Shown piece by piece: positions 1 to 64,000 of a DNA stretch of 64,000 nucleotides (positions are counted from its first letter, which is position 1; every line of letters begins with the position of its first letter). Below the pieces are notes generated by a model. The model did no database searches. It worked only from the letters and a program-made list of their open reading frames with translations, and was not told the DNA's origin. The DNA comes from Bdellovibrionales bacterium (GTDB lineage: Bacteria; Bdellovibrionota; Bdellovibrionia; Bdellovibrionales; UBA1609): contig DAIDIG010000004.1 in the NCBI GenBank assembly GCA_027459485.1, forward strand, positions 124,001 to 188,000, written 5' to 3'. The position numbers were made by a program, and so were the translations under genes.

Positions 1-371
1 TGAGCCGCATACATTTCGTGAGCGGTAAAGTTAAAACGGTGTGGAGTATGCCGTAGCCCACGATGCGCCTGTTGTTCTGAGCTTGTCCGCCCAGTTGCAA
101 TTTCAGAGGCGGATTTGCGCTGCTGGCCGGCCAAGCTGAGTGGCTCAATTTGAGACGCTGAAGGAGTGTCGTCAAGATCAAAAAAGATCACGTGCTTTGG
201 CCGTTTACGCGCGCTTGCGATACGCGCACGGCGCTTCGCGTGGTGCTTAACGCAAACGGTATGAGGCCGTTTTTTGTGCCAGCCATGAGCCGATGCGATT
301 GAACCATACATCCCGATCGCGACAATCGCTAATGCGCGTTTCAGATTAAGCCAATCATTTCGTGACATCAT
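1..371 (-). CDS. Secreted protein of unknown function, 3'-truncated by window edge
   Basis: The reading frame opens at ATG 371 (or the adjacent ATG 368) and runs without a stop to base 1, so only about 123 codons are visible. The first ~28 residues form a signal peptide with a hydrophobic stretch ending in ASIAS-A-like small residues before HGWHKKRP. A Lys/Arg/His-rich segment follows, then an acidic FFDLDDTPSAS stretch. I do not recognise a family. It lies downstream of, and in the same direction as, the 484-1038 gene with a 112-bp gap. A clear Shine-Dalgarno is not visible. The six-A run at 180-185 keeps the frame intact. Identity as a gene rests on the signal peptide and the uninterrupted frame. 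Confidence 0.5.
   Translation of the reverse strand, partial: MMSRNDWLNLKRALAIVAIGMYGSIASAHGWHKKRPHTVCVKHHAKRRARIASARKRPKHVIFFDLDDTPSASQIEPLSLAGQQRKSASEIATGRTSSEQQAHRGLRHTPHRFNFTAHEMYAA
142..157 (+). repeat. CTCA-N3-TGAGACG dyad, copy A
   Basis: The bases read GGCTCA-ATT-TGAGACG, an inverted repeat with one mismatch in the outer arms. The same pattern recurs at 21568 and 30819, and with one changed core base at 14929. This copy lies inside the partial coding region on the opposite strand, so a regulatory role here is doubtful. Confidence 0.3.
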
Positions 372-483
372 ACTCGAATGAAAATGCAGGTTCGGTGCCA
401 ACGCGAAAAACAAACTATAAACGATTGCTCGCGCTGAAATGAGAAACGCTTCAGATCAAAACGTCGATCTTTTACTATTCTGC

Positions 484-1038
484 TTAAAATTCAAACACAA
501 GCCCGAGATCGAACATCATCGTCGTCCCCGGCGCCGAATTGAAGGTCATATCAAATCGAGCCAAAACGCTGCTCGTGATTTTGGTCATGAGACTGCCGGT
601 TGCGTATTCGCCAACGACGGTTTTGGGGTCGAGTTGCGCATCCGACGTGTAACGTGTCACATCGAGCCCGATGCCCATGCCGAGAATCAGCGTCTCAAAC
701 GGCACTTGCAAACTCACTCCGCCAGAGAGCCCCTGCCAGGTCACCGTACCGCCGATGCCATTCGTGTAGGTCGCGTCGAAATAGCCGCCGTGAGATTTAT
801 CGCCCCCCATCGGCAGAGACATTCTCAAGCCCCAAATACTAAAAATGTTGTCGTTTTGCGAAACTCCATGCGGCAGGGCGCGCCCGATGAAAACACCGGT
901 CTGCCAAGGCGCACTCCCCGAGCCGGCATCTTGCGCAAAAGATGTCGCCGCGAACAAGACGAAAATCAAAGATATGGAGACCCGAAGTATCCGGACTTTT
1001 TCAACAGACCCTAGTGTTTTCTTGAATGGGTGTCGCAC
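484..1038 (-). CDS. Exported protein, probable small outer-membrane beta-barrel
   Basis: The 184-residue product begins with a basic N-terminus and a hydrophobic segment (residues about 17-34) ending AATSFAQ, typical of a Sec signal peptide. The mature part has alternating hydrophobic/polar stretches with Gly and aromatic residues and ends in Phe (LVFEF), as outer-membrane barrels usually do. No named family is recognised. A residue pattern GVSQNDNIFSIWGLRMSLPM precedes a run of short predicted strands. It is transcribed divergently from the hydrolase at 1060, 21 bp away, so their promoters must overlap the coding regions or lie in this short gap. Function is unknown. Confidence 0.6.
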   Translation of the reverse strand: MRHPFKKTLGSVEKVRILRVSISLIFVLFAATSFAQDAGSGSAPWQTGVFIGRALPHGVSQNDNIFSIWGLRMSLPMGGDKSHGGYFDATYTNGIGGTVTWQGLSGGVSLQVPFETLILGMGIGLDVTRYTSDAQLDPKTVVGEYATGSLMTKITSSVLARFDMTFNSAPGTTMMFDLGLVFEF

Positions 1039-1059
1039 TTGTCCTAGAGTATTAGGAAT

Positions 1060-1926
1060 ATGGTGGAAAGGCTAGAGGGCACTTTTTGGGGTTACCAGGA
1101 CGTCGAGCTATATTATCAAATGTGGCGCTCGAACGAGTCGCGCGCGACTATTGTCCTGACTCACGGGATTGCCGAACATTCTGACTGCTATGAGCGGTTC
1201 GCCGACTCGATCACCAAGCATGGCTATTCGGTATTCGCTTGGGATCTACGCGGGCACGGCCATTCCGAAGGCAAGCGCGGTTACGTTAATCGCTTTCAGG
1301 ATTTCAGCGATGATCTCGAGGCAGCGATTCGCTTCGTGAAATCTGAGTTCTGGTCGAATAAATTGCCTTTATTTTTGTTCGGTCATTCTATGGGCGGGCT
1401 CATTACGCTAAAATTGCTGCTCGATCATTCGCCGACTCATATCGCGGGTCTGATTCTCAGTTCGCCGTGTCTCGGCCTCTCGCTCGCGGTGCCGAAGTTG
1501 AAAGAAGCCGGCGCGCAATTGCTCGCGGAGTGGCTGCCGAAGGTCACGCTCTACAACGAGATTAATTTCGATGATCTCGTGCGCGATCAAAGTCTCGTTC
1601 GACAGTACCGTGCCGACCCCCTTCGCCACAGTCGCATTTCACCCCGATTATTTACCGGTCTCATGGCTACGATGGCTGAAGTCAAAAGTGAAGCCGCAAA
1701 AATTCAGTTACCGACACTTATGCAGCTCGCTGGTCGCGAGAAGATTGTCAGCACCTCCGAATCGGAAGTCTATTTTGAGAAACTGGGCTCGAAGAAAAAA
1801 GAGCTATACGTTTATGCCGATAGTTATCACGAGATTTACAACGATCTTGATCGCGAAGATGTCATTCGCGATTTGATCCCGTTCTTAGAAAAGGGCGCGC
1901 GTGAGGTAATGAAAAGTGGAACTTAA
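1060..1926 (+). CDS. Alpha/beta hydrolase, lysophospholipase / monoacylglycerol lipase family
   Basis: This 288-residue protein fits the PldB/monoglyceride-lipase group (Hydrolase_4). The oxyanion motif HGIAEHS is near residue 35, the signature DLRGHGHSEGKRG near 62, and the nucleophile elbow GHSMGG puts the catalytic Ser near 110. The catalytic His is in SYHEIYND near 256. Where relatives have a G-x-D-x-I-V acid motif this one reads GREKIV (about 224-229), so the acid may be Glu. There is no signal peptide, so it is probably cytoplasmic or membrane-peripheral and hydrolyses acyl glycerols or lysophospholipids. An AGGA sits just before ATG 1060. The next gene overlaps its 3' end by 11 bp, suggesting coupling. 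Confidence 0.85.
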   Translation: MVERLEGTFWGYQDVELYYQMWRSNESRATIVLTHGIAEHSDCYERFADSITKHGYSVFAWDLRGHGHSEGKRGYVNRFQDFSDDLEAAIRFVKSEFWSNKLPLFLFGHSMGGLITLKLLLDHSPTHIAGLILSSPCLGLSLAVPKLKEAGAQLLAEWLPKVTLYNEINFDDLVRDQSLVRQYRADPLRHSRISPRLFTGLMATMAEVKSEAAKIQLPTLMQLAGREKIVSTSESEVYFEKLGSKKKELYVYADSYHEIYNDLDREDVIRDLIPFLEKGAREVMKSGT

Positions 1927-2563
1927 CCTGTTCTCTCGATATTTTTCGCGATCACCACGGGCGGCGGCAACTCTGATCGCGTTGTGTCTACTCAGCGCAT
2001 GCGCGGTGAAACCGCCGCGCGGCGCGAATATCGGCCCGCGTTTTGACGACGACACCTATTCGCAGCTTATCAATAAGTACACGCGGCACGACGCGAAGTT
2101 CGACGGTCTTAACCAATTGTTTGACGTGTATGCGACCATGCAAACGACAGAAGTTCAGGCGGCCATATTACAAAAACGCAGCGACATTTATGAATGGACA
2201 CCCAGCCAAGCTCAAGACGAGCGCGATAAAATGTTTCAGAACAACAGCACGCAAACTCGATTTGCCGTGAGTTTTTTTGTGCCGAATACCCGACTCAACG
2301 ATTTAAACAGAAAAACAACAATGTGGCGGTTTTACCTCGATTCACAAGGTAAGCGCTATGTCGGTACGGCGACAAAGCGTAAAGACAAGTTCGTTGATTT
2401 AAATGCCATGTACCCGTATCACACTCGTTTTTACAAACCGTATGAATTCACTTTTAATGTCCCGCTGTCGGTGATTGAGAGTGCGCCCGCGATGCTGACT
2501 ATTGCGAGCGCCGAGGGCGTCGCCCATCTGAAGTTCGCGCCGCAGACTTCAGCCAATCACTGA
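1916..2563 (+). CDS. Lipoprotein of unknown function
   Basis: The 215-residue product has a basic N-terminus, a hydrophobic stretch and a lipobox LLSAC with the lipidated Cys near 29, followed by AVKPPRG. The mature part contains no domain I recognise; it has a mixed alpha/beta composition with several aromatic residues and a C-terminal segment (LKFAPQT) that reads like a beta strand. It overlaps the upstream lysophospholipase-like gene by 11 bp and is probably co-translated with it, so a role with that enzyme at the envelope is conceivable. It ends 24 bp before the convergent glmS 3' end. Confidence 0.8.
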   Translation: MELNLFSRYFSRSPRAAATLIALCLLSACAVKPPRGANIGPRFDDDTYSQLINKYTRHDAKFDGLNQLFDVYATMQTTEVQAAILQKRSDIYEWTPSQAQDERDKMFQNNSTQTRFAVSFFVPNTRLNDLNRKTTMWRFYLDSQGKRYVGTATKRKDKFVDLNAMYPYHTRFYKPYEFTFNVPLSVIESAPAMLTIASAEGVAHLKFAPQTSANH

Positions 2564-2587
2564 GTTGGCGTTGCCACACCTCGTGTC

Positions 2588-4414
2588 TTACTCAACCGTG
2601 ACCGATTTTGCTAAATTGCGCGGTTGATCCACATCATGGCCCAAAGCATGAGCGACGTGATACGCGAGAAGTTGAAGCGGAATCGCCTCGAGCATTGGAT
2701 TTACGCTCCATTCCGCTCGCGGCAAAGCCAAGTAGTGCGTGCTCAAATCGCGGAGTTTGTCGTTGCCAAGCGTGCCGATTGAAATGATCACACCGCCACG
2801 CGCTTTAGCTTCTTCAAGATTGCTCAACGTTTTTTCGTACAGCTCGTCGCTCGGGGCTAGCATGACAACCGCCATGCGACCATCGATCAAGGCGAGCGGT
2901 CCGTGTTTCATTTCGCCCGCGGCGTAGCCCTCGGCGTGCATGTAGGCGAGCTCTTTCAGTTTCAGCGCGCCTTCGAGAGCGATCGGATAGTTCACGCCGC
3001 GGCCCATGTACAAAAATCCTTTAAAATTTTTAAGCGTCGCGGCGGCTTCACCGAAAAATTTATCGCACGCAAGAACTGTCTCCATCTGCGCCGGAGCCGC
3101 GAGCAAAGCGCGCACGTATCGCTCCTCATCCTGCAGCGGCAATGTACTGCGCACTTTGGCGACGTCCAGCGCGAGAAGGTGAAGAAGGGCGAGTGTCGAA
3201 GTAAATGCTTTTGTGCTCGCCACGCCAACCTCTGGCCCAGAGTTCATATATAAGTGTCCGTCCGCCTCTCGATCGATCGTCGAATTCTTGACGTTACAAA
3301 TGCTGAGAACGGGAACTTTCACTTTTTTCAGTTGCCGCAGAACCGCAAGTGTATCGGCCGTCTCGCCGCTTTGTGAAATCAAAATCGCCACTGTGTTCTT
3401 TGCAATCACCGGTTCGCGATAGCGAAATTCGCTCGCGATGTCGGTCGTCACAGAAACCTTGGCCAATTTCTCGAGCAAATAAGCGCCGACTTGCCCGGCG
3501 TAAAAAGAAGTGCCACACGCAATAACGGCGATACGCTCGGCTTCACGAAATCGCTCGCTCAGACCAGTGCCCTCGAGCACGTGCACCGTGTGTTTCGATA
3601 CATCAACGTGAGGGGCCAGCACCCGCGCCACGGCTCTCGGCTGCTCAAAAATTTCTTTGAGCATGAAGTGCTCATAGCCTTCTTTTTTAGCCTGCTCGGC
3701 CGTCCAGTCGATTGTCGTCACAGATTTTTCAAGAGGTCGGCCGAGACTGTCGAAGACTTTAAATGATTCACCTTTCACGTGGGCGATTTCAAGATCGTTG
3801 AGATAAACGACTTTTTTCGTGTAGGGCAATATGGCTTGCACGTCGCTTGCGACAAGGACGGCCCCTTGAGCCGAACCAACAATCAGCGGCGGTCCGTTTT
3901 TGAAGGCCACCATTTCATCGGGGTGATCTTTCGAAACGACAAGTATGGAGTATGCGCCTTGCAATCGCGGTAAAACATTGACGACGGCCTTCAACAAATC
4001 GTGAGTGCGCTCGATTTCGTCGGCGATCAGGTGCGCGACAAGTTCGCTATCGGTGTCGCTTGTGAATTTTGTCTGCGGCCCGAGCGCATCTTTGAGCTCG
4101 AGGTAATTTTCGATGATGCCGTTATGGACAAGACTGATGCCGCGAACCGTGTGTGGGTGCGCATTTTTTTCGACCGGGGCACCGTGCGTGGCCCATCTTG
4201 TGTGTCCGATGCCAAGGTGACCATCAAACGTCTCGCTTTCTAGCTTTTTTTGAAGTGTCGAAAGCTTGCCTTCGGCGCGGATGCGCTTGAATTCACCGTG
4301 ATTTAAAATTGCAACTCCAGCGCTGTCATAGCCGCGGTACTCGAGAGATTTGAGCCCGCTCAGGATCACGTCTTTCGGGTTTTCGGGGCCGGAGTAACCG
4401 ACGATTCCACACAT
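2588..4414 (-). CDS. glmS: Glutamine-fructose-6-phosphate aminotransferase
   Basis: GlmS makes glucosamine-6-phosphate from fructose-6-phosphate and glutamine, the first committed step to UDP-GlcNAc for peptidoglycan and LPS. The 608 residues match the family length. The protein starts MCGIVGY, giving the N-terminal nucleophile Cys after Met removal, and contains the amidotransferase motifs GHTRWATHG and HNGIIEN. Two SIS sugar-isomerase domains follow (for example ISQSGETADT and GRGVNYPIALEGALK), and the conserved C-terminus NLAKSVTVE is present. A GAGGT ribosome site precedes ATG 4414 by 6 bases. It lies 30 bp downstream of glmU on the same strand, forming a UDP-GlcNAc operon. Confidence 0.97.
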   Translation of the reverse strand: MCGIVGYSGPENPKDVILSGLKSLEYRGYDSAGVAILNHGEFKRIRAEGKLSTLQKKLESETFDGHLGIGHTRWATHGAPVEKNAHPHTVRGISLVHNGIIENYLELKDALGPQTKFTSDTDSELVAHLIADEIERTHDLLKAVVNVLPRLQGAYSILVVSKDHPDEMVAFKNGPPLIVGSAQGAVLVASDVQAILPYTKKVVYLNDLEIAHVKGESFKVFDSLGRPLEKSVTTIDWTAEQAKKEGYEHFMLKEIFEQPRAVARVLAPHVDVSKHTVHVLEGTGLSERFREAERIAVIACGTSFYAGQVGAYLLEKLAKVSVTTDIASEFRYREPVIAKNTVAILISQSGETADTLAVLRQLKKVKVPVLSICNVKNSTIDREADGHLYMNSGPEVGVASTKAFTSTLALLHLLALDVAKVRSTLPLQDEERYVRALLAAPAQMETVLACDKFFGEAAATLKNFKGFLYMGRGVNYPIALEGALKLKELAYMHAEGYAAGEMKHGPLALIDGRMAVVMLAPSDELYEKTLSNLEEAKARGGVIISIGTLGNDKLRDLSTHYLALPRAEWSVNPMLEAIPLQLLAYHVAHALGHDVDQPRNLAKSVTVE

Positions 4415-4444
4415 AATTTACCTCAAACCGTTGAAAGGGCCCAT

Positions 4445-5839
4445 CTACTTTGAAGTTTGGCTCTTTTTAGTTTGGTAATTTTCGATGTTCACTTGCTTGC
4501 CGCGCGCCACAGCGAGTGCTTTCGCCGGTACGTCTTTCGTTATGGTCGACCCGCTGCCCACGACCGCACCGTCGCCCACCGTGACCGGCGCCACAAATTG
4601 CGTGTCAGAGCCGACAAATACATCGCGACCGATCGTTGTGCGATATTTTTTACGATCGACAGCGTAGTTACACGTAATCGTGCCGCAGCCTATATTTGTA
4701 TTTTCACCGACCTCGGCATCGCCAAGGTACGTGAGGTGCCCGGCCTTTGCACCGGCGCCGAACTTGACCTTTTTTAGCTCCACGAAGTTACCGATATGAG
4801 CGCCCGCACCGATTTCGGTTTCGGGCCGCACGCGCGCGTAGGGGCCGACGACCGATTTTGTGCGTAAGACGCAATTTTCAAGGTAGGAACCACCGAGCAC
4901 GTGCACGCTGTCTTCCATTTCAACCGCGTTCAGATACGCGTTCGGTTCGACAACGCAGAAAGATCCGATGCGAGTGCTTCCGCGAATATAAGCGCCGGGG
5001 TAAATCACCGATGCTGCACCAATTCGCACGTTGTCTTCAACATAGGTGGCGCGCGGGTCGATAAAAACAGCGCCTTCATCCATCAGTCGCTTGGCATTTC
5101 GAAAAAACAAGCGGCGTGAAGCTTGGGCGAGTTCGGATTGCGAATTGACACCCATCGCGACGTGAGCGGGCAAACGAACTCCGCTTATCGGAATTTTATT
5201 TTCAACCGCGAGCATGATGAGATCGGTCAAATAATATTCGCCTTGCGCGTTTTCGGCGGCGCGGGTCGAACCGTGAATGAGCGGCAGCATTTGATTGAGT
5301 AAAGTCGCTTCGAGAACGTAAATACCCGTGTTCACTTCGCGAATTTTGAGCGTTTCGGCGGACGCATCGCGTGCTTCAACAATGGCGCGTACTTCTCCAC
5401 CCTCACGGATCACTCGACCGAGCGAACCAGGGCGTTTGAGTTTTGCCACTCCCAAAGTGATACCGCCGCGACTGTTGAAAAAGTCTTCGAGTGCGCGGCG
5501 AACGTCGTCGACTTCGATCAACGGGTGATCGCCGTTAATGATGAGGACCGTTTCATTCAGCGAGCCCGGCTGGGCGGCATGAACCGCGTCGGCCGTACCG
5601 CGCTGTTCGTTTTGTTTGAAACAAATGGCGCCTAACGGTTCTACAACCTGGCGTACGAGGCTTTCACCGACGCCGACGACAACACGAACTTCGGTTGCGC
5701 CGGCCATTTTAACGCAATTCACGATTCGCGAAATCATAGGCTGGCCCGCGACCGGGTGCAGGACCTTTGGCAGGCTCGATTTCATTCTTTTACCTTGGCC
5801 CGCCGCTAAAACAATTGCTGAAAATTTGTGTTCTTGCAT
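4445..5839 (-). CDS. glmU: Bifunctional GlcNAc-1-phosphate uridyltransferase / GlcN-1-P acetyltransferase
   Basis: GlmU acetylates glucosamine-1-phosphate and couples it to UTP, giving UDP-GlcNAc. The N-terminal pyrophosphorylase domain shows LAAGQGKRMKSSLPKVLHPV. The C-terminal half is a left-handed beta-helix of hexapeptide repeats, with the acetyltransferase segment near GHLTYLGDAEVGENTNIG and GCGTITCNYA. With ATG 5839 the length is 464, close to known GlmU. A longer frame begins at ATG 5860, but the added residues precede the conserved N-terminus. No ribosome site is visible before either ATG. The start lies 10 bp from that of the divergent mpaA. glmS follows 30 bp downstream. Confidence 0.95.
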   Translation of the reverse strand: MQEHKFSAIVLAAGQGKRMKSSLPKVLHPVAGQPMISRIVNCVKMAGATEVRVVVGVGESLVRQVVEPLGAICFKQNEQRGTADAVHAAQPGSLNETVLIINGDHPLIEVDDVRRALEDFFNSRGGITLGVAKLKRPGSLGRVIREGGEVRAIVEARDASAETLKIREVNTGIYVLEATLLNQMLPLIHGSTRAAENAQGEYYLTDLIMLAVENKIPISGVRLPAHVAMGVNSQSELAQASRRLFFRNAKRLMDEGAVFIDPRATYVEDNVRIGAASVIYPGAYIRGSTRIGSFCVVEPNAYLNAVEMEDSVHVLGGSYLENCVLRTKSVVGPYARVRPETEIGAGAHIGNFVELKKVKFGAGAKAGHLTYLGDAEVGENTNIGCGTITCNYAVDRKKYRTTIGRDVFVGSDTQFVAPVTVGDGAVVGSGSTITKDVPAKALAVARGKQVNIENYQTKKSQTSK

Positions 5840-5855
5840 TACTAGAATCATGCAA
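5834..5855. repeat. Dyad formed by the divergent glmU and mpaA start codons
   Basis: The bases read TTGCAT-N10-ATGCAA, a perfect 6-bp inverted repeat. The arms are the first two codons (Met-Gln) of glmU on the minus strand and of mpaA on the plus strand. The 10-bp gap contains TAGAAT but is too short for two promoters, so each gene's upstream signals must lie in the other's coding sequence. Confidence 0.6.
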
Positions 5856-6536
5856 TACATCGAACTGCCCGATTGGGCAAGGTCGGCAAAGAATCGCGCG
5901 ATCCCTCTTTACAAATCTTCGCCTAATGTGACGAAGCCGATCCTGCTGATCGGTGGAGTGCACGGTGATGAGCCCGAAGGCGTTTGGCTGGCGGATTCCA
6001 CCCTCGAGTGGTTAAAAAGTGACACCGCTTCAGAAGGCAAAACTAGAGTGCCGTGGGTTCTCATTCCGTGCTTGAACCCTGACGGCTTTACGGCAAAAAC
6101 TCGAGTCAACGGCAACAACGTTGATTTGAACCGAAATTATCCGAGTCACGACTGGTCGGCAAAATTCTCCAAAGACCGCTATTACCCAGGCCCACACGCG
6201 GCGAGCGAGCCCGAAATTCAATCCCTCGTACGCTTAATCGAAGAGGTTCGCCCGCGGCTCATCATCCATTGTCATTCGTGGCACCCCTGTATTGTGTGCA
6301 CCGGCGAACCTGGTATGGTGGCGGCTCGTGCCTTAGCCGAATCGTCGGGGTATGAAGTGAAATCCGAAATCGGATATCCAACACCCGGCAGCTTGAGTTG
6401 TTACGGTTGGCATGACAAGCAGATACCGGTCATTTGTATCGAAGAAGTCGAAGGGTGCGCACGCGAGGATGTATGGCCGCATTTCGCGGCGGGGATGAAG
6501 AAAATTTTTTTAGCACCGACTGAGCCCATAGCATGA
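5850..6536 (+). CDS. mpaA: Murein peptide amidase, M14 zinc carboxypeptidase family
   Basis: MpaA-type enzymes cut the gamma-D-Glu-meso-diaminopimelate bond in released murein peptides, in the cytoplasm, for recycling. With ATG 5850 the protein is 228 residues; upstream codons of the frame are only the antisense of glmU. The zinc-binding HGDEPEG motif gives His38 and Glu41, a third ligand lies in LIIHCHSW, VDLNRNYPS resembles the substrate-binding Asn-Arg, and CIEEVEG carries the catalytic Glu. There is no signal peptide. The stop overlaps the next gene's ATG (ATGA). An alternative is a closely related M14 peptidase acting on predator- or cell-wall-derived peptides. Confidence 0.85.
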   Translation: MQYIELPDWARSAKNRAIPLYKSSPNVTKPILLIGGVHGDEPEGVWLADSTLEWLKSDTASEGKTRVPWVLIPCLNPDGFTAKTRVNGNNVDLNRNYPSHDWSAKFSKDRYYPGPHAASEPEIQSLVRLIEEVRPRLIIHCHSWHPCIVCTGEPGMVAARALAESSGYEVKSEIGYPTPGSLSCYGWHDKQIPVICIEEVEGCAREDVWPHFAAGMKKIFLAPTEPIA

Positions 6537-7801
6537 ACACTCATCTTCAAAGCATATACAACACTTTGATCGCTATTCACAAAGCCGACTCGGTCGCCGA
6601 TATCGAGCGCCGCGTGTTTCTTGAACTGCGCGAGCCGTTTCAGCTGGCATGGGTGCGAATTTTTCTTCAGCCGCCCGAAATGCTCGAAGCTCAATTGAGC
6701 CGTCTCGCGGGCGTTGCGCTCTTTCGTCACGAGCTTGAAATCTCATCGCGACGCCTGGGCTCGCTGGTTTTTGCTCGCTCCACATCAGCGGCGTTTAAAA
6801 AACGCGAACAAGTGGCTCTCACGCAAATTTGTAACAGTATCGGGCTCGCGCTCGATCGTCTCATCAAACTCGATCAGGCCGAAATTCTTAAGGAACAGTG
6901 GGAGGCCACCTTCAACGCCATCGGCGAGCCACTTTGTTTGACCGACGAAAACTTCCAAATAATGCACACGAACAAGGCGTTTCTATCCGCGGCGAATCTC
7001 ACTCCAGCACGCGCCATCGGCAAAAACTGTTTTGATGCCATTCAGCCGGCCACCAAAGCTCGAGAATTCGACGTCACGACTCAGCCGATTGTAACCGATG
7101 ATGAAAAGCTGCTTCTCATTTTGTTTCGCGACGTCACTGAGCAGAAGAAAATGGAGAAGCGCATTTTCGCTTCCGCCAAGATGGCCGAGTTAGGCACGAT
7201 CGGCTCGAGTATCGCCCATGATATAAATAATCCACTTGGCGGCATGCTCTCATTTTTTCAGCTGATCAAAATGGATTTGCCAGCTGACCACCCGATACGA
7301 GACGACATTATCGAAATGGAAGCCGCAGGCCTTCGCTGCAAGGCCATCGTCGAAAATCTGCTCAAATTTTCTCGCCGCCCCGAAGCCGAGCCGGCCGAAC
7401 CCCTCGACTTACGTGATGTCATTCGCCAGGCCTCGCAAATTGTTGAATTGCAGACTCGTTCGGTCGGTATCGAGCTCACGATAGAACAGCCTAAAGAGCA
7501 GGTTAAAACTTTGGGACAGTTCAACCTTTTGTCCCAAGCGTTAAGCGAGGTTTTGCAACACGCCTATGCCGCGGTTTCAGAACGTTTGCGCCAAAAACCC
7601 GGCGATGGGGGCAAGATCGAAATTGCAGTTCGACGACTCGAACATCCCGAAATACTGATTGTTGACAATGGCATAGGAGCGCGCCGCGATTTGACACTGG
7701 CCCAACAAATCGTTGACCAACACGGTGGCAGACTCGAAATTTTTTCCCAGCCGAACGGTGGGACACAGGTCAAAATTGTTTTTCTCGCCGTGGATAATTA
7801 G
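6533..7801 (+). CDS. Sensor histidine kinase with GAF/PAS-like input and reduced ATP-binding domain
   Basis: The 422-residue protein has no membrane segments. Residues about 15-110 look GAF-like and about 112-205 PAS-like (ITDEN-type strand LCLTDENFQIM). The dimerisation helix carries the phospho-acceptor His229 in SSIAHDINNPLGG. The catalytic domain starts near 290 but is abnormal. The N-box reads VLQHAYAAV, with His where Asn is usual, and after DNGIGA (about 375) the F-box, ATP lid and GxGL box are missing, so the chain goes straight to LAQQIVDQHGG. It overlaps mpaA by 4 bp and precedes an NtrC-type regulator, its likely partner. Reduced kinase activity or a phosphatase role is possible. 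Confidence 0.85.
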   Translation: MNTHLQSIYNTLIAIHKADSVADIERRVFLELREPFQLAWVRIFLQPPEMLEAQLSRLAGVALFRHELEISSRRLGSLVFARSTSAAFKKREQVALTQICNSIGLALDRLIKLDQAEILKEQWEATFNAIGEPLCLTDENFQIMHTNKAFLSAANLTPARAIGKNCFDAIQPATKAREFDVTTQPIVTDDEKLLLILFRDVTEQKKMEKRIFASAKMAELGTIGSSIAHDINNPLGGMLSFFQLIKMDLPADHPIRDDIIEMEAAGLRCKAIVENLLKFSRRPEAEPAEPLDLRDVIRQASQIVELQTRSVGIELTIEQPKEQVKTLGQFNLLSQALSEVLQHAYAAVSERLRQKPGDGGKIEIAVRRLEHPEILIVDNGIGARRDLTLAQQIVDQHGGRLEIFSQPNGGTQVKIVFLAVDN

Positions 7802-7842
7802 TCTAGATTTTTATTGTTGAACAACTGTTTGACTCCGAAAAT

Positions 7843-7872
7843 TTGACAGAGCCAAAAATCCGACCCTAAACT
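7843..7872 (+). promoter_or_regulatory. Candidate sigma-70 promoter for the NtrC-type regulator
   Basis: TTGACA at 7843-7848 is followed after 18 bp by TAAACT at 7867-7872. It lies in the 164-bp gap between the kinase and the regulator gene, about 95 bp before the chosen start codon. It would let the regulator be expressed apart from its kinase. This rests on consensus match only. Confidence 0.45.
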
Positions 7873-7965
7873 TTAACCATAAGAACAGCCACGAACGACC
7901 TAACTATATAGGATACCGGCGCTGCTCAGGACCGAGTCGTGTCACCTGCCACGGAGGAGCTTGGG

Positions 7966-9363
7966 ATGCAAACGCACCGTATATTGATCGTCGATGACGA
8001 TACCTCTCTTCGAACCGCGCTTTTTCGCGCGCTCGATCGCAAAGGGTATCAGGTCATCACCGCCGCATCGAAACAAGAAGCGATGCAATTGGGCCAATCC
8101 GAGCGCCCGGCGGATCTCGTCTTGTGCGATTTGCGCCTGCCCGATGGCGACGGCATCGATTTTTTGACGGAGTTTCGGCGCCACAGCCCACAGAGTCTGT
8201 TTATTGTTTTGACCGGTTTCGGCACAATCGAAGCCGCCGTGCGCGCGACCAAATGCGGGGCCGAGCATTTCATAACCAAACCGTTTGAACTCGACGAAGT
8301 GATCAATCTGGTCGAGAAAACGCTTTCGCACAAACAACTCGAGCGCGAAAACGTTCAGCTTCGGTCGGCGCTTCACAAGAAGTATCGCTTCGACAACATT
8401 ATCGGCCAAAGCGATGCCGTGACCCGCGTGCTCGAACTGATCGAGCGCGTGTCACAATCCGATTCGACCGTGTTGATCACAGGTGAAAGCGGCACCGGCA
8501 AAGAACTCGTTGCCAAAGCGATACATTATAATTCCTCGCGCGCGGCGAAACCGTTCGTGCCGGTGAATTGCGGAGCGATCCCCGGCGAACTGCTCGAGAG
8601 CGAGCTCTTCGGTCACGTCAAAGGCGCATTCACGGGCGCCGTCAATAACCGCGTCGGCCGTTTTGAACTGGCCAACGGCGGCACTTTGTTTTTCGATGAA
8701 ATCGGCGATATGAGCCCGCACCTGCAAGTGAAGCTTTTGCGCGTGTTGCAAGAGCGACACTTCGAACCGGTCGGCAGTGCTAAAACTTTGGCTTCGGACG
8801 TACGCGTGATCGCCGCGACAAACGTTAATCTTGAGCAAGCTGTGAACGACGGCGTGTTTCGTGAAGATCTTTTTTACCGGTTGAATGTGATCCCGATTCA
8901 CATACCCGCTCTGCGCGAACGTAAATCCGATATTCCGCTTTTGTTTCATTATTTCATGGAAATTTACAATCAAGACAAACCGCACAAGATCGCCGGGATC
9001 ACCCCCGCCGCGCTCGAATACCTGCTCAATTACGCGTGGCCGGGCAACATTCGCGAACTCGAAAATCTTGTCGAGCGGCTCGCGATACTCAAAGGCGGCG
9101 GCATTATCGACGTGAACGACCTGCCGAAAAAATATCGCGGTGTCGAGGCGGCGGCGGCGGAGTCGAAATCGTTGAGTCTTGAAATCCCGACCGACGGCCT
9201 CGATTTCAACTCGGCGGTCGACACGTTTGAAAATTCGCTCATTCTGCGCGCGCTCGAAAAAACCGGTTGGAACCGCAACCAAGCCGCCGCGCTTTTGAAG
9301 CTCAACCGTACCACTCTCGTCGAGAAAATAAAAAAGAAGGGTCTGCGCCAGCCGGAAATTTAG
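7966..9363 (+). CDS. NtrC-family sigma-54-dependent response regulator
   Basis: With ATG 7966 the protein is 465 residues; GGAGGAG lies 6 bases upstream, favouring this over GTG 7939. The receiver domain has DDD near 10-12, phospho-acceptor Asp55 in LCDLRLPDGDG and Lys105 in ITKPF. The AAA+ domain has Walker A GESGTGKE (173-180), the sigma-54 contact loop GAFTGA (220-225) and LFFDEIGDMS. The C-terminus is a Fis-type helix-turn-helix (NRNQAAALLKLNRTTLVEKI). It activates transcription by RNA polymerase holding sigma-54 when phosphorylated, probably by the kinase encoded just upstream. Target genes cannot be read from the window. Confidence 0.95.
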   Translation: MQTHRILIVDDDTSLRTALFRALDRKGYQVITAASKQEAMQLGQSERPADLVLCDLRLPDGDGIDFLTEFRRHSPQSLFIVLTGFGTIEAAVRATKCGAEHFITKPFELDEVINLVEKTLSHKQLERENVQLRSALHKKYRFDNIIGQSDAVTRVLELIERVSQSDSTVLITGESGTGKELVAKAIHYNSSRAAKPFVPVNCGAIPGELLESELFGHVKGAFTGAVNNRVGRFELANGGTLFFDEIGDMSPHLQVKLLRVLQERHFEPVGSAKTLASDVRVIAATNVNLEQAVNDGVFREDLFYRLNVIPIHIPALRERKSDIPLLFHYFMEIYNQDKPHKIAGITPAALEYLLNYAWPGNIRELENLVERLAILKGGGIIDVNDLPKKYRGVEAAAAESKSLSLEIPTDGLDFNSAVDTFENSLILRALEKTGWNRNQAAALLKLNRTTLVEKIKKKGLRQPEI

Positions 9364-9421
9364 CACCCGTCTGTTTCCAGGCGCCGGGTAAAGTCGGCAC
9401 CTTCGCGCGCCCGCGCCAATG

Positions 9422-10312
9422 TCAAACATTGGCGTCGCGAAATCTGTGATGAGCGTGGCAAAGTAATCGCAAATTTTGTTCCGTCGCCTCACCGCCGCAG
9501 CAAACCGGTTGAATGTGATCGTACTGCAAAAGATGTCGAGACTCACAGCGCTTGCCGGATTTCACGTCTATATAACTACATTGACCTAATTCCCGCCGCC
9601 AAATTTGGCGCTTGATCATCGGCGGGATGTAGCGCGGGTTTGGTGAGCGGGCCACCCCGACCGCGCCCGGTTTCGCGGATAAATCTGTATTGCGTGTGTG
9701 CTGCCCGTGCACGGTTCGCTCCGACGGGTCCAATTTCTTCAGCATATATTCGCACATGTCATCTATCAGATCGGCATAGGACATTTTTGAATTTTTGTGC
9801 GCACGCAGGTTCTTAAGGCGATCGAGCTTTTTGAGCGTCTCCTGTTGCAGTCGAACGTGAAGCAGCGCTTCGTCACCAGTGGTGGATTGCACAAGTTCAC
9901 GCTTCGGCGGCAGCGCCTTTACGCCAAATTCGCGCACGAGAATTTTCTCTGTTTCGCTTTTCGAGCAATGTTCGATTTTCTCCAAAACCTCTTTTTGTTT
10001 CGCCACTTCGATTTTTCCTCTGGAGAAGAAGCTCTGCGCCATCGAAAGGTTCGTCAAATTCAGCTCGCCCGAATTGAGTTTCTCCTTTATCTCAGGCAAC
10101 ACTCGCGCCATTTTCACCGCTGAAGTTCTTCGATACGCACACGACTCCGAGTAACCGAGCGCTTTCACCGCATATTCAAATAGCGAGCTATACCCCATCT
10201 TGAGATGTAGATTCGCTTCCTGGATTTTTTGCAAATTTTCAATCACCAGACCCGTGAGCCGCCGTTCTTCTTTGACCAGTTTGAGAGTTTCATCGTGGAG
10301 CGTGTAATCCAT
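9422..10312 (-). CDS. HNH endonuclease-domain protein with DUF222-like N-terminus
   Basis: The 296-residue protein has an all-helical N-terminal region (about 1-130, with GYSSLFEYAVKALGYSE and an ExxRLTGLVIENLQKI helix), a charged linker with a poorly ordered ARSPNPRYIPP stretch, and a C-terminal HNH domain. There, CSYIDVKSGKRCESR supplies Cys residues that could bind zinc, and YDHIQPVCCGG plus LLCHAHHRFRD supply the His-Asn-His core. AAAGGA precedes ATG 10312. Related proteins occur in many copies in Bdellovibrio-like genomes and in actinobacteria; their biological role is not established. It stands alone between a regulator and a lipoprotein locus, preceded by 318 bp of non-coding DNA. Confidence 0.85.
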   Translation of the reverse strand: MDYTLHDETLKLVKEERRLTGLVIENLQKIQEANLHLKMGYSSLFEYAVKALGYSESCAYRRTSAVKMARVLPEIKEKLNSGELNLTNLSMAQSFFSRGKIEVAKQKEVLEKIEHCSKSETEKILVREFGVKALPPKRELVQSTTGDEALLHVRLQQETLKKLDRLKNLRAHKNSKMSYADLIDDMCEYMLKKLDPSERTVHGQHTRNTDLSAKPGAVGVARSPNPRYIPPMIKRQIWRRELGQCSYIDVKSGKRCESRHLLQYDHIQPVCCGGEATEQNLRLLCHAHHRFRDANV

Positions 10313-10424
10313 TTTTATCCTTTCGTGCGGTGAGTTTTTCTCGCGTCAAATTTTCTGGCACGCAAAGTCTTTGGTGCGCGAATTCTTTTACCACTGGTTT
10401 TAAATTTCGATTTTTCTCTCGATA

Positions 10425-10457
10425 ACGTGTGTCAAAAATAATTTGATCCGGACACGT
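10425..10457. repeat. Bipartite dyad in HNH upstream region
   Basis: Outer arms ACGTGT (10425-10430) and ACACGT (10452-10457) enclose inner arms TCAAA (10432-10436) and TTTGA (10442-10446) around AATAA. It could be an operator, a hairpin in the HNH leader, or a nuclease recognition site. It lies about 115 bp upstream of the HNH start. Confidence 0.4.
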
Positions 10458-10600
10458 GTGAGACCATTTGAAACGAACGGTTCAACTGTTGCCAGAGACT
10501 TTTTCTCTTGTGCGTACCGCAATCCGCACTTGCACCCGGACGTGCAACCTGTGCACGTTTAGATGCGAAGAAATCATGTCAATAAATATGTTTTGCTAAA

Positions 10601-10606
10601 TATAAT
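10601..10606 (+). promoter_or_regulatory. Candidate -10 box (TATAAT)
   Basis: A perfect TATAAT lies 25 bp before ATG 10631, in an A/T-rich tract. The best -35 candidate, TGTCAA about 18 bp upstream, is a weak match. If used, it would drive the small ORF and the hydrolase lipoprotein downstream. Confidence 0.35.
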
Positions 10607-10630
10607 TATTGCGAGGCTTTTTGTGTCTGC

Positions 10631-10828
10631 ATGGAGAAATTGTCTGGTTCCGATGGAGACGAAGCTCTGCGACAATGCTACCTTAATAAGGTGATGACCG
10701 AATTCGAAATGGTCAAATTGTCCGAGCAGCTTATAGTTCAAGCGAAAAACTTGGCGCCAGAGCCCAGCCGACCGTTGGCGCAGTCATATTTTACTGCTAC
10801 AAACAAAAGACCGTGTCACGAGTCATAG
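10631..10828 (+). CDS. Small hypothetical protein (65 aa)
   Basis: A 65-residue, mainly helical and charged product without signal peptide or recognised domain; a central segment (VMTEFEMVKLSEQLIVQAKNL) could form an amphipathic helix. It follows a TATAAT box by 25 bp and overlaps the GTG start of the downstream lipoprotein gene by 16 bp, which argues for translational coupling. The only ribosome-site-like sequence, GAGG, is about 14 bases upstream, which is far. It may be a genuine small gene or merely a leader frame. Confidence 0.35.
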   Translation: MEKLSGSDGDEALRQCYLNKVMTEFEMVKLSEQLIVQAKNLAPEPSRPLAQSYFTATNKRPCHES

Positions 10829-11745
10829 CCGCGCGAACCCCTATCAAGATTTTCTTCGCAGTTTGCGTCGTTGCCGCTGCGTTCAGCTCCACCGCATGTC
10901 TCACCGCCTGCAATGGCGTATTTTATCAGCCCGATCATGTTCAATACATTCATATCAGCCAAATACCGAAGCGCGAGCGACCGCAAGATATTCGGATCCC
11001 GACAGCCGATGGGCAAACGCTCGATGCGTGGCATTTTGCGCCGCGAGTGAAATTCAAAAGCCGAAACGACACGGTGGTTTTACATTTTCACGGCAACGCA
11101 CAGAATCTGTCATCGCACTTTTTGCAGCTCTTTTGGCTGCCCGATCAGGGTTTTAACTACATCATTGTGGATTATCGCGGTTACGGCAAAAGCGACGGAC
11201 GCGCTTCGAGGCAGCACGTCTACGAAGATGTGAAAAGCGCGATCCGCTACGCTCAAGAGCATTATAAAAACGTGATTCTTTACGGGCAGAGTTTAGGCGG
11301 CGCCGCGCTTTTGGGCGGTTTATTGGATTTAAAGGATAAAAGCCACATCAAAGGGGTCGTGATCGAGGCATCATTCGCGTCGTACCAAAGAATTGCGCGC
11401 AGAAAGCTCGCACATTTCTGGGTGAGCTGGCCCTTCCAATGGCTAGGTGATGTGCTGGTGACGGATTCACACGCTCCAATCGGGCGCATTCACCAATTAA
11501 GCCCGATCCCGATTCTCGTCGTGCACGGCCGCGGCGATCAAGTCGTTGAATTCATTGAGGGGCAAGAGATCTACGGCGAGGCCGCAAAACAAAAGCGATT
11601 TATCGCTGTAGACAGGGCCAATCACTTACAGTGCCTATCGCATGCGGACGTACGTCGGCGAATTGTTGAACAGTTTGATCAATGGCTAAAACCTAATTCG
11701 ACGGCCAATCTAGCTCATGCGCAACAAGCCCACGCGCAACAATAA
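10813..11745 (+). CDS. Alpha/beta hydrolase lipoprotein
   Basis: The N-terminus is a signal sequence with a lipobox LTAC (Cys near 33), so the 310-residue protein is probably anchored in the envelope facing the periplasm. The hydrolase fold shows HFHGNAQNLSSH (oxyanion region), DYRGYGKSDGRAS, nucleophile elbow YGQSLGG, acid in VHGRGDQVV and catalytic His in RANHLQCLS. It resembles the BEM46/FrsA-like serine hydrolases whose substrates are usually unknown, likely esters or acyl groups. The C-terminus ends in a short AHAQQ repeat (twice). GTG 10813 is the apparent start, because the signal peptide begins there. A 71-bp gap separates it from the DUF3015 gene. Confidence 0.8.
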   Translation: MSRVIAARTPIKIFFAVCVVAAAFSSTACLTACNGVFYQPDHVQYIHISQIPKRERPQDIRIPTADGQTLDAWHFAPRVKFKSRNDTVVLHFHGNAQNLSSHFLQLFWLPDQGFNYIIVDYRGYGKSDGRASRQHVYEDVKSAIRYAQEHYKNVILYGQSLGGAALLGGLLDLKDKSHIKGVVIEASFASYQRIARRKLAHFWVSWPFQWLGDVLVTDSHAPIGRIHQLSPIPILVVHGRGDQVVEFIEGQEIYGEAAKQKRFIAVDRANHLQCLSHADVRRRIVEQFDQWLKPNSTANLAHAQQAHAQQ

Positions 11746-11816
11746 AATACTTTGCCTAAGACGACATCGTTCTGCAGACTAACTAGATAATTCACACACA
11801 AAGGAGTAGTTACAAC

Positions 11817-12341
11817 ATGAGAAAATCGCTATACGCGCTTCTTATCTTGGGCGTGGGCATGTCCGCAATGGCCCAGAATGAACAGCGCCATCACCATCGT
11901 CGCAAACCGCTCGAGCAAATGGTCACAGGCCAAGGTTATGGCCTTGCAGGCTGCGGGCTTGGCTCGATCGTATTCGGCCCACAACCCGGCATGGTACAGG
12001 TTGTTGCCGCCACAACGAACGGCACATTCTATAGCCAGTCATTCGGCATCACCTCGGGCACATCGAATTGCGATATCCCTCGCATGGGTCAGCAAGCCGC
12101 TGAATTCATCCAAGTGAACAAAGAAATCGTGATGAAAGATGCCGCTCGCGGTAACGGCGAAACGATCAATGCGCTAGCCGATATTTTCGGTTGCAGCGAT
12201 GCGAACGTTTTAGGTGCCGACATGCAAAAGCATTTTTCAACATACTTCAATCCGAAAAATAATTCGTATGAAATCACGCGACGCCTTTTGAAATCGCTCA
12301 AAACGGATGCCGCGCTTAAAGCTTCTTGCAAATCCGCATAA
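11817..12341 (+). CDS. DUF3015 family exported protein, copy 1
   Basis: The 174-residue product has a signal peptide ending MSAMAQ, a short His/Arg-rich insert, and the DUF3015 body: YGLAGCGLGS, then FGITSGTSNC and two later Cys (FGCSDANV and the C-terminal KASCKSA) that probably form disulfides in the periplasm. DUF3015 proteins are secreted or periplasmic proteins of unknown function, frequent in Bdellovibrio relatives. An AAGGAG lies about 10 bases before ATG 11817. The second copy starts 18 bp after this stop, so the two look like a tandem duplication within one transcript. Confidence 0.85.
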   Translation: MRKSLYALLILGVGMSAMAQNEQRHHHRRKPLEQMVTGQGYGLAGCGLGSIVFGPQPGMVQVVAATTNGTFYSQSFGITSGTSNCDIPRMGQQAAEFIQVNKEIVMKDAARGNGETINALADIFGCSDANVLGADMQKHFSTYFNPKNNSYEITRRLLKSLKTDAALKASCKSA

Positions 12342-12359
12342 TAAAAGATGGGAGATAAA

Positions 12360-12815
12360 ATGAATAAAATTGCTGCAACAATATCGATCTTGCTCTTAAG
12401 CTGTGGCGCGTTCGCCCAACCTGTTGGCCCGGCCGGCTGCGGTCTCGGTAATCAAGTGTTTGGCGATCAAAACCAAGTTATCGCCGCTACGTTGAACGAA
12501 ACGGGCACTCAGACTTTCGGCATCACCTCGGGCACGTCAAACTGCATTGACTCGTCTCGACAGGCGCAAATGGAAAGCTACATCAACATCAACCGCGTGG
12601 AACTCGCCAACGACATCGCGCGCGGCCAAGGCGAAACTCTCGCCGGCCTTGATAACCTGATGGGCTGCACGAACCAGACGACGGTCAATCAAAGTCTGAA
12701 AAACAATTATCGCGAGATTTTTCCGACTCACAATGCGCGTGCATCTTATGTGAGCCGTCAAATTGTTCGCTCGATCGAAAAGAGCCCCGCACGTACGGCT
12801 TGCCACCTCGGCTAA
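12360..12815 (+). CDS. DUF3015 family exported protein, copy 2
   Basis: A 151-residue paralogue of the preceding gene, with signal peptide ending GAFAQ, and the motifs PAGCGLGN, TFGITSGTSNC and MGCTNQT, plus a C-terminal Cys. ATG 12360 with GGGAG 5 bases upstream is preferred over the in-frame ATG 12348. It lacks the His/Arg-rich insert of copy 1. Conserved Cys positions suggest the same disulfide-bonded fold. A strong intrinsic terminator follows at 12841, ending the two-gene unit. Function is unknown. Confidence 0.85.
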   Translation: MNKIAATISILLLSCGAFAQPVGPAGCGLGNQVFGDQNQVIAATLNETGTQTFGITSGTSNCIDSSRQAQMESYININRVELANDIARGQGETLAGLDNLMGCTNQTTVNQSLKNNYREIFPTHNARASYVSRQIVRSIEKSPARTACHLG

Positions 12816-12840
12816 AGCCACTTAAAAGTTAAAGTCAAAC

Positions 12841-12876
12841 AAGGGCTGGTTGATGAACCGGCCCTTTTTAATTTTT
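12841..12876 (+). terminator. Rho-independent terminator after DUF3015 pair
   Basis: The arms AAGGGCTGGTT and AACCGGCCCTT pair over 11 bp (one G-T wobble) around a GATG loop, followed by TTTAATTTTT. It is oriented for the plus-strand DUF3015 genes. Confidence 0.9.
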
Positions 12877-12889
12877 AAACAGGCTGTTG

Positions 12890-14902
12890 ATGCGATTTTT
12901 TACGACGATTTTCATATTGGTCACCTTTGTCTGTACGGTAGCTCATTCGCGGAGCCAGCCGACCGCGCTGATCACGCCGAAATCCGCTCTCGTCGATAAA
13001 GCTTTGAAATTACAACTTGACCGCGACCCCACGTGGTTAAGACTTGGTCATTATCACAAACGCCATACAATTTGGGGTGGCGTCTACTGGCAAAGCGACG
13101 AAGTTGACTCTGATTTTTTTGTCGCGCCTGCAGGCAGAGAAAATCCAAAAGCCGAACTCATCGCCACCCTTCGCGGATTTTTCAATCCGCAAAAAAGGCA
13201 TCTCAGCCACTCGCGCCCAGCTGAGACCGTAAAATGCGAATTCCCCGCCCGCTATTTTTTTCTAATGTCTCGACTCGGCGAGCGCCCTCACGAATCGGAT
13301 TTCTCGGAATGCGCCGATTATGTATTGTTTCGCGATCGCGTCCGCGCCCGCTCCGTCACGGTCGTATTCTCGTCTTATTACATGGGTAACCCCGAATCCG
13401 TGTTCGGCCACACACTTATGCGACTCAACCAAGCCGACCCGAGCCCCGAGCACTCGGAGCTTCTCGATTACGGTGTCAATTACGCCGCGCAAACGACGAC
13501 AGCAAATCCGTTTCTCTATGCGTGGGATGGCCTCTTTGGTGGCTTTCGCGGCGAATTCGCGAGCATGCACTATTATTTCAAAGTTCGAGAGTATAACGAT
13601 TTCGATTCTCGCGATCTTTGGGAGTACGACCTCAATCTCACCCCGGCCGAAGTCGCTCAAATAGTTCGCCATGTCTGGGAGCTTGGCTTTGCTTCATTTC
13701 GCTATTTTTATTTGACCAGCAATTGCTCTTATCAACTTCTCACAGCATTAGAAGCCGCGGCCCCGCGTTTGCAACTGACTTCGCAATTGCCGTTTTGGGT
13801 GATTCCGGCTGATACCATTCGCGCCGTTTACAACACACCTGGGTTAGTCACGAAGGTTCGATTTCGACCATCGCTTCTTCGGCAGTACCAATGGCGTTCG
13901 GCGCTCTTGAACACGAACGAGCGCTCGCAGTTGCGCAGACTCACAACCGAGATTCGAAAACACGAGCGACATCTCGCCAGACTGCAAAAATATTTGCCGA
14001 GTGTGAAGGACCCAAACGTGATGGACGCCGCACTCGATTACATCGACGCCCGCTTCGGCAAAAAGCTTTTTCACAAGGACGCAACTGTGTCTGACCTGAA
14101 ACAAGAGTTTCTCGTCGCGCGCAGTCAGTTGGCCATCGCTCAACCGTTGCCCAAAATACCCGAAGCCAATTCAGCACCGCACTTAGGGCACGGCACATTC
14201 CGTTGGTCGATCGGTCGAGGGGCGTCGACATTGCCATCGACTCACGATGGCTACACCAATTTGAGTGTGCGGTTTGCGCTACACAGCGAAGTCGACCCGA
14301 CGATCGGGTATCCACCACGGTCCGACGTCGAGTTCATGCACATCATCGGTAACATTTACGATGCACAACCGCACGCGAGCGCGTCGCCGAGGCAAAACCC
14401 CGATCCTGAAATCGAAGAAGTACGTTTGATCGAAGTGCAAAACCTCACGCCGTACAATACCGATTTTCCGCATTGGTCTTGGAAGTTTCGCGTCGGCGGC
14501 GAACAAACCCACGACACCGAGCTCTGTGTTCGATGTTTTTCTGGAGTTACAGAATCCGCAGCCGGTCTGACTTGGGTCCCGGATTCAATTTCTGGTCTTA
14601 CTGTTTTTGTCATGTTCGACGGACAATTAAACGTTGGCGAATTTTTGGGCGGCAGCGCAAGCGCGCAAGTCGGCCCGTTGATGGGCATCCGTCAAGAGTG
14701 GTCGCCAAGGTTCGTAACCGAATTTGAGGGGCTCCGATTTGTTGAACTTCACTCGGAAGACAAGATTCTCGGTTCGCGATTTAAATTCGACACCGAGTAT
14801 TCGCCGCACCACAATTTCGGTTTGTATGTGTCCGGGCTTTGGATTGACTCGCCGACGGCCGGCGGGCAAGCGATCGAAGCTGGACTCCGCCTCTTCCGCT
14901 AA
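12890..14902 (+). CDS. DUF4105 (Lnb N-terminal periplasmic domain) protein
   Basis: The 670-residue protein (ATG 12890 preferred over TTG 12887) has a signal peptide ending VAHS. Residues about 150-330 form the DUF4105 domain, related to the periplasmic part of Lnb apolipoprotein N-acyltransferase and to NlpC/P60-like cysteine enzymes. The motifs NPESVFGHTLMRL (catalytic His candidate), GVNYAAQTT and TSNCSYQLL (catalytic Cys candidate) are present. The remaining ~330 residues are Gly- and aromatic-rich strands ending GLRLFR, which look like an outer-membrane barrel. A periplasmic thiol enzyme fused to a barrel would fit. It lies between the DUF3015 pair and a papain-like protease gene, all encoding exported proteins. 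Confidence 0.85.
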   Translation: MRFFTTIFILVTFVCTVAHSRSQPTALITPKSALVDKALKLQLDRDPTWLRLGHYHKRHTIWGGVYWQSDEVDSDFFVAPAGRENPKAELIATLRGFFNPQKRHLSHSRPAETVKCEFPARYFFLMSRLGERPHESDFSECADYVLFRDRVRARSVTVVFSSYYMGNPESVFGHTLMRLNQADPSPEHSELLDYGVNYAAQTTTANPFLYAWDGLFGGFRGEFASMHYYFKVREYNDFDSRDLWEYDLNLTPAEVAQIVRHVWELGFASFRYFYLTSNCSYQLLTALEAAAPRLQLTSQLPFWVIPADTIRAVYNTPGLVTKVRFRPSLLRQYQWRSALLNTNERSQLRRLTTEIRKHERHLARLQKYLPSVKDPNVMDAALDYIDARFGKKLFHKDATVSDLKQEFLVARSQLAIAQPLPKIPEANSAPHLGHGTFRWSIGRGASTLPSTHDGYTNLSVRFALHSEVDPTIGYPPRSDVEFMHIIGNIYDAQPHASASPRQNPDPEIEEVRLIEVQNLTPYNTDFPHWSWKFRVGGEQTHDTELCVRCFSGVTESAAGLTWVPDSISGLTVFVMFDGQLNVGEFLGGSASAQVGPLMGIRQEWSPRFVTEFEGLRFVELHSEDKILGSRFKFDTEYSPHHNFGLYVSGLWIDSPTAGGQAIEAGLRLFR

Positions 14903-14928
14903 TACCAAATATAAGAATACCTCAACAA

Positions 14929-14944
14929 GTCTCAACTTAAGACG
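14929..14944 (+). repeat. CTCA-N3-TRAGACG dyad, copy D
   Basis: GTCTCA-ACT-TAAGACG, one base different from the inverted repeat seen at 21568. It lies in the gap before the papain-like protease gene, about 73 bp upstream of its start, where an operator could act. Confidence 0.35.
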
Positions 14945-15016
14945 CGTTAATTCGAGTCATTTTCAAACCGACAAAATCTGCCGGGAGCCAAGATGGCAGC
15001 CCAGCAAAGGAGCAAC

Positions 15017-15973
15017 ATGAATAAAGTAGCACTCGGAACTCTCTTAATCGCCGGCGTCGCAGCGCTTGGCTTTTCTGGCGCTAAGGCTGGTGCACAGAAA
15101 AATCCAAAACCGGTTATCCGCACTTACACGACTCGGCAGTACCATGTCAGTCATGCCACAGGTTTCGTGCGACAAAAGTCGGACTTTCATTTTTATGCCA
15201 CAACCCCGCGCGCGAGCTTCACATCACCGGATGCAAAAGTGCCCGCGACGTTTAGTCTTCGCGGCAACGCAGGCCCGGTCGAAGATCAAGGCATGTGCGG
15301 CAGTTGCTGGGATTTTGCTCTGACATCCACTCTTCGGGGTACTTTCATCACGAAGGGCAAAGATCCAGGCCGCCTGTCATTTAACTATCTACTCAACTGC
15401 GATACGCAAATGCAGGGTTGCAACGGCGGTGATTTCACCGCTGCATCGATGTTGGTGGCTCCGCAAGGGGCGCCGAAATACGGCAGCGATGGCGATTACA
15501 CGGCAATGGACGGCACGTGCACAAAAGAACCGATTCAAGCATCGGCGATTTCGTACAAGCTGCTCGGTAACGACGGCGGAGAATTCCCCGGTCAGCCGAC
15601 GCCATCGTTTCAAGATATCGCCTATGTGGTCGGCGTCCTCCACCAACCGGTGTCGATCGACATAGCCGTCGATGACAATTGGCAGAATTACGCGGATGGC
15701 GTTTACAACAACTGTTCTTACAACGACCCCACCAACATCAATCACATGGTGACGATCGAAGGTTACGATTGCGAGACGTCAGTTGATAAAAACGGCAATT
15801 GCGTATTCGACAAAAACGGCAACCTGCCCCCGGGCGTCGGCACTTGGCTGATTCGCAATTCTTGGGGAACAAGCTGGGGCGATAACGGTTACATCACGAT
15901 GAAAGCGACCGACTCGACGGGCACGCGCTGTGACGCCGTCGCCTCCGACGCTCTATTCTTCACGGTTAAATAA
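15017..15973 (+). CDS. Papain-like cysteine protease (C1A family), secreted
   Basis: With ATG 15017 (AGGAG 4 bases upstream) the protein is 318 residues with a signal peptide ending around AKAGA. The catalytic set is complete: Gln91 and Cys97 in EDQGMCGSCWDFA, His243 in INHMVTIEGYD, Asn281 in WLIRNSWGTSWGDNGY, plus the typical GCNGGD loop. The segment before the mature domain is only about 50 residues and lacks a clear I29 inhibitor propeptide. Between His and Asn is an insert with two DKNGN motifs that resembles a calcium-binding loop. It should act outside the cytoplasm as an endopeptidase. Bacterial C1A proteases of this type are uncommon. Confidence 0.9.
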   Translation: MNKVALGTLLIAGVAALGFSGAKAGAQKNPKPVIRTYTTRQYHVSHATGFVRQKSDFHFYATTPRASFTSPDAKVPATFSLRGNAGPVEDQGMCGSCWDFALTSTLRGTFITKGKDPGRLSFNYLLNCDTQMQGCNGGDFTAASMLVAPQGAPKYGSDGDYTAMDGTCTKEPIQASAISYKLLGNDGGEFPGQPTPSFQDIAYVVGVLHQPVSIDIAVDDNWQNYADGVYNNCSYNDPTNINHMVTIEGYDCETSVDKNGNCVFDKNGNLPPGVGTWLIRNSWGTSWGDNGYITMKATDSTGTRCDAVASDALFFTVK

Positions 15974-15987
15974 AGACGAATCGCTGA

Positions 15988-16557
15988 TTAAGCGATTTCA
16001 TCCGGCGGCTCGCGATCCGAGTCGCCGTTTTTATTTTTGGCGTCGCGCCGAATCCACGTTTCAAAGCTAAACGGCACGGGGTCGTGGCGATCGATTTTCT
16101 CAACCAATCGAAATTCGTTCGGGTCGGGGTCCGGGTAAAACGCGTCACCTAAGTAATCGCGATGAACGCGGGTCAAATAAATCGTGTCAACGTACGGGAC
16201 GGATTGATGATAAATCTCACCGCCGCCGATAATAAAAATTTCGTTTTGATATTGTGCCGCCCTGGCTTTGCAATATTCGATCGCTTCTTCGATTGTCTGA
16301 ACCACATGAACAGGGGCATTCGGCGAGTCGCTCGGTTTCGGCCGATAATCTTTTTGCCTTGTGATTACGACATTGAGCCGATTCGGCAATGGGTGCTCCA
16401 CCGCCTCAAATGTCTTACGGCCCATAATAAGCGCGCGCCCACGAGTGCGCTCACGAAACCACTTCATGTCTTCGGGTATGCTCCACGGCAACTGCCCGTC
16501 ACGTCCGATCACGCCGTTTTTCGCCGCTGCCACAATGTGTGCAATCATGATGCTCAT
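15988..16557 (-). CDS. folA: Dihydrofolate reductase
   Basis: This enzyme reduces dihydrofolate to tetrahydrofolate with NADPH. The 189 residues contain AAAKNGVIGRDGQLPWSIPEDM at the active site (Trp and Asp typical), GRALIMGRKTFEA, the NADPH-binding IIGGGEIYHQSVP and the terminal strand. A 15-20 residue charged tail extends beyond the usual end. AGAGG lies 5 bases before ATG 16557. It follows thyA by 17 bp on the same strand, the classic arrangement that replaces the dihydrofolate made by thymidylate synthase. Confidence 0.96.
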   Translation of the reverse strand: MSIMIAHIVAAAKNGVIGRDGQLPWSIPEDMKWFRERTRGRALIMGRKTFEAVEHPLPNRLNVVITRQKDYRPKPSDSPNAPVHVVQTIEEAIEYCKARAAQYQNEIFIIGGGEIYHQSVPYVDTIYLTRVHRDYLGDAFYPDPDPNEFRLVEKIDRHDPVPFSFETWIRRDAKNKNGDSDREPPDEIA

Positions 16558-16574
16558 TTCCGCCTCTGATGCCG

Positions 16575-17369
16575 TTACACGCTGACTTCCGCTTTAATAT
16601 GCGGATGCGGGTCATACCCGACAAGCTGAAAATCTTCGTATTTAAAATCAAAAATTTCTTTGCGCTCCGGGTTTATGCACATCGTAGGGAGCGGTCTCGG
16701 TTCACGCGTGAGTTGCAATCGAGCTTGTTCCACATGATTGAGATAAAGATGCGCGTCGCCGAGCGTGTGAACAAAATCACCGGGCGCATAACCTGTGACC
16801 TGCGCCACCATCATCGTAAGAAGTGCGTAACTCGCGATATTAAATGGCACGCCTAAAAACACATCGGCCGAGCGTTGGTAGAGTTGACACGAAAGCCGCC
16901 CGTCGCCCACGTAAAACTGAAAAAAAGCGTGACATGGCGGTAGAGCCATTTTGTTCACATCCGACGGATTGTAAGCGACGACCAAGTGCCGACGTGAAAA
17001 CGGATTGGCGCGGATATTCTGAATGACCTCGGTAATTTGATCAATCGTTTTGCCATCGGGCGTCTGCCACGAGCGCCACTGTTTGCCGTAAACGGGCCCA
17101 AGATCGCCGCTTTCGTCGGCCCATTCATCCCAGATGCGCACGCCGTTCTCGCGCAAGTACGCGACATTGGTATCTCCGCGCAAAAACCAAAGAAGTTCAT
17201 GAATAATCGATTTCAAGTGGAGCTTCTTTGTCGTCACCAGCGGAAAACCCTTTTGCAAATCAAACCGCATTTGGTGACCAAACACGCCGATCGTACCTGT
17301 GCCGGTGCGATCTTCACGCGGTGAGCCTTCGTTTAAAATGCGCTCCATGAGATTCAAATATTGCTTCAT
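16575..17369 (-). CDS. thyA: Thymidylate synthase
   Basis: ThyA methylates dUMP to dTMP using methylene-tetrahydrofolate. From ATG 17369 (AGGGG 6 bases upstream) the protein has 264 residues, the same as the Escherichia coli enzyme, with the nucleophile at Cys146 in [20 protein letters not shown] near 19, and the dUMP-binding Arg pair in PFSRRHL. The open frame upstream of this start adds 42 unrelated residues that do not belong to the family. It forms an operon with folA and is divergent from the HD-domain gene, 71 bp away. Confidence 0.97.
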
Positions 17370-17440
17370 CTGTGGCCCCTGTGGCTGCTTACTTTTTAAG
17401 CTTGCTAGACATATAACATACAATTTGCGACATTGACCAA

Positions 17441-18757
17441 ATGGAAATTCGTGACCCCATCCACGGTACAATTGACATCCCCGACGCCGAAACAAGCGTT
17501 CTGGATTCGCTGGCTTTTCAACGACTTCGGCAGATTAAGCAGTTGGGTTTTGCGGAATTTAGCTTTCCCGGTGCGACCCATAATCGCTATCTGCACTCGG
17601 TCGGGGCCGCTCACGTCGGCTCACTCATGTTCGACAACATTTTTAAAAAACATAAGTTCAGCTCGGAGGCCGTGCGGTCGCGGCTGCGGCAAACGCTGCG
17701 GCTTGCCGTTTTGCTTCACGATATCGGTCACGGCCCGCTCAGTCACGCGACCGAAGAGGTCATGCCGACTGTTTCAACGCTTGAAATCGCCGCCTACAAG
17801 AATTTGCGAACTGATCTGAAAATTCCGGAGCGCACCGTTTCGCCTGAACGGCAGGCGAATCACGAAGACTACACAATTAAATTTATTACCGATTCGTCGT
17901 TGACGAAGGTCTTGAGAGAAAATTTTAGCGACATCCCGCCCGTGTGTATCGCCGCTTTAGTCGACAAACGGCTTGCCGCCGACAGCGATTTTTTTCGCGA
18001 TCAAGACACCGATTTTCGTTCGATTCTGAGCCAAATTGTTTCGTCTGAACTCGACGCCGACCGCCTCGATTATCTCGAGCGCGACGCTTACTTTTGCGGG
18101 ACAAACTACGGCCGAATCGAACTCGAGTGGATGATCACAAACCTCACATACTGCCGAATCGAGCGCGAAATGTATCTGGCTTTGAACCGGCGCGCTTTGT
18201 ACGCGTTCGATGATTTTCTACTCGCTCGCCACCACATGAACTTGATGGTGTACTTTCATCACAAGTCGATCATCTACGAAGAATTACTCACTCGCTATTT
18301 GACCTCAAAAGATTGCAAGTTTTTCTTGCCGGCCAATATCGAAGAGTACATCGACTGCACCGACTATGCGCTTTACCAACATTTGCGCTCGGTGAAAAAC
18401 GAATGGGCCAGACGAATCACCGAACGACGGGTTTATCGCGTGCTGTTCGAACTTCACTCGACCGGCGAGACCGAGCGGCCGGCGCGCATCCAACAGGCTC
18501 TCGAAAAAGAAGACATATCGGTGATACTCGCTTCGTCGAGCATACGGTTATCGAAGTATCACGGGGGCAATTCGTTCGAAAAGAACTTTCCGATTTACGT
18601 CGTCGATCTTTACGATCGGCTCGCGAAACCCTACCCGATTGAGCGCTCCACTGAGATTTTTCAAAAATACGATGAGATCCGCCGCATCGAGAGATTGTAT
18701 GTCCCACCCGAGCAATTGGCTCGCGCAGAGGCGATTTTAGTGGAGAAAAGACTATAG
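17441..18757 (+). CDS. HD-superfamily phosphohydrolase
   Basis: The 438-residue protein opens with [11 protein letters not shown], the hallmark of the COG1078 group. Metal ligands are visible: His52 in YLHSVGAAH, the His93-Asp94 pair in [12 protein letters not shown], and Asp in [16 protein letters not shown] near 205. Family members related to dGTP triphosphohydrolases hydrolyse nucleotide phosphates; the substrate here is not determined. Its position beside thyA-folA is consistent with nucleotide metabolism but does not prove it. No ribosome site is obvious before ATG 17441. Its 3' end is 84 bp from the convergent SDR gene. Confidence 0.88.
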
Positions 18758-18841
18758 GGCTCGCCGAAGCGGCGTAGGTGTCTGCAACTCCAACTGAGCG
18801 ATTTTAGTTGAGTCGATCTCGGCATGGCGGGTGTTCAGCCT

Positions 18842-19645
18842 CTAAATAGCCAGCGCGTGATTCACACGAATCACTTGGCCGCTGATGCCGTTTGAGGCGT
18901 GGCTGGCCAAGTAGGCGACAATATTTGAAATGTCGGCATAATCGACAAGGCGCGCGTGCGGCATTGTTTTTTGCAGTTCTTGGTGCGCCTTCTGAATCGA
19001 CGCTTGTTTCGGAAAACGCGAAAGCAAATACTCTTCGTTCACGCCGATCGCCAGCGCATTGACCGCGGTTTGATTGGCCGCGAGCTCTTGCGCGACTTTG
19101 CGAACGTACTCGCCAAATTGTTCAAAAACCGCCGTGTCGAGTCTTTTAGCCGCCAGAATATCGAGTTCATTGAAAATATAAATAATGCGCCCACGAGATC
19201 GCGTCTTCACAAACGCCGCCGCCGCTTGAGTCATTGTTTGCAGCGTTTCGAAAGCCGCAAGAAAATTGGCTTCGATCGCTCCCTGAGTGAGGGTCGTCTT
19301 CGCGTTCGCATCGGCGTAAAACGGAATCTTCAAGCCGAACAACTGCGTGTCGATGTAAATGTCGGCCCCGCCAAAAGCCTCGGCCGAACGATTGAGACAT
19401 TGCGAGACCGATTTCTCGTCGCGAAAATTCACTTCGATCGCCGCTGCGCGCCCGAATTTCTCGCTGACCTCACGCATATCCATGATATTTTGGCAGATGC
19501 GTTGCGCGGATTTGTAATCGTCGGTTACAAGCGCGACGTCCGCCCCGCAGTTGGCCAACAAAGTCGCCAGATTTTGCACGAGAAGCCCGAATTGACCAGC
19601 CAAAACGACGGTCTTGTCGGTTAATTTAATCCCAACCTCTGACAT
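18842..19645 (-). CDS. SDR-fold protein, probably catalytically degenerate
   Basis: The 267-residue protein has the Rossmann-like layout of the short-chain dehydrogenase/reductase family, close to the enoyl-ACP reductase-like branch: start LTDKTVVLAGQFGLLV, strand VALVTDD, and terminal ASNGISGQVIRVNHA. However the glycine motif is AGQFGLL rather than TGxxxGxG, and the expected Tyr-x-x-x-Lys pair is not found at its usual place before the VAQELAANQTAVNALAI helix. It may bind a cofactor weakly or serve as a structural partner. It is divergent from purD with 29 bp between starts. Confidence 0.7.
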   Translation of the reverse strand: MSEVGIKLTDKTVVLAGQFGLLVQNLATLLANCGADVALVTDDYKSAQRICQNIMDMREVSEKFGRAAAIEVNFRDEKSVSQCLNRSAEAFGGADIYIDTQLFGLKIPFYADANAKTTLTQGAIEANFLAAFETLQTMTQAAAAFVKTRSRGRIIYIFNELDILAAKRLDTAVFEQFGEYVRKVAQELAANQTAVNALAIGVNEEYLLSRFPKQASIQKAHQELQKTMPHARLVDYADISNIVAYLASHASNGISGQVIRVNHALAI

Positions 19646-19674
19646 GTTTTCAATTATATGCTATTACCGAGGTC

Positions 19675-20937
19675 ATGCAAGCCGCTGTTGTTGGATCAGG
19701 TGGTCGTGAACACGCACTTGTGCGAGCTCTTCGCCGTTCCACACTTGTCAGTGACGTTTATGCCTGGCCCGGCAATGATGGGATCTTTCTCGACGCCAAG
19801 CGCCCTCCCGCATCAGTTAAAGACCGTCACAGTTTTGCCGTATGGGCTCAAGAAAAAAATCTGGACCTTGTGGTCGTTGGTCCAGAAAATGAGCTTGTCG
19901 ACGGATGGACGGACGAACTGCGCGCACACGGCATTTCGGCATTCGGCCCGAGCCGAGAAGCCGCCCGACTCGAATCGAGCAAAATTTTTTCGAAGCAATT
20001 TATGGTGGAGTCCGGCGTGCCCACAGCGCGCGCATCCATCATCAAAAGCAAATTGGATCTCGCACGGGCGATGCCGAACTTCAGCGCTCCCTATGTACTG
20101 AAAGCCGACGGCCTTGCCGCCGGCAAAGGTGTCTTCATTTGTAAAACCGAGCAAGAGCTGATCAATGCCGGCAACGATTTGTTCGAGCGCCGGCGACTCG
20201 GCGAAGCCGGCAGCCAAGCTCTGCTTGAAGAATTTATGCCGGGCGAAGAACTCTCCGTGCTCGTGCTTACAAACGGATACGACTTTCACGTTCTACCTTA
20301 CTGCCGCGACCATAAACGCTTGCTCGATAATGATCTCGGGCCCAATACCGGTGGCATGGGGGTCATCGCGCCAATTTCGGTGCCCCAGCAGGTAAATGAA
20401 GAAATATTGCAAACTGTGGTGGAGCCCTCCATTCGCGGTTTGCAAAAGCGCGGCCTGCTGTATAGAGGGATTTTGTTTATCGGGGTGATGCTCACGAAAA
20501 CAGGCCCAAGTGTACTTGAATACAACGTGCGCTGGGGCGACCCTGAAGCTCAGGCGATTTTACCAATGCTTGACGGTGACTGGGCGATGACCTTTAAGCA
20601 GGTCGCCGATGGTAGTCTGCCGAAGCTCGCTTGGCAAAAAGCCGGTGTGGCGTGTCTCGTGGTCGCGGCCGAAGGCTACCCGGATTCACCAGTCAAAGGC
20701 GTGGCCATCTCGGGCGCCACGGCAAACAGTGCAGATATCGACATCCTTCATGCGGGTACGAAACAGCTTGGGGATGGGCGCTTTGTCACGAACGGCGGGC
20801 GTGTTTTAAATGTTGTGGCACGCGCCCCTACGGTAGGTCTCGCGATCGAGCGAGCCTACCAAGGGCTCAGTCAAATTCATTGGCCTGGAATGCAATACCG
20901 CCGCGATATCGGCAGTGCAATTAGAAATTCCAATTGA
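19675..20937 (+). CDS. purD: Phosphoribosylamine-glycine ligase
   Basis: PurD joins glycine to phosphoribosylamine with ATP, the second step of purine synthesis. The 420 residues match the family length. The N-terminal domain starts AAVVGSGGREHALVRAL; ATP-grasp motifs include KADGLAAGKGVFIC, EEFMPGEELSVLVL, and GPNTGGMGVIAP; the C-terminal domain has EYNVRWGDPEAQAILP. GAGG sits immediately before ATG 19675. It is a single-gene unit, divergent from the SDR-like gene and overlapping the convergent gene at 20921 by 17 bp. Confidence 0.96.
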   Translation: MQAAVVGSGGREHALVRALRRSTLVSDVYAWPGNDGIFLDAKRPPASVKDRHSFAVWAQEKNLDLVVVGPENELVDGWTDELRAHGISAFGPSREAARLESSKIFSKQFMVESGVPTARASIIKSKLDLARAMPNFSAPYVLKADGLAAGKGVFICKTEQELINAGNDLFERRRLGEAGSQALLEEFMPGEELSVLVLTNGYDFHVLPYCRDHKRLLDNDLGPNTGGMGVIAPISVPQQVNEEILQTVVEPSIRGLQKRGLLYRGILFIGVMLTKTGPSVLEYNVRWGDPEAQAILPMLDGDWAMTFKQVADGSLPKLAWQKAGVACLVVAAEGYPDSPVKGVAISGATANSADIDILHAGTKQLGDGRFVTNGGRVLNVVARAPTVGLAIERAYQGLSQIHWPGMQYRRDIGSAIRNSN

Positions 20938-21598
20938 AGCCGAAGTTCACTTCGGGCGAAGCCACGTTGTACGACAATGTCGCTTTGATATTTTTATGAA
21001 TATCAACTTCAGTCTCGGCGAGAGTGTTGCGAACACCATACGATATTTTGTAGTTCTTGTGCTGGACAGCCTTGGTGTAGCTCGCCGTCTTAATAACCGG
21101 CAAATTCACAAGGCTCACATCGGCAAGCTCCCGGTTCACGATAGTTTGAAATGTTTTAGACAAAACCTTCGACGCCACCTGATTAGCTCCGTCACCCGCT
21201 GAGAGACTCTTATACGGCACCCAATCAGCCGGATTAAACCGGACTGCATCAATAGCTTTCTGTGCACGCGCAAATACTTTAAAATTGAGCTCCTTCGTAA
21301 ACGGGTCAACAGCATCGTACTGATCTGGTAAAACTTCGTACGCCATATCGTCTTGAGTCAGGTTTGTTGGAATCACAATATTGCGCTTTTGAGCCGGAGC
21401 CGCAAACGCCACCACTGCGGAGCCCCTCGGCCGCGCTGTTACGCTTTGGATCAAAGCGGCGGGGTCGGTAGAGGGCGTCACAATGCGCACGGAAGATGAA
21501 GCGGGTATAGCGCGAAAAAAGAAGGCACCCGCGATCGTCAATCGCCAGAAATTTTTGAGGTAAGAGTGTCTCACATTGAGACGTTTATTCGTGCCCAT
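20921..21598 (-). CDS. Exported protein of unknown function
   Basis: From ATG 21598 the product is 225 residues, with an N-terminal hydrophobic segment (FWRLTIAGAFFFRAIPASSS) consistent with a signal peptide, though the basic lead-in is long and an upstream ATG at 21607 is possible. The mature part is mixed, ending in short strands (NYKISYGVRNTL, KATLSYNVASPEVNFGFNWNF) with a terminal Phe, which suggests an outer-membrane or periplasmic beta protein. No family recognised. It is downstream of addA, 103 bp away and on the same strand, and overlaps purD's 3' end by 17 bp. A CTCA-N3-TGAGACG dyad falls at its start region. Confidence 0.55.
   Translation of the reverse strand: MGTNKRLNVRHSYLKNFWRLTIAGAFFFRAIPASSSVRIVTPSTDPAALIQSVTARPRGSAVVAFAAPAQKRNIVIPTNLTQDDMAYEVLPDQYDAVDPFTKELNFKVFARAQKAIDAVRFNPADWVPYKSLSAGDGANQVASKVLSKTFQTIVNRELADVSLVNLPVIKTASYTKAVQHKNYKISYGVRNTLAETEVDIHKNIKATLSYNVASPEVNFGFNWNF
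21568..21583 (+). repeat. CTCA-N3-TGAGACG dyad, copy B (perfect)
   Basis: GTCTCA-CAT-TGAGAC is a perfect 15-bp inverted repeat followed by G. It lies at the 5' end of the 20921-21598 gene, inside its first codons if ATG 21598 is used. If translation starts later, it would be a leader or promoter element. Confidence 0.4.
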
Positions 21599-21701
21599 TA
21601 CTATCATAGATGTGCAAACGGGGTGCCCATCGTCACGTTCACGCGCTCGCATTGGTTCGTTTAAACCGTAATATTCTGAATCAGGTGTTAAAAAAAGCTG
21701 T

Positions 21702-24700
21702 TTATTTTAGTGACGCTGACCAAATTCGTGACAGCTCGTTTCGGATATTTTCATTAGAACGCGCCTCTCGTGTGATCACTTTTTCTTCAAGCGCAAATAT
21801 CACAGAACAACAGATTTTGTTTGCAATTCCGAATGATCGAAGCGCGAGCGTGTAAATGTCGAGCTGTAAAAACGCCTTCTCAACGTGAGACGCACTCCCC
21901 GATTTATAATCGACAATCCAGGCTACATCATCAGCGACGCCCCATAAATCAATTTGACCTTCGATGACTCCGCTTTGCGTCTTGAGCTGAAAACCCCATT
22001 CAACATTTCCACCTTCGATTAATTTTCGGATAGGCGGCTCGCGAAGCGCCATCGTGTACTCGGCGGCGCGAACGAAGGCGGGAGCTTCTGCGCCGAACCA
22101 CTTTTCAAAATAAACCCGCGGGTCGTCGGCGAGCCCGTATTTTAGCTTTTCAAAATAAGCATGAATCTTTTGACCCCATATCGGTCGTTGCAACTGCCTC
22201 TTCAATCGATCGGGCGAAATCGATTTTTCGGGCGCGTCTCGTAATGAGACCTCGCCGCCGTTTTCAGCGGTTGCCCAATTCACTATCTGAGTGACCGAGG
22301 CGCGCGTCGCCCGCGTTTCGTGCGCATTGGCGCGGTCAAAGGCGGCTCGCTCGTTTTTACCGACAACTGACGAAGTCTCGTGCGCGTCGGGAACGGGCCA
22401 TTCAGTATGAACTTCATAACAGTAGTTTTCGCTAGTGTGCCGACCGGTCTGAAAATACGAAGCGAGCTTGTCCGCCCAACTGCCGGGCCTCGGCTCTTGC
22501 GAGTGAAGAACGACGGATCGCTCGGCTCGCGTCATCGCTACATAGAACAATCGGTCGTACTCCTCACGTTCACGATCAGAGTATTGACGTAAAAGCCCCT
22601 TCGCAAACAGACTGTGAGCGGATTTCAACTTGTCGTCTTCAGGGTCGTGGCACTTGAGCCCGATCGAAAATACGCCCGACTTTTCATCCATCACGAACGG
22701 AATCTCGTGGCCGCGCGAGCCGGAAAACCGGGGTTGCGAATGAAGATTCGGCAAAATGACATGCGCGAATTTCAGGCCCTTCGATTTATGAATGGTCATC
22801 AGGTTTACACGGTTTGGCTCGACGGCAGCCACCGCGTCGCCGTCTTCTTCGTCCCCCGAACCGCCTTCGCGCTCGAGGAGTGCGTCGTTTACGAATTGCA
22901 AATACTGAAAGCCGGGGGTTTTCTCGGCAGCATGGAGCATCGACAGAAATTTCCAGATATTCGCTTCTTTAGTGCCGGTTGGGTCGTGGGCGTGGCTGTG
23001 GTCCACAATTTTTCGATCCATGACAACAGCCCGAAGCGTTTCGAGAACTCCTTCAGAATCGATTTGCTCACGGTACCGAATGAGTTCGCGAATCGGCTCG
23101 CGATCGCCCAACTTTTCTTCAATCGAGCGCCAATGGGATTTGCCGCGCTCCAAAGCTTTTGCCAAATCGGCATCGTTGATATGAAACCACGGCGAACGCA
23201 AAAGACGAATGGTGTTGACATTGTCGTGCGGGTTTAACAGAAATTTGACGATTGACAACAGATCGAGAATCTCGCGCCGTTCGAAAAAACGGCCGGCGGA
23301 GTGAACGTATGTTGGTAAGCCGCTCCGCTCAAGCACGCGGGCGATCTCGATTAGTTCGCTGTGACGTCTGGCCAACACGCAAAACGAATCTAACCGCTCA
23401 CCTTCGCGCCGAGCCCTTTGCAGATGTTGAACGAGCGGGGCGTACGGGTTTTCATCTTGCTTTGAAACTTGATACAGAGTTGCAATAAGAGGTGTTTCAA
23501 GCGGCGGACTGTGGGGCTCCATTCGCATGAAGCTCGAGCTGATCGAAGCGAAGATGTCGTTGAAGAATAATAAAAGCTCCGGGCGCGATCGATAATTTTT
23601 ATTGAGCAGCGAAATTGTGCCGCCCGCTCTTTTGAGCTCTTGCTCTTTCGCCTCGAACACTTCGCGCCGCGAACCGCGAAAAAGATAAATGCTTTGCTGC
23701 GGGTCGCCGACATAGTACGCGGGCGTTTCACCGACGAATTCGCGTAAAAGCTGTACCTGAAGCGGGCTTGTGTCTTGAAATTCATCGATCAACCAATAAT
23801 CCCACTCCCCGCCGAACGCACGGCCGAGCTCCGGCGATTGCTCTATTGCTGCCAGCGAAAGGCGCTCGATGTCGCGCATTTCTAGCGCACCTGATCCTTT
23901 CACGCTTTCGTCAAGTTCGGCCATAAATTCATCGCGCAACTCGTAAAACATTTGGGAGTGGCGAGCAAACGCCTCGAGCATTGCCGGCTCGTTCGGAGGC
24001 GTTAAAAAACCCCCGAGTTCTTCGAGCGACTCTTTGAGGGCATCGTTTAAATCCGGCGAGTAAGGCGCCGATTTTTTGCTGAAACTCGGTTTTTTGAAAT
24101 CTAAAATGTCTCTAAAACGTTGACCGTCGAGAAATTTCAAATACGCTTCGAGTGTCTCAAGCCAACTACTCGCGCTTTTGGCCTCCGTTGCCTGACATTC
24201 AGCCTGCGCCGCAAGAACGATACTGCGAAATTCGTCGCTCCATTTTCTTAACCATTCCTCGCGCGTCGAAATGAGCATTTCGAGCGTCACCGGCCGCGGA
24301 ACCGGGTGAAACATGAGCGCCGTCACGCTCGCATTCAACGCCTGAACCAACTCGCGGACGGTGTAGTGCTCCAACAGCGCGTGATACCGCTCTGATTCAG
24401 TTAGAATCTTTCGCACGATCTTGGTCGCGCGCAATTCGGCGGCCCCCTTTTTTACAATCGTGAAATTCGCATCGAGCTCAATCAGATGCCCGTACTGGCG
24501 TAAAAATCGCGTGAGAACGCCGTGAATGGTGGAGATCATTAGCGATCGGCCAGCCGACACGTATTCGATCAACTCATCGTCGCGGCTTTCAGTGGCCTTT
24601 TTTAGCAGACGTTCGCGCAACTCTTCGGTCGCTTTACGAGTGAAAGTCGTGACCACAATTTTCGGCAGACGCCCGTGTTTGGCGCGAAAGGCGCTGGCAA

Positions 24701-24806
24701 CATCCATCACACGCTTCGTAAGTTGCGTGGTTTTGCCGGCCCCGGCACCCGCCCGCACGATCTCGCTACACTCCAGAATGTTCAATTCAGATGAGGAGCC
24801 CGACAT
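21702..24806 (-). CDS. addA: AddA-type UvrD/RecB family helicase-nuclease
   Basis: This is the motor and nuclease subunit that processes double-strand breaks for RecA loading. From ATG 24806 (GGAGGA just upstream) it has 1034 residues. Walker A RAGAGAGKTT is near residue 20, helicase motif II WLIDEFQDTS near 345, a VNLMTIHKSKGLKF motif near 675 and LFYVAMTRAE near 765. The C-terminal PD-(D/E)XK nuclease has GQIDLWGV then WIVDYKSGSA near 985. Its start overlaps the addB-like gene by 25 bp. The pairing of two nuclease domains is the AddAB plan rather than RecBCD. The symbol is by homology of architecture, not by close identity. Confidence 0.85.
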   Translation of the reverse strand: MSGSSSELNILECSEIVRAGAGAGKTTQLTKRVMDVASAFRAKHGRLPKIVVTTFTRKATEELRERLLKKATESRDDELIEYVSAGRSLMISTIHGVLTRFLRQYGHLIELDANFTIVKKGAAELRATKIVRKILTESERYHALLEHYTVRELVQALNASVTALMFHPVPRPVTLEMLISTREEWLRKWSDEFRSIVLAAQAECQATEAKSASSWLETLEAYLKFLDGQRFRDILDFKKPSFSKKSAPYSPDLNDALKESLEELGGFLTPPNEPAMLEAFARHSQMFYELRDEFMAELDESVKGSGALEMRDIERLSLAAIEQSPELGRAFGGEWDYWLIDEFQDTSPLQVQLLREFVGETPAYYVGDPQQSIYLFRGSRREVFEAKEQELKRAGGTISLLNKNYRSRPELLLFFNDIFASISSSFMRMEPHSPPLETPLIATLYQVSKQDENPYAPLVQHLQRARREGERLDSFCVLARRHSELIEIARVLERSGLPTYVHSAGRFFERREILDLLSIVKFLLNPHDNVNTIRLLRSPWFHINDADLAKALERGKSHWRSIEEKLGDREPIRELIRYREQIDSEGVLETLRAVVMDRKIVDHSHAHDPTGTKEANIWKFLSMLHAAEKTPGFQYLQFVNDALLEREGGSGDEEDGDAVAAVEPNRVNLMTIHKSKGLKFAHVILPNLHSQPRFSGSRGHEIPFVMDEKSGVFSIGLKCHDPEDDKLKSAHSLFAKGLLRQYSDREREEYDRLFYVAMTRAERSVVLHSQEPRPGSWADKLASYFQTGRHTSENYCYEVHTEWPVPDAHETSSVVGKNERAAFDRANAHETRATRASVTQIVNWATAENGGEVSLRDAPEKSISPDRLKRQLQRPIWGQKIHAYFEKLKYGLADDPRVYFEKWFGAEAPAFVRAAEYTMALREPPIRKLIEGGNVEWGFQLKTQSGVIEGQIDLWGVADDVAWIVDYKSGSASHVEKAFLQLDIYTLALRSFGIANKICCSVIFALEEKVITREARSNENIRNELSRIWSASLK

Positions 24807-27379
24807 ACGGTCCTCCAATTACACTCGTGGCAGGTTTCAAAATCGAGCGGCTTGGGCGCGAATTGACCGCCCTGAATGCGCCCTATCACGTCTGCGGTTT
24901 TTTCTTTTAATTGGGCATATAATTTTTCAATTTGCGGCCGCTCAAGCGGGCTTTTGCCCCGCGCTTCGCCGTACAGTCGAGTTGCACCTTCGCCAATGGC
25001 GTTTTTGTCGCGAAACCCTTTTTCGCGTTCCATATTGACGATGGTGTAGTAAAACGCACCGAGAACCGGGCCGGGCGGGAGCGAAGTCAGCCCCTGTTCA
25101 ATGCAGAAGCTGTAAAAGAGAAGTTGAAGCTCGTCATTTTCTATCCACGATGTGTAATTGTGAAGCGCGTTGCCCCCCGACCATTTGTAGTCGAGAACGA
25201 CATACTCGCCGCGCGAATTGGCGTCCACACGGTCGATTCGGCCGGTGACTTCAATAGTCGCGTCATTGCCTCGGGGCGCGAATGCACCGCTCACCGGGCC
25301 TTCACGAAGAACGGTTCGAGTATCCGGAAATTCTTGACGCCACTTGCGCTCGAACTCGAGAAATCGCTCGGCGATTTTCACCATTCGCGAACGCGTGGCC
25401 CCCCACAGTACCTGGGCTCCGACCATCACGTCTAACTCGTCGCGAACTTCATCGACAAGTTTTTCAAGCTCGTCTTGCGGCCGTTGCCATTTCAACGGCG
25501 GCTCGAGGAGTCGCTTTAAAATCTCATGTATCATTCGCCCGCCCGTCGCGGCGTCGAGATCGAGGTCGACTTCGGGGCGGTCGCTCAATTGAAATATTTT
25601 TTCAGCCGCGAATTTAAACGGGCAGGCCAAATAATTTTCGAGTTGCGACGGCGAGAGTTTCGGCAAACGATCGAGGTGAATTTCGCCGTCCGCCGATTCT
25701 ATTTCGCCCGCGTTTGCCTGAATTTCATCCCACCGCGTGGCGCCGGCCGTTTCGCAAGCGCCCGTCAAATTAGCCCCCGCATTCGAACCCTCAAGCCAAA
25801 CCGCCGCGGGCGATTGCGGCCGCCCCATCAAATCATGAAGCGCAAAACAGGCGTGGGGCGATTTTGTTTGGGATATCAGGCGCTCCACCCAATACGACCA
25901 ATCGTGCAAGGGAGCTGTCAGATTTATGCCCAAATCGCGCGCCAATTTTTCGCGATCGGTTTCAGACACCGAAATTTTTTCGGGCGGTCGAATGCTGTTC
26001 GAGTCCAGACCCAGTACAATGGCGGTGTCGAGTTCAAGCGACAAAGCGGCATCGAGATTACCGCAGTAGAGCCCGCCGGCATGCGCAGGAGCAGTTTCAA
26101 CTTCGATTCGCGACACAAGCCCTTCTAAATACCGAACCCACGAGCGGGCTTCGAGCCGCAGTTGCGAACGGCAATCTTGAAAGAACACGGCCGCAATGCG
26201 TTCGACCGCTGGGGCTCCGCCTTCGTAAAATTGCAACGACCAAGCAAAAAAACGCTCGCGGTCGAGCGATTCACGCGCGCCGAATGATTGCGTGAACAAC
26301 CGGCGAATAGAGTCATCCCGCTTCAAATCCTCCTCGTCGTAAAGCCTACGATAAAGCGAGGCGAACCGGTCGTAAGCCATGCTTTCATCGCCGCGACGCG
26401 AATACACCGCGGCTTCTAAATCGCCGCTCGACAGATTCTGAATTTCAATTCGAAGGCGCGAGAGCCAGTTTTGCATGGCGGGCAGCGAAGCGACGGGAGT
26501 CACAACCGGCTTTCGCACCGGCAAGCCTTCAACTCGCAAGTACGCTTCAAGTATTGGCCAGTACCGTTCAATGTCGGCTGAGAAAATACCTAACTGGTCT
26601 AATGGCACGCCTCGATCGGCCGCTTCGCGTAACCAATGAACCGCTGCTTTGATCTCCGCGAGCTCGCTTGAAAAACGATGGAACGACGGTTGCGAATTAA
26701 AACCGCTGCTTCTTTCAACTATCGAAATCTGAATGCGTGGCGTTTGAGCTAAAATCTCATAAGGCGAAAAAAGCGCCGCATGGCGCGCGCGTGCTTCACC
26801 GCCGGGCGCTTGCACATTGACAGCACGTGACCGCGACAGCTTTTCGAGCAATTCGGCTTCGACCGCCGTCAGCGCCGACCCTAAATCGACCATCAGATCG
26901 TACGGCCAAAAGTCATCGGGCAGAGACTCCGCCGCCGCCAAAAAACCCGGTACCCAGCGCGACAGTAGAATTTTTTGCGCCGACAACAACTCCCACGCTT
27001 TTTGCGAGAGAAAAAACCAATGTCCCCATCGAACGAGTGCGCCGGTGTTTTGCGCCAGCCACTCCCGCAGTTTTTCGACAAAATGCGGCCGCTCTAGAAT
27101 CGGCAAGAACAGTTCGATGGAGTCAATGAGCTTTTGGCTCGCGCCGGGTGATTGGGCCCACGAGATATTCTGCTTTTTTAACCAGTCATGCAGCCAAACA
27201 CTGAGAAACTGCGGCGAGACGATGTCGATATCGGGAAAATAATTTTTAAGTATGTGGCGCCAGAATTCGCTGGCGCGAAGAACCGCCGTTTCAGGCAGAC
27301 ACGCGGTTTCGCGTAAGAACTGTTGTTGCAGATTGGCCTTGCTCTGAAGATCGGCCACCAACCATGTCGAAGATTTCAT
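24782..27379 (-). CDS. addB: AddB-type nuclease subunit
   Basis: The 865-residue protein has a helicase-like body without a Walker A motif and a C-terminal PD-(D/E)XK domain (GRIDRVDAN then VLDYKWSGG). It carries the AddB iron-sulfur arrangement: one Cys in LACPFKFA near 610 and a final C-x2-C-x5-C (CHECNWRTVC). Together with the downstream AddA it should form the end-resecting complex. It is shorter than typical AddB (about 1100). The ATG at 27379 overlaps the stop of the preceding outer-membrane barrel gene by one base (TAATG), so its translation is likely coupled to that gene, an unexpected partner. Confidence 0.82.
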   Translation of the reverse strand: MKSSTWLVADLQSKANLQQQFLRETACLPETAVLRASEFWRHILKNYFPDIDIVSPQFLSVWLHDWLKKQNISWAQSPGASQKLIDSIELFLPILERPHFVEKLREWLAQNTGALVRWGHWFFLSQKAWELLSAQKILLSRWVPGFLAAAESLPDDFWPYDLMVDLGSALTAVEAELLEKLSRSRAVNVQAPGGEARARHAALFSPYEILAQTPRIQISIVERSSGFNSQPSFHRFSSELAEIKAAVHWLREAADRGVPLDQLGIFSADIERYWPILEAYLRVEGLPVRKPVVTPVASLPAMQNWLSRLRIEIQNLSSGDLEAAVYSRRGDESMAYDRFASLYRRLYDEEDLKRDDSIRRLFTQSFGARESLDRERFFAWSLQFYEGGAPAVERIAAVFFQDCRSQLRLEARSWVRYLEGLVSRIEVETAPAHAGGLYCGNLDAALSLELDTAIVLGLDSNSIRPPEKISVSETDREKLARDLGINLTAPLHDWSYWVERLISQTKSPHACFALHDLMGRPQSPAAVWLEGSNAGANLTGACETAGATRWDEIQANAGEIESADGEIHLDRLPKLSPSQLENYLACPFKFAAEKIFQLSDRPEVDLDLDAATGGRMIHEILKRLLEPPLKWQRPQDELEKLVDEVRDELDVMVGAQVLWGATRSRMVKIAERFLEFERKWRQEFPDTRTVLREGPVSGAFAPRGNDATIEVTGRIDRVDANSRGEYVVLDYKWSGGNALHNYTSWIENDELQLLFYSFCIEQGLTSLPPGPVLGAFYYTIVNMEREKGFRDKNAIGEGATRLYGEARGKSPLERPQIEKLYAQLKEKTADVIGRIQGGQFAPKPLDFETCHECNWRTVCRAPHLN

Positions 27380-28593
27380 TATCTTCGGACTTTAACATAC
27401 GGATTGTCTTCGCTGTCAAAAAATGAATTCGACTCGCTACTCACTGCACCTGTGCCGGCGGCTGTAGTGCCGGCGGTGATATTCCCAAACGCGTCGAAAC
27501 CTAACCGTAAAGTGATCTGCACAAGATAACGTCGGCTTTCCATTTGGCCGGGAGCACCGCCGATTTCTTCTCCCCAAGATGCCGCGCCAATACCGATCGG
27601 CCCCAAATTGAATCCGGCTCCATAAGTGAAGTAGCCTTGGTACAGGCCCGCTTGCAAATCAATCAATGGCAGATCGAGATCGACACCGGCATGCAGTTTA
27701 TTAGTGAGCTGAATGCTCGTATCATTAAGCTGGTCAACTTCGAAAATCGGCATAACAGATACGATCGGTGTATCGAGCAGAAATGAACCCCCGATTCTCA
27801 TGTCTTGGTAATCGATAGGGGGGGCAATCCCGCCCGAAGTGGATGGTTTATATTCCGTGTTGCCGATGTTATCCCAAACAAATGAAAGTACAGGACTCGC
27901 GGGGCCCGGTATACGTAAGTTCGTGCCCCAATCGAGGCCCACGCCCGAGCCCTTGTTGCTAAGGTTATTAAAAATCGCCGACGGTTGAGAGTTGCCATTT
28001 ATAATGTTGCCGATCGTATCTGAGCCAAAATTCTGGCTCACACCTGTCCGCGTGATGTATTTCGCCACAAGCCCCATATCGAGAATATCTGCGAAGGTCC
28101 AACCTGTGCCGGCGACAATGCCTTGATCAGTGAGGTAGGTGAGATCCATCGTGGGGTCGACGGGGTTTTGCACAAGAAGACTCGCGTCGGCGCCGTAAAA
28201 GTAACCGAACGCAAGGTGGGGCATGATGATGGCCGTATCTGCACCGCCACCTGCCCACATCGGCTGGTCGTAAAGACTATTGAGCGTCGATTGAAAACTG
28301 CTGGCGCTTTGCAATTTAGATAGATTTTGCAGCACCGTCGGGTCTGAAATCCCGGCTTCTGGGTTCGCAATCGTCCAGTGAATGCCAGTATTTCGAGCGA
28401 TACCCGCGGGGTTGAACCAAAGCGACTCTTCATTGTCGACGGCCGAGATGAACGCCCCACCGAGACCCATTTCTTGCGGGCTAATATGCATTTCGTAATA
28501 GTCGTGGGCCCAGGAATTTACTGCAAAGAACGGCGTCGCGGCTAAAATCAATATTGCCGCGAAATTGCGAAACCTGCGATTTCTACCATTCAA
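27379..28593 (-). CDS. Outer-membrane barrel protein, PorV/UPF0164/TraF-like, paralogue 1
   Basis: The 404-residue product has a signal peptide ending NSWA. The mature N-terminus carries a motif shared by all three paralogues: a Met-Gly-Leu-Gly-Gly-Ala core, then a Asp-Asn-Glu-Glu acidic step, then WFNPAGIAR. The C-terminal third shares YQGYFTYGAG, ASWGEEIGG and ESRRYLVQ. Strand-rich sequence and Asn-Pro-Ala motif resemble FadL-superfamily barrels such as PorV and the TraF-like family PF13729. The last ~40 residues (Thr/Ala/Gly then DSEDNPYVKVRR) form an extra tail. It follows the lipoprotein gene at 28630 by 36 bp and is coupled to addB. Function unknown. Confidence 0.75.
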   Translation of the reverse strand: MNGRNRRFRNFAAILILAATPFFAVNSWAHDYYEMHISPQEMGLGGAFISAVDNEESLWFNPAGIARNTGIHWTIANPEAGISDPTVLQNLSKLQSASSFQSTLNSLYDQPMWAGGGADTAIIMPHLAFGYFYGADASLLVQNPVDPTMDLTYLTDQGIVAGTGWTFADILDMGLVAKYITRTGVSQNFGSDTIGNIINGNSQPSAIFNNLSNKGSGVGLDWGTNLRIPGPASPVLSFVWDNIGNTEYKPSTSGGIAPPIDYQDMRIGGSFLLDTPIVSVMPIFEVDQLNDTSIQLTNKLHAGVDLDLPLIDLQAGLYQGYFTYGAGFNLGPIGIGAASWGEEIGGAPGQMESRRYLVQITLRLGFDAFGNITAGTTAAGTGAVSSESNSFFDSEDNPYVKVRR

Positions 28594-28629
28594 TAAATTG
28601 CGAATGTGCTACTCCTTTTGCCCTTCGCC

Positions 28630-29514
28630 TTATTGACAAACACAGTTCGTTTGAATCCCACTGCCCGGCGCCGGTATGTAAACCGGGTTACCGCCACAAG
28701 CCCCTTGGTTGACGCCCATGATTGCGCCTTCTTTCAGAAGACTGAGGGCGCCTTTAATTTGATCCGCAGTTATCGAACTTACGCTCGCCGCACTACAGAT
28801 GTCTTCGGCTTTACCGCCGGTGTCTGTTACGCTCGCGATGAGACCGCAAAGCGATGTACTGCCTGAAGCAATACCCGTCGCCACCGTGCCGACGAATGCG
28901 TCAGTCTCAAGTTGCGCTGCGGATTGGGCCATATCCCACACCGCTTCGGCCATCATGAGCTGATAATTCGTTGGAGTCGTGGCAATAGTGCAGGCGTCGA
29001 AGCTGCCCGATAATGTTTTGCTATTTGTTGAATCGCCAAGCGCTTTTGCAATCACTCCGATTTTGTAAAGAGTCAAAGTCATCATATAAAAGTTTGCATC
29101 GCTGCTGCGGCTGGCGGCCGGGCCAATACCGCGCAGAATTGTCTCGGCAGTATCGCAGTCACTTATGTCGCTTGTGGGAGTCGCCCCGAGAAGGGTCGTG
29201 ATATTCTCAAGGCCCCACGGTGTTATTGGCGACCCACTGCCGTATTTCGAAATATTCGTCTCCATCCAATTCATTGAAAAGCCGCATCGCCCAGCATAAG
29301 CCGAAGCACATACCGTCGCATACTGTTCATCAGTCAAGCTCGCCGCCGATATGTAACTGCAATCCGTAATCGCAGATGTGTAGTTGCCACTATTGATGTC
29401 GATCAACGCTTGATACAGATTGGATTGGTCGTTCGTCGTCGCGAACTGCGCAATGTAGTTTTTCGTGCAGCCCGTCGAATAGAACGAAAGAACGGCTGCC
29501 AATATGTACGGCAT
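28630..29514 (-). CDS. Cysteine-containing lipoprotein-like protein A
   Basis: From ATG 29514 the product is 294 residues, starting with a hydrophobic stretch and Cys near 16 (AVLSFYSTGC). This is an atypical lipobox because Ser occupies -3. The open frame extends upstream, but the added residues are not protein-like. The body is Ala/Ser/Thr-rich and helical with repeated Tyr, and has at least eight further Cys (TDCSYI, ATVCASAYAGRCGF, DISDCDTAE, FDACTIA, SLCGLI, DICSAA). Its Cys-Ala...Gly-Phe stretch resembles one in the lipoprotein at 30905. It sits between two related barrel genes on the same strand. Confidence 0.65.
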   Translation of the reverse strand: MPYILAAVLSFYSTGCTKNYIAQFATTNDQSNLYQALIDINSGNYTSAITDCSYISAASLTDEQYATVCASAYAGRCGFSMNWMETNISKYGSGSPITPWGLENITTLLGATPTSDISDCDTAETILRGIGPAASRSSDANFYMMTLTLYKIGVIAKALGDSTNSKTLSGSFDACTIATTPTNYQLMMAEAVWDMAQSAAQLETDAFVGTVATGIASGSTSLCGLIASVTDTGGKAEDICSAASVSSITADQIKGALSLLKEGAIMGVNQGACGGNPVYIPAPGSGIQTNCVCQ

Positions 29515-29635
29515 AGATCGCTCAAAGCGCTTCAGAAGCGAGGCGCGAGGCGTGAGCGCATGAGGCGTACTGTAACCGGTACGCCGCAATAAGCGAGCAA
29601 CGATGTAACGAAGCAGATGAGGTGCTTTCAGCGGT

Positions 29636-30793
29636 CTAGTAGCGGAAGGCGTATTCAAACACATACCTCCTGTCCTGTACCGGCGTGTACGTTTGTCCTG
29701 ATCCGATAAGCGGCACATCTCCGATTTCTTCTCCATAAGACGCGAGTTGCAGTTGAGAATTGGCGATGTCCATCTCGAGGCCGGCCGTCCAGTAGCCTTG
29801 ATTGATCCCACCCCGCACAAAAAGAGTGTCGCCGAAATTAAATTCGACGCCCGCGTGAACACGGCGCATGATGTTCGGCGATTGGTAAATGTAAGTAGGC
29901 TCCATGTTTTGAGTCACATCGGATAATTGAGCGGTCAGGACCATGCGAACGCCATTACCTAAAATGGGTGATATCGAAGCTCCAGCATCGATTGTGTCGG
30001 GCGTCGAAAGAGGCCTATATGTAGTGGAATATTGCGAGCCATGATTGATATCGTATCGGGTGTCGCCGATATCGCGCCAGACAACGCCAATAGTGGGCAG
30101 AGTCGCAACAGGCAACGTGAGCAGTAAGCCGGCGTCGCTGGCAATACCAAACCCTTCGCTGAACAATGTAGACCCGTTGATCATACTCGTCGCCGTTAGC
30201 CCCGTGCTGTTGACCGGGATGTCGGTTCGATTCGATTCTGTTCGATCGACGCCGCGAATGTTCGCGCCGAGTTTTAGAATCCCTGAAAACATGCTGAGGT
30301 TGAACGCCGCCGTGATCGCCTGGTCGTTCCAGTAGTGATAGTGGTAAGTATTTGTCGCGCTATCGAGATAGGCGTCGGTTTGATAGCTATCCAGCACTCC
30401 GATACCAAAGTTAGTCATGACGAGCGAAGGCGAAAGTTGTTCGCGTTGGTGGAGATGCTTATTTGGGTATTTGTTGGCGTCGTTGAGAGTGTATTGTGGG
30501 TTTATTGAATCTAAATATCCAGTATTTACCATTGTCGGAGTGTCTTGCCCGACATCAACTTGGGGGTCGGCAATATTGATAAAATAATTTCGCACGCGAC
30601 CCAACGCTGCCGGATTTAAATAAATCGCCGTCTCGTCATCAACTGTGGCAACCACCGCGTTACCCATCCCCAGCCCACGAACTCCATCGTAGAAATCATA
30701 AATTTCACCGGCGCGCGCCAAACGAGAACTGGCTGCCACCAAGAGCAGGCCGATTGCAGCATAAAAGTATCGCGAACGTTTTAATAGACTCAT
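29636..30793 (-). CDS. Outer-membrane barrel protein, PorV/UPF0164/TraF-like, paralogue 2
   Basis: The 385-residue product has a signal peptide ending SRLARA, then GLGMGNAVVATVDDETAIY and LNPAALGR, matching the barrels at 27379 and 32354. The C-terminal region repeats the shared INQGYWTAG, ASYGEEIG and QDRRYVFEY, and the chain ends Phe-Arg-Tyr, as outer-membrane proteins do. It is the first gene of a probable minus-strand unit: barrel 2, lipoprotein A, barrel 1, addB, addA. It is divergent from lipoprotein B at 30905, with a CTCA-N3-TGAGACG dyad in the gap. Function unknown. Confidence 0.75.
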   Translation of the reverse strand: MSLLKRSRYFYAAIGLLLVAASSRLARAGEIYDFYDGVRGLGMGNAVVATVDDETAIYLNPAALGRVRNYFINIADPQVDVGQDTPTMVNTGYLDSINPQYTLNDANKYPNKHLHQREQLSPSLVMTNFGIGVLDSYQTDAYLDSATNTYHYHYWNDQAITAAFNLSMFSGILKLGANIRGVDRTESNRTDIPVNSTGLTATSMINGSTLFSEGFGIASDAGLLLTLPVATLPTIGVVWRDIGDTRYDINHGSQYSTTYRPLSTPDTIDAGASISPILGNGVRMVLTAQLSDVTQNMEPTYIYQSPNIMRRVHAGVEFNFGDTLFVRGGINQGYWTAGLEMDIANSQLQLASYGEEIGDVPLIGSGQTYTPVQDRRYVFEYAFRY

Positions 30794-30818
30794 TCAGATA
30801 CAATATCGTCATAACCAC

Positions 30819-30834
30819 GACTCAAATTGAGACG
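30819..30834 (+). promoter_or_regulatory. CTCA-N3-TGAGACG dyad, copy C, between divergent genes
   Basis: GACTCA-AAT-TGAGACG lies 26 bp from the barrel 2 start and about 70 bp from the lipoprotein B start. It is placed where a regulator could control both genes. The pattern is seen, but a regulatory role is inference. Confidence 0.4.
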
Positions 30835-30904
30835 GACTTTGGTCCGGATTCGTCGCGGTCTGGGGGCGATTTACAAGCGCTCATTCTCGAGCGACCATGA
30901 ATTC

Positions 30905-31579
30905 ATGAAGCATTTTCAAATTTTATTTTTTGCCGCCGCAGTTTGCGCGGTCGGCGTATTGATTTCAGGATGCGAATCAACCGAAGATGACAATATCGCC
31001 AAGGCCCAAAAATGTCTCGATGGCTTGGGTCCAAACCCATCATCCACCGATGCGCAAAATTGCGTCCAGAATATTCTGAGCGACAACTCACCAAACGCCG
31101 AGGTCGTGCGTTGCGCCGCCGACTTTATAGAGGGCGGCATCACTGACACTTCGCTCATCAACGCATACAACTCAGTCAAAAATTTATCTGGCCCTAGTGT
31201 CGCGCAACAACTTATTCCAGACTTGGCGATTCAATACCCCACCGGAACTTACGACACCGCATTTGCGCAGTCTTTATATAACGACTGCGTGGCGTCCGAG
31301 ACTTCAAGCCTCGTCTATATCGCCGGCTTAGCTCAAACCGGTACGATCATGGCAGCGGCGGCGGGTAGTCCGTCGAGCGCGGCCACATATTGCTCAAATC
31401 CGTCGAACACAAGTAGCTGCAACCCAACCGCAGTCGGCACAATCGCGCAAACGGTTTCATCAAGTTATTGCACCGGCTCAAATCAGACAAGCTCGGTGTG
31501 TACGACTCTAAACAATGCGATTGCACAAGGGAATGGTAACCCCACGAGCATCGGCACTTATTTGCTGCAGAATTTATAG
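30905..31579 (+). CDS. Cysteine-containing lipoprotein B
   Basis: From ATG 30905 the product is 224 residues with a clear lipobox LISGC (Cys23) after a hydrophobic stretch. The earlier in-frame ATG 30827 adds an arginine-rich lead that is unlikely to be translated. The body is helical in its first half (AQKCLDGLGPNPSSTDAQNC, VRCAADFIEGGITD) and Ser/Thr/Asn-rich in the second half. It has ten Cys in the mature chain that probably pair in the periplasm. Its Cys-Ala-x-x-Phe...Gly pattern resembles lipoprotein A. It is divergent from barrel 2. Confidence 0.75.
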   Translation: MKHFQILFFAAAVCAVGVLISGCESTEDDNIAKAQKCLDGLGPNPSSTDAQNCVQNILSDNSPNAEVVRCAADFIEGGITDTSLINAYNSVKNLSGPSVAQQLIPDLAIQYPTGTYDTAFAQSLYNDCVASETSSLVYIAGLAQTGTIMAAAAGSPSSAATYCSNPSNTSSCNPTAVGTIAQTVSSSYCTGSNQTSSVCTTLNNAIAQGNGNPTSIGTYLLQNL

Positions 31580-31586
31580 ACGGGGC

Positions 31587-32306
31587 TTACATCCCCCACG
31601 CCATGCCGATTGAAGCGAGCACGAGAACGTCTTTGATTCCGGCCGCGGCGACAAGTTCAAACTGAATCGATCGCGGCGGCGACGTCACGTCTTGAAAGCC
31701 CGCCGCTACTCTCACGGCATAATTATCCCAGTCCGAAAAACTCGCCAACTGTTCATTGGGTACTAAATCGTGCATGACACCGTAACTGTAGTACGGGCGA
31801 CAGGCGTCCGTCGGGTGAAAAATATGTCGGCGCGCGAACCAAAAATGCTCACGGTTCGCGGTAGAATACTCGCCGCCCCCCTCCCACGCCGAATTCACGT
31901 CACGATTCGCGAGGTCGGAATTGCTCGGAAAGACATAGGCCACACCGACCACACCCGCAGCGGCGTTTTGGGTCGAATTCGACGTCGCTTCGTTGCCGGC
32001 CACTCCACCAATGAATGCTACGAGCTCACTTCGATACGGATAAAAATACGTGTCTCGATGAAAAGTTTTTGACCATTTTAATTTGTCGGAGTCATGCGGA
32101 GTCAAATGAGGCACGGGCGCCACTGATAAATTGCCCGATCCCTTTGTCGATAGATCTGATTTAGTCACGGGCATGTCGCTATTCGATTGCGCGGGCGTTG
32201 GTCTTGCGGGCGATGGTGCCACGTATGGTGCGCTCAATTGCGGTTCGGCAAATGCGGCAACGATCGCGACTAAAGTCGAAAGAATCTTAAGAAGAAGTAA
32301 TTGCAC
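31587..32306 (-). CDS. Exported protein, possible outer-membrane beta protein
   Basis: GTG 32306 is chosen because it opens a signal peptide (QLLLLKILSTLVAIVAAFA) that ends before EPQLSAP; the longer frame runs back over the opposite gene. The 239-residue chain has a Pro/Ser-rich linker, then a strand-rich domain (YRSELVAFIGGVAGNEA, AAGVVGVAYVFPS, GEYSTANREHFWFARRH, VRVAAGFQDVT) that looks barrel-like and ends with SIGMAWGM. No family recognised. It lies convergent with lipoprotein B, 7 bp away, and divergent from barrel 3, 47 bp away. Confidence 0.6.
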   Translation of the reverse strand: MQLLLLKILSTLVAIVAAFAEPQLSAPYVAPSPARPTPAQSNSDMPVTKSDLSTKGSGNLSVAPVPHLTPHDSDKLKWSKTFHRDTYFYPYRSELVAFIGGVAGNEATSNSTQNAAAGVVGVAYVFPSNSDLANRDVNSAWEGGGEYSTANREHFWFARRHIFHPTDACRPYYSYGVMHDLVPNEQLASFSDWDNYAVRVAAGFQDVTSPPRSIQFELVAAAGIKDVLVLASIGMAWGM

Positions 32307-32353
32307 AACGTCAATTATACCCGAACATTCATGAATGAATATAAAATTTTGGG

Positions 32354-33490
32354 ATGCGACAAATTGCAATTGCAACGGTATTAATTGGTGTGGTCTCGGT
32401 TCTGCCATCTTTCGCGCGCGCCGGCGCTCCGAACTACGCCATTCACGAAGATTATCAAAGTATGCGCGCACGCGGGATGGGCGATGCGTTCACCGCGGTT
32501 GCCGACGACGACTTCGGCATGTTCTACAACCCGGCGTCCCTCGGGCGCCCGCATGACACGAATGTTCACTTATTTTTGCAGGCGGCAGCCGATTCGAATA
32601 TCGATCCATTTTACAATGCTATTAAAAACGATGGCAGCGACCCGCAAAGCATCGATAACACGCTTAACCAATATTATGGCGATGACATGTACGTGCGCCC
32701 CGCGCTCGGCGCGATCGTCACCCGCAAGCACTGGAGTCTTGCCATACTCCCGATGGATTTTTCGAATAATTTTGATCTACACCACTCCGTCGCGGCAAGC
32801 GTGTACGTGAATTCAACTGCGGATTCGACCGTTGCGTACGCCTACGGCAATCGCGCGCGCATCCCGTACACCAACCAGAGTATCTATTGGGGTTTTAATT
32901 TGATGTTTGTTCATCGCGCCGTCTACAGTGACGTGATTCAGTCGGCGCAACTCGCGCAAAATAGCAATTTGTTCGATCTGAGTCGCGTGAATGAAGGCGC
33001 CACCGTCGACGGCGATTTCGGTTTATTGTATGACCTGCCAGTCGCACCCGACGCTAAATTTAAGCCGGCGTTTTCACTTGTCGTTCGCGACGTGGCTGAC
33101 GAGGGTTTTTTCATCCCGCTTCGGTTTTTTAATAAAAATGCGAGCGCGCCGTCGCCCTACGAACGCGTGATGGATTTGGGCTCCATGGTCGATCTGCCGC
33201 ACTTTTGGGTGTTTGACCCGAAAGTCGCTCTCGACATGCGCGACATCGGCGATTCGGAGTGGACACCTCTCAAAGGCCTTCACGCCGGCGCCGATTTTTA
33301 CTGGAGAATGTACCATTGGTGGCAAGGCTTCTGGGATGTGGGTATTAATCAAGGATATTGGACCGCCGGTTTCGGCGCGCAAATGTCTGTGTTTCGTCTC
33401 GAACTCGCGAGTTGGGGCGAAGAAATCGGCACAACCAGCGCGCCCGTCGAAAGCCGCCGCTACGGGCTTGAGCTCAGTTTGAATTTCTAA
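32354..33490 (+). CDS. Outer-membrane barrel protein, PorV/UPF0164/TraF-like, paralogue 3
   Basis: The 378-residue product has a signal peptide ending SFARAGA and the shared pattern ARGMGDAFTAVADDD, then FYNPASLGR. The C-terminal third has the INQGYWTAG and LASWGEEIG motifs followed by ESRRYGLELSLNF, a good barrel end with terminal Phe. It is the most compact of the three paralogues and, unlike the others, is on the plus strand. Its only neighbour of similar type is the exported beta protein on the other strand, with a 47-bp gap containing TATAAA near 32339. Function unknown. Confidence 0.75.
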   Translation: MRQIAIATVLIGVVSVLPSFARAGAPNYAIHEDYQSMRARGMGDAFTAVADDDFGMFYNPASLGRPHDTNVHLFLQAAADSNIDPFYNAIKNDGSDPQSIDNTLNQYYGDDMYVRPALGAIVTRKHWSLAILPMDFSNNFDLHHSVAASVYVNSTADSTVAYAYGNRARIPYTNQSIYWGFNLMFVHRAVYSDVIQSAQLAQNSNLFDLSRVNEGATVDGDFGLLYDLPVAPDAKFKPAFSLVVRDVADEGFFIPLRFFNKNASAPSPYERVMDLGSMVDLPHFWVFDPKVALDMRDIGDSEWTPLKGLHAGADFYWRMYHWWQGFWDVGINQGYWTAGFGAQMSVFRLELASWGEEIGTTSAPVESRRYGLELSLNF

Positions 33491-33659
33491 TTTTAGTGGC
33501 ACTAGCGGCCCCTTGAAGTTACCCGGAGCCTTATTCACACGCCCCACCGCGCTATTAGGGGACGTGACTGCATAAAACTTTGCAGCATGGCTCGCTTCGC
33601 CGTGATCAAACCAAACGCAGGTCACTCATTCTGTAATGGGCAATCTCCACTGCTGGTAG

Positions 33660-34247
33660 CTAAATTTTCGCTAGCAGCTCTTTGACCTGCCGGCGCAGCT
33701 CGGCGACCGAGCCATCGTTACGCAAAACATAAGTGGCAAGTTCGCGTTTTTCGTCGATCGGCATTTGCGAGTCGAGACGACGGGCGATTTCGGTATCGAG
33801 CAATTCCGTGTGTTCGCGCAGCCTCGCCATCTGCAATTCGCGAGGAGCATAAACCAAAACGGTTGCGTCGAATTCGCTTTGCATGTTCTTTTCAAATAAA
33901 AGCGGCACGTCGTAAAACGCCAATTCGCACCCCTGCCGCTCGAGAGCGCGCCGCTCATCCGCTCGCCGTGATTGGATCAACGGGTGCAAAATCGATTCAA
34001 GCTCAGCTCGCTTTTTCGAATCCGAAAAAATAATTCGGCCGAGTGCCCGGCGGTCCAGTTCACCGGCCTCAGTCAAAACCCCCTCGCCGAAAGTCCGAGC
34101 GACTTCGGTTAGACCGCGCGAGCCCGGCCGCACAACTTCGCGCGCGAGCACGTCAGCATCGACGACCGGCCGACCAAAGTCGCGCAGAATGGCCGACACT
34201 GTACTTTTGCCTGTGGCGATGCCGCCGGTGAGGCCGATCCATTTCAT
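33660..34247 (-). CDS. coaE: Dephospho-CoA kinase
   Basis: CoaE phosphorylates the 3'-hydroxyl of dephospho-CoA, the last step in coenzyme A synthesis. With ATG 34247 it has 195 residues, the family's usual size, starting MKWIGLTGGIATGKS with the P-loop at about 8-15. DADVLAREVV, HPLIQ and the lid segment follow, as expected. The open frame begins upstream, but those residues are not conserved. A 48-bp gap separates it from the divergent kinase gene. Confidence 0.95.
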   Translation of the reverse strand: MKWIGLTGGIATGKSTVSAILRDFGRPVVDADVLAREVVRPGSRGLTEVARTFGEGVLTEAGELDRRALGRIIFSDSKKRAELESILHPLIQSRRADERRALERQGCELAFYDVPLLFEKNMQSEFDATVLVYAPRELQMARLREHTELLDTEIARRLDSQMPIDEKRELATYVLRNDGSVAELRRQVKELLAKI

Positions 34248-34295
34248 TATTGTTCCCAACTTTCCGATACCTAGTACGAAGGAAATTAATTTAAA

Positions 34296-36428
34296 GTGTC
34301 GCAAAGTTACGAATATTTTGGCAAATACATTCTCCTCGAGAAACTGGCTACGGGCGGGATGGCCGAAGTGTGGCTGGCGCGTGCCCCTGGCGCGGGCGGC
34401 ATCGGCAAGTTTGTCGCGATTAAAAAAATTCTGCCCCAGTATTCAGATAGCCCCGAATTTCTGCAGATGTTCAAAGACGAGGCGACGATCGCCATGAACC
34501 TTTCGCATGGCAACATTGTATCGATTTACGAACTTGGCCAAGAAAAGAATCAGCTTTTTCTCGTGATGGATTTCGTCGAGGGCCGCAACCTACGGCAGAT
34601 TCTCAACAAGATGAAGGGTTCGCCCAGTAAATTTTCGGTCGATCAAATCGTTTACGTCATCAAAGAAGTCGCGGCCGGTCTCGATCACGCGCACCGAAGC
34701 CTCAACAGTGCGACTGGCAAACCACTCAACATCATCCACCGCGACATGAGCCCCCAAAACGTGATGATCAGCTTCGAAGGTGAAGTCAAAATCGTCGATT
34801 TCGGTATCGCCAAAGCCGAAAGCCAACTCGAATCCACGCGCACCGGCACTCTCAAGGGCAAGTTCGGTTACATGAGCCCCGAGCAGGCCGAAGGCCAGGA
34901 GACCGATCTGCGAACAGATATCTTCTCTGTGGGCATCGTGCTGTGGGAGCTACTCGCCAACGACCGTCTTTTCATCGCCAACAACGAAATCAACACGCTT
35001 CGCAAGATCAAAGAGTGCAACGTCCCGACGCTTTCGAAACTTAACCCAAACGTGCAGCCGGAGCTCGAGCGCATCACCATGAAGGCTCTCACGCGCGATC
35101 GCAACTTGCGCTATCAAACAGCGGCTGCCATGCACCGTGATCTCAATCGGTTTTTAAATCGGCAATATCCCGACTTCTCGCCGCACGATTTTTCCGTCTT
35201 CATCAAAACACTGTACACCGATGAAATCATCGACCTTCGCAGTCGTCAGGTGGAGTACGCGAAAATTCCGTTCCGCACCTCGACTGCCAGGGGCGGAGAA
35301 GACAAGACACTTGTGACTTCCTTTCCGCAAATGCCGAATCTGATAGGGCAGAAGTCGATTCATGCCGGGACGGGCGTGAGCATTCAAACTATCCGCACAG
35401 CCAAAGCTGCAGCCACCGGGTCAGACCAAGATCTAACCGAAACCGAAACTTTTACCGACACTGACGAAGAAGTGAATGGCGCCTTTAACACGGCGACCAA
35501 GCCACCTCTCCCCGAAGCTGTGTCGGAAAAACTGCAACCCGAGTTGCCACTAGGTGAAAACGGGGCGCCGCTATTGAGCGCCAATGTTTTAAATTCCAAT
35601 AAACTTGCCGAAAGCCTTGAGCAACAGCCACAGGTACTACCAGGCATCGTGAGTACCCCTTCAGCTTTGATAAAGCCTTTACTCCCCAAAAAGAAGCGCT
35701 CACCTCGCTCGCGAAGTAGACGGACTCCTTCAGCCGCTTCCTGGAATATTATGATCTTTCTCGCGGGCACAATCGTGACGTATGTTCTTGTGACAACAGT
35801 CTTTGCCACCCAACTTTCGCAGATGCAGTCACATATGCGTGACTTCGCGAGTTGGTTTAATCCTGCGCCGCCCGCGCCGACGCCTCAGCCAAAAATCAAT
35901 TCATTCAATTTGCCGATTGCAAACACCCCGTCGACCCCGCAAAAGCCGCTGCCGCCCGCGACAACCGGCTTAACTGTGAACAGCGCACCGTCGGGAGCCG
36001 AAATATTTGTGAACAATGTCGATAGCGGTCAAACAACGCCGGGTATTGTTCGCGTCCCGGCCGACGGAACGTTTTCAATCGGCCTTAAACTTGATCGCTA
36101 CATTGATTACAATAAACCCTACCTGACCATTCTGCGTACCGGCCCCACTTTCACCGCAACTCTTCAACCAGCCGCGATCGGCTACCTCGACATTGACGTC
36201 AGGCCTCCGATCAGCTCGAAGATTTACATTAATGGGCGTCAATTGCGCGATAATATCTTGCCCATCAGCGATTATGCCATACCCGCTGGCGCACCTGTGA
36301 CCATCCGAGCAGTGGATCCTATTCACGGCAAGACCGCGCAGCTCACGGTTCGTTTACAAGAAAACGAGCATCGCTCCGTCATTTTGTACTTGAAAGATCG
36401 ACGGTATCCCGCTAGCCACAGCTGGTAA
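34296..36428 (+). CDS. Ser/Thr protein kinase with membrane anchor and PEGA domain
   Basis: The 710-residue protein has an N-terminal Hanks-type kinase domain: LATGGMAEVWLAR glycine loop, Lys43 in VAIKK, catalytic HRDMSPQN (Asp150), DFG 168-170 and an activation loop with GTLKGKFGYMSPEQ. A long low-complexity juxtamembrane region (Thr/Pro/Glu-rich) follows, then one transmembrane helix (about 482-505, IMIFLAGTIVTYVL). The extracytoplasmic part has a Pro-rich linker and PEGA repeats (VNSAPSGAEIFVNN; IDVRPPISSKIYING). It senses the periplasm and signals in the cytoplasm. GTG 34296 is the start. Its stop overlaps fadD-like ATG by one base, implying coupling. Confidence 0.92.
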   Translation: MSQSYEYFGKYILLEKLATGGMAEVWLARAPGAGGIGKFVAIKKILPQYSDSPEFLQMFKDEATIAMNLSHGNIVSIYELGQEKNQLFLVMDFVEGRNLRQILNKMKGSPSKFSVDQIVYVIKEVAAGLDHAHRSLNSATGKPLNIIHRDMSPQNVMISFEGEVKIVDFGIAKAESQLESTRTGTLKGKFGYMSPEQAEGQETDLRTDIFSVGIVLWELLANDRLFIANNEINTLRKIKECNVPTLSKLNPNVQPELERITMKALTRDRNLRYQTAAAMHRDLNRFLNRQYPDFSPHDFSVFIKTLYTDEIIDLRSRQVEYAKIPFRTSTARGGEDKTLVTSFPQMPNLIGQKSIHAGTGVSIQTIRTAKAAATGSDQDLTETETFTDTDEEVNGAFNTATKPPLPEAVSEKLQPELPLGENGAPLLSANVLNSNKLAESLEQQPQVLPGIVSTPSALIKPLLPKKKRSPRSRSRRTPSAASWNIMIFLAGTIVTYVLVTTVFATQLSQMQSHMRDFASWFNPAPPAPTPQPKINSFNLPIANTPSTPQKPLPPATTGLTVNSAPSGAEIFVNNVDSGQTTPGIVRVPADGTFSIGLKLDRYIDYNKPYLTILRTGPTFTATLQPAAIGYLDIDVRPPISSKIYINGRQLRDNILPISDYAIPAGAPVTIRAVDPIHGKTAQLTVRLQENEHRSVILYLKDRRYPASHSW

Positions 36429-38209
36429 TGAGCTCACGCACCATTCTTCACCATCTGCTTGATCGTCGCGAAAAAAACGCCGAGTTACCTGCGATTCAGT
36501 TCAAAGACCAGAGCCGTTGGGTCAGTTACAATTGGCGCGAGTACACGAGCCTAATCGAAGCGTTCGGAGCCGCTCTCATCGAACGCGGCGTTGAGCCTGG
36601 CGATCGCGTCGTTATAATTTCAGATACCCGGCCCGAATGGATCATCGCCGATCTCGCGATCATGGGAATTGGTGCCATCACGGTCCCAATTTACCCGAAC
36701 AACACGATCGAAGATGTAGAATATATTATTCGAAACTCCGACGCCGCGGCACTGATTCTCGAAGACTCCGCCCAAATAGAAAAATGGCAGAATCTGGCAC
36801 CCTCGCTTTCTACGGTCAAATACTTGATAGCAATCGAATCCTCCGACAAATTGCCCAGCGATGTTTGGTCGTGGGGTCGAATGCTCGAATCGGGCCGCGA
36901 GCGACTTAAACAAGATCCTCGTTTATTTTTCGACCGGGCCCGCGCGACGAAGCTGCAAGATATCGCGACACTTGTGTACACGTCCGGCACGACGGGCACT
37001 CCTAAAGGAGCGATCATCTGCCACGAACAAATCATGAGCGAAGTGGCCGATGCGTTCGCAATCGTTGCGGTGAACAGCGAAGACACGACGCTGACGTTTT
37101 TACCGTATTCACATATTCTCGGCCGGCTTGAAGCTTGGGGCAACGTCTATGCCGGATACCTTTTGGCGTTCGCCGAAAGTATCGAAAAAATCCGCGACAA
37201 TTTGCTCGAGGTGAAACCGACGTTCATGATCGCGGTTCCACGCATCTTTGAAAAAATATATGCCGGTCTACTCGCGCAAATCGAAAATCATCCGGCAAAA
37301 AAACAGCTGTTTGATCGCGCGTTCGCAATCGGGCAACGCGTAAGCGAAGCCGAGCAAAATCAGCGATCGCTCAGTTTTCGTTTGATGCTCGAACACAAAG
37401 CGGCCGACGCGTTTGTTTTTTCACGAATTCGTAAAGGAATGGGCGGCCGTTTACGTTTTGCCGTATCTGGCGGAGCGCCATTGAGCCCCGAAATCGCTCG
37501 ATTTTTTCACGGCGTCGGCCTTTTGATTTGCGAAGGCTACGGCCTCACCGAAACAACCGCGGGCATCGCCTTCAACACTCCCCTTCACTACAAAATCGGT
37601 ACGGTCGGCCGCCCGATAGGCGACGTGCAGATTCGAATTGCCGACGACGGTGAAATACTTGTGAAGTCGAAAAAGGTCATGAAAGGCTATTACAAAAACG
37701 ACGATGCCACACGCGAAGTGATGATCGACGGCTATTTTAAAACGGGTGACATCGGTGTCATCGATGAAGACGGTTTTTTACGAATCACCGATCGCAAAAA
37801 AGACTTAATCAAAACGGCGAACGGCAAGTACGTGGCGCCGCAGCGGCTTGAGAATCTTTTGAAAACAAATCCGTACATTTCTAACGTTCTCATTCACGGC
37901 GATCAAAAAAAATATATAGTGGCATTGATCACGCTCAATGCCGGCATGATTAAAAAATATGCCTCTGAAAAAGGGGTGTCGTTTGAAAACATGACCGATT
38001 TGATAAAATCCCGCCAAGTTTATAATTTGATAAAATACATTGTCGCCGAGACGAACTCTCATCTCGCGAGCCACGAATCGATAAAAAAGTTCGCGATATT
38101 GCCGCACGATTTCACCATCGAAGCCGGCGAATTGACCCCGAGCCTCAAGGTGAAGCGTAAAGTCTGCGACGAGAAATACCGCGCCGAAATCGACGCGCTT
38201 TATAGTTGA
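36428..38209 (+). CDS. Long-chain acyl-CoA ligase (AMP-forming), FadD-like
   Basis: The 593-residue enzyme activates fatty acids to acyl-CoA through an acyl-adenylate. The ATP-binding P-loop YTSGTTGTPKGAI is at 184-196, and later motifs are GYGLTETTAG, KTGDIGVID and DRKKDLIKTANGKYV, all typical of the ANL superfamily. It resembles the long-chain synthetases of the FadD15/AACS-type. It overlaps the upstream Ser/Thr kinase stop by one base. Substrate length cannot be read from the sequence. Being coupled to a kinase suggests phosphorylation control or a lipid-related signal, which is inference. Confidence 0.9.
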   Translation: MSSRTILHHLLDRREKNAELPAIQFKDQSRWVSYNWREYTSLIEAFGAALIERGVEPGDRVVIISDTRPEWIIADLAIMGIGAITVPIYPNNTIEDVEYIIRNSDAAALILEDSAQIEKWQNLAPSLSTVKYLIAIESSDKLPSDVWSWGRMLESGRERLKQDPRLFFDRARATKLQDIATLVYTSGTTGTPKGAIICHEQIMSEVADAFAIVAVNSEDTTLTFLPYSHILGRLEAWGNVYAGYLLAFAESIEKIRDNLLEVKPTFMIAVPRIFEKIYAGLLAQIENHPAKKQLFDRAFAIGQRVSEAEQNQRSLSFRLMLEHKAADAFVFSRIRKGMGGRLRFAVSGGAPLSPEIARFFHGVGLLICEGYGLTETTAGIAFNTPLHYKIGTVGRPIGDVQIRIADDGEILVKSKKVMKGYYKNDDATREVMIDGYFKTGDIGVIDEDGFLRITDRKKDLIKTANGKYVAPQRLENLLKTNPYISNVLIHGDQKKYIVALITLNAGMIKKYASEKGVSFENMTDLIKSRQVYNLIKYIVAETNSHLASHESIKKFAILPHDFTIEAGELTPSLKVKRKVCDEKYRAEIDALYS

Positions 38210-38279
38210 TGGCAGATCAATCATAATTGCACCGTCATATGCCTCGCCAATACGCAGTAGGCGTAGTATAAGCTCAGGA

Positions 38280-38969
38280 ATGTCGAAAGAAATTCTAGTT
38301 GTTGAAGACAGCCCCGAAATTCGCATTCTTCTCGAGTCTAGTCTCGAGGAGTATCGAACTGTCTTCTGCGCGACACTTAAAGACGCCACACTCGCCATGA
38401 GTAAACAACCGTTTCAACTGATCATCCTCGATATCGGATTGCCCGACGGCGACGGTTTGCGGTTTCTAGCTGAACTCGCCGGTAAGCCGGAGACTCGTTC
38501 AATACCAGTGATGATTTTGAGCGCGAAAGCCGATACCGCGAATAAGGTCATGGCATTTTCTGTCGGCGCCGAAGATTTTATTTCTAAACCGTTTGACCCG
38601 ATCGAGCTTAAAGCTCGCGTGGCGGCAAAACTCAGAAAATTCGAGAAAGAAGCGAGTCGCAGCGAATTGATCAAGATCGGGAATATCGAAATCGATCTAC
38701 TTCGCCAAAAGGCTCATCTCGTCACTCGCGGCGGCCCTGAACCTCTTGATCTCACGACTCTCGAATTTCGGCTGCTCACCTATTTCGCCAAATCACCGGA
38801 TCACGTGCTCGCGCGCGACACACTGCTCAACAGCGTCTGGGGATATGACGTCAACATCACCGATCGCACGGTCGATACCCACATCGCCCACCTTCGGAAA
38901 AAAATCAGCCGCTCGAATTGCAAGATCGAAACCGTTGTCGGCGCCGGCTATCGCTTCGTGGTCAGCTGA
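38280..38969 (+). CDS. OmpR-family response regulator
   Basis: The 229-residue protein has a receiver domain with DED near 9-10, phospho-acceptor Asp51 in LDIGLPDGDG and Lys103 in ISKPF. A winged-helix DNA-binding domain follows (TLEFRLLTYF, VDTHIAHLRKKI, GAGYRFVV at the end). It should be phosphorylated by a histidine kinase; the convergent hybrid kinase (overlapping by 8 bp) is a candidate, although that has its own receiver and Hpt. AGGA lies immediately before ATG 38280. Confidence 0.95.
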   Translation: MSKEILVVEDSPEIRILLESSLEEYRTVFCATLKDATLAMSKQPFQLIILDIGLPDGDGLRFLAELAGKPETRSIPVMILSAKADTANKVMAFSVGAEDFISKPFDPIELKARVAAKLRKFEKEASRSELIKIGNIEIDLLRQKAHLVTRGGPEPLDLTTLEFRLLTYFAKSPDHVLARDTLLNSVWGYDVNITDRTVDTHIAHLRKKISRSNCKIETVVGAGYRFVVS

Positions 38970-41376
38970 GCCGATGCGCGAGTTCGTCGACGACATTTCG
39001 CGATAACCGCAAAAGGTCTTCGATCTCCGCCGCGGAGGGTTCCATCTTCTGCTCAACGGTGTTTTCAATCCGCTCGAAGGCTCGGCTCAAAACCAAAGCA
39101 CCGACGGCGGCGGCGGCGGAGCGAAGTTGATGACAAAGAGACCCAAGCCCCTGCCAGTCGCGCGCTTGTTCGAACGTCTTTATCTGTTCAACTCCCTGAG
39201 AAAGCGTGTCGTGAAACGACCGAAACAACCGCTCTATCACCTGCTTCGAAGTTTTCTTCTCCAGGTCTTGCACGACGGTCGGGTCGATTGCCACCGAAAA
39301 ATCGGGAGCCCACTTTTGAATGAGCCGATGCAGCTGATGAATCTCAATCGGCTTTGCAATATGATCGTCCATCCCGGCGGCGAGACACTTTCGTTTGTCG
39401 TCGGCGAGCGCGTGCGCCGTCATTGCAATAATGGGCATTCGCGGCAGCCGCTCGGCTCTCTCTCGCTCGCGAATTCGGCGCGTGACTTCAAAGCCATCCA
39501 TGCCGGGCATGCGACAATCCATTAATACCACTCCGAACGGAGCCTCTCGTAGCGCTTCGAGGCACTCGGCACCACTTTGCGCGAGCCGCACGCGATATCC
39601 CAATTGTTCGAGCTGCGCTTGTGCCAGTAGCTGATTAGTCGGATTGTCTTCGACAAGTAGAACCGTGGCGGCCCCTACTGTAGCGGCACTCGCTGCGGCG
39701 GCCGGCTGAGATTTCACAATTACAGACGTGCTGCTCACGTCTAACGCTTTTAAAAAGCGCATCGGGCTCATCGGGTAAATAACGGCGTGTTTCGTTTCAT
39801 TTGAAAGTTCCGATTCAAACCCGATCGTCCAAACCTCTCGAGCACCCGTCACAATTTGGTCGCGATACGTAAACACAAGATCGCCATCGCCATCAGTCAT
39901 TTGCCCGCCGTATGCCGAAGACATTTTGCTCACAAAATCTTGATCCTGCGGTAGTAACCCCACCGCCGAAATTCTTTTGCCCTTAAACACCTGCGGCACA
40001 GGTGAGCTGTCTCGTTTCAATCGACGCAGCGGGAGCTCGAACCAAAATACCGACCCACCGCCCGAACGCGTGTGCATCCCGATCCGCCCACCCATCAAAT
40101 CGACGAGCCGTTTCGATATGGCAAGGCCGAGGCCCGTCCCCTCGCTTTGAAATTCGGGTTTCACTTGAAAGAACGGCTGAAAAATAAATTGCGCCTGGCT
40201 GGGGTCAATGCCCGGCCCGGAATCAGACACTTCAAATCGCAGAGTCAACTGGTCATCGGTTGTTTCGCCGAGCGAGCCCCGAATTTCAACAAAACCGCGA
40301 ATCGTAAATTTGACGGCATTGCTTATGAAATTGTGAATGACTTGCGAAATTCGCACGCCGTCAGCCGCGAATATGTCGTCGAACTCCCGCGGGTACGAGC
40401 AGTACACGCGCAATTTCTTTTGCGCCGCTCGCGGGCTGAACAAATCCACCGCCGCTTCAAGAATCTGACTTGGGCGGACTTCTTGAATTTCGACGTTGAG
40501 CTTATTGGCTTCGATTTTAGAAAAATCCAATAGGTCATTCACAATTCGAAGCAAAGTCTTACCCGAAGCCTGAATGACCGAAGCGAATTGGGCGAGCTCG
40601 CCCTGAAGTCGGTGTTGTAAGAGTTCACTCATGCCGATAATCCCATTGAGCGGCGTCCGCACTTCATGGCTGACCGTCGCGAGAAACTGCGACTTCAACT
40701 CAGACGCATGAATCGCAGCCTGTTGAGCTTGCCTGAGGTCGACCTCCAGTAGCCGTCGCCTTCTGATTTCACTCCACACGAGACCGGCGAACGTCAACAT
40801 CAACGCAAACGCGACCGTGGCCGTCGCGCCGATACTTAAAAGGTTCACGTCAAAGTAGCGATCGACCGACGCCCGGTGTTCATTCAAATTGGTAACAAGG
40901 TAAGCTTCGATCGAATGAATTTTGCGATTTACCTTTTCTGTGAGAAGCAGATCATTTTGAATAACCAAAACTCGTTGGAGCGGCGGCCCCGACTCGAGAT
41001 CCATGTTGAGCATGATTTTCTCGCTGAGCGAGAGCTTTTCGCTCACCATATCGTGCAGATCGATCACTTCATGATGAATCGGGCTTTTCGGCGTCACCAT
41101 GACCGAAAGGCTATCGACCTGCAATCGCGCCATTTTGATGAGCCGTAGAAGCTTTTTCGCATCCGGTATGGCCTGCGAATTGCGCAAAACGAGAAACGTC
41201 ACATCGGCTTCAAGTAACGTATTGTAAAGCTCGGTGAGTTTTTGCTCGATAGCCGAGGTTTGATCGCGCAAATGAATCTCATTATGGAGCTGCAAGAGAC
41301 GCCAAGCGGATAAACTTGACACCATGACGAATGCCAAAATCCCCAGCCAAAACACAAGGTTAAACCGTTGTCTCAT
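38962..41376 (-). CDS. Hybrid sensor histidine kinase with receiver and Hpt domains
   Basis: The 804-residue protein has a transmembrane helix near 8-28, a mostly helical periplasmic sensor of about 150 residues, a second helix near 180-205, then HisKA with FLATVSHEVRTPLNG (His near 237), and a full HATPase with GTGLGLAISKRLVDLMGG. A degenerate receiver-like stretch (VFKGKRISAVGLL) precedes a complete receiver domain (VEDNPTNQ, Asp in LMDCRMPGMDGFE) and a C-terminal Hpt helix with LCHQLRSAAAAVGA. This is a phosphorelay architecture. Its 3' end overlaps the convergent OmpR-type regulator by 8 bp. The ligand is unknown. Confidence 0.93.
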   Translation of the reverse strand: MRQRFNLVFWLGILAFVMVSSLSAWRLLQLHNEIHLRDQTSAIEQKLTELYNTLLEADVTFLVLRNSQAIPDAKKLLRLIKMARLQVDSLSVMVTPKSPIHHEVIDLHDMVSEKLSLSEKIMLNMDLESGPPLQRVLVIQNDLLLTEKVNRKIHSIEAYLVTNLNEHRASVDRYFDVNLLSIGATATVAFALMLTFAGLVWSEIRRRRLLEVDLRQAQQAAIHASELKSQFLATVSHEVRTPLNGIIGMSELLQHRLQGELAQFASVIQASGKTLLRIVNDLLDFSKIEANKLNVEIQEVRPSQILEAAVDLFSPRAAQKKLRVYCSYPREFDDIFAADGVRISQVIHNFISNAVKFTIRGFVEIRGSLGETTDDQLTLRFEVSDSGPGIDPSQAQFIFQPFFQVKPEFQSEGTGLGLAISKRLVDLMGGRIGMHTRSGGGSVFWFELPLRRLKRDSSPVPQVFKGKRISAVGLLPQDQDFVSKMSSAYGGQMTDGDGDLVFTYRDQIVTGAREVWTIGFESELSNETKHAVIYPMSPMRFLKALDVSSTSVIVKSQPAAAASAATVGAATVLLVEDNPTNQLLAQAQLEQLGYRVRLAQSGAECLEALREAPFGVVLMDCRMPGMDGFEVTRRIRERERAERLPRMPIIAMTAHALADDKRKCLAAGMDDHIAKPIEIHQLHRLIQKWAPDFSVAIDPTVVQDLEKKTSKQVIERLFRSFHDTLSQGVEQIKTFEQARDWQGLGSLCHQLRSAAAAVGALVLSRAFERIENTVEQKMEPSAAEIEDLLRLSRNVVDELAHRLS

Positions 41377-41442
41377 TGTGAAGAAATCTCCATATCCGAT
41401 TCAAATGCGGTCCACGCGGTCAAGCTAACCTGATTGCGTAAC

Positions 41443-41463
41443 TGAAAGCGATAAACGCTTTCA
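41443..41463 (+). promoter_or_regulatory. Perfect inverted repeat upstream of small basic protein
   Basis: TGAAAGCG-ATAAA-CGCTTTCA, with 8-bp perfect arms around a 5-base loop. It ends 7 bp before AAGGAG of the downstream gene, so in the RNA it could form a leader hairpin, or in DNA an operator. Confidence 0.55.
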
Positions 41464-41483
41464 AAACCACAAGGAGAAAATAC

Positions 41484-41726
41484 ATGAAAAACCTTATTGT
41501 TGCACTAGCTGCCCTTACGATGATGGGCGTGAGCGCATTTGCTGATGGCACAGCTCCGACGGCAACTCAACCTGCAACCGCTGCACAACCGGCAAGCGCC
41601 GTTTCGTCGGCAAAAAAAGGTGAGAAGCGCATGGCGAAAAAGAGTGTTAAGCGCCACGCTCGCTTTCTCAAGCACAAAAAGTTTTTGAAGAAAGTTTCGA
41701 AAAAAGAGGCGAACAAAGCATCTTAG
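41484..41726 (+). CDS. Small exported Lys-rich protein
   Basis: The 80-residue product has a signal peptide ending VSAFA and an Ala/Thr/Pro-rich spacer (TAPTATQPATAAQPASAV). A very basic tail follows, with many Lys and Arg (KKSVKRHARFLKHKKFLKKV). The mature peptide may bind nucleic acid, LPS or teichoic-like anionic polymers. AAGGAG precedes ATG 41484. It is followed by two hairpins. No family recognised; the calling as a gene rests on the ribosome site, the signal peptide and the terminators. Confidence 0.75.
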   Translation: MKNLIVALAALTMMGVSAFADGTAPTATQPATAAQPASAVSSAKKGEKRMAKKSVKRHARFLKHKKFLKKVSKKEANKAS

Positions 41727-41739
41727 TCCAATCCATCCT

Positions 41740-41762
41740 TAGCGGGCCGCCAAGGCCCGCTA
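41740..41762 (+). terminator. GC-rich hairpin after small basic protein
   Basis: TAGCGGGCC and GGCCCGCTA pair over 9 bp around GCCAA, 13 bp after the stop. The following T-rich stretch is weak (TCCCTTCC), so it may work with the next hairpin. Confidence 0.6.
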
Positions 41763-41774
41763 TCCCTTCCCAAT

Positions 41775-41828
41775 AGCCTCGCAACTCGCGCGCTACCCCC
41801 GCAGTCAGTTGCGAGGCTTCTTTTTTTA
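41775..41828 (+). terminator. Intrinsic terminator with long loop
   Basis: AGCCTCGCAACT and AGTTGCGAGGCT pair perfectly over 12 bp around a 20-base loop and are followed by TCTTTTTTTATT. It faces the plus strand and lies between convergent genes. Confidence 0.85.
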
Positions 41829-42647
41829 TTCAGAAACCGAACCCATAGGCGGCAAATAAAATCGAAAGACGACGCCGACGAAAACGCCGCTCATGTCGAG
41901 CGACACGCGCCCGCCGCCGTTATCGGTAACGGTTGCACCTTTGCTCACAGCGACAACACCCGAGCCGCGAACGGCACTGCCGGCCGCTGCGTAAGTAAAT
42001 TGATTGAATTGCATACCGCGATAACCGGCCTCAAGAGCGATCGATGTGTTTTGAAACGCGCGATATTCAGCGCCAAGCCCGGCAACGTATGACGTCGTCG
42101 TGCCACTCCATTTTTCATTTATGTTGGAGCTCGCCCCGTATTGAGTCAGGCCTGTGGAAGTAAAATTGTCTGTATTCGCGACTGTCGCCATGGCATAGCC
42201 ACCGTCGAGCAATAAATAAACTCGGCCGTTAGGGCGATCGCGAACGAGATTGTATTGAATGCCGAGGTTCGGGTTCCAGACCGTGGCGAGGCTGTTGACG
42301 GTCATAAGTTGGGCGCCGTCGGACGCACGCGTGCCGTTCGCATCGATCGATTTGCCCTCGTAACCCTCAAGCCCCAGCCGAACGCTGAATTGATCGCTCA
42401 AGTTGAATTGCATTCCGAATTCGCCGCTGAAGCCAAAGTTCACTCCATCCAAAAAATTGGTTTGCGATCCGCTTGTCCGTGAATAGGCCTGTGAAGACTG
42501 TAGTGTGTCAGCGGCGGTGCCGCGAATGAACGGCGCAATTGTCGCATCCGAAAGGTTAAAAACGTAAGCGTACGCCGTTTGAGCAAGCAACCCTGCCAGA
42601 GCAAAAACCGCCGCAATGGCAGAGCCTCGAATAGTTTTCAGGGTCAA
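41826..42647 (-). CDS. Outer-membrane beta-barrel protein
   Basis: The 273-residue product begins at TTG 42647, whose codon overlaps the stop of the preceding gene (TTGA). Its signal peptide ends QTAYA. The mature chain has alternating amphipathic strands (FSGEFGMQFNLSD, SVRLGLEGYEG, VYLLLDGGYAMATV, TSYVAGLGAEYR, IALEAGYRGMQFN, VFVGVVFRFYLPP), a typical small OmpA/OmpW-like barrel pattern. No close family named. Its gene partner upstream encodes a small exported protein with an AMIN-like end. Confidence 0.75.
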   Translation of the reverse strand: MTLKTIRGSAIAAVFALAGLLAQTAYAYVFNLSDATIAPFIRGTAADTLQSSQAYSRTSGSQTNFLDGVNFGFSGEFGMQFNLSDQFSVRLGLEGYEGKSIDANGTRASDGAQLMTVNSLATVWNPNLGIQYNLVRDRPNGRVYLLLDGGYAMATVANTDNFTSTGLTQYGASSNINEKWSGTTTSYVAGLGAEYRAFQNTSIALEAGYRGMQFNQFTYAAAGSAVRGSGVVAVSKGATVTDNGGGRVSLDMSGVFVGVVFRFYLPPMGSVSE

Positions 42648-43180
42648 CCTCTCGCTTTCATATCAAGCACAATCCGGCTCGCACGATTTTTAGACTTTAG
42701 ATCGAACACTTCGAGCTGAACCGGTCGCTTGAGGTCGAGTTGAATGGTCATGCTCAAATCGGTCGGGTCGAAATCGATTTTGGCGCTTTTCACATAATGC
42801 GAAGACATAAAAATCTTTTTCAATTTTTCTTGATTGATACTCGAGGCGACGGTCTGATCGAGATCAATTTCAATGCGCGGCACGCGCGGGTTCACGCTCA
42901 CGTGAAAATAGCTCACCTTGTTCAAAAGCGGTTTGCCTTTATCGTCGCCGAGAGAAATCAACAAACGTTCGATTTTCGGCCGAGGCGCGAATATACGGCG
43001 CATCCCCAAGATCGCGAAGCTCGTGCTATTTGTCGATGAACTGCCGCCGGTCACATATCCGTTCGTAATGTAATGGTTCGTTTTTTTGTCGAAAGCGAAA
43101 CGGTGCTGAATGGCAGCGGACGATATAAAACTCCAACTGAGACTCAAGACAAATAAACTGCTGGCTAAAGTTCGATTCAT
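42644..43180 (-). CDS. Exported protein with AMIN-like domain
   Basis: The 178-residue product has a signal peptide ending SSAA. Its C-terminal half reads as beta strands (RIEIDLDQTV, SAKIDFDPTDLSMTIQLDLKRPVQLEVFDLKS) ending in SRIVLDMKARG, resembling the AMIN domain that anchors envelope proteins to peptidoglycan or secretin complexes. That identification is by strand pattern only. GGGAG lies about 5 bases before ATG 43180. It is coupled by a 4-base overlap to the downstream barrel gene, suggesting a pair acting together in the envelope. Confidence 0.65.
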   Translation of the reverse strand: MNRTLASSLFVLSLSWSFISSAAIQHRFAFDKKTNHYITNGYVTGGSSSTNSTSFAILGMRRIFAPRPKIERLLISLGDDKGKPLLNKVSYFHVSVNPRVPRIEIDLDQTVASSINQEKLKKIFMSSHYVKSAKIDFDPTDLSMTIQLDLKRPVQLEVFDLKSKNRASRIVLDMKARG

Positions 43181-43359
43181 ACAGGCTCCCCCTCTACACT
43201 AGACACGTTAAACCATTGCGGCGGGAGTGACAAATATCGGCGTGAAGTGCGTAAATTGTCTCTGCCGAATGTCATTTTGATCGGTGAATCAATGACTTAC
43301 CGCAGCCTCGGTTTGGCCCCATTTTTTCATACCAATGTACGAGAACAGGAGACTTTTCT

Positions 43360-43953
43360 ATGAAAATGGCTATCCGAATCGTGACCTTGGGGTTAGGGCT
43401 CACCGGACTCACCCTGTTATCGGGCTGTAATAAGGGCTCGAGCAGCAATAACAATCCGACTTATTGCAACTCGTCTGGCCAATGCTACAGCACAAATAAT
43501 TATAACAACAATTGCGGCACCGGAACGTACGTATGGACAGGTACCCCCGGCCAGAGCAATTGCCTAGACACCATCCACAATGTGCAAGTGCCGCCGACCT
43601 ATTGTAGTGCGACCGGCGCCAGCCCCGTTGGAGCTTACCCGTACCCGAATCCAGTTTATAGTAACTCGGTTTACAATGGCATTTACAACAACGGACTTTA
43701 TAGCCCCTATTGCAACCCTGTGATCGGCCCCGGCTTCACGACGCCAAACGGACTACCTTATTCATTCAATAACACGGCCTTCTCGACGGCCGGAGTTTGT
43801 GGCTACAATTCGATGGTCGTCTATGACGGAGTGACCGGAGTTACACAGTGCGTGCCAATGGCCTCGTATCCGGAATTCGCTCCCTATGGTTACCCGACGT
43901 ATGGTCCGGGCTACGGCTTCGGCGCAAGCGCATACTTAGGAATTTACCTGTAA
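43360..43953 (+). CDS. Asn/Tyr/Gly-rich, Cys-containing lipoprotein
   Basis: The 197-residue product has a lipobox LLSGC and AGGAG upstream of ATG 43360. The mature part is low-complexity, rich in Asn, Tyr, Gly and Pro (STNNYNNNCGTGTY, GIYNNGLYSPYCNPV), with eight Cys after the lipidated one. It resembles secreted or surface-attached structural proteins rather than enzymes. No family recognised. Nothing in the neighbourhood points to a role. Confidence 0.75.
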   Translation: MKMAIRIVTLGLGLTGLTLLSGCNKGSSSNNNPTYCNSSGQCYSTNNYNNNCGTGTYVWTGTPGQSNCLDTIHNVQVPPTYCSATGASPVGAYPYPNPVYSNSVYNGIYNNGLYSPYCNPVIGPGFTTPNGLPYSFNNTAFSTAGVCGYNSMVVYDGVTGVTQCVPMASYPEFAPYGYPTYGPGYGFGASAYLGIYL

Positions 43954-43975
43954 TTTATAGTTGCCGCACGAACAC

Positions 43976-44005
43976 GAGACGCCATATAAAAAAACATGGC
44001 GTCTC
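43976..44005 (+). promoter_or_regulatory. Perfect hairpin that contains the opdA start codon
   Basis: GAGACGCCAT (43976-43985) and ATGGCGTCTC (43996-44005) form a perfect 10-bp stem around a 10-base A-rich loop. The ATG start codon and the next two codons make up the 3' arm. There is no Shine-Dalgarno in the loop and no poly-U after the stem. Confidence 0.75.
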
Positions 44006-46029
44006 AAAATCCTCTCGAATATTCAAACCTCACTCACCACGCGATCCCCTTCGACCGAATCACACCGGAATTATTTTTGCCCACGCTGCGCGAGAAATTG
44101 GCGCAGGCGAAAAAGCAGATCGAAAGGATTCGCGATCATAATGCAGCACCTACATTCGACAATACGATTGTCGCTCTTGAAACGGCCGGCGAGGACGTCG
44201 ATTTAGTGGCGACGACGTTTTATAATTTATTGCACGCGCATACGAACGATCGTTTGCAGCAGCTCGCGCAAGAGATCGGCCCGCTTATGGCGGCGCACGC
44301 GAGTGATGTATTGCTCGACGGCAAATTGTTTGCTCGCATCCGCTCGGTGTGGGAGAACCGGGCCAAGTTGAATTTGAATGTCGAAGAGTCAAAACTGCTT
44401 GAAAAATATTATTTGGATTTCGCCCGCAACGGCGCTCTTTTGGCCGAAGCCGAAAAGGCCGAACTGCGGCAGATCGATCAAGAGAGCTCCAGTCTGGCGC
44501 CTCGATTTGATGAGAATGTATTGAAGGCGACCAATCATTTTTCGCTTCACCTCACAAGTTCTGAAGAAGTGGCGGGGTTGCCTGAAATTCTTTTAAACGC
44601 CGCCGCACATGCCGCGAAAGAAAAGAATTTGACCGGATGGCTGTTCACGCTTCATATGCCGAGCTACATCCCGTTTATGCAGTTTGCTTCGCATCGACCG
44701 TCGCGCGAAAAAATGTACCGCGCGTACGGTTCACGTGCGTTTCACGACGACTACGACAATCAAAAATTGATTTTGAAAATTCTGGAGCTTCGTGAGCGGC
44801 GCGCCCGCCTGCTTGGCTACAAGAACCACGCCGATTTTATTCTTGAGCGGCGCATGGCCGAGTCAACTAATCGGGTTCTTCAGTTTCTCGCGCGAATTGA
44901 GAATGCATCGCTACCGAAAGCGCACGATGAAATGAAAGAAATCGTCGAGTTTGCGAAAACCCGCGGCGCCCCGATGCCATTTCAAGCCTGGGATTTTTCT
45001 TATTGGGCTGAACGCCTCAAAGAACAAAAATTCAAATTTTCTCAAGACGATTTACGGCCCTACTTTCAGCTCGAAAATGTGGTGCGCGGGGCGTTCGAGC
45101 ACGCGCGCCGCCTCTACGGCATTGTTTTTGTCGAAGCAACCGAATACCCGGTATGGCACCCGGACGTGAAGACCTATGAAGTACGCGATGAGAAATCGCA
45201 GGATTTTGTTGGCGTTTTTTATACGGACTTTTACCCGCGCGAGAGCAAAGCTGGCGGCGCCTGGATGACCAATTATTTCGAGCAAGGCATGTTTCATGGT
45301 CAAGTTGAACGCCCGCACGTTTCAATCGTTTGCAATTTCACAAAGCCGACAGCCGACAAGCCGTCGCTTTTGACGTTTGACGAAGTGAACACGCTCTTTC
45401 ACGAATTTGGTCACTCACTCCACAGTCTTTTGTCGCGTTGCCGGTATCGCGCACTGTCTGGTACCAACGTGTATTGGGATTTCGTCGAACTGCCGTCGCA
45501 AATAATGGAGAACTGGATCACCGAAAAAGAAAGCCTCGATTTATTCGCGCGGCATTATAAGACCGGCGAGCCAATCCCGTCTGAACTTGTGCAAAAAATA
45601 AAAGACAGCGACCGGTATTTGGCGGGCTATCAATCGCTGCGCCAAGTGACATTTGCCGAATTGGATATGGCATGGCATACGACCGAAGTATCGCAAATAA
45701 GCAGTGTGCCCGAATTTGAAGATCACGTGGTCGATCGTCTCCGAGTCCTGCCAAAAGTTCACGGCACGAACTCATCGTGTAGCTTTTCGCATATCTTTTC
45801 GGGCGGCTACGGAGCCGGTTATTTTGGCTACAAGTGGGCCGAAAGTTTAGATGCGGACGCTTTTGAATATTTTAAAGAACGCGGGCTCTTTAACAAAGAA
45901 GTCGCTGCCAAGTTTCGCGATCATATTTTGTCTCGCGGCGGGACGGAGCACCCGATGGAGCTTTACAAAAAATTTCGCGGACGCGAACCCGACCCTGATG
46001 CGCTTTTGCGGCGTGACGGTTTACTGTGA
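43996..46029 (+). CDS. opdA: Oligopeptidase A, M3 zinc metallopeptidase
   Basis: This 677-residue cytoplasmic enzyme hydrolyses short peptides, including signal-peptide fragments. The zinc site is HEFGHSLH with His469 and His473, and FTKPTADKPSLL precedes it as in the family. N-terminal NPLEYSNLTHHAIPFDRI and C-terminal REPDPDALLRRDGL match the M3A pattern, so the start is near ATG 43996. No ribosome site is visible there, and the start codon lies in a perfect hairpin. nadK overlaps its stop region. Confidence 0.95.
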   Translation: MASQNPLEYSNLTHHAIPFDRITPELFLPTLREKLAQAKKQIERIRDHNAAPTFDNTIVALETAGEDVDLVATTFYNLLHAHTNDRLQQLAQEIGPLMAAHASDVLLDGKLFARIRSVWENRAKLNLNVEESKLLEKYYLDFARNGALLAEAEKAELRQIDQESSSLAPRFDENVLKATNHFSLHLTSSEEVAGLPEILLNAAAHAAKEKNLTGWLFTLHMPSYIPFMQFASHRPSREKMYRAYGSRAFHDDYDNQKLILKILELRERRARLLGYKNHADFILERRMAESTNRVLQFLARIENASLPKAHDEMKEIVEFAKTRGAPMPFQAWDFSYWAERLKEQKFKFSQDDLRPYFQLENVVRGAFEHARRLYGIVFVEATEYPVWHPDVKTYEVRDEKSQDFVGVFYTDFYPRESKAGGAWMTNYFEQGMFHGQVERPHVSIVCNFTKPTADKPSLLTFDEVNTLFHEFGHSLHSLLSRCRYRALSGTNVYWDFVELPSQIMENWITEKESLDLFARHYKTGEPIPSELVQKIKDSDRYLAGYQSLRQVTFAELDMAWHTTEVSQISSVPEFEDHVVDRLRVLPKVHGTNSSCSFSHIFSGGYGAGYFGYKWAESLDADAFEYFKERGLFNKEVAAKFRDHILSRGGTEHPMELYKKFRGREPDPDALLRRDGLL

Positions 46030-46037
46030 GGAGCCAA

Positions 46038-46940
46038 GTGAAAGCGATGTGTATATCCGACGCCTATCGACCGGTACCATTCGAACGTGAGGTTCAAACC
46101 GTCGTAATTGTTTTTCGGCCAGAATCAATCAACGCGGTTAAAAGCTCGGTGCGCTTAGCTGGTTGGCTAAAAAGACGCGGCATCCGCGTATTCAGTCATC
46201 CTCAGCAAAAAATGAGTGCGAAGGTTAAAAAAATAAAGCCGGCGGATCTGAAGACCGTTGATCTTGTGATCGTGCTCGGCGGTGACGGAACTTACCTGCA
46301 TGCTGTTCGTATGCTTGCGGGGAGAAAAATTCCGATCCTCGGAGTGAATATGGGGTCACTCGGGTTTTTGACCGAAAATCGCCGGTCCGATCTATTTACG
46401 GTCGTGCGCATGACACTCGAGCATAAAATGGAGATGCGCCCGCGCGCCATGATTGACGTCAAAGTTCGCCGGGGCGGTGAAATTGTTTGCGATTCACAAG
46501 CCCTCAACGACGTGGTCATAGAGCGCGGTCCCTACACGCAACTGATCAATATTTCGATGGAGTACAAAGATAATCTGGTGGGAGATGTCAAAGCCGACGG
46601 ACTTGTCGTAGCGACGCCGACCGGCTCGACAGCGTATAACTTATCTGCGGGCGGTCCGATATTGCATCCGCACGTCCGCGCAATCGTTGTGACGCCGATT
46701 TGCCCGCATTCGTTGACCCATAGGCCGATCTTGTTCCCCGACGACAAGGCGCTGACCTTTCGGCTACTTAAAAAGAAGCAAAAAGCGTTGTTAACGGTGG
46801 ACGGGCGAACAGAGTTCCAACTCGTCACTGGCGACGAAATTGTGGTGACGCGCACGGAATGGAATCACTACATGATCAGACGGCCAAGCCATCGATATTT
46901 CGATTTGTTGCGTGAAAAACTCAGATTTGCGGAGCGATAA
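46038..46940 (+). CDS. nadK: NAD kinase
   Basis: NadK makes NADP from NAD and ATP or polyphosphate. Motifs are LGGDGTYLHAVR near 82, GVNMGSLGFLTE near 105, and the substrate loop ATPTGSTAYNLSAGGPI near 190. GTG 46038 is preferred because GAGGAG lies 4 bases upstream; GTG 46026 and ATG 46047 are alternatives in the same frame. The chain is about 300 residues, as in the family. It overlaps or abuts the opdA stop and is followed after 5 bp by recN, a common gene order. Confidence 0.93.
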   Translation: MKAMCISDAYRPVPFEREVQTVVIVFRPESINAVKSSVRLAGWLKRRGIRVFSHPQQKMSAKVKKIKPADLKTVDLVIVLGGDGTYLHAVRMLAGRKIPILGVNMGSLGFLTENRRSDLFTVVRMTLEHKMEMRPRAMIDVKVRRGGEIVCDSQALNDVVIERGPYTQLINISMEYKDNLVGDVKADGLVVATPTGSTAYNLSAGGPILHPHVRAIVVTPICPHSLTHRPILFPDDKALTFRLLKKKQKALLTVDGRTEFQLVTGDEIVVTRTEWNHYMIRRPSHRYFDLLREKLRFAER

Positions 46941-46945
46941 CAAAA

Positions 46946-48715
46946 ATGCTAACCGAACTTAAAGTGACGAATTTCGCAATTATCGACGAAGTGGACGTCT
47001 TATTCAGACCCGGGTTCAATGTCTTAAGTGGCGAAACAGGTTCCGGGAAATCGGTCCTGCTCAAAAGCCTCGCACTTCTGATGGGTGAAAAATCAGTGAG
47101 CGATACTATTAAGTCTGGAGCAGCCCACGCGACAGTCGAAGGTTCGTTTGATATATCCCGGCGATCGGATATTAAACTTCGCCTCATAGAGGCCGGAATT
47201 TCTGATGCGACAAAAGTGAACGACGTTGAAGACCTTTTGATCGTGAGGCGGATGATTTCGTCAGACGGCAAAAATCGTGTCTATGTCAACGGCCGCCTTT
47301 CGACACTGCAACAGCTTCGCGAAATCGTTTCGCCGCTGATCGAACTCACAGGCCATCCACAGGGCGTCATTACTCCTTCAGCCAATGCCTCGGCGCCGGC
47401 CCCGTTGATAGAAATGACCGGTCAACACGATAACCGCAACTTGCATTCGAAATCGTTTCATCTTGAAAGTCTCGATCATGCATCGTCGACACTGTCATTG
47501 CGCCGGCAATATTACGAGCTTTATAAATCAAGGGCGCAGCTTCTAACCGAACTGGCTCGTGCAAAGGAGAAGGCCCGCACCAGCTCTGAGCGGCTCGACT
47601 TTTTAACGTTTCAGCGTGATGAGATCAACGCGGTCGATTTTCGCGACGACGAGGAAAAACTTCTCGAAACATTACAAACGCAAAAAGATTCGAAAAGGCT
47701 TCTTGAATTCATTGCTTCAGCCGAAGCTGCGCTCTACAGCGAAGACGACTCAGCTCTTGTTCGACTGCACCGCGTGCTTCAAGGTGGCGTGCAGTTTTCA
47801 AATTCAGAGCTAAAAAAGAATCTCGAGTCATTGGCTCAAGCCAAAAACTACATCGAAGATGCCGTTTACCAACTGCGCGAGTACGGCCAAAATCTCGCGC
47901 AAGACCCGGCCAGCCTTGAAGATCTCGAAAATCGCGTAAGTCAGATTAAAAAGCTACAAAAGAAATACGGCGGGTCGACAGTATCCGTGTTGTCATCTCT
48001 CGCACGAATTGAAGCTGAAATTTCGCAAATCGAAACTCTCGACGACAGCATTGAAAAATTAGAAAAGGCTGTCAGCGCTCAAACGCTCGAGCTGAAACAG
48101 CTGGCTGCGGAGTTGCACTTGAAGCGAAGAAAGGGCGCAGTCGCATTCGCCCGCGAGGTGAACCGCGAACTCGCCGATTTGAATATGAAAGGCCTCACAT
48201 TCAGTGTGCGCATAGACGAGTTAGCGGAACTTGTGGTGACCGGCAGTAGTGATGTTGAATTTCAGATTCGCAATTCGAAAGATGACGAGCCTCGGCCGCT
48301 TGCAAAGTTCGCTTCGGGCGGGGAATTGAGCCGCATACTGCTCGCGCTCAAGTGCGTCGTAGGGCAAATGAATGATCGCGAACACGCCGAGCGGCCGCAA
48401 ACCTATATTTTCGATGAAGTCGACGCAGGGGTCAGCGGAATGACCGCCGAGAAGGTCGGACGTAAACTTTCTGAAATATCAGAGGGGCAACAAGTTATAT
48501 GCGTGACTCACCTGCCTCAAGTCGCGGCTTTTGCCGACACTCACTTTGTTATTGATAAATCGACAAGCACAAAGGCGGGTGTGCACATGACCGTCACCGA
48601 ACTCGCCAAAGCGGATCGAGTGAACGAGATCGCACGAATGTTATCCGGCGAAAAGGTCACCAGAAGTTCAATTGCTAACGCGCAAGATTTGCTGCGTTTG
48701 TCGTCGTTACAATAG
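46946..48715 (+). CDS. recN: DNA repair protein RecN
   Basis: RecN is an SMC-like ATPase acting at double-strand breaks. The 589-residue protein starts MLTELKVTNFAIIDEVDV, Walker A is GETGSGKS at 29-36, two coiled-coil stretches lie around 180-240 and 330-400, the ABC signature FASGGELSRILLALK is near 452, and Walker B YIFDEVDAGVSG near 487. It is 5 bp after nadK on the same strand and convergent with lpxH. Confidence 0.96.
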   Translation: MLTELKVTNFAIIDEVDVLFRPGFNVLSGETGSGKSVLLKSLALLMGEKSVSDTIKSGAAHATVEGSFDISRRSDIKLRLIEAGISDATKVNDVEDLLIVRRMISSDGKNRVYVNGRLSTLQQLREIVSPLIELTGHPQGVITPSANASAPAPLIEMTGQHDNRNLHSKSFHLESLDHASSTLSLRRQYYELYKSRAQLLTELARAKEKARTSSERLDFLTFQRDEINAVDFRDDEEKLLETLQTQKDSKRLLEFIASAEAALYSEDDSALVRLHRVLQGGVQFSNSELKKNLESLAQAKNYIEDAVYQLREYGQNLAQDPASLEDLENRVSQIKKLQKKYGGSTVSVLSSLARIEAEISQIETLDDSIEKLEKAVSAQTLELKQLAAELHLKRRKGAVAFAREVNRELADLNMKGLTFSVRIDELAELVVTGSSDVEFQIRNSKDDEPRPLAKFASGGELSRILLALKCVVGQMNDREHAERPQTYIFDEVDAGVSGMTAEKVGRKLSEISEGQQVICVTHLPQVAAFADTHFVIDKSTSTKAGVHMTVTELAKADRVNEIARMLSGEKVTRSSIANAQDLLRLSSLQ

Positions 48716-48729
48716 ACTACCAATATTTA

Positions 48730-49473
48730 TCAGAGCAAAACGTTCGGGGTTAAGCCGTCATCGGTTATGGTTGCAGCTCGCGGCTTGTCGTGCCATGACC
48801 CCAGATTCAACACGCGCGCGTGATCGCTGTCGGGCAGCTGATAGTCGTACGGCACGTGCACGTGGCCGCAAATCAAATAGTCGTATGGCCTGTCAACAAA
48901 CGCGCGAAGGGCATGAAGTCGAATGACCTCGGTCGCGCGATCCGACGATATGGATTTGATGGTGGATGTGTATTCGCGACTCGTTTTACTCATCGCTTCG
49001 CCGAGCCAAACGACAAACCGACCGGGCAATCGCGGCGCTAACCATTTCATCGCCGGCGTGCGCAGCATCCATCGCAAAAAACGATAGCCGTGATCCGATT
49101 TGTCCATTTGGTCGCCGTGTTCGACACGAACCTGAAAGCGGCCGAGCTGAAAGTAGGCGGGCCCCGAATGAATAGTAACGCCTAGCTCTTGGCCGAAGTA
49201 GTGGTCCAGATACAGATCGTGGTTGCCTTCAAAATAGTGGATTTCAACGCCGATTGCGCGTAGCCGCCTGAGCTCCTGGATAATGTCCGAAAATTTATTC
49301 ACAAAATAGAAGTGGCCGGCGATCCAAAGGTCGAAAATATCACCCAACAAAAAAAGATGGGTGACATCATCGGGCGATTGAAAGGAACGCAAAAGTTGAA
49401 GGAGCCGCTGGCTATTCGGCTCCTCGATCGAACTTAAATGAACATCGGATAAAAAATAGGCTTTGACTGCCAT
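48730..49473 (-). CDS. lpxH: UDP-2,3-diacylglucosamine pyrophosphatase (LpxH)
   Basis: LpxH cleaves UDP-2,3-diacylglucosamine in lipid A synthesis on the inner membrane. The 247-residue metallophosphoesterase has SDVHL (Asp10, His12), LLGDIFDLW, YFEGNHDLY and CGHVHVPY, all metal-site motifs. The length and order fit LpxH rather than a cyclic-nucleotide phosphodiesterase, although a general metallophosphoesterase cannot be excluded. It lies between recN (convergent) and ftsZ (42 bp, same strand), so it may be read with the division cluster. Confidence 0.88.
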   Translation of the reverse strand: MAVKAYFLSDVHLSSIEEPNSQRLLQLLRSFQSPDDVTHLFLLGDIFDLWIAGHFYFVNKFSDIIQELRRLRAIGVEIHYFEGNHDLYLDHYFGQELGVTIHSGPAYFQLGRFQVRVEHGDQMDKSDHGYRFLRWMLRTPAMKWLAPRLPGRFVVWLGEAMSKTSREYTSTIKSISSDRATEVIRLHALRAFVDRPYDYLICGHVHVPYDYQLPDSDHARVLNLGSWHDKPRAATITDDGLTPNVLL

Positions 49474-49515
49474 GCTAGAGCCTATCTAGCAGAGCAGCTG
49501 GGAAGTTCAAGTAAA

Positions 49516-51075
49516 CTATGGCGCGCGATCACCCTCGAGCTGACGCCGCAAAAATGCCGGGATATCCAAATTGTCAGAATCGAACGGCGATTTTGGATCT
49601 GCTCGACGCTTTGCCTCGCTGTCGTCTTGAAACGACATCGTCAACTGTTCAGCATCGACAGCTTTACCGCCGGTCGTTTGCTGCGCTTCGCGATAGGCTT
49701 TGGCCTTGGCAATTAAGAGATCACGCGGGAGCATTTTTGACTCCAGCATATCACCGTCTACCGGTAGAAGCGGTTCGGCTACTTGATTATAAACATGGGG
49801 CGCAGACGTCTGCACTGTGGGCGCGGCAGGTGCGGCCGTGGCCATGGGCATCGGCGCTGACGATCGAGTGTTTGCTGCAGCATTCACAACTGGAGAAACT
49901 GGCGTCGGCAGACTAATTTGAGCTGGTGCATTCGACATCGGCGATAAAAGTTCGCCCGTCGCGACTGCGGGTGGGCGCTGCGGCGGCAGGTTAAGCGCCT
50001 GATTGAGCGCCGCTTGATTCATTAAGTTCCGGTAAATCTCGGCTTGATTGAGTCCGTCGAACTGCGATTGCACCATCGATTGCATGCGCTGAATTTGCTC
50101 CGACATCGCATCCGTCGGTTGGTTGTGAAAGCCGGTCGCAATGACCGTCACGTGGATGTCATCTTTCATTTCAGGATTGATCACAGCACCGAAAATCACT
50201 TCGGCGTCTTCATGCGCAGCTTCGGTTACTAGAGTCGAAGCTTCGTTGACTTCCCAGAGTGTGAGATCCGGGCCGCCCGTGACGTTGATGATGATGCCGG
50301 TCGCTCCTTCGATTGAAATGTTCTCGAGCAGTGGTGATGAAATTGCCTGCGAAGCCGCTTCAACCGCGCGGTTATCACCGCGGGCCACACCCGTACCCAT
50401 GATCGCCATGCCTTTGTTGGCCATGACCGTGCGGATATCGGCAAAGTCTAAGTTAATCAAACCGCGGATATTGATGAGATCGGAGATCCCCTTCACCGCT
50501 TGTAGCAAGACTTCGTCGGCTTTTTTGAAAGTTTCAAGTAGCGGAGTCTTTTCGCTCGCAACCGTCAAAAGCTTTTGGTTGGGGATCACGATGAGAGTGT
50601 CGACATTTTCGCGAAGTTCGGCGATGCCGAGATCGGCGTGTTTCTTTCGTTTCTTGCCCTCGAAAATAAACGGGCGAGTCACAACACCGATCGTTAAGGC
50701 GCCAAGTTCCTTCGCGATTTTAGCAACGATCGGAGCTCCACCTGTCCCTGTGCCGCCGCCCATGCCGGCTGTGACAAACACCATGTCGGCGCCTTCGAGT
50801 TGCTCCACAATATCGTTGTACGATTCTATGGCCGCGCGTTTGCCGATTTCAGGGTTGGCGCCGGCGCCTAAACCTTTGGTGAGTTCGCTGCCCAATTGAA
50901 TTTTTTTGCTCGACTTGTTGGCCGCCAAGGCTTGTCGGTCCGTGTTGGCCACGACAAATTCGACGCCGTTGAGGCCGCCATCGATCATCGTTTGCACGGC
51001 ATTACCGCCGCCGCCGCCGACGCCGATTACTTTAATGTTCGCACCTACGCTGGATGTTTCTTCAAGCTCAAACAT
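49516..51075 (-). CDS. ftsZ: Cell division tubulin homologue FtsZ
   Basis: FtsZ polymerises with GTP into the division ring. The 519-residue chain has [15 protein letters not shown] at about 17 and the tubulin signature [13 protein letters not shown] near 107. After about residue 320 there is a long Ala/Pro/Gln-rich linker of about 170 residues, then the C-terminal peptide DIPAFLRRQ that binds FtsA and ZipA-like partners. The linker makes it longer than most FtsZ (about 390). GGGGG lies 4 bases before ATG 51075. It is the last gene of the dcw unit, 8 bp after ftsA. Confidence 0.98.
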
Positions 51076-51083
51076 TTTACCCC

Positions 51084-52328
51084 CTAAACGGACTTTGCGA
51101 TAAATTCCTTAAGTTTTCGACCCCAATCCTCTAGCCGGATTTTCAAACCCGGGTCTCTTTCTTTTTCAATGATCGTTTCTCTTTTTGTTTCAAACCCATG
51201 TTGGAGTAGCCCGACAACCGTTGCGAACCCCGACGTGCTCACAACGTCAGTCAGCCCACCCATTCGATGGGGCACGCCTTTGCGTACTGGCATGTCAAAA
51301 ATGAAATCGCCGAGCTCGACAAAACCTTGAAGTTCGGCCGTGCCGCCGGTTAACACCACACCTGAACCCAACTTTGTATTGAGCCCTTTATCAGCTAACT
51401 CTTTTTGTAAAAGCTTGAGGGTCTCATCGGCGCGCGCTTCGAGAATACGACCGAGATTCGATCGTTCAACCGAGCGCGGTGGCCGGCCGCCGACGGTTTC
51501 GACTTCTATGCTCTCTTCGCCGGTCACCATATTGGCCAGCGCGTAGCCATGTTTCTTTTTGATTTCTTCGGCGTTAACCTGCGTCGTTCGAAGTCCGAGC
51601 GCGATGTCGTGCGTAAAGTTCTGCCCGCCGACGGGGATGCAAGCTGTGTGCGTCACATGATTTCGAATGAACGTCACCATGTCGCACGTGCCGCCGCCGA
51701 TATCGACGACGGTCACTCCCAAATTTTTCTCATCATTGCTCAACACCGCGAGACCCGAGGCGAGTTGGGCGAGCACGAGTCCGGAGACGCGTAAACCCGC
51801 CTTCTCCACACACTTAACCACATTTTGTATGATCGCCTGATTGCCGGTGATGATGTGAACGGCCGATTCGAGACGCACGCCGCTCATGCCAGTCGGGTCA
51901 GCGATGCCCTCTTGACCGTCGAGCTTGAAATCTTTCGGTAGCACGTGAAGAACTTGCCGATCGGACGGTATCGCCACCGCTTTTGCTGCATCGATCACAC
52001 GCGTGATGTCGTCAGCTGAAACTTCGCGACCGCGAACCGCGACCATCCCTTGCGAATCAAATGACTGAATGTGCGTGCCGCCAACCGAGACCCAAACCGA
52101 TTCGGCTTGAAGCCCCGACATAAGCTCGGCTTCTTCTCGCGCCTTACGAATCGCATCGGCTGCTGATTCGATATTTACGATCACGCCGTGACGCGAACCC
52201 TGATGCGCGACTTGACCGAGACCTAAAATTTCAAGACCTTTTGAAGTTGCATTGGCGATTGCGAAGGCGACTTTGGTCGTCCCAATGTCGAGTCCGCAGA
52301 TGAGGTTGTGCACTCGAGAGCCTGACAT
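51084..52328 (-). CDS. ftsA: Cell division protein FtsA
   Basis: FtsA is an actin-like ATPase that tethers FtsZ to the membrane. The start is uncertain: ATG 52328, with AAGGA 4 bases upstream, is chosen, but the frame also has ATG 52331, ATG 52343 and GTG 52364. The 414-residue chain starts [19 protein letters not shown] and has the ATP motif [25 protein letters not shown], and a C-terminal helix rich in Lys and Arg ([16 protein letters not shown]) that should bind membrane. A 57-bp gap with a hairpin separates the longest frame from ftsQ. Confidence 0.95.
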
Positions 52329-52390
52329 CATGTCCTTCTGCATTGCTATTTCGTTACCCTTCACCTTTCAGCTTCGGGCAGCTCTGCTCA

Positions 52391-52409
52391 ACTTTCATCC
52401 AATGAAAGT
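52391..52409 (-). repeat. Small perfect hairpin between ftsQ and ftsA
   Basis: ACTTTCAT-CCA-ATGAAAGT, 8-bp arms with a 3-base loop, in the only noticeable gap inside the division cluster. No U-run follows, so it is more likely an RNA-stability or control element than a terminator. Confidence 0.35.
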
Positions 52410-52421
52410 CTGTATTTAAGC

Positions 52422-53195
52422 CTAGGGAGCGTTACGCAGCTTGACAACAACTTTTTTGTCCATGCGCGCGTCGATAATGCGTCCAGTCAGGTGCTGGTCG
52501 TTTAGATAGTCTAGTACTCTTTGCGCATGTTCAGCGTGTTCAGCGAAATCATTGAACCCGACTAAAACATCCGTGCCAGATGGGCTCACTGTCATTTTAA
52601 ATCCCACTTTTTTATCAAACTGAATTTCAGAAACATTCGGCCGGCTGAGCGTACCGTTAGTCGGGAGTGCCAACAGCAGCGCGACAGCTTGAGTTCGAAG
52701 ATCCGGTTGAACAAGAAATTCGGGGCCGCGAAGAATCGGCCGATCGCCAGTAGCGGCAAGACTTTGAGGCGGCAACAATTCACCGTCCCGAGCCATCGGG
52801 AATAACTGATCGGATCGCGTACCCATAACATTGGCGATCGGCACATGCGGAGTCACGACGATCCGCAACCGATCGGGTAAGATGCGGCGAATTCTCGCGT
52901 CCTTTATACGGCGGTCCTTTTCTATGCGCGCGAGAGCATCTTCGATGTCGACATTCCATGTGTATCGACCGAGCACTGAACTTAGCCGCGCGTTGAGCTC
53001 GTTGCGAATCGGTTGAAAATTGACGGCGAGCGAAGCGTCTTGCGACGGCACGATTTCGATTTTGTGAATTCGAAACGTCGGTGACGAAAGAAGCGAAAAA
53101 ATTCCGTACCCAACTGCCGCGAGCGCAACGACGGTCACCGCGATCTTTGTCGCGACTTGACCGCCGACCTTTAGCCTTTCGGTAGTGGCGCTCAT
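52422..53195 (-). CDS. ftsQ: Cell division protein FtsQ
   Basis: FtsQ is a bitopic scaffold of the divisome. The 257-residue protein has a short cytoplasmic N-terminus, one membrane helix (about 17-38, KIAVTVVALAAVGYGIF) and a periplasmic POTRA domain beginning FRIHKIEIVPSQ, with DARIRRILPDRLRIVVTPHVPIANV in the beta region. Position between ddl and ftsA and the FtsQ/DivIB pattern support the name. It overlaps ddl by 4 bp. Confidence 0.92.
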   Translation of the reverse strand: MSATTERLKVGGQVATKIAVTVVALAAVGYGIFSLLSSPTFRIHKIEIVPSQDASLAVNFQPIRNELNARLSSVLGRYTWNVDIEDALARIEKDRRIKDARIRRILPDRLRIVVTPHVPIANVMGTRSDQLFPMARDGELLPPQSLAATGDRPILRGPEFLVQPDLRTQAVALLLALPTNGTLSRPNVSEIQFDKKVGFKMTVSPSGTDVLVGFNDFAEHAEHAQRVLDYLNDQHLTGRIIDARMDKKVVVKLRNAP

Positions 53196-54133
53196 CTCAC
53201 TCCCGCATAATCGAGAGTCGCGCGTTCCACTAGAATTTCGACAAGTCGATTGAATGATATCCCGCTATGGGCGGCCGATTTCGGTAGGAGCGAAGTCGGC
53301 GTACAACCGGGCAAAGTATTAATTTCTAAAACATACGGGCGGCCGTCAGTAGTCACGCGGAAATCCACCCTCGCGTAGCAACGTAAACGGCACGCGTGAA
53401 AAGCCCGCAAGGCGATGTCGCATGTTCGCTTAAGCACGCTTTCGGCGAGTCGGGCCGGCATTATGTAATCCGTACGCCCCGCGGTGTACTTGTTTTTGTA
53501 ATCGTAAAAATCGGTCTTCGGCACAATTTCAATCGGTGTCAGTACTTTTTCGTCGAGAATCGGCACAGTCAGTTCGATACCCGGTATAAACTCTTCGATT
53601 AAAATATACTGGTCGTACTTGGCCGCTTCTTCGAGCGCGCTTTTTAATTGCGATTTATCATTCACGATCGTGATGCCGACGCTCGAGCCGTCGCGCGACG
53701 GTTTTACGACAACCGGGAGCGGCATCTCCAAATGAAACTTGTTTATTTCATTTTTATTCGCGATCTGGTGATGCGCGATAGGGATTTTATGATTAGCCAA
53801 AACCTCTTTGGTGAAGACTTTATCCATGCAAAGGGCCGAGCCTAAAATTCCGCTGCCGCTATATGGCAGTTTGACGTATTCGCAAATACTTTGCGCTATC
53901 CCTTCTTCGGCATACTTGCCATGTAAGGCGAGCAGCGCGACTTCGGCGCCGTTTCGCTTCGCTTCGTTTATTTGCACAAGTAGATCTTCTTTGCAGTCGA
54001 TCACCTCGAACGGATAACCGAGTTCGACGAGCGCTTGAGCAAAACCCTTACCGGTCGACAAGCTCACTTCGCGTTCCGAGCTCAACCCGCCTTGCAAAAG
54101 AACGACTTTCTTCTTCTTTGCGCTGGTGTTCAT
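53192..54133 (-). CDS. ddl: D-alanine-D-alanine ligase
   Basis: Ddl makes the D-Ala-D-Ala dipeptide for peptidoglycan precursors. From ATG 54133 it has 313 residues: VVLLQGGLSSEREVSLSTG near 10, PLPVVVKPSRDGSSVGI, EEFIPGIELTV, and the ATP-grasp end ARVDFRVTTDGRPYVLEINTLPGC. The open frame continues upstream (to 54163), but those residues are not family-like. It overlaps ftsQ by 4 bp and follows murB after 57 bp. Confidence 0.96.
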   Translation of the reverse strand: MNTSAKKKKVVLLQGGLSSEREVSLSTGKGFAQALVELGYPFEVIDCKEDLLVQINEAKRNGAEVALLALHGKYAEEGIAQSICEYVKLPYSGSGILGSALCMDKVFTKEVLANHKIPIAHHQIANKNEINKFHLEMPLPVVVKPSRDGSSVGITIVNDKSQLKSALEEAAKYDQYILIEEFIPGIELTVPILDEKVLTPIEIVPKTDFYDYKNKYTAGRTDYIMPARLAESVLKRTCDIALRAFHACRLRCYARVDFRVTTDGRPYVLEINTLPGCTPTSLLPKSAAHSGISFNRLVEILVERATLDYAGVR

Positions 54134-54190
54134 CGCTTCATAATATCCAGATACCGCGAGCAATTCTAGGTGTAATTACTGACCTTCGTC

Positions 54191-55129
54191 TTAAGAATTA
54201 CCGAGCTTGACGATTTCAGTTTCAAGTTGAACGCCGGTTTGCTTGAGAACTTCGGCGCGCACGTGTTCGACGATTTTCGATATATCAGCGGCGCTCGCCC
54301 CTTCGTCATTCACGATAAAGTTGGCGTGTTTCTTCGAAACGCAGGCTCCGCCAATACGATACCCTTTAAGCGCGCATGATTCGATTAACTGCGCGGCTTT
54401 GTGTCCGTGCGGATTACGAAAAACCGAGCCGCAATTCGGCAGGTCGAGAGGTTGCGTTGCCACCCGCTTCTTCGTTTGTTCGCGCACCGCATTTATGACG
54501 GCAGGGTCGGGCTGCATCGGCCAACGAACCGTGACTTTAACGATGATCCCGGGCTGCCATCCAGAGGAGTGCCGATACTCCCAGCGCAATTCCGAAGCTG
54601 GGATGCGCACGAGACTTTGGTCGGGCTTCAAAACCTCGATCTCTGAAACAATTTCGCAAAATTCGCGAGGAGTGCGCGCCTCGCCGATGCCGGCATTCAT
54701 GACAACCCCAGCACCCATATCGCCGGGAATGCCGGTCAAAAATACAGCCGGCGCCAACCGGTGCTGCAAAAATATTTTGGCGACTTCGGATTTCGGAGTG
54801 CCGGCCCGCGCATGTATGACGATAGGTTCAACCGCAGTTTGATCGCCTCCTGCGCCATTCGATTCTTTCACCTTAGGCACGTCGACTTTTTCTATACCCG
54901 CAAACTCATGCATAGAAAGAGTCAAACCGCTCAGCGTGCCGTCCGGTATTAACACATTGGAACCACCGCTGATTACAGAAACAGATCTCCTCTCAGCCAG
55001 AGCCCACGACCACGCCGACCGAATTTCATCCAAAGTTTTTGGCGCGCAAAAAAATTCCGCTTGCCCCCCCACCTTCCAGGTGTTGAGCTCGCGAAGCGGC
55101 TTATTTTTTTCAACGAAGTTTGGCTGCAA
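54191..55129 (-). CDS. murB: UDP-N-acetylenolpyruvoylglucosamine reductase
   Basis: MurB reduces enolpyruvyl-UDP-GlcNAc to UDP-MurNAc with NADPH and FAD. The 312-residue enzyme shows NTWKVGG, ISGGSNVLIPDGTL (FAD loop), GIPGDMGAGVVMNAG, the proton donor Ser in NCGSVFRNP and GGACVSKKHANFIVN. A charged insert (KVKESNGAGGDQTAVEP) is a local extra loop. TTG 55129 is the apparent start, with GGGAG 6 bases upstream. It overlaps murC by 20 bp. Confidence 0.95.
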   Translation of the reverse strand: MQPNFVEKNKPLRELNTWKVGGQAEFFCAPKTLDEIRSAWSWALAERRSVSVISGGSNVLIPDGTLSGLTLSMHEFAGIEKVDVPKVKESNGAGGDQTAVEPIVIHARAGTPKSEVAKIFLQHRLAPAVFLTGIPGDMGAGVVMNAGIGEARTPREFCEIVSEIEVLKPDQSLVRIPASELRWEYRHSSGWQPGIIVKVTVRWPMQPDPAVINAVREQTKKRVATQPLDLPNCGSVFRNPHGHKAAQLIESCALKGYRIGGACVSKKHANFIVNDEGASAADISKIVEHVRAEVLKQTGVQLETEIVKLGNS

Positions 55130-56471
55130 GTTCGTCTCCCACCTTCCACACGTCTCCGGCCCCGAGTGTCACCACGATATCCCCTGGCCTTAGGTCGCGC
55201 ACAATTTCTTCTTTGGCGCGATCTTTTGACTCACAAAAAAATCGATTGGCATGGCGAATTTGCTCCACGAGCTTTCGCGACGTCACGCCGTCAATCGCCA
55301 TCTCACCAGCCGGGTAAACATCCAGCACATAGAGCCGGTCGCAGTTGACGAAACATTCGACGAACTGATCCCAACATTGCTGCGTTCGCGAATAGCGATG
55401 CGGCTGAAACAAAACCACAAGACGGCGCCTCGGAAACTGCTCGCGAAACGCCGCGAGTACCGCCACAATTTCCGTCGGATGATGGCCATAATCGTCGTAG
55501 ATATCTACGCCGGCGATGGTCGCCTTCTTTTGAAATCGGCGATCCACGCCCGCATAGGTTTCGATACCCGCCATGCATTTTGCGATCGGCAAACCTGAAA
55601 CATAGGCCGCGAGTATTGCGGCGGTCGCATTGAGCGCGTTGTGGCGCCCCGGAACCTGCAATGAAAACTCGCCCAATCGTTCGCTGCCGCGGTAAAGATG
55701 ATAGTGCAGATTTTCACCTTCGACTCGATAGTCGTTATTGGCGTCGAACCCATAGAACAAAATTCGTTTTGGAAAATGCTGAAACAACTCGCGTATGCGA
55801 GGAGCATCTCCGCATATGATGGCGACTCCATAAAACGGAATCCGTGAAGCGAATTCGATGAACGCATTCTCGAGCGAGAGTAAATTACCGAAATGGTCAA
55901 GATGGTCGTTGTCGATGTTCGTAATCACCGCGATTTCAGGAGCGAGACGATTGAAGCTGCCGTCGCTTTCGTCCGCTTCGGCGATCAACCATTCGCCACT
56001 GCCGAGCTTCGCGGTCGACTTGATGAGATCGAGGCGGCCGCCGATCACAATGGTCGGATCGGCATGCGCGTGTAAAAAGATCGTCGCGGTCATGCTGGTC
56101 GTCGTCGTTTTACCGTGACTGCCGGCCACCGCGATACCCCGGCGCAGACGCATAATTTCGGCGAGAGCTTCCGCACGCGGGATGAGCGGGATGCCCCTCC
56201 GCTTAGCCGCATTGTATTCGACATTGCTCGGCTTCACCGCCGAAGAATAAACCGCGACGTCGACGCCGCTCAAATTTTCTTCGCGATGCCCCATCGCGAT
56301 CGGGATGCCTAGTTGGCGCAAATGCGCCGTGTGCGCGTTGTCAGCGATATCGCTACCCTTAACTTGAATGCCCATATTGTGGAGCAATTCAGCCAGCCCG
56401 CACATGCCGACGCCACCGATACCGATGAAGTGCAGTCGCGCATTTGCTAACCGAAAATTTGCTGGGCTCAA
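55110..56471 (-). CDS. murC: UDP-N-acetylmuramate-L-alanine ligase
   Basis: MurC adds L-Ala to UDP-MurNAc. The 453-residue ligase has the glycine loop GIGGVGMCGLAEL, the ATP loop GSHGKTTTTSM near 118, TNIDNDHLDHFGN, and DVYPAGE near the C-terminal domain. The reading frame starts at TTG 56471, whose A overlaps murG's stop; GGAGG lies about 10 bases upstream. It is slightly shorter than the E. coli enzyme (491). Confidence 0.96.
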   Translation of the reverse strand: MSPANFRLANARLHFIGIGGVGMCGLAELLHNMGIQVKGSDIADNAHTAHLRQLGIPIAMGHREENLSGVDVAVYSSAVKPSNVEYNAAKRRGIPLIPRAEALAEIMRLRRGIAVAGSHGKTTTTSMTATIFLHAHADPTIVIGGRLDLIKSTAKLGSGEWLIAEADESDGSFNRLAPEIAVITNIDNDHLDHFGNLLSLENAFIEFASRIPFYGVAIICGDAPRIRELFQHFPKRILFYGFDANNDYRVEGENLHYHLYRGSERLGEFSLQVPGRHNALNATAAILAAYVSGLPIAKCMAGIETYAGVDRRFQKKATIAGVDIYDDYGHHPTEIVAVLAAFREQFPRRRLVVLFQPHRYSRTQQCWDQFVECFVNCDRLYVLDVYPAGEMAIDGVTSRKLVEQIRHANRFFCESKDRAKEEIVRDLRPGDIVVTLGAGDVWKVGDELAAKLR

Positions 56472-57568
56472 GATTTCGTCGCCTCCAAAATTAATTTCGC
56501 GATTTCACTCGCCGCTTCAGCCTTATGAAAGCGCCGAATATTCTGCGATAATTCAACAAGTTTTTCACGATGATTTTTAAATGTTTCAATTTCTGCAATC
56601 AACCGCTCTGGCGTAAAATCACTCTGCCGAATCATCACGGCGCCGCCCAGTTTTACTAATGCTTCGGCGTTCTTCGCTTGATGATCGTCGGCCGCTGTCG
56701 GTAGCGGCACAAGAATTGCGGGCTTACCGCACGCGGCGAGTTCTGAGATGGTGCCGGTGCCCGCTCGAGCGATCACCAGATCCGCCCACGCTAGCCGCAG
56801 CGGCATGTCGTGCAAATATTCGTTCACTTCAACGAAATCCCGCGAGTTCGGCACGGCGTTGTACTCTTGCAGCAATCTTTGATAATCAAGCGCTCCGGTT
56901 TGCTGGACGATCTTGACCCCGCGAAGCCATTCACCACCTTTCACCACACTTTCAACTAAGACGTTATTGATCGCACGCGAACCTTGGCTGCCGCCGAAAA
57001 CGAGAAGATGAAACTCTTCGGCTTTCGAAATTCCGGGCTTCAACATTTCGATTTCGCGGCGAATCGGCATGTGAACTTTTGTGACGCGTTCATTTTTTAA
57101 AATTTCGCCGGCTTCATTGAACACTACCAAACAGCGATTCACAAACCGAGACAAAATGCGATTGGCGAGACCGGGGTACGCGTTCGGCTCCCAAATGTAC
57201 GTGCGCACGCCCATGAGGGCCGCAGCTAGAACCACAGGCCCCGATGCGTATCCCCCAACTCCAACAACTGCGTTGGGGCGCAACTTCACAATCAACCAAA
57301 ACGACCTTATCATCGCGATCGGCAACGTAAACAAGGTCTTTATACGTTCCGCGACACCCACATTGCGGTTCAGCCGGCCAATCGAAATGAAATGAAGGGG
57401 AAAACCGGCTCGCGGCACAAGTTTCGACTCAAGCCCCATGGGGGTGCCCGCAAATTCTACCCGAGTTTCAGGCTCGATCTTTTTTACGGCCTCGGCCATG
57501 GCGAGCGCCGGATAAATATGACCGCCCGTTCCTCCACCGGCAAATAAAATAAGTTTACTACGTTTCAT
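56468..57568 (-). CDS. murG: UDP-GlcNAc:lipid I GlcNAc transferase
   Basis: MurG converts lipid I to lipid II on the inner face of the membrane. The 366-residue enzyme has GGGTGGHIYPALAMAEA near 11 (donor and acceptor loop), GVGGYASGPVVLAA near 105, VFGGSQGSRAIN near 192 and ARAGTGTISELAACGKPAILVPLP near 268. It starts at ATG 57568, 5 bp after ftsW, and overlaps murC by 4 bp. Confidence 0.97.
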   Translation of the reverse strand: MKRSKLILFAGGGTGGHIYPALAMAEAVKKIEPETRVEFAGTPMGLESKLVPRAGFPLHFISIGRLNRNVGVAERIKTLFTLPIAMIRSFWLIVKLRPNAVVGVGGYASGPVVLAAALMGVRTYIWEPNAYPGLANRILSRFVNRCLVVFNEAGEILKNERVTKVHMPIRREIEMLKPGISKAEEFHLLVFGGSQGSRAINNVLVESVVKGGEWLRGVKIVQQTGALDYQRLLQEYNAVPNSRDFVEVNEYLHDMPLRLAWADLVIARAGTGTISELAACGKPAILVPLPTAADDHQAKNAEALVKLGGAVMIRQSDFTPERLIAEIETFKNHREKLVELSQNIRRFHKAEAASEIAKLILEATKS

Positions 57569-57573
57569 GAGCC

Positions 57574-58689
57574 CTAAATTTTTTTGTAAGAGCGCGCGGT
57601 TCCCGACCGAGTTTCGCGATCAATATTGAGCAGAATACCGAGACCCAAAGCCGTCGCTAGAAGTTGACTGCCGCCGTAACTGAGAAACGGCATGCCGAGG
57701 CCTTTCGTCGGCAAAAGCCCCATGGCGACCCCGGCATTGACCAGAACGGTCACGGCGAATGTCATTGTAATCCCGAGTGAAATTATTTTCTGTCGCTCGT
57801 CGCGGGATTGTGCTGTAATTTGAAACCCGCGCAGAACAAGATAACCGAAGATCATCATCACAACAAAAATACCGACAAAACCGAGCTCTTCACCAAGAAC
57901 CGAAAGCGTAAAATCGGTATGCGCTTCAGGTAGAAAAAACAACTTACTTTGGCCCTGGCCGAGCCCGACACCCGTGATCCCGCCGGCGTGAAAACCAAGC
58001 ATACTCTGTATAACTTGAAATCCTTTGTGCTCGGGGTCGGCCCACGGATCTAAAAACGCCAGTACGCGGGCCATTCGGTAGCTGTAATGAACGATGAGCA
58101 AGTAAAAGGCTACGGTCATTGTCGCGACACCGCCGACGACATAACGAAGCGGCAACCCGCGCGAAAATAAAATGCAGAACAATACGAAGGTCACGATCGC
58201 AAACGAGCCAAAATCAGGCTGCCGTAGTAAGAGAATTGCCGGCGCGACAGCAAGCCCCCACGCCAAAACAGCGCGCAGACGTGGCTCGACAAATTCCTTG
58301 GTCGTCAATAGATAGGCGGCAACAACAGGGGTTAAGTATTTCAACAGCTCACTCGGTTGAAAATGAAAACCCGAGGTGATGGGGATCCACCTCGCGGCCC
58401 CGCCGGCGCGAGACCCGATGTGAGGTACGAGAGTCAGTGCCACTCCCACCGCGCCGATCGCCCACAATAAAAGCGCCGCCTTTTCTAACAAACGCCACGA
58501 TAAATACGCGCAGGCCAGCACGATCGCCACGCCGACAAAAATAAAGAGAGCTTGCTTTTTGACGAAGAAAAGCCCGTCGTTAAAAGATTCAATCGCAAAA
58601 ATATAGCTTGAAGAGTAAATTTGCACGAGCCCAAGACCCATGAGAAACACGATGGCGAGAAACAATCCGCGATCCAGTTGTGTCTTCAT
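57574..58689 (-). CDS. ftsW: Lipid II polymerase FtsW (SEDS family)
   Basis: FtsW is the septal peptidoglycan glycosyltransferase. The 371-residue protein has about ten membrane helices, starting LFLAIVFLMGLGLVQIYSS, and SEDS motifs such as FQPSELLKY, LRQPDFGS and FLSYGGSQLLATAL near the end. FtsW rather than RodA is chosen from its place directly before murG in the cluster. The first gene pair (mraY, murD) of a complete dcw is absent; an M23 peptidase gene lies 12 bp upstream. Confidence 0.93.
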   Translation of the reverse strand: MKTQLDRGLFLAIVFLMGLGLVQIYSSSYIFAIESFNDGLFFVKKQALFIFVGVAIVLACAYLSWRLLEKAALLLWAIGAVGVALTLVPHIGSRAGGAARWIPITSGFHFQPSELLKYLTPVVAAYLLTTKEFVEPRLRAVLAWGLAVAPAILLLRQPDFGSFAIVTFVLFCILFSRGLPLRYVVGGVATMTVAFYLLIVHYSYRMARVLAFLDPWADPEHKGFQVIQSMLGFHAGGITGVGLGQGQSKLFFLPEAHTDFTLSVLGEELGFVGIFVVMMIFGYLVLRGFQITAQSRDERQKIISLGITMTFAVTVLVNAGVAMGLLPTKGLGMPFLSYGGSQLLATALGLGILLNIDRETRSGTARSYKKI

Positions 58690-58701
58690 CTTGGCGTCTT
58701 T

Positions 58702-59718
58702 TTACTCATTTAAAATATAGTTCATTGGATTTACAGGTACATCGTTCACGCGCACTTCGTAATGGCAGTGGGGCCCCGTTGAGCGGCCCGTGCTGCCAAC
58801 AGCGGAAATAATGTCACGGCGTTTGACCTTCTGACCGAGATGAACATAGATCTGCGAATTGTGGCCAAAGCGCGTGTGAACGCCGTAGCCGTTATCGATC
58901 ACGAGAAGTTTGCCGTAGCCCGCTTCGTACCCGATATATGAAACAACCCCGTCAGCCGGCGACATGACAGGCGTGCCAATCGGCGCCGCGATATCGACCC
59001 CCGCATGCAGTTCTTGGCGACCCGTGAACGGATCAACGCGATAACCGAAAGGCGACGTGAACCAACCGTTGACCGGCTTAATACTCGGTGTCGCGTTCAA
59101 TATCGATTGTCGTTCTTGTAACAACTCTTGAAGTTGGATGACGCCTTGCTCTTCAAGTGTTGATTCTTTAACCGCACGGTCGATGCGAATCGAAAGATCA
59201 GCGTAGTTATCATTTCGTGTAGCCGCAAGTTCACCGTGCATTTCATCGAGCGGGGGTCGCTGCAAAAACGTCGCATCCGGGCGGATGAACTCCGTCGACG
59301 CCGGCCCGCGCACGTCGGAATCTTGCATGCCCGATTCATATTGCGCCATATTCTGCTCAAATCTCGGCACATGCGGGACGGACAAATTCATCACCCGATC
59401 GTCGTCGTCGATATTTGTTATGAGTTTGATTTTCGTCGTCAGCGTTTTGATGCGATCGAGGCTATCTTCTAGTGTCGAGAGCTTGCCTTCTACGACTTCG
59501 AATTGCCGGGTCAATTGAGAATTCTCAGCCCTGAGCCTTTTGTTTTCGCCCTGATCGAGAAGCAACCCGAAATAATCAACCCCGATTGCCGCTATGAGTA
59601 CGGCAAAAACAATCCCGAACGCGACGATAGTCTTGATCCATGCCGATCGAATTGTAATAGCATGCGTTTTACCATGCCGATTGCTGGTAATGAGAAACGT
59701 ATAGGTCTTAGACTCCAC
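58702..59718 (-). CDS. M23 (LytM-type) peptidoglycan endopeptidase
   Basis: From GTG 59718 (GGGGG 5 bases upstream; TTG 59721 is an alternative) the protein has 338 residues. A membrane helix is near 28-50, a coiled coil follows (LRAENSQLTRQFEVVEGKLSTLEDSLDRI, about 60-100), and a C-terminal M23 domain starts at VNGWFTSPFGYRVDPF. The zinc set looks complete: His and Asp in ELHAGVDIAAPIG, and GPHCHYEVR. It should cleave peptide cross-links in the periplasm, perhaps at the septum. It resembles EnvC/NlpD-like and MepM-like peptidases; intact ligands point to an active one. Confidence 0.92.
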   Translation of the reverse strand: MESKTYTFLITSNRHGKTHAITIRSAWIKTIVAFGIVFAVLIAAIGVDYFGLLLDQGENKRLRAENSQLTRQFEVVEGKLSTLEDSLDRIKTLTTKIKLITNIDDDDRVMNLSVPHVPRFEQNMAQYESGMQDSDVRGPASTEFIRPDATFLQRPPLDEMHGELAATRNDNYADLSIRIDRAVKESTLEEQGVIQLQELLQERQSILNATPSIKPVNGWFTSPFGYRVDPFTGRQELHAGVDIAAPIGTPVMSPADGVVSYIGYEAGYGKLLVIDNGYGVHTRFGHNSQIYVHLGQKVKRRDIISAVGSTGRSTGPHCHYEVRVNDVPVNPMNYILNE

Positions 59719-59757
59719 CAATCCCCCACTATCTTAGACACCGTCTGCTGGCAACGG

Positions 59758-60489
59758 TTAATTCACCTTTATGACGATGACGCTAACGTTATCATCGCCC
59801 CCCGCCTTTTTCGCCTCGTCGATAAATTTACCAACAGTCGAACCAATATGATTTTTGCGAAAAATTTCGGCGATTTGTTCATTTGAAACAAGTCCACTCA
59901 ACCCATCCGAGCACAGTAAATAAATTTCACCCGGCACAACCTCACGCTCGATGACATCGACTTCGACGTCTTCTTCAAAACCCACGCTGCGAGTGATCAC
60001 GTTTCGACCGACGAGACTTGAGTCGGGCCGGTTCGGGTCGACAGTGCCCGCGCGTATCGCCTCGTTTATAAGAGAATGATCCTCGGTGATTTGCCATAGG
60101 TTATTTTCTTTGTACAAATACGCCCGCGAATCACCAACGTTCGCGACAAACATTTTACCGTCGTAACCGTACGCCACGACCATAGTCGTACCCATACCCA
60201 TGAGTTCCGTTCGCTCGTGATTGCTCTTGTGAAAAATGCGTCGGCTTGCCTCACGATACGCCATCTTTAAAACATCTCGAGGGACGAGCTTTTGCCCGGT
60301 CTCGATTTGCTCTTCCATCACATCGCGCACGGTCTCTACCGCCATTGCCGACGCCACTTCGCCCCCGCGATGGCCTCCCATGCCGTCCGCTACTATGAAC
60401 AATGAAAGTTTCTTATCAACCAAGATACTATCTTGGTTGTTGTCTCGTTTTAAGCCGACGTCGGTTTGTCCCCACACATCCAGTAACAT
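59758..60489 (-). CDS. PP2C-family Ser/Thr protein phosphatase
   Basis: The 243-residue phosphatase shows TDVGLKRDNNQDSI, LFIVADGMGGHRGGEVAS, VGDSRAYLYKE, ITEDHSL and LCSDGLSGLVSNEQI, with the metal-binding Asp residues in place. It would reverse phosphorylation by Hanks-type kinases such as the PEGA kinase at 34296. It is the first gene of the unit that continues into M23, ftsW and the mur-fts genes, separated by 36 bp from M23. Such linkage of PP2C to cell division genes is known from Gram-positives. Regulation here is inferred only. Confidence 0.95.
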   Translation of the reverse strand: MLLDVWGQTDVGLKRDNNQDSILVDKKLSLFIVADGMGGHRGGEVASAMAVETVRDVMEEQIETGQKLVPRDVLKMAYREASRRIFHKSNHERTELMGMGTTMVVAYGYDGKMFVANVGDSRAYLYKENNLWQITEDHSLINEAIRAGTVDPNRPDSSLVGRNVITRSVGFEEDVEVDVIEREVVPGEIYLLCSDGLSGLVSNEQIAEIFRKNHIGSTVGKFIDEAKKAGGDDNVSVIVIKVN

Positions 60490-60564
60490 GCTTGAAACAG
60501 TTTAAGCTAAATCCAGACAAAGATTAACTCAAAAAAGGCCTTCGTCATTCCGAAAAAGATTTTA

Positions 60565-60576
60565 GGGGAATTCCCC
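60565..60576. promoter_or_regulatory. GGGGAATTCCCC palindrome
   Basis: A perfect 12-bp palindrome in the 106-bp gap between the divergent PP2C and TonB-like genes. It lies 20 bp before GTG 60596 and may be an operator or chance. Confidence 0.3.
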
Positions 60577-60595
60577 CCGCCGAGGGCTTTTTCAA

Positions 60596-61534
60596 GTGCG
60601 CAATTGGATACGAGAGACTGTCTTTATTTGCATCCTGATTTCGCTGTTCATCCACGTTTCAGTGTGGATGAGTCTGCGCATGGCCAAAGCCCCGCCTCCG
60701 AGGCCGAAAAAAATCGAAGTGACTATTCTTGACAAAAGTCCAGTCACCGCAAATAAGCCGGCGCCACAAATCGTTCAGCAATCGGACAAAGCGATAAACG
60801 ATGAATTGAACCCGAACGCGAAATATCTCAGCGCGCACAACCAAAGCGTCATTCATGAAACCCGCGCCAAAAACGTCGGCGAATTTCGCAATACCGCAGG
60901 CACCGGTCAAAATCATTTGCAGTCGCACGCAACCCCCAAAGTAGCGAGCCAATCGAAAGGCAGCCAAGCAAAATCGCGCGTTCACATTCACGACCGTGGG
61001 GACGTACCGACACTCGCAGATTTGTCGCCAAAGTTCGATCCGTCACAGGCCCCGCAAGTGGAAAACACCGATGTCGGCAATGGCCGCGCGCCCAGCCAAA
61101 CCGACGATTTTTTAAAAGATACGCAGCCGAGTCTTGAAACTCTGCTCAACACCAAAGAGTTCGTCTACTACACGTATTACCAAAGAATTCGCGCCCGCAT
61201 TCGGCAGTATTGGGCGCCCTGCATCCGTAAAAAAGTGCAAAAGATTTTCGCCTCGGGGCGCTCGATCGCGTCGGATCAAGATCATATTACCCGTGTCATC
61301 ATTGTGCTCGATCGAAATGGTAATCTTGTTAAAGTCGAAATTGTGGGGATTAGCGGCATAAAAGAGCTCGATGACGCGGCTGTCGAAGCTTTTCGGCAAG
61401 CGGCACCGTTCCCCCATCCCCCTAAAGGAATTGTTGGCCCCGACGGATATATCCGCATCAACTGGAGTTTCATCCTGCAGGCTGACAACCAGGACCCACT
61501 GGTGCTACAAGACCTGTACGCAAAAGACGAGTAG
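60596..61534 (+). CDS. TonB-like energy transducer, TonB C-terminal domain
   Basis: The 312-residue protein has one N-terminal membrane helix (about 8-28), a Pro/Lys-rich stretch (APPPRPKKIEV), a long polar linker, and a C-terminal domain (about 190-300) with YYQRIRARIRQYW, DRNGNLVKVEIVGISG and LDDAAVEAFRQAAPFPHPP, the TonB/TolA fold. It may transfer energy to outer-membrane transporters or act as a TolA-like linker. GTG 60596 with GAGGG about 9 bases upstream is the start. aceE follows after 13 bp, which is an odd partner. Confidence 0.85.
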   Translation: MRNWIRETVFICILISLFIHVSVWMSLRMAKAPPPRPKKIEVTILDKSPVTANKPAPQIVQQSDKAINDELNPNAKYLSAHNQSVIHETRAKNVGEFRNTAGTGQNHLQSHATPKVASQSKGSQAKSRVHIHDRGDVPTLADLSPKFDPSQAPQVENTDVGNGRAPSQTDDFLKDTQPSLETLLNTKEFVYYTYYQRIRARIRQYWAPCIRKKVQKIFASGRSIASDQDHITRVIIVLDRNGNLVKVEIVGISGIKELDDAAVEAFRQAAPFPHPPKGIVGPDGYIRINWSFILQADNQDPLVLQDLYAKDE

Positions 61535-61547
61535 TTACGGGAGCACC

Positions 61548-64000
61548 ATGAAAAATACAAAATCGCAGTCACTGGATACCAACGTTCTCAATTCGGTAGT
61601 TCGCCGCGCGCATTATTTAGCGAGCCGGATGATTCACGTTGCCAATCATCGCGACGATAAAGAAAAGGGCGACCCCAAGGTTGGCGGGCACGCCTCGGCA
61701 TCCGCGAGCGCGCTTCATATTTTGGGAGCCATCCACCTGATCATGAAATCGGGCTTCGATCATGTTGCGAATAAGCCCCACGCCTCGCCGACCGATCACT
61801 CGTTCAATTATTTGCTCGATCTATTTTTGCACGATGATTTGTCGCGCTTTTCGGTTGAAGAGAAAAACCAGGCGATGATGGGCTTGCGCGCGTTTTCAAA
61901 AAACGGCGAGCCGGTGTTTCAGTCTTACCATTCCGCTTACGACCCCGATCACCACAACTTTTTACCTTCGGGGACTGTCGGCATACCGCCGGTCAATGCC
62001 GGCTATTTGGCGCTCGCTTATCGGTACGCGAAACGTCACAATTATGAAGTACCCGACGCTCATTTTTGGTGTATCTGCGGCGATTCGGAATTTCGCGAAG
62101 GCTCGCTCCACGAGGCGATCCCTGACCTCGCCGAACGCGAAGTCGGCAACTTGACTTGGGTGATCGATTACAACCGTCAATCACTCGATGGGCATCGAAT
62201 ACCGAATAACAAAGTCACCGGATACACCGACGATCAACGCATCAAACGTTCGATGGAAGCCAACGGCTGGGAAGTGATCGAAGCTCGCCACGGTCGCAAG
62301 CGCCTCGAATATTTTTCGCGCCCGGGCGGTGAAGAATTTCGTCGCTGGTTCGAGCACGATCTGAGTGATTATGAACTCCAAGCGCTATTACTTGTAAAGG
62401 AGCCCAAAGAGCTTCTCGCGTTTTTGCGCGATCATCATGGCTCACAAATCAAAAATCTCGACAAATTTTTGAAAAGCGTGAGCGCGCCCGAGTTCTACGA
62501 AATGTTGCACGATTTCGGCGGTCACGATTTCCACGTCCTTTTAGAGGCTTTTCATGCCAGCAAAAAAACGACCAATCGTCCGACTCTCATTCTTGCTCAC
62601 ACGGTGAAAGGCTGGGGGCTTGAGATGGCGGGGCAGGCCGGCAACCACTCGGCACTGCCCGAAGAAGCCGAGATCGAGCGGTTGCAAAAGGCAACGGGCC
62701 TGCGCCCCGAACAACTCTTCGCCGGGTTCGACGAAAAATCGGCCGAAGGGCAGTTTTTGCGCCAGCGTGGTGATGAACTCTATAAGCAAATCAAAGAACA
62801 GCACGCGCTTAAAGCTCGCAACAGCGAGAAATTCGCGAAACTCATGGGCCGATTCGGTGAGCTGCCCGAATCACTCGACATCAATTACAAAATGGCCAAT
62901 TACCCGCACACCCAGTGGATGCTCGGTCAGCTGACATCGAAACTGACTCGCATCGCTAACACATCGCTCGACGCGGGCTCGGAAAAAGCGCGGGCAAAAT
63001 CCGACGCCAAAGTTCGCCAGCTCAGCGATTTCGAGAAAAAGTGGAAGACCGCCGCCGAGCTGATGGTGTCGATGGCCCCCGATGTTGGCACGTCGACCAA
63101 CATGAACCCGTCGATGGACGGCAAAGTGTTCGGCGCCGAGGTCACCGAAGATGTCGAGGCGGAACTCAATGTAAAAGACAAGGGTGTTCCGGATCTCGTG
63201 CCGGGCGAGCAAGAGACTGATCGATTTCTGCGATTTGAGATCGCCGAAGGCAACGTCATGTCGTGCATGGGCTCATTCGGCCGGCTGCGCGACGTTCTGG
63301 GCATTCCGGTGTTGCCGCTCATGACCGTGTACGACTTTTTCGTGAAGCGTGCGCACGACCAATATTTTTACGACTTGTACTGGAAGTCGAGCTTCATCTT
63401 AGTCGGCACTCCTTCGGGAGTGACTTTGTCACCCGAAGGCGCGCAGCACGGTTGGAAGTCCGACTTTCAAATCCCGAATCAGATCTGTTGGGAACCCTTT
63501 TTCGTGCAAGAGCTCGATTGGATCTTGTGCGAGTCGATCAAGCGTCACATGAACAATGACAACGAGGGCCGCACCGGCGTACTCATCCGAGGTGTCACGC
63601 GCGGGGCCGATCAAAAGGATTTTCTCAAATACCTTCGCCAACATCGGCGCTACAAAGCCGATGAATCGCAAATCACGCAAACAAACGGGCTTCATCCTCA
63701 TGGTTATGCGATTGAGGGCGCCGTCGACGAAAGCGCCGTGCCTGCGATGACAGACGAAGAGATCTTTCAGCAAGTTCGCCTCGATGTTCTCTCGGGCGCC
63801 TACTATCTGATCGATTATCGCGGCTACGCTGGTTATGAACCCGGCGACAATGTCGTGCACATTTTCGCGATGGGTTCGCTGACAACTGAAGCTGCCGCAG
63901 CCTCGCAAAAACTTCTCGAACGCGGTATCTACGCCAATGTGATCGTGGTCACAAGCCCCGACCTTTTGATCGGCAACCTCGGTGCGCAAAATGATTATCA
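61548..64000 (+). CDS. aceE: Pyruvate dehydrogenase E1, homodimeric AceE type, 3'-truncated by window edge
   Basis: E1 decarboxylates pyruvate with thiamine diphosphate and acetylates the E2 lipoyl domain. The frame opens at ATG 61548 with GGGAG upstream and runs without a stop to base 64000, 817 codons; a complete AceE is about 890 residues. COG2609-like motifs are seen: HASASASALHIL, GTVGIPPVNAGYLAL, LILAHTVKGWG, GGHDFHVLLEAFHAS, SGVTLSPEGAQH and HIFAMGSLTTEA. The ThDP motif reads CGDSEFREGS...IDYNRQSLDG where GDG is usual. The C-terminal transketolase domain is cut. It lies 13 bp after the TonB-like gene. Confidence 0.87.
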   Translation, partial: MKNTKSQSLDTNVLNSVVRRAHYLASRMIHVANHRDDKEKGDPKVGGHASASASALHILGAIHLIMKSGFDHVANKPHASPTDHSFNYLLDLFLHDDLSRFSVEEKNQAMMGLRAFSKNGEPVFQSYHSAYDPDHHNFLPSGTVGIPPVNAGYLALAYRYAKRHNYEVPDAHFWCICGDSEFREGSLHEAIPDLAEREVGNLTWVIDYNRQSLDGHRIPNNKVTGYTDDQRIKRSMEANGWEVIEARHGRKRLEYFSRPGGEEFRRWFEHDLSDYELQALLLVKEPKELLAFLRDHHGSQIKNLDKFLKSVSAPEFYEMLHDFGGHDFHVLLEAFHASKKTTNRPTLILAHTVKGWGLEMAGQAGNHSALPEEAEIERLQKATGLRPEQLFAGFDEKSAEGQFLRQRGDELYKQIKEQHALKARNSEKFAKLMGRFGELPESLDINYKMANYPHTQWMLGQLTSKLTRIANTSLDAGSEKARAKSDAKVRQLSDFEKKWKTAAELMVSMAPDVGTSTNMNPSMDGKVFGAEVTEDVEAELNVKDKGVPDLVPGEQETDRFLRFEIAEGNVMSCMGSFGRLRDVLGIPVLPLMTVYDFFVKRAHDQYFYDLYWKSSFILVGTPSGVTLSPEGAQHGWKSDFQIPNQICWEPFFVQELDWILCESIKRHMNNDNEGRTGVLIRGVTRGADQKDFLKYLRQHRRYKADESQITQTNGLHPHGYAIEGAVDESAVPAMTDEEIFQQVRLDVLSGAYYLIDYRGYAGYEPGDNVVHIFAMGSLTTEAAAASQKLLERGIYANVIVVTSPDLLIGNLGAQNDY

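Follow-up and report, generated by a model that had tools for sequence, protein, structure and literature searches.

Which kind of envelope system, if any, is encoded where three outer-membrane barrel genes lie interleaved with lipoprotein genes in the 64,000-nucleotide stretch of Bdellovibrionales DNA analysed here (the window)? In a preliminary description the locus had been likened to an envelope assembly in which barrels and lipoproteins recur as units, perhaps for export or adhesion. Such a make-up is supported by the co-occurrence of the components across genomes and by the modules in which they are found, whereas export or adhesion as its role is conjectural. The source genome of the window has a size of 2.75 Mb and is 99.8% complete. 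It was compared with 60 relatives, including two single-contig genomes of 3,782,950 and 2,657,893 bases, and 40 regions were fetched for detailed inspection. One relative carrying the full cluster is taken to be Bdellovibrio bacteriovorus HD100, and the complete P. exovorus genome of the comparison is presumably that of B. exovorus JSS.

Genes of the locus and relationship of the barrels

All open reading frames named beforehand were found; barrels A and B were corrected to the minus strand and barrel C to the plus strand. Barrel A, assigned to the FadL superfamily of outer-membrane barrels, is encoded at 27379..28593 (minus strand, TTG start), followed by the 294-aa lipoprotein lipo2 at 28630..29514 (minus strand; lipobox STGC, Cys16). 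The start of lipo2 was set to the ATG at 29514; the ORF start at 29862 would overlap barrel B, a FadL/PorV-type paralogue at 29636..30793 (minus strand). The 224-aa lipoprotein lipo1 (30905..31579, plus strand; LISGC, Cys23) starts at 30905, and the third barrel, C, likewise a FadL/PorV-type paralogue, is located at 32354..33490 (plus strand). Between these two, gene8 (31587..32306, minus strand) encodes a small exported protein, probably a small beta barrel. Because its ORF, if read from 32471, would run into the divergent barrel C, the real start must lie downstream, with GTG 32306 as the best candidate from comparison with relatives (approximate position). The gene8 profile matched most fetched regions, among them that of the apparent HD100 genome (E 1.5e-6). 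Conserved neighbours are a dephospho-CoA kinase, CoaE (33660..34304, minus strand; PF01121, 3e-57), a Ser/Thr protein kinase with PEGA domain (34296..36428, plus strand) and a long-chain fatty-acid-CoA ligase-like AMP-binding enzyme (36428..38209, plus strand; PF00501, 2e-74; NCBIfam FadD11, 2e-102, under the cut-off).

The proposed paralogy of the three barrels was confirmed: a search of the own genome with barrel C yielded the other two alone (E 3e-17 and 5e-12), and profile–profile comparisons gave E values of 1e-45 and 6e-49 over the full length. Each barrel carries the N-terminal motif (NPAGIAR, NPAALGR and NPASLGR). Of the C-terminal block described earlier, the ASx-GEEIG...RRY part holds for every barrel, and the QGYxTAG part fails for barrel A, which reads QGYFTYGAG. 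In a tree of 105 barrels every sequence fell into one of three groups (A, B or C), and no fetched region held more than one barrel of a group. In an IQ-TREE analysis of a barrel subset the groups were supported with 95.4/95 (A), 100/100 (B) and 100/100 (C). A sister relationship of A and C was rejected, as A and C alone do not form a clade; the supported clade (94.6/98) comprises A, C and A-like proteins from other classes.

Conservation and modular inheritance

Barrels were detected in 48 of the 60 relatives using barrel C as query, mostly three per genome, the usual complement being a single barrel from each group. The lipo2 profile matched 48 genomes and the lipo1 profile 45, confirming the expected co-occurrence of barrels and lipoproteins. 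The 12 barrel-less genomes, which are small (1.2–2.4 Mb), were devoid of both lipoproteins save for a weak, probably spurious lipo2 match in G017 (E 1.7e-4). The apparent HD100 genome carries the full six-gene set at about 3.053–3.060 Mb. Across the 40 fetched regions the recurrent order was AddA-like, AddB-like, A, lipo2, B, lipo1, (gene8) C, CoaE, kinase and ligase, with CoaE in 29 of the regions. Among the good genomes, 35 of the 38 with the cluster have an orthologue of the ligase (absent in G012, G030 and G056) versus none of the eight without it, a comparison confounded by genome reduction; more distant ligases remain in most cluster-less genomes. Because the latter are reduced, the joint loss of ligase and cluster may only reflect genome reduction.

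Co-relocation of modules was seen in G043, G023, G035 and G030. In the complete genome taken for P. exovorus, barrel C and lipo1 are located at 368–370 kb and A-lipo2-B at 2023–2026 kb. G023 is split likewise, with the modules on contigs of 250 and 63 kb, and the same division is apparent in G035 and present in G030, where A-lipo2-B is close to the beginning of a contig. G054 contains the whole cluster and, elsewhere, a second C plus lipo1 pair, its genes 12 bases apart; G057 has an extra lipo2 without adjoining barrel. In other classes of the phylum lipo2 adjoins an A-like barrel in a different neighbourhood, not beside the ligase; the genes there are presumably coaD-, rsmD- and aminotransferase-like, names given by sequence reading. 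These split, duplicated and cross-class modules are the strongest evidence for the pairing, and they suggest that lipo1 is the working partner of C, and lipo2 that of A and B, possibly by direct binding.

Fold, family and lipoprotein partners

Barrel A was modelled with AF2 from 38 sequences (pLDDT 86.5, pTM 0.81). After a signal peptide reaching to about residue 29, the model shows a helical plug at the N-terminus and about 14 strands, and it ends in a disordered tail (residues 371–404). In structural comparison by VIA-align the highest Z scores were obtained for CymD (24.5), FadL (24.1), PorV (23.8) and TbuX (23.6), followed by BamG (20.6–21.6) and, as the next group, OmpG (18.7). Barrel A is thus predicted to have a FadL-superfamily fold with an N-terminal plug, and barrels B and C are assigned to the superfamily by their homology with it; judged from this model, the barrels themselves are not a new kind of protein. 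Two findings had been named in advance as speaking against an undescribed system, a well-known transporter family for the barrels and lipoproteins that do not accompany them in other genomes; the barrels do show the fold of a known transporter superfamily, and the lipoproteins do accompany them.

With FadL, TodX and TbuX, barrel A shares the 14-strand-type barrel, the NPA plug and a mature N-terminus of the same length (Z about 22–24 over about 290 residues at about 10% identity); the cluster differs from them in its three fixed paralogues, its lipoprotein partners and the basic tail on A. Residue 1 of FadL aligns with residues 30–31 of the barrel A model, so A keeps the short N-tail of FadL, unlike BamG, which has a plugging N-terminal extension (PMC12578637). 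In alignments with cleavage sites judged by eye, the N-tails of both A and B appear to have FadL length, and that of C seems to exceed all of these by about six residues. PopA (Bd0427), from the same predator group, is also a plugged outer-membrane barrel; it is a pentameric, lipid-trapping protein of 16 strands from a separate superfamily (PMC12228718), and its match to barrel A (9gf0, Z 11.9 in the structural list) is much weaker than those of FadL-fold proteins.

Barrel A closes with a variable linker and, behind it, a basic motif ending in RR; this holds for 30 of 31 members of the order, the sole exception being a protein cut by a contig end. The motif reads exactly LKQRR in 18 members and VKVRR in the window, and it is absent or different outside the class. 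As a general sorting signal the LKQRR tail was rejected: in the apparent HD100 and P. exovorus genomes it occurs once each, at barrel A, and additional matches of the coded motif elsewhere in the two genomes were at chance level. In most B and C barrels the C-terminus is an ordinary last strand with a terminal aromatic residue.

Among the family resemblances suggested earlier, that to PorV-type proteins was borne out, with sub-threshold PorV_fam matches in 106 of 108 scanned homologues and PorV among the top structural matches of A. The window barrels scored 12.3 (A), 31.6 (B) and 23.7 bits (C) with PorV_fam and did not reach the cut-off of 90. Barrel A was matched at E 0.09 only, barrel B matched PorVQ2 (2e-10) and PorV_fam (1e-7), both under the curated cut-offs, and all 35 aligned barrel C orthologues matched PorV_fam (best 6e-16), the window member again under the cut-off. 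The suggested links to UPF0164 and TraF were not upheld: PF03687 gave no match up to E 1 in the window barrels and none up to 0.1 in 35 B members, and PF13729 (TraF_2) matched one of 35 members, at E 0.016. Likewise, PF03349 (FadL) did not match the window barrels and hit one of 35 B members at 0.03, the BamG model NF053685 gave no match in the window barrels and matched 10 of 108 homologues at 4e-4 or weaker, and a PDB sequence search with the barrel profiles found nothing. Searches of the own genome and of four genomes of family f8 (Bdellovibrio-type) for a canonical FadL (PF03349) were negative, which leaves a possible role for the cluster barrels.

Both lipoproteins contain several conserved cysteines in their mature parts, in agreement with their initial description as Cys-rich; the likeness that had been noted between them is merely suggestive for the mature parts (hhalign 27%, E 7e-4, 206 columns; controls at most 0.4%). 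Firm paralogy of lipo1 and lipo2 was rejected, as a value of 95% with signal peptides fell to the 27% without them. The model of lipo2 is all-helical (pLDDT 79.9, pTM 0.80). Its structural likeness to TPR domains is not convincing (Z 8–10, where 13 is advised for helical repeats), Pfam TPR matches were no better than 0.05 and confined to single members, and Foldseek returned no match below E 0.001. A relationship of lipo2 to BamD was also discarded, since the full-length match to the BamD N-terminus (E 3e-4) was mainly due to the signal peptide and the mature part gave E 0.32 over 34 residues. Of 34 lipo1 orthologues, 33 have at least two acidic residues in the six positions that follow the cysteine, versus 2 of 29 for lipo2 and 2 of 15 for other lipoproteins in the same regions. 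This is the criterion for the surface lipoproteins BamH-K of Bacteroidota (PMC12578637). By analogy lipo1 is probably surface-exposed, the acidic signal being unproven outside Bacteroidota.

Candidate functions and significance

The reading preferred here, tentatively and from gene content and models, is that of a barrel–lipoprotein outer-membrane system for hydrophobic molecules. It is supported by the FadL-fold match, the NPA plug motif in 3/3 barrels, the conserved gene order, the association with the ligase, the relocated and duplicated modules and the lipo2-A pairs of other classes; because genes for DNA repair and a kinase lie there too, adjacency by itself is weak evidence. Fatty acids or other lipids would cross the outer membrane through the barrels by the FadL route (plug, lateral opening). 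Probably periplasmic, lipo2 would take up or hand over the ligand, and lipo1, probably on the surface, would act on the outer side together with barrel C. The basic tail of barrel A might dock a periplasmic partner. Imported acyl chains could then be activated by the neighbouring fatty-acid-CoA ligase with CoA, whose last synthesis step is catalysed by the neighbouring CoaE.

Several observations weigh against lipid traffic. Three good cluster-bearing genomes lack the ligase orthologue, and the lipo2-A pair of other classes lies away from it. An ordinary FadL does without a lipoprotein, a fixed set of three paralogues or a basic tail. Moreover, barrel A resembles PorV and BamG, neither of them a lipid transporter, almost as closely as FadL.

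A complex resembling BamG/BamH or PorV, in which FadL-fold barrels serve as scaffolds or shuttles for the folding, insertion or surface display of outer-membrane proteins or lipoproteins, with lipo1 as the surface lipoprotein on C and lipo2 on the periplasmic side, is doubtful but possible; it is nearly as good as traffic and fits the lipo1 signal and the A tail better. A precedent exists in Bacteroidota, where the FadL-family barrel BamG is bound to BamH, a surface lipoprotein, and a putative operon encodes the paralogous pair BamG2-BamH2 (PMC12578637, PMC12611786). The likeness consists of a FadL-fold barrel, a lipoprotein acidic after its cysteine (33 of 34 lipo1 orthologues, versus 2 of 29 for lipo2) and duplicated pairs; kinship of the lipoprotein folds and a link to BamA would be hypothetical. 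The longer N-tail of C, the conserved C-terminal tail of A and PorV_fam as the commonest sequence match of the barrels are also in line with such a complex. Against it, matches to the BamG model are few and weak (best 4e-4) and none amounts to profile membership, A and B appear to retain FadL-length N-tails in place of a long N-terminal extension, the cluster is without any bam gene, and the acidic signal is proven for Bacteroidota only. As the cluster is missing from viable genomes, it is not an essential BAM core.

That all six proteins form one hetero-oligomeric machine, its three different FadL-fold barrels joined by a periplasmic and a surface lipoprotein and the whole docked via the LKQRR-type tail of A, is unlikely. 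If true, it would assemble or display surface proteins or move lipids across the envelope, as the Bdellovibrionota equivalent, though an independent one, of the BamG-BamH dome in Bacteroidota.

Distinctly less credible is an assortment of unrelated envelope proteins, held together merely by a conserved chromosomal neighbourhood. AddAB-like, CoaE and kinase genes are indeed also kept without obvious link, and the solitary extra lipo2 of G057 would fit; however, C plus lipo1 and A plus lipo2 plus B move as units to new sites, C plus lipo1 was duplicated as a pair, and lipo2 and A are adjacent elsewhere in other classes.

Little credence is given to a complex that would serve contact with prey, adhesion or predation at the cell surface: the cluster is near-universal in larger-genome members of a mainly predatory order, yet the lipo2-A pair is present in other classes too, and the main texts of one predation proteome paper and one Tn-seq paper, searched with guessed HD100 locus tags, contained no mention of the genes.

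Secretion of type IX kind, the barrels acting as PorV/PorQ-like shuttles, was dropped as very improbable: PorV/PorQ likeness is the commonest sequence-profile resemblance and is also seen in structure (Z 23–24), with sub-threshold PorV, PorQ or PorVQ2 matches in most barrels, but the window scores of 12–32 bits stay far from the PorV_fam cut-off, and SprA (TIGR04189), without which export of this type is unlikely, was absent from the search results for 40 relatives, the own genome among them, with Bacteroidota positive controls at 3/3.

No paper describing the cluster was found in the literature searched, which covered few subscription journals and no supplements; as far as this search shows, there is no earlier description of three fixed paralogues combined with two dedicated lipoproteins and a private tail. 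FadL-fold barrels such as PorV and BamG are increasingly recognised as components of large envelope machines, and a mostly predatory order keeps three such barrels, apparently including the model predator HD100. Their modular inheritance predicts binding partners, for which the tail of barrel A offers a small handle. The finding bears on the uptake of prey lipids or the building of an unusual outer membrane in Bdellovibrionales.

Unusual homologues of barrel C

When the outer-membrane barrel C was used as query, very strong matches were obtained in two genomes from a family of another class, G191 (G191:C2:10477-11625, 3e-140) and G213 (G213:C22:4329-5462, 2e-119), whereas the relatives of these two genomes gave far weaker matches of ~1e-11. 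Lateral transfer or misbinning is possible for both outliers. For genome G043 (G043:C1:367993-369540) and its close relatives, matches to barrel C were split into two pieces and the open frame was longer (~474–525 aa), which together suggest a large loop insertion in the barrel sequence.

Lipoprotein lipo2 and its surroundings

An exception to the pairing of lipo2 with a barrel is found in genome G057, in which an additional, second lipo2 copy (G057:C9:50803-51639, region L165) is located without an adjoining barrel. In other classes (L159:2120-6551 and L158:2821-7393), the pair of lipo2 and an A-like barrel faces genes whose products are FHA/YscD-like, a small barrel of the outer membrane, and a ~690-aa protein for which the Pfam search returned no match.

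Further genes of the window

Two short genes, mutual paralogues, are located side by side at 11817-12341 and 12348-12815. Close to the barrel cluster, a further small outer-membrane-barrel-like protein is encoded at 41826-42647 and was kept in 14 fetched regions. Next to the barrel cluster, most relatives carry a gene for a PEGA-domain Ser/Thr kinase, which in the window lies at 34296-36428.
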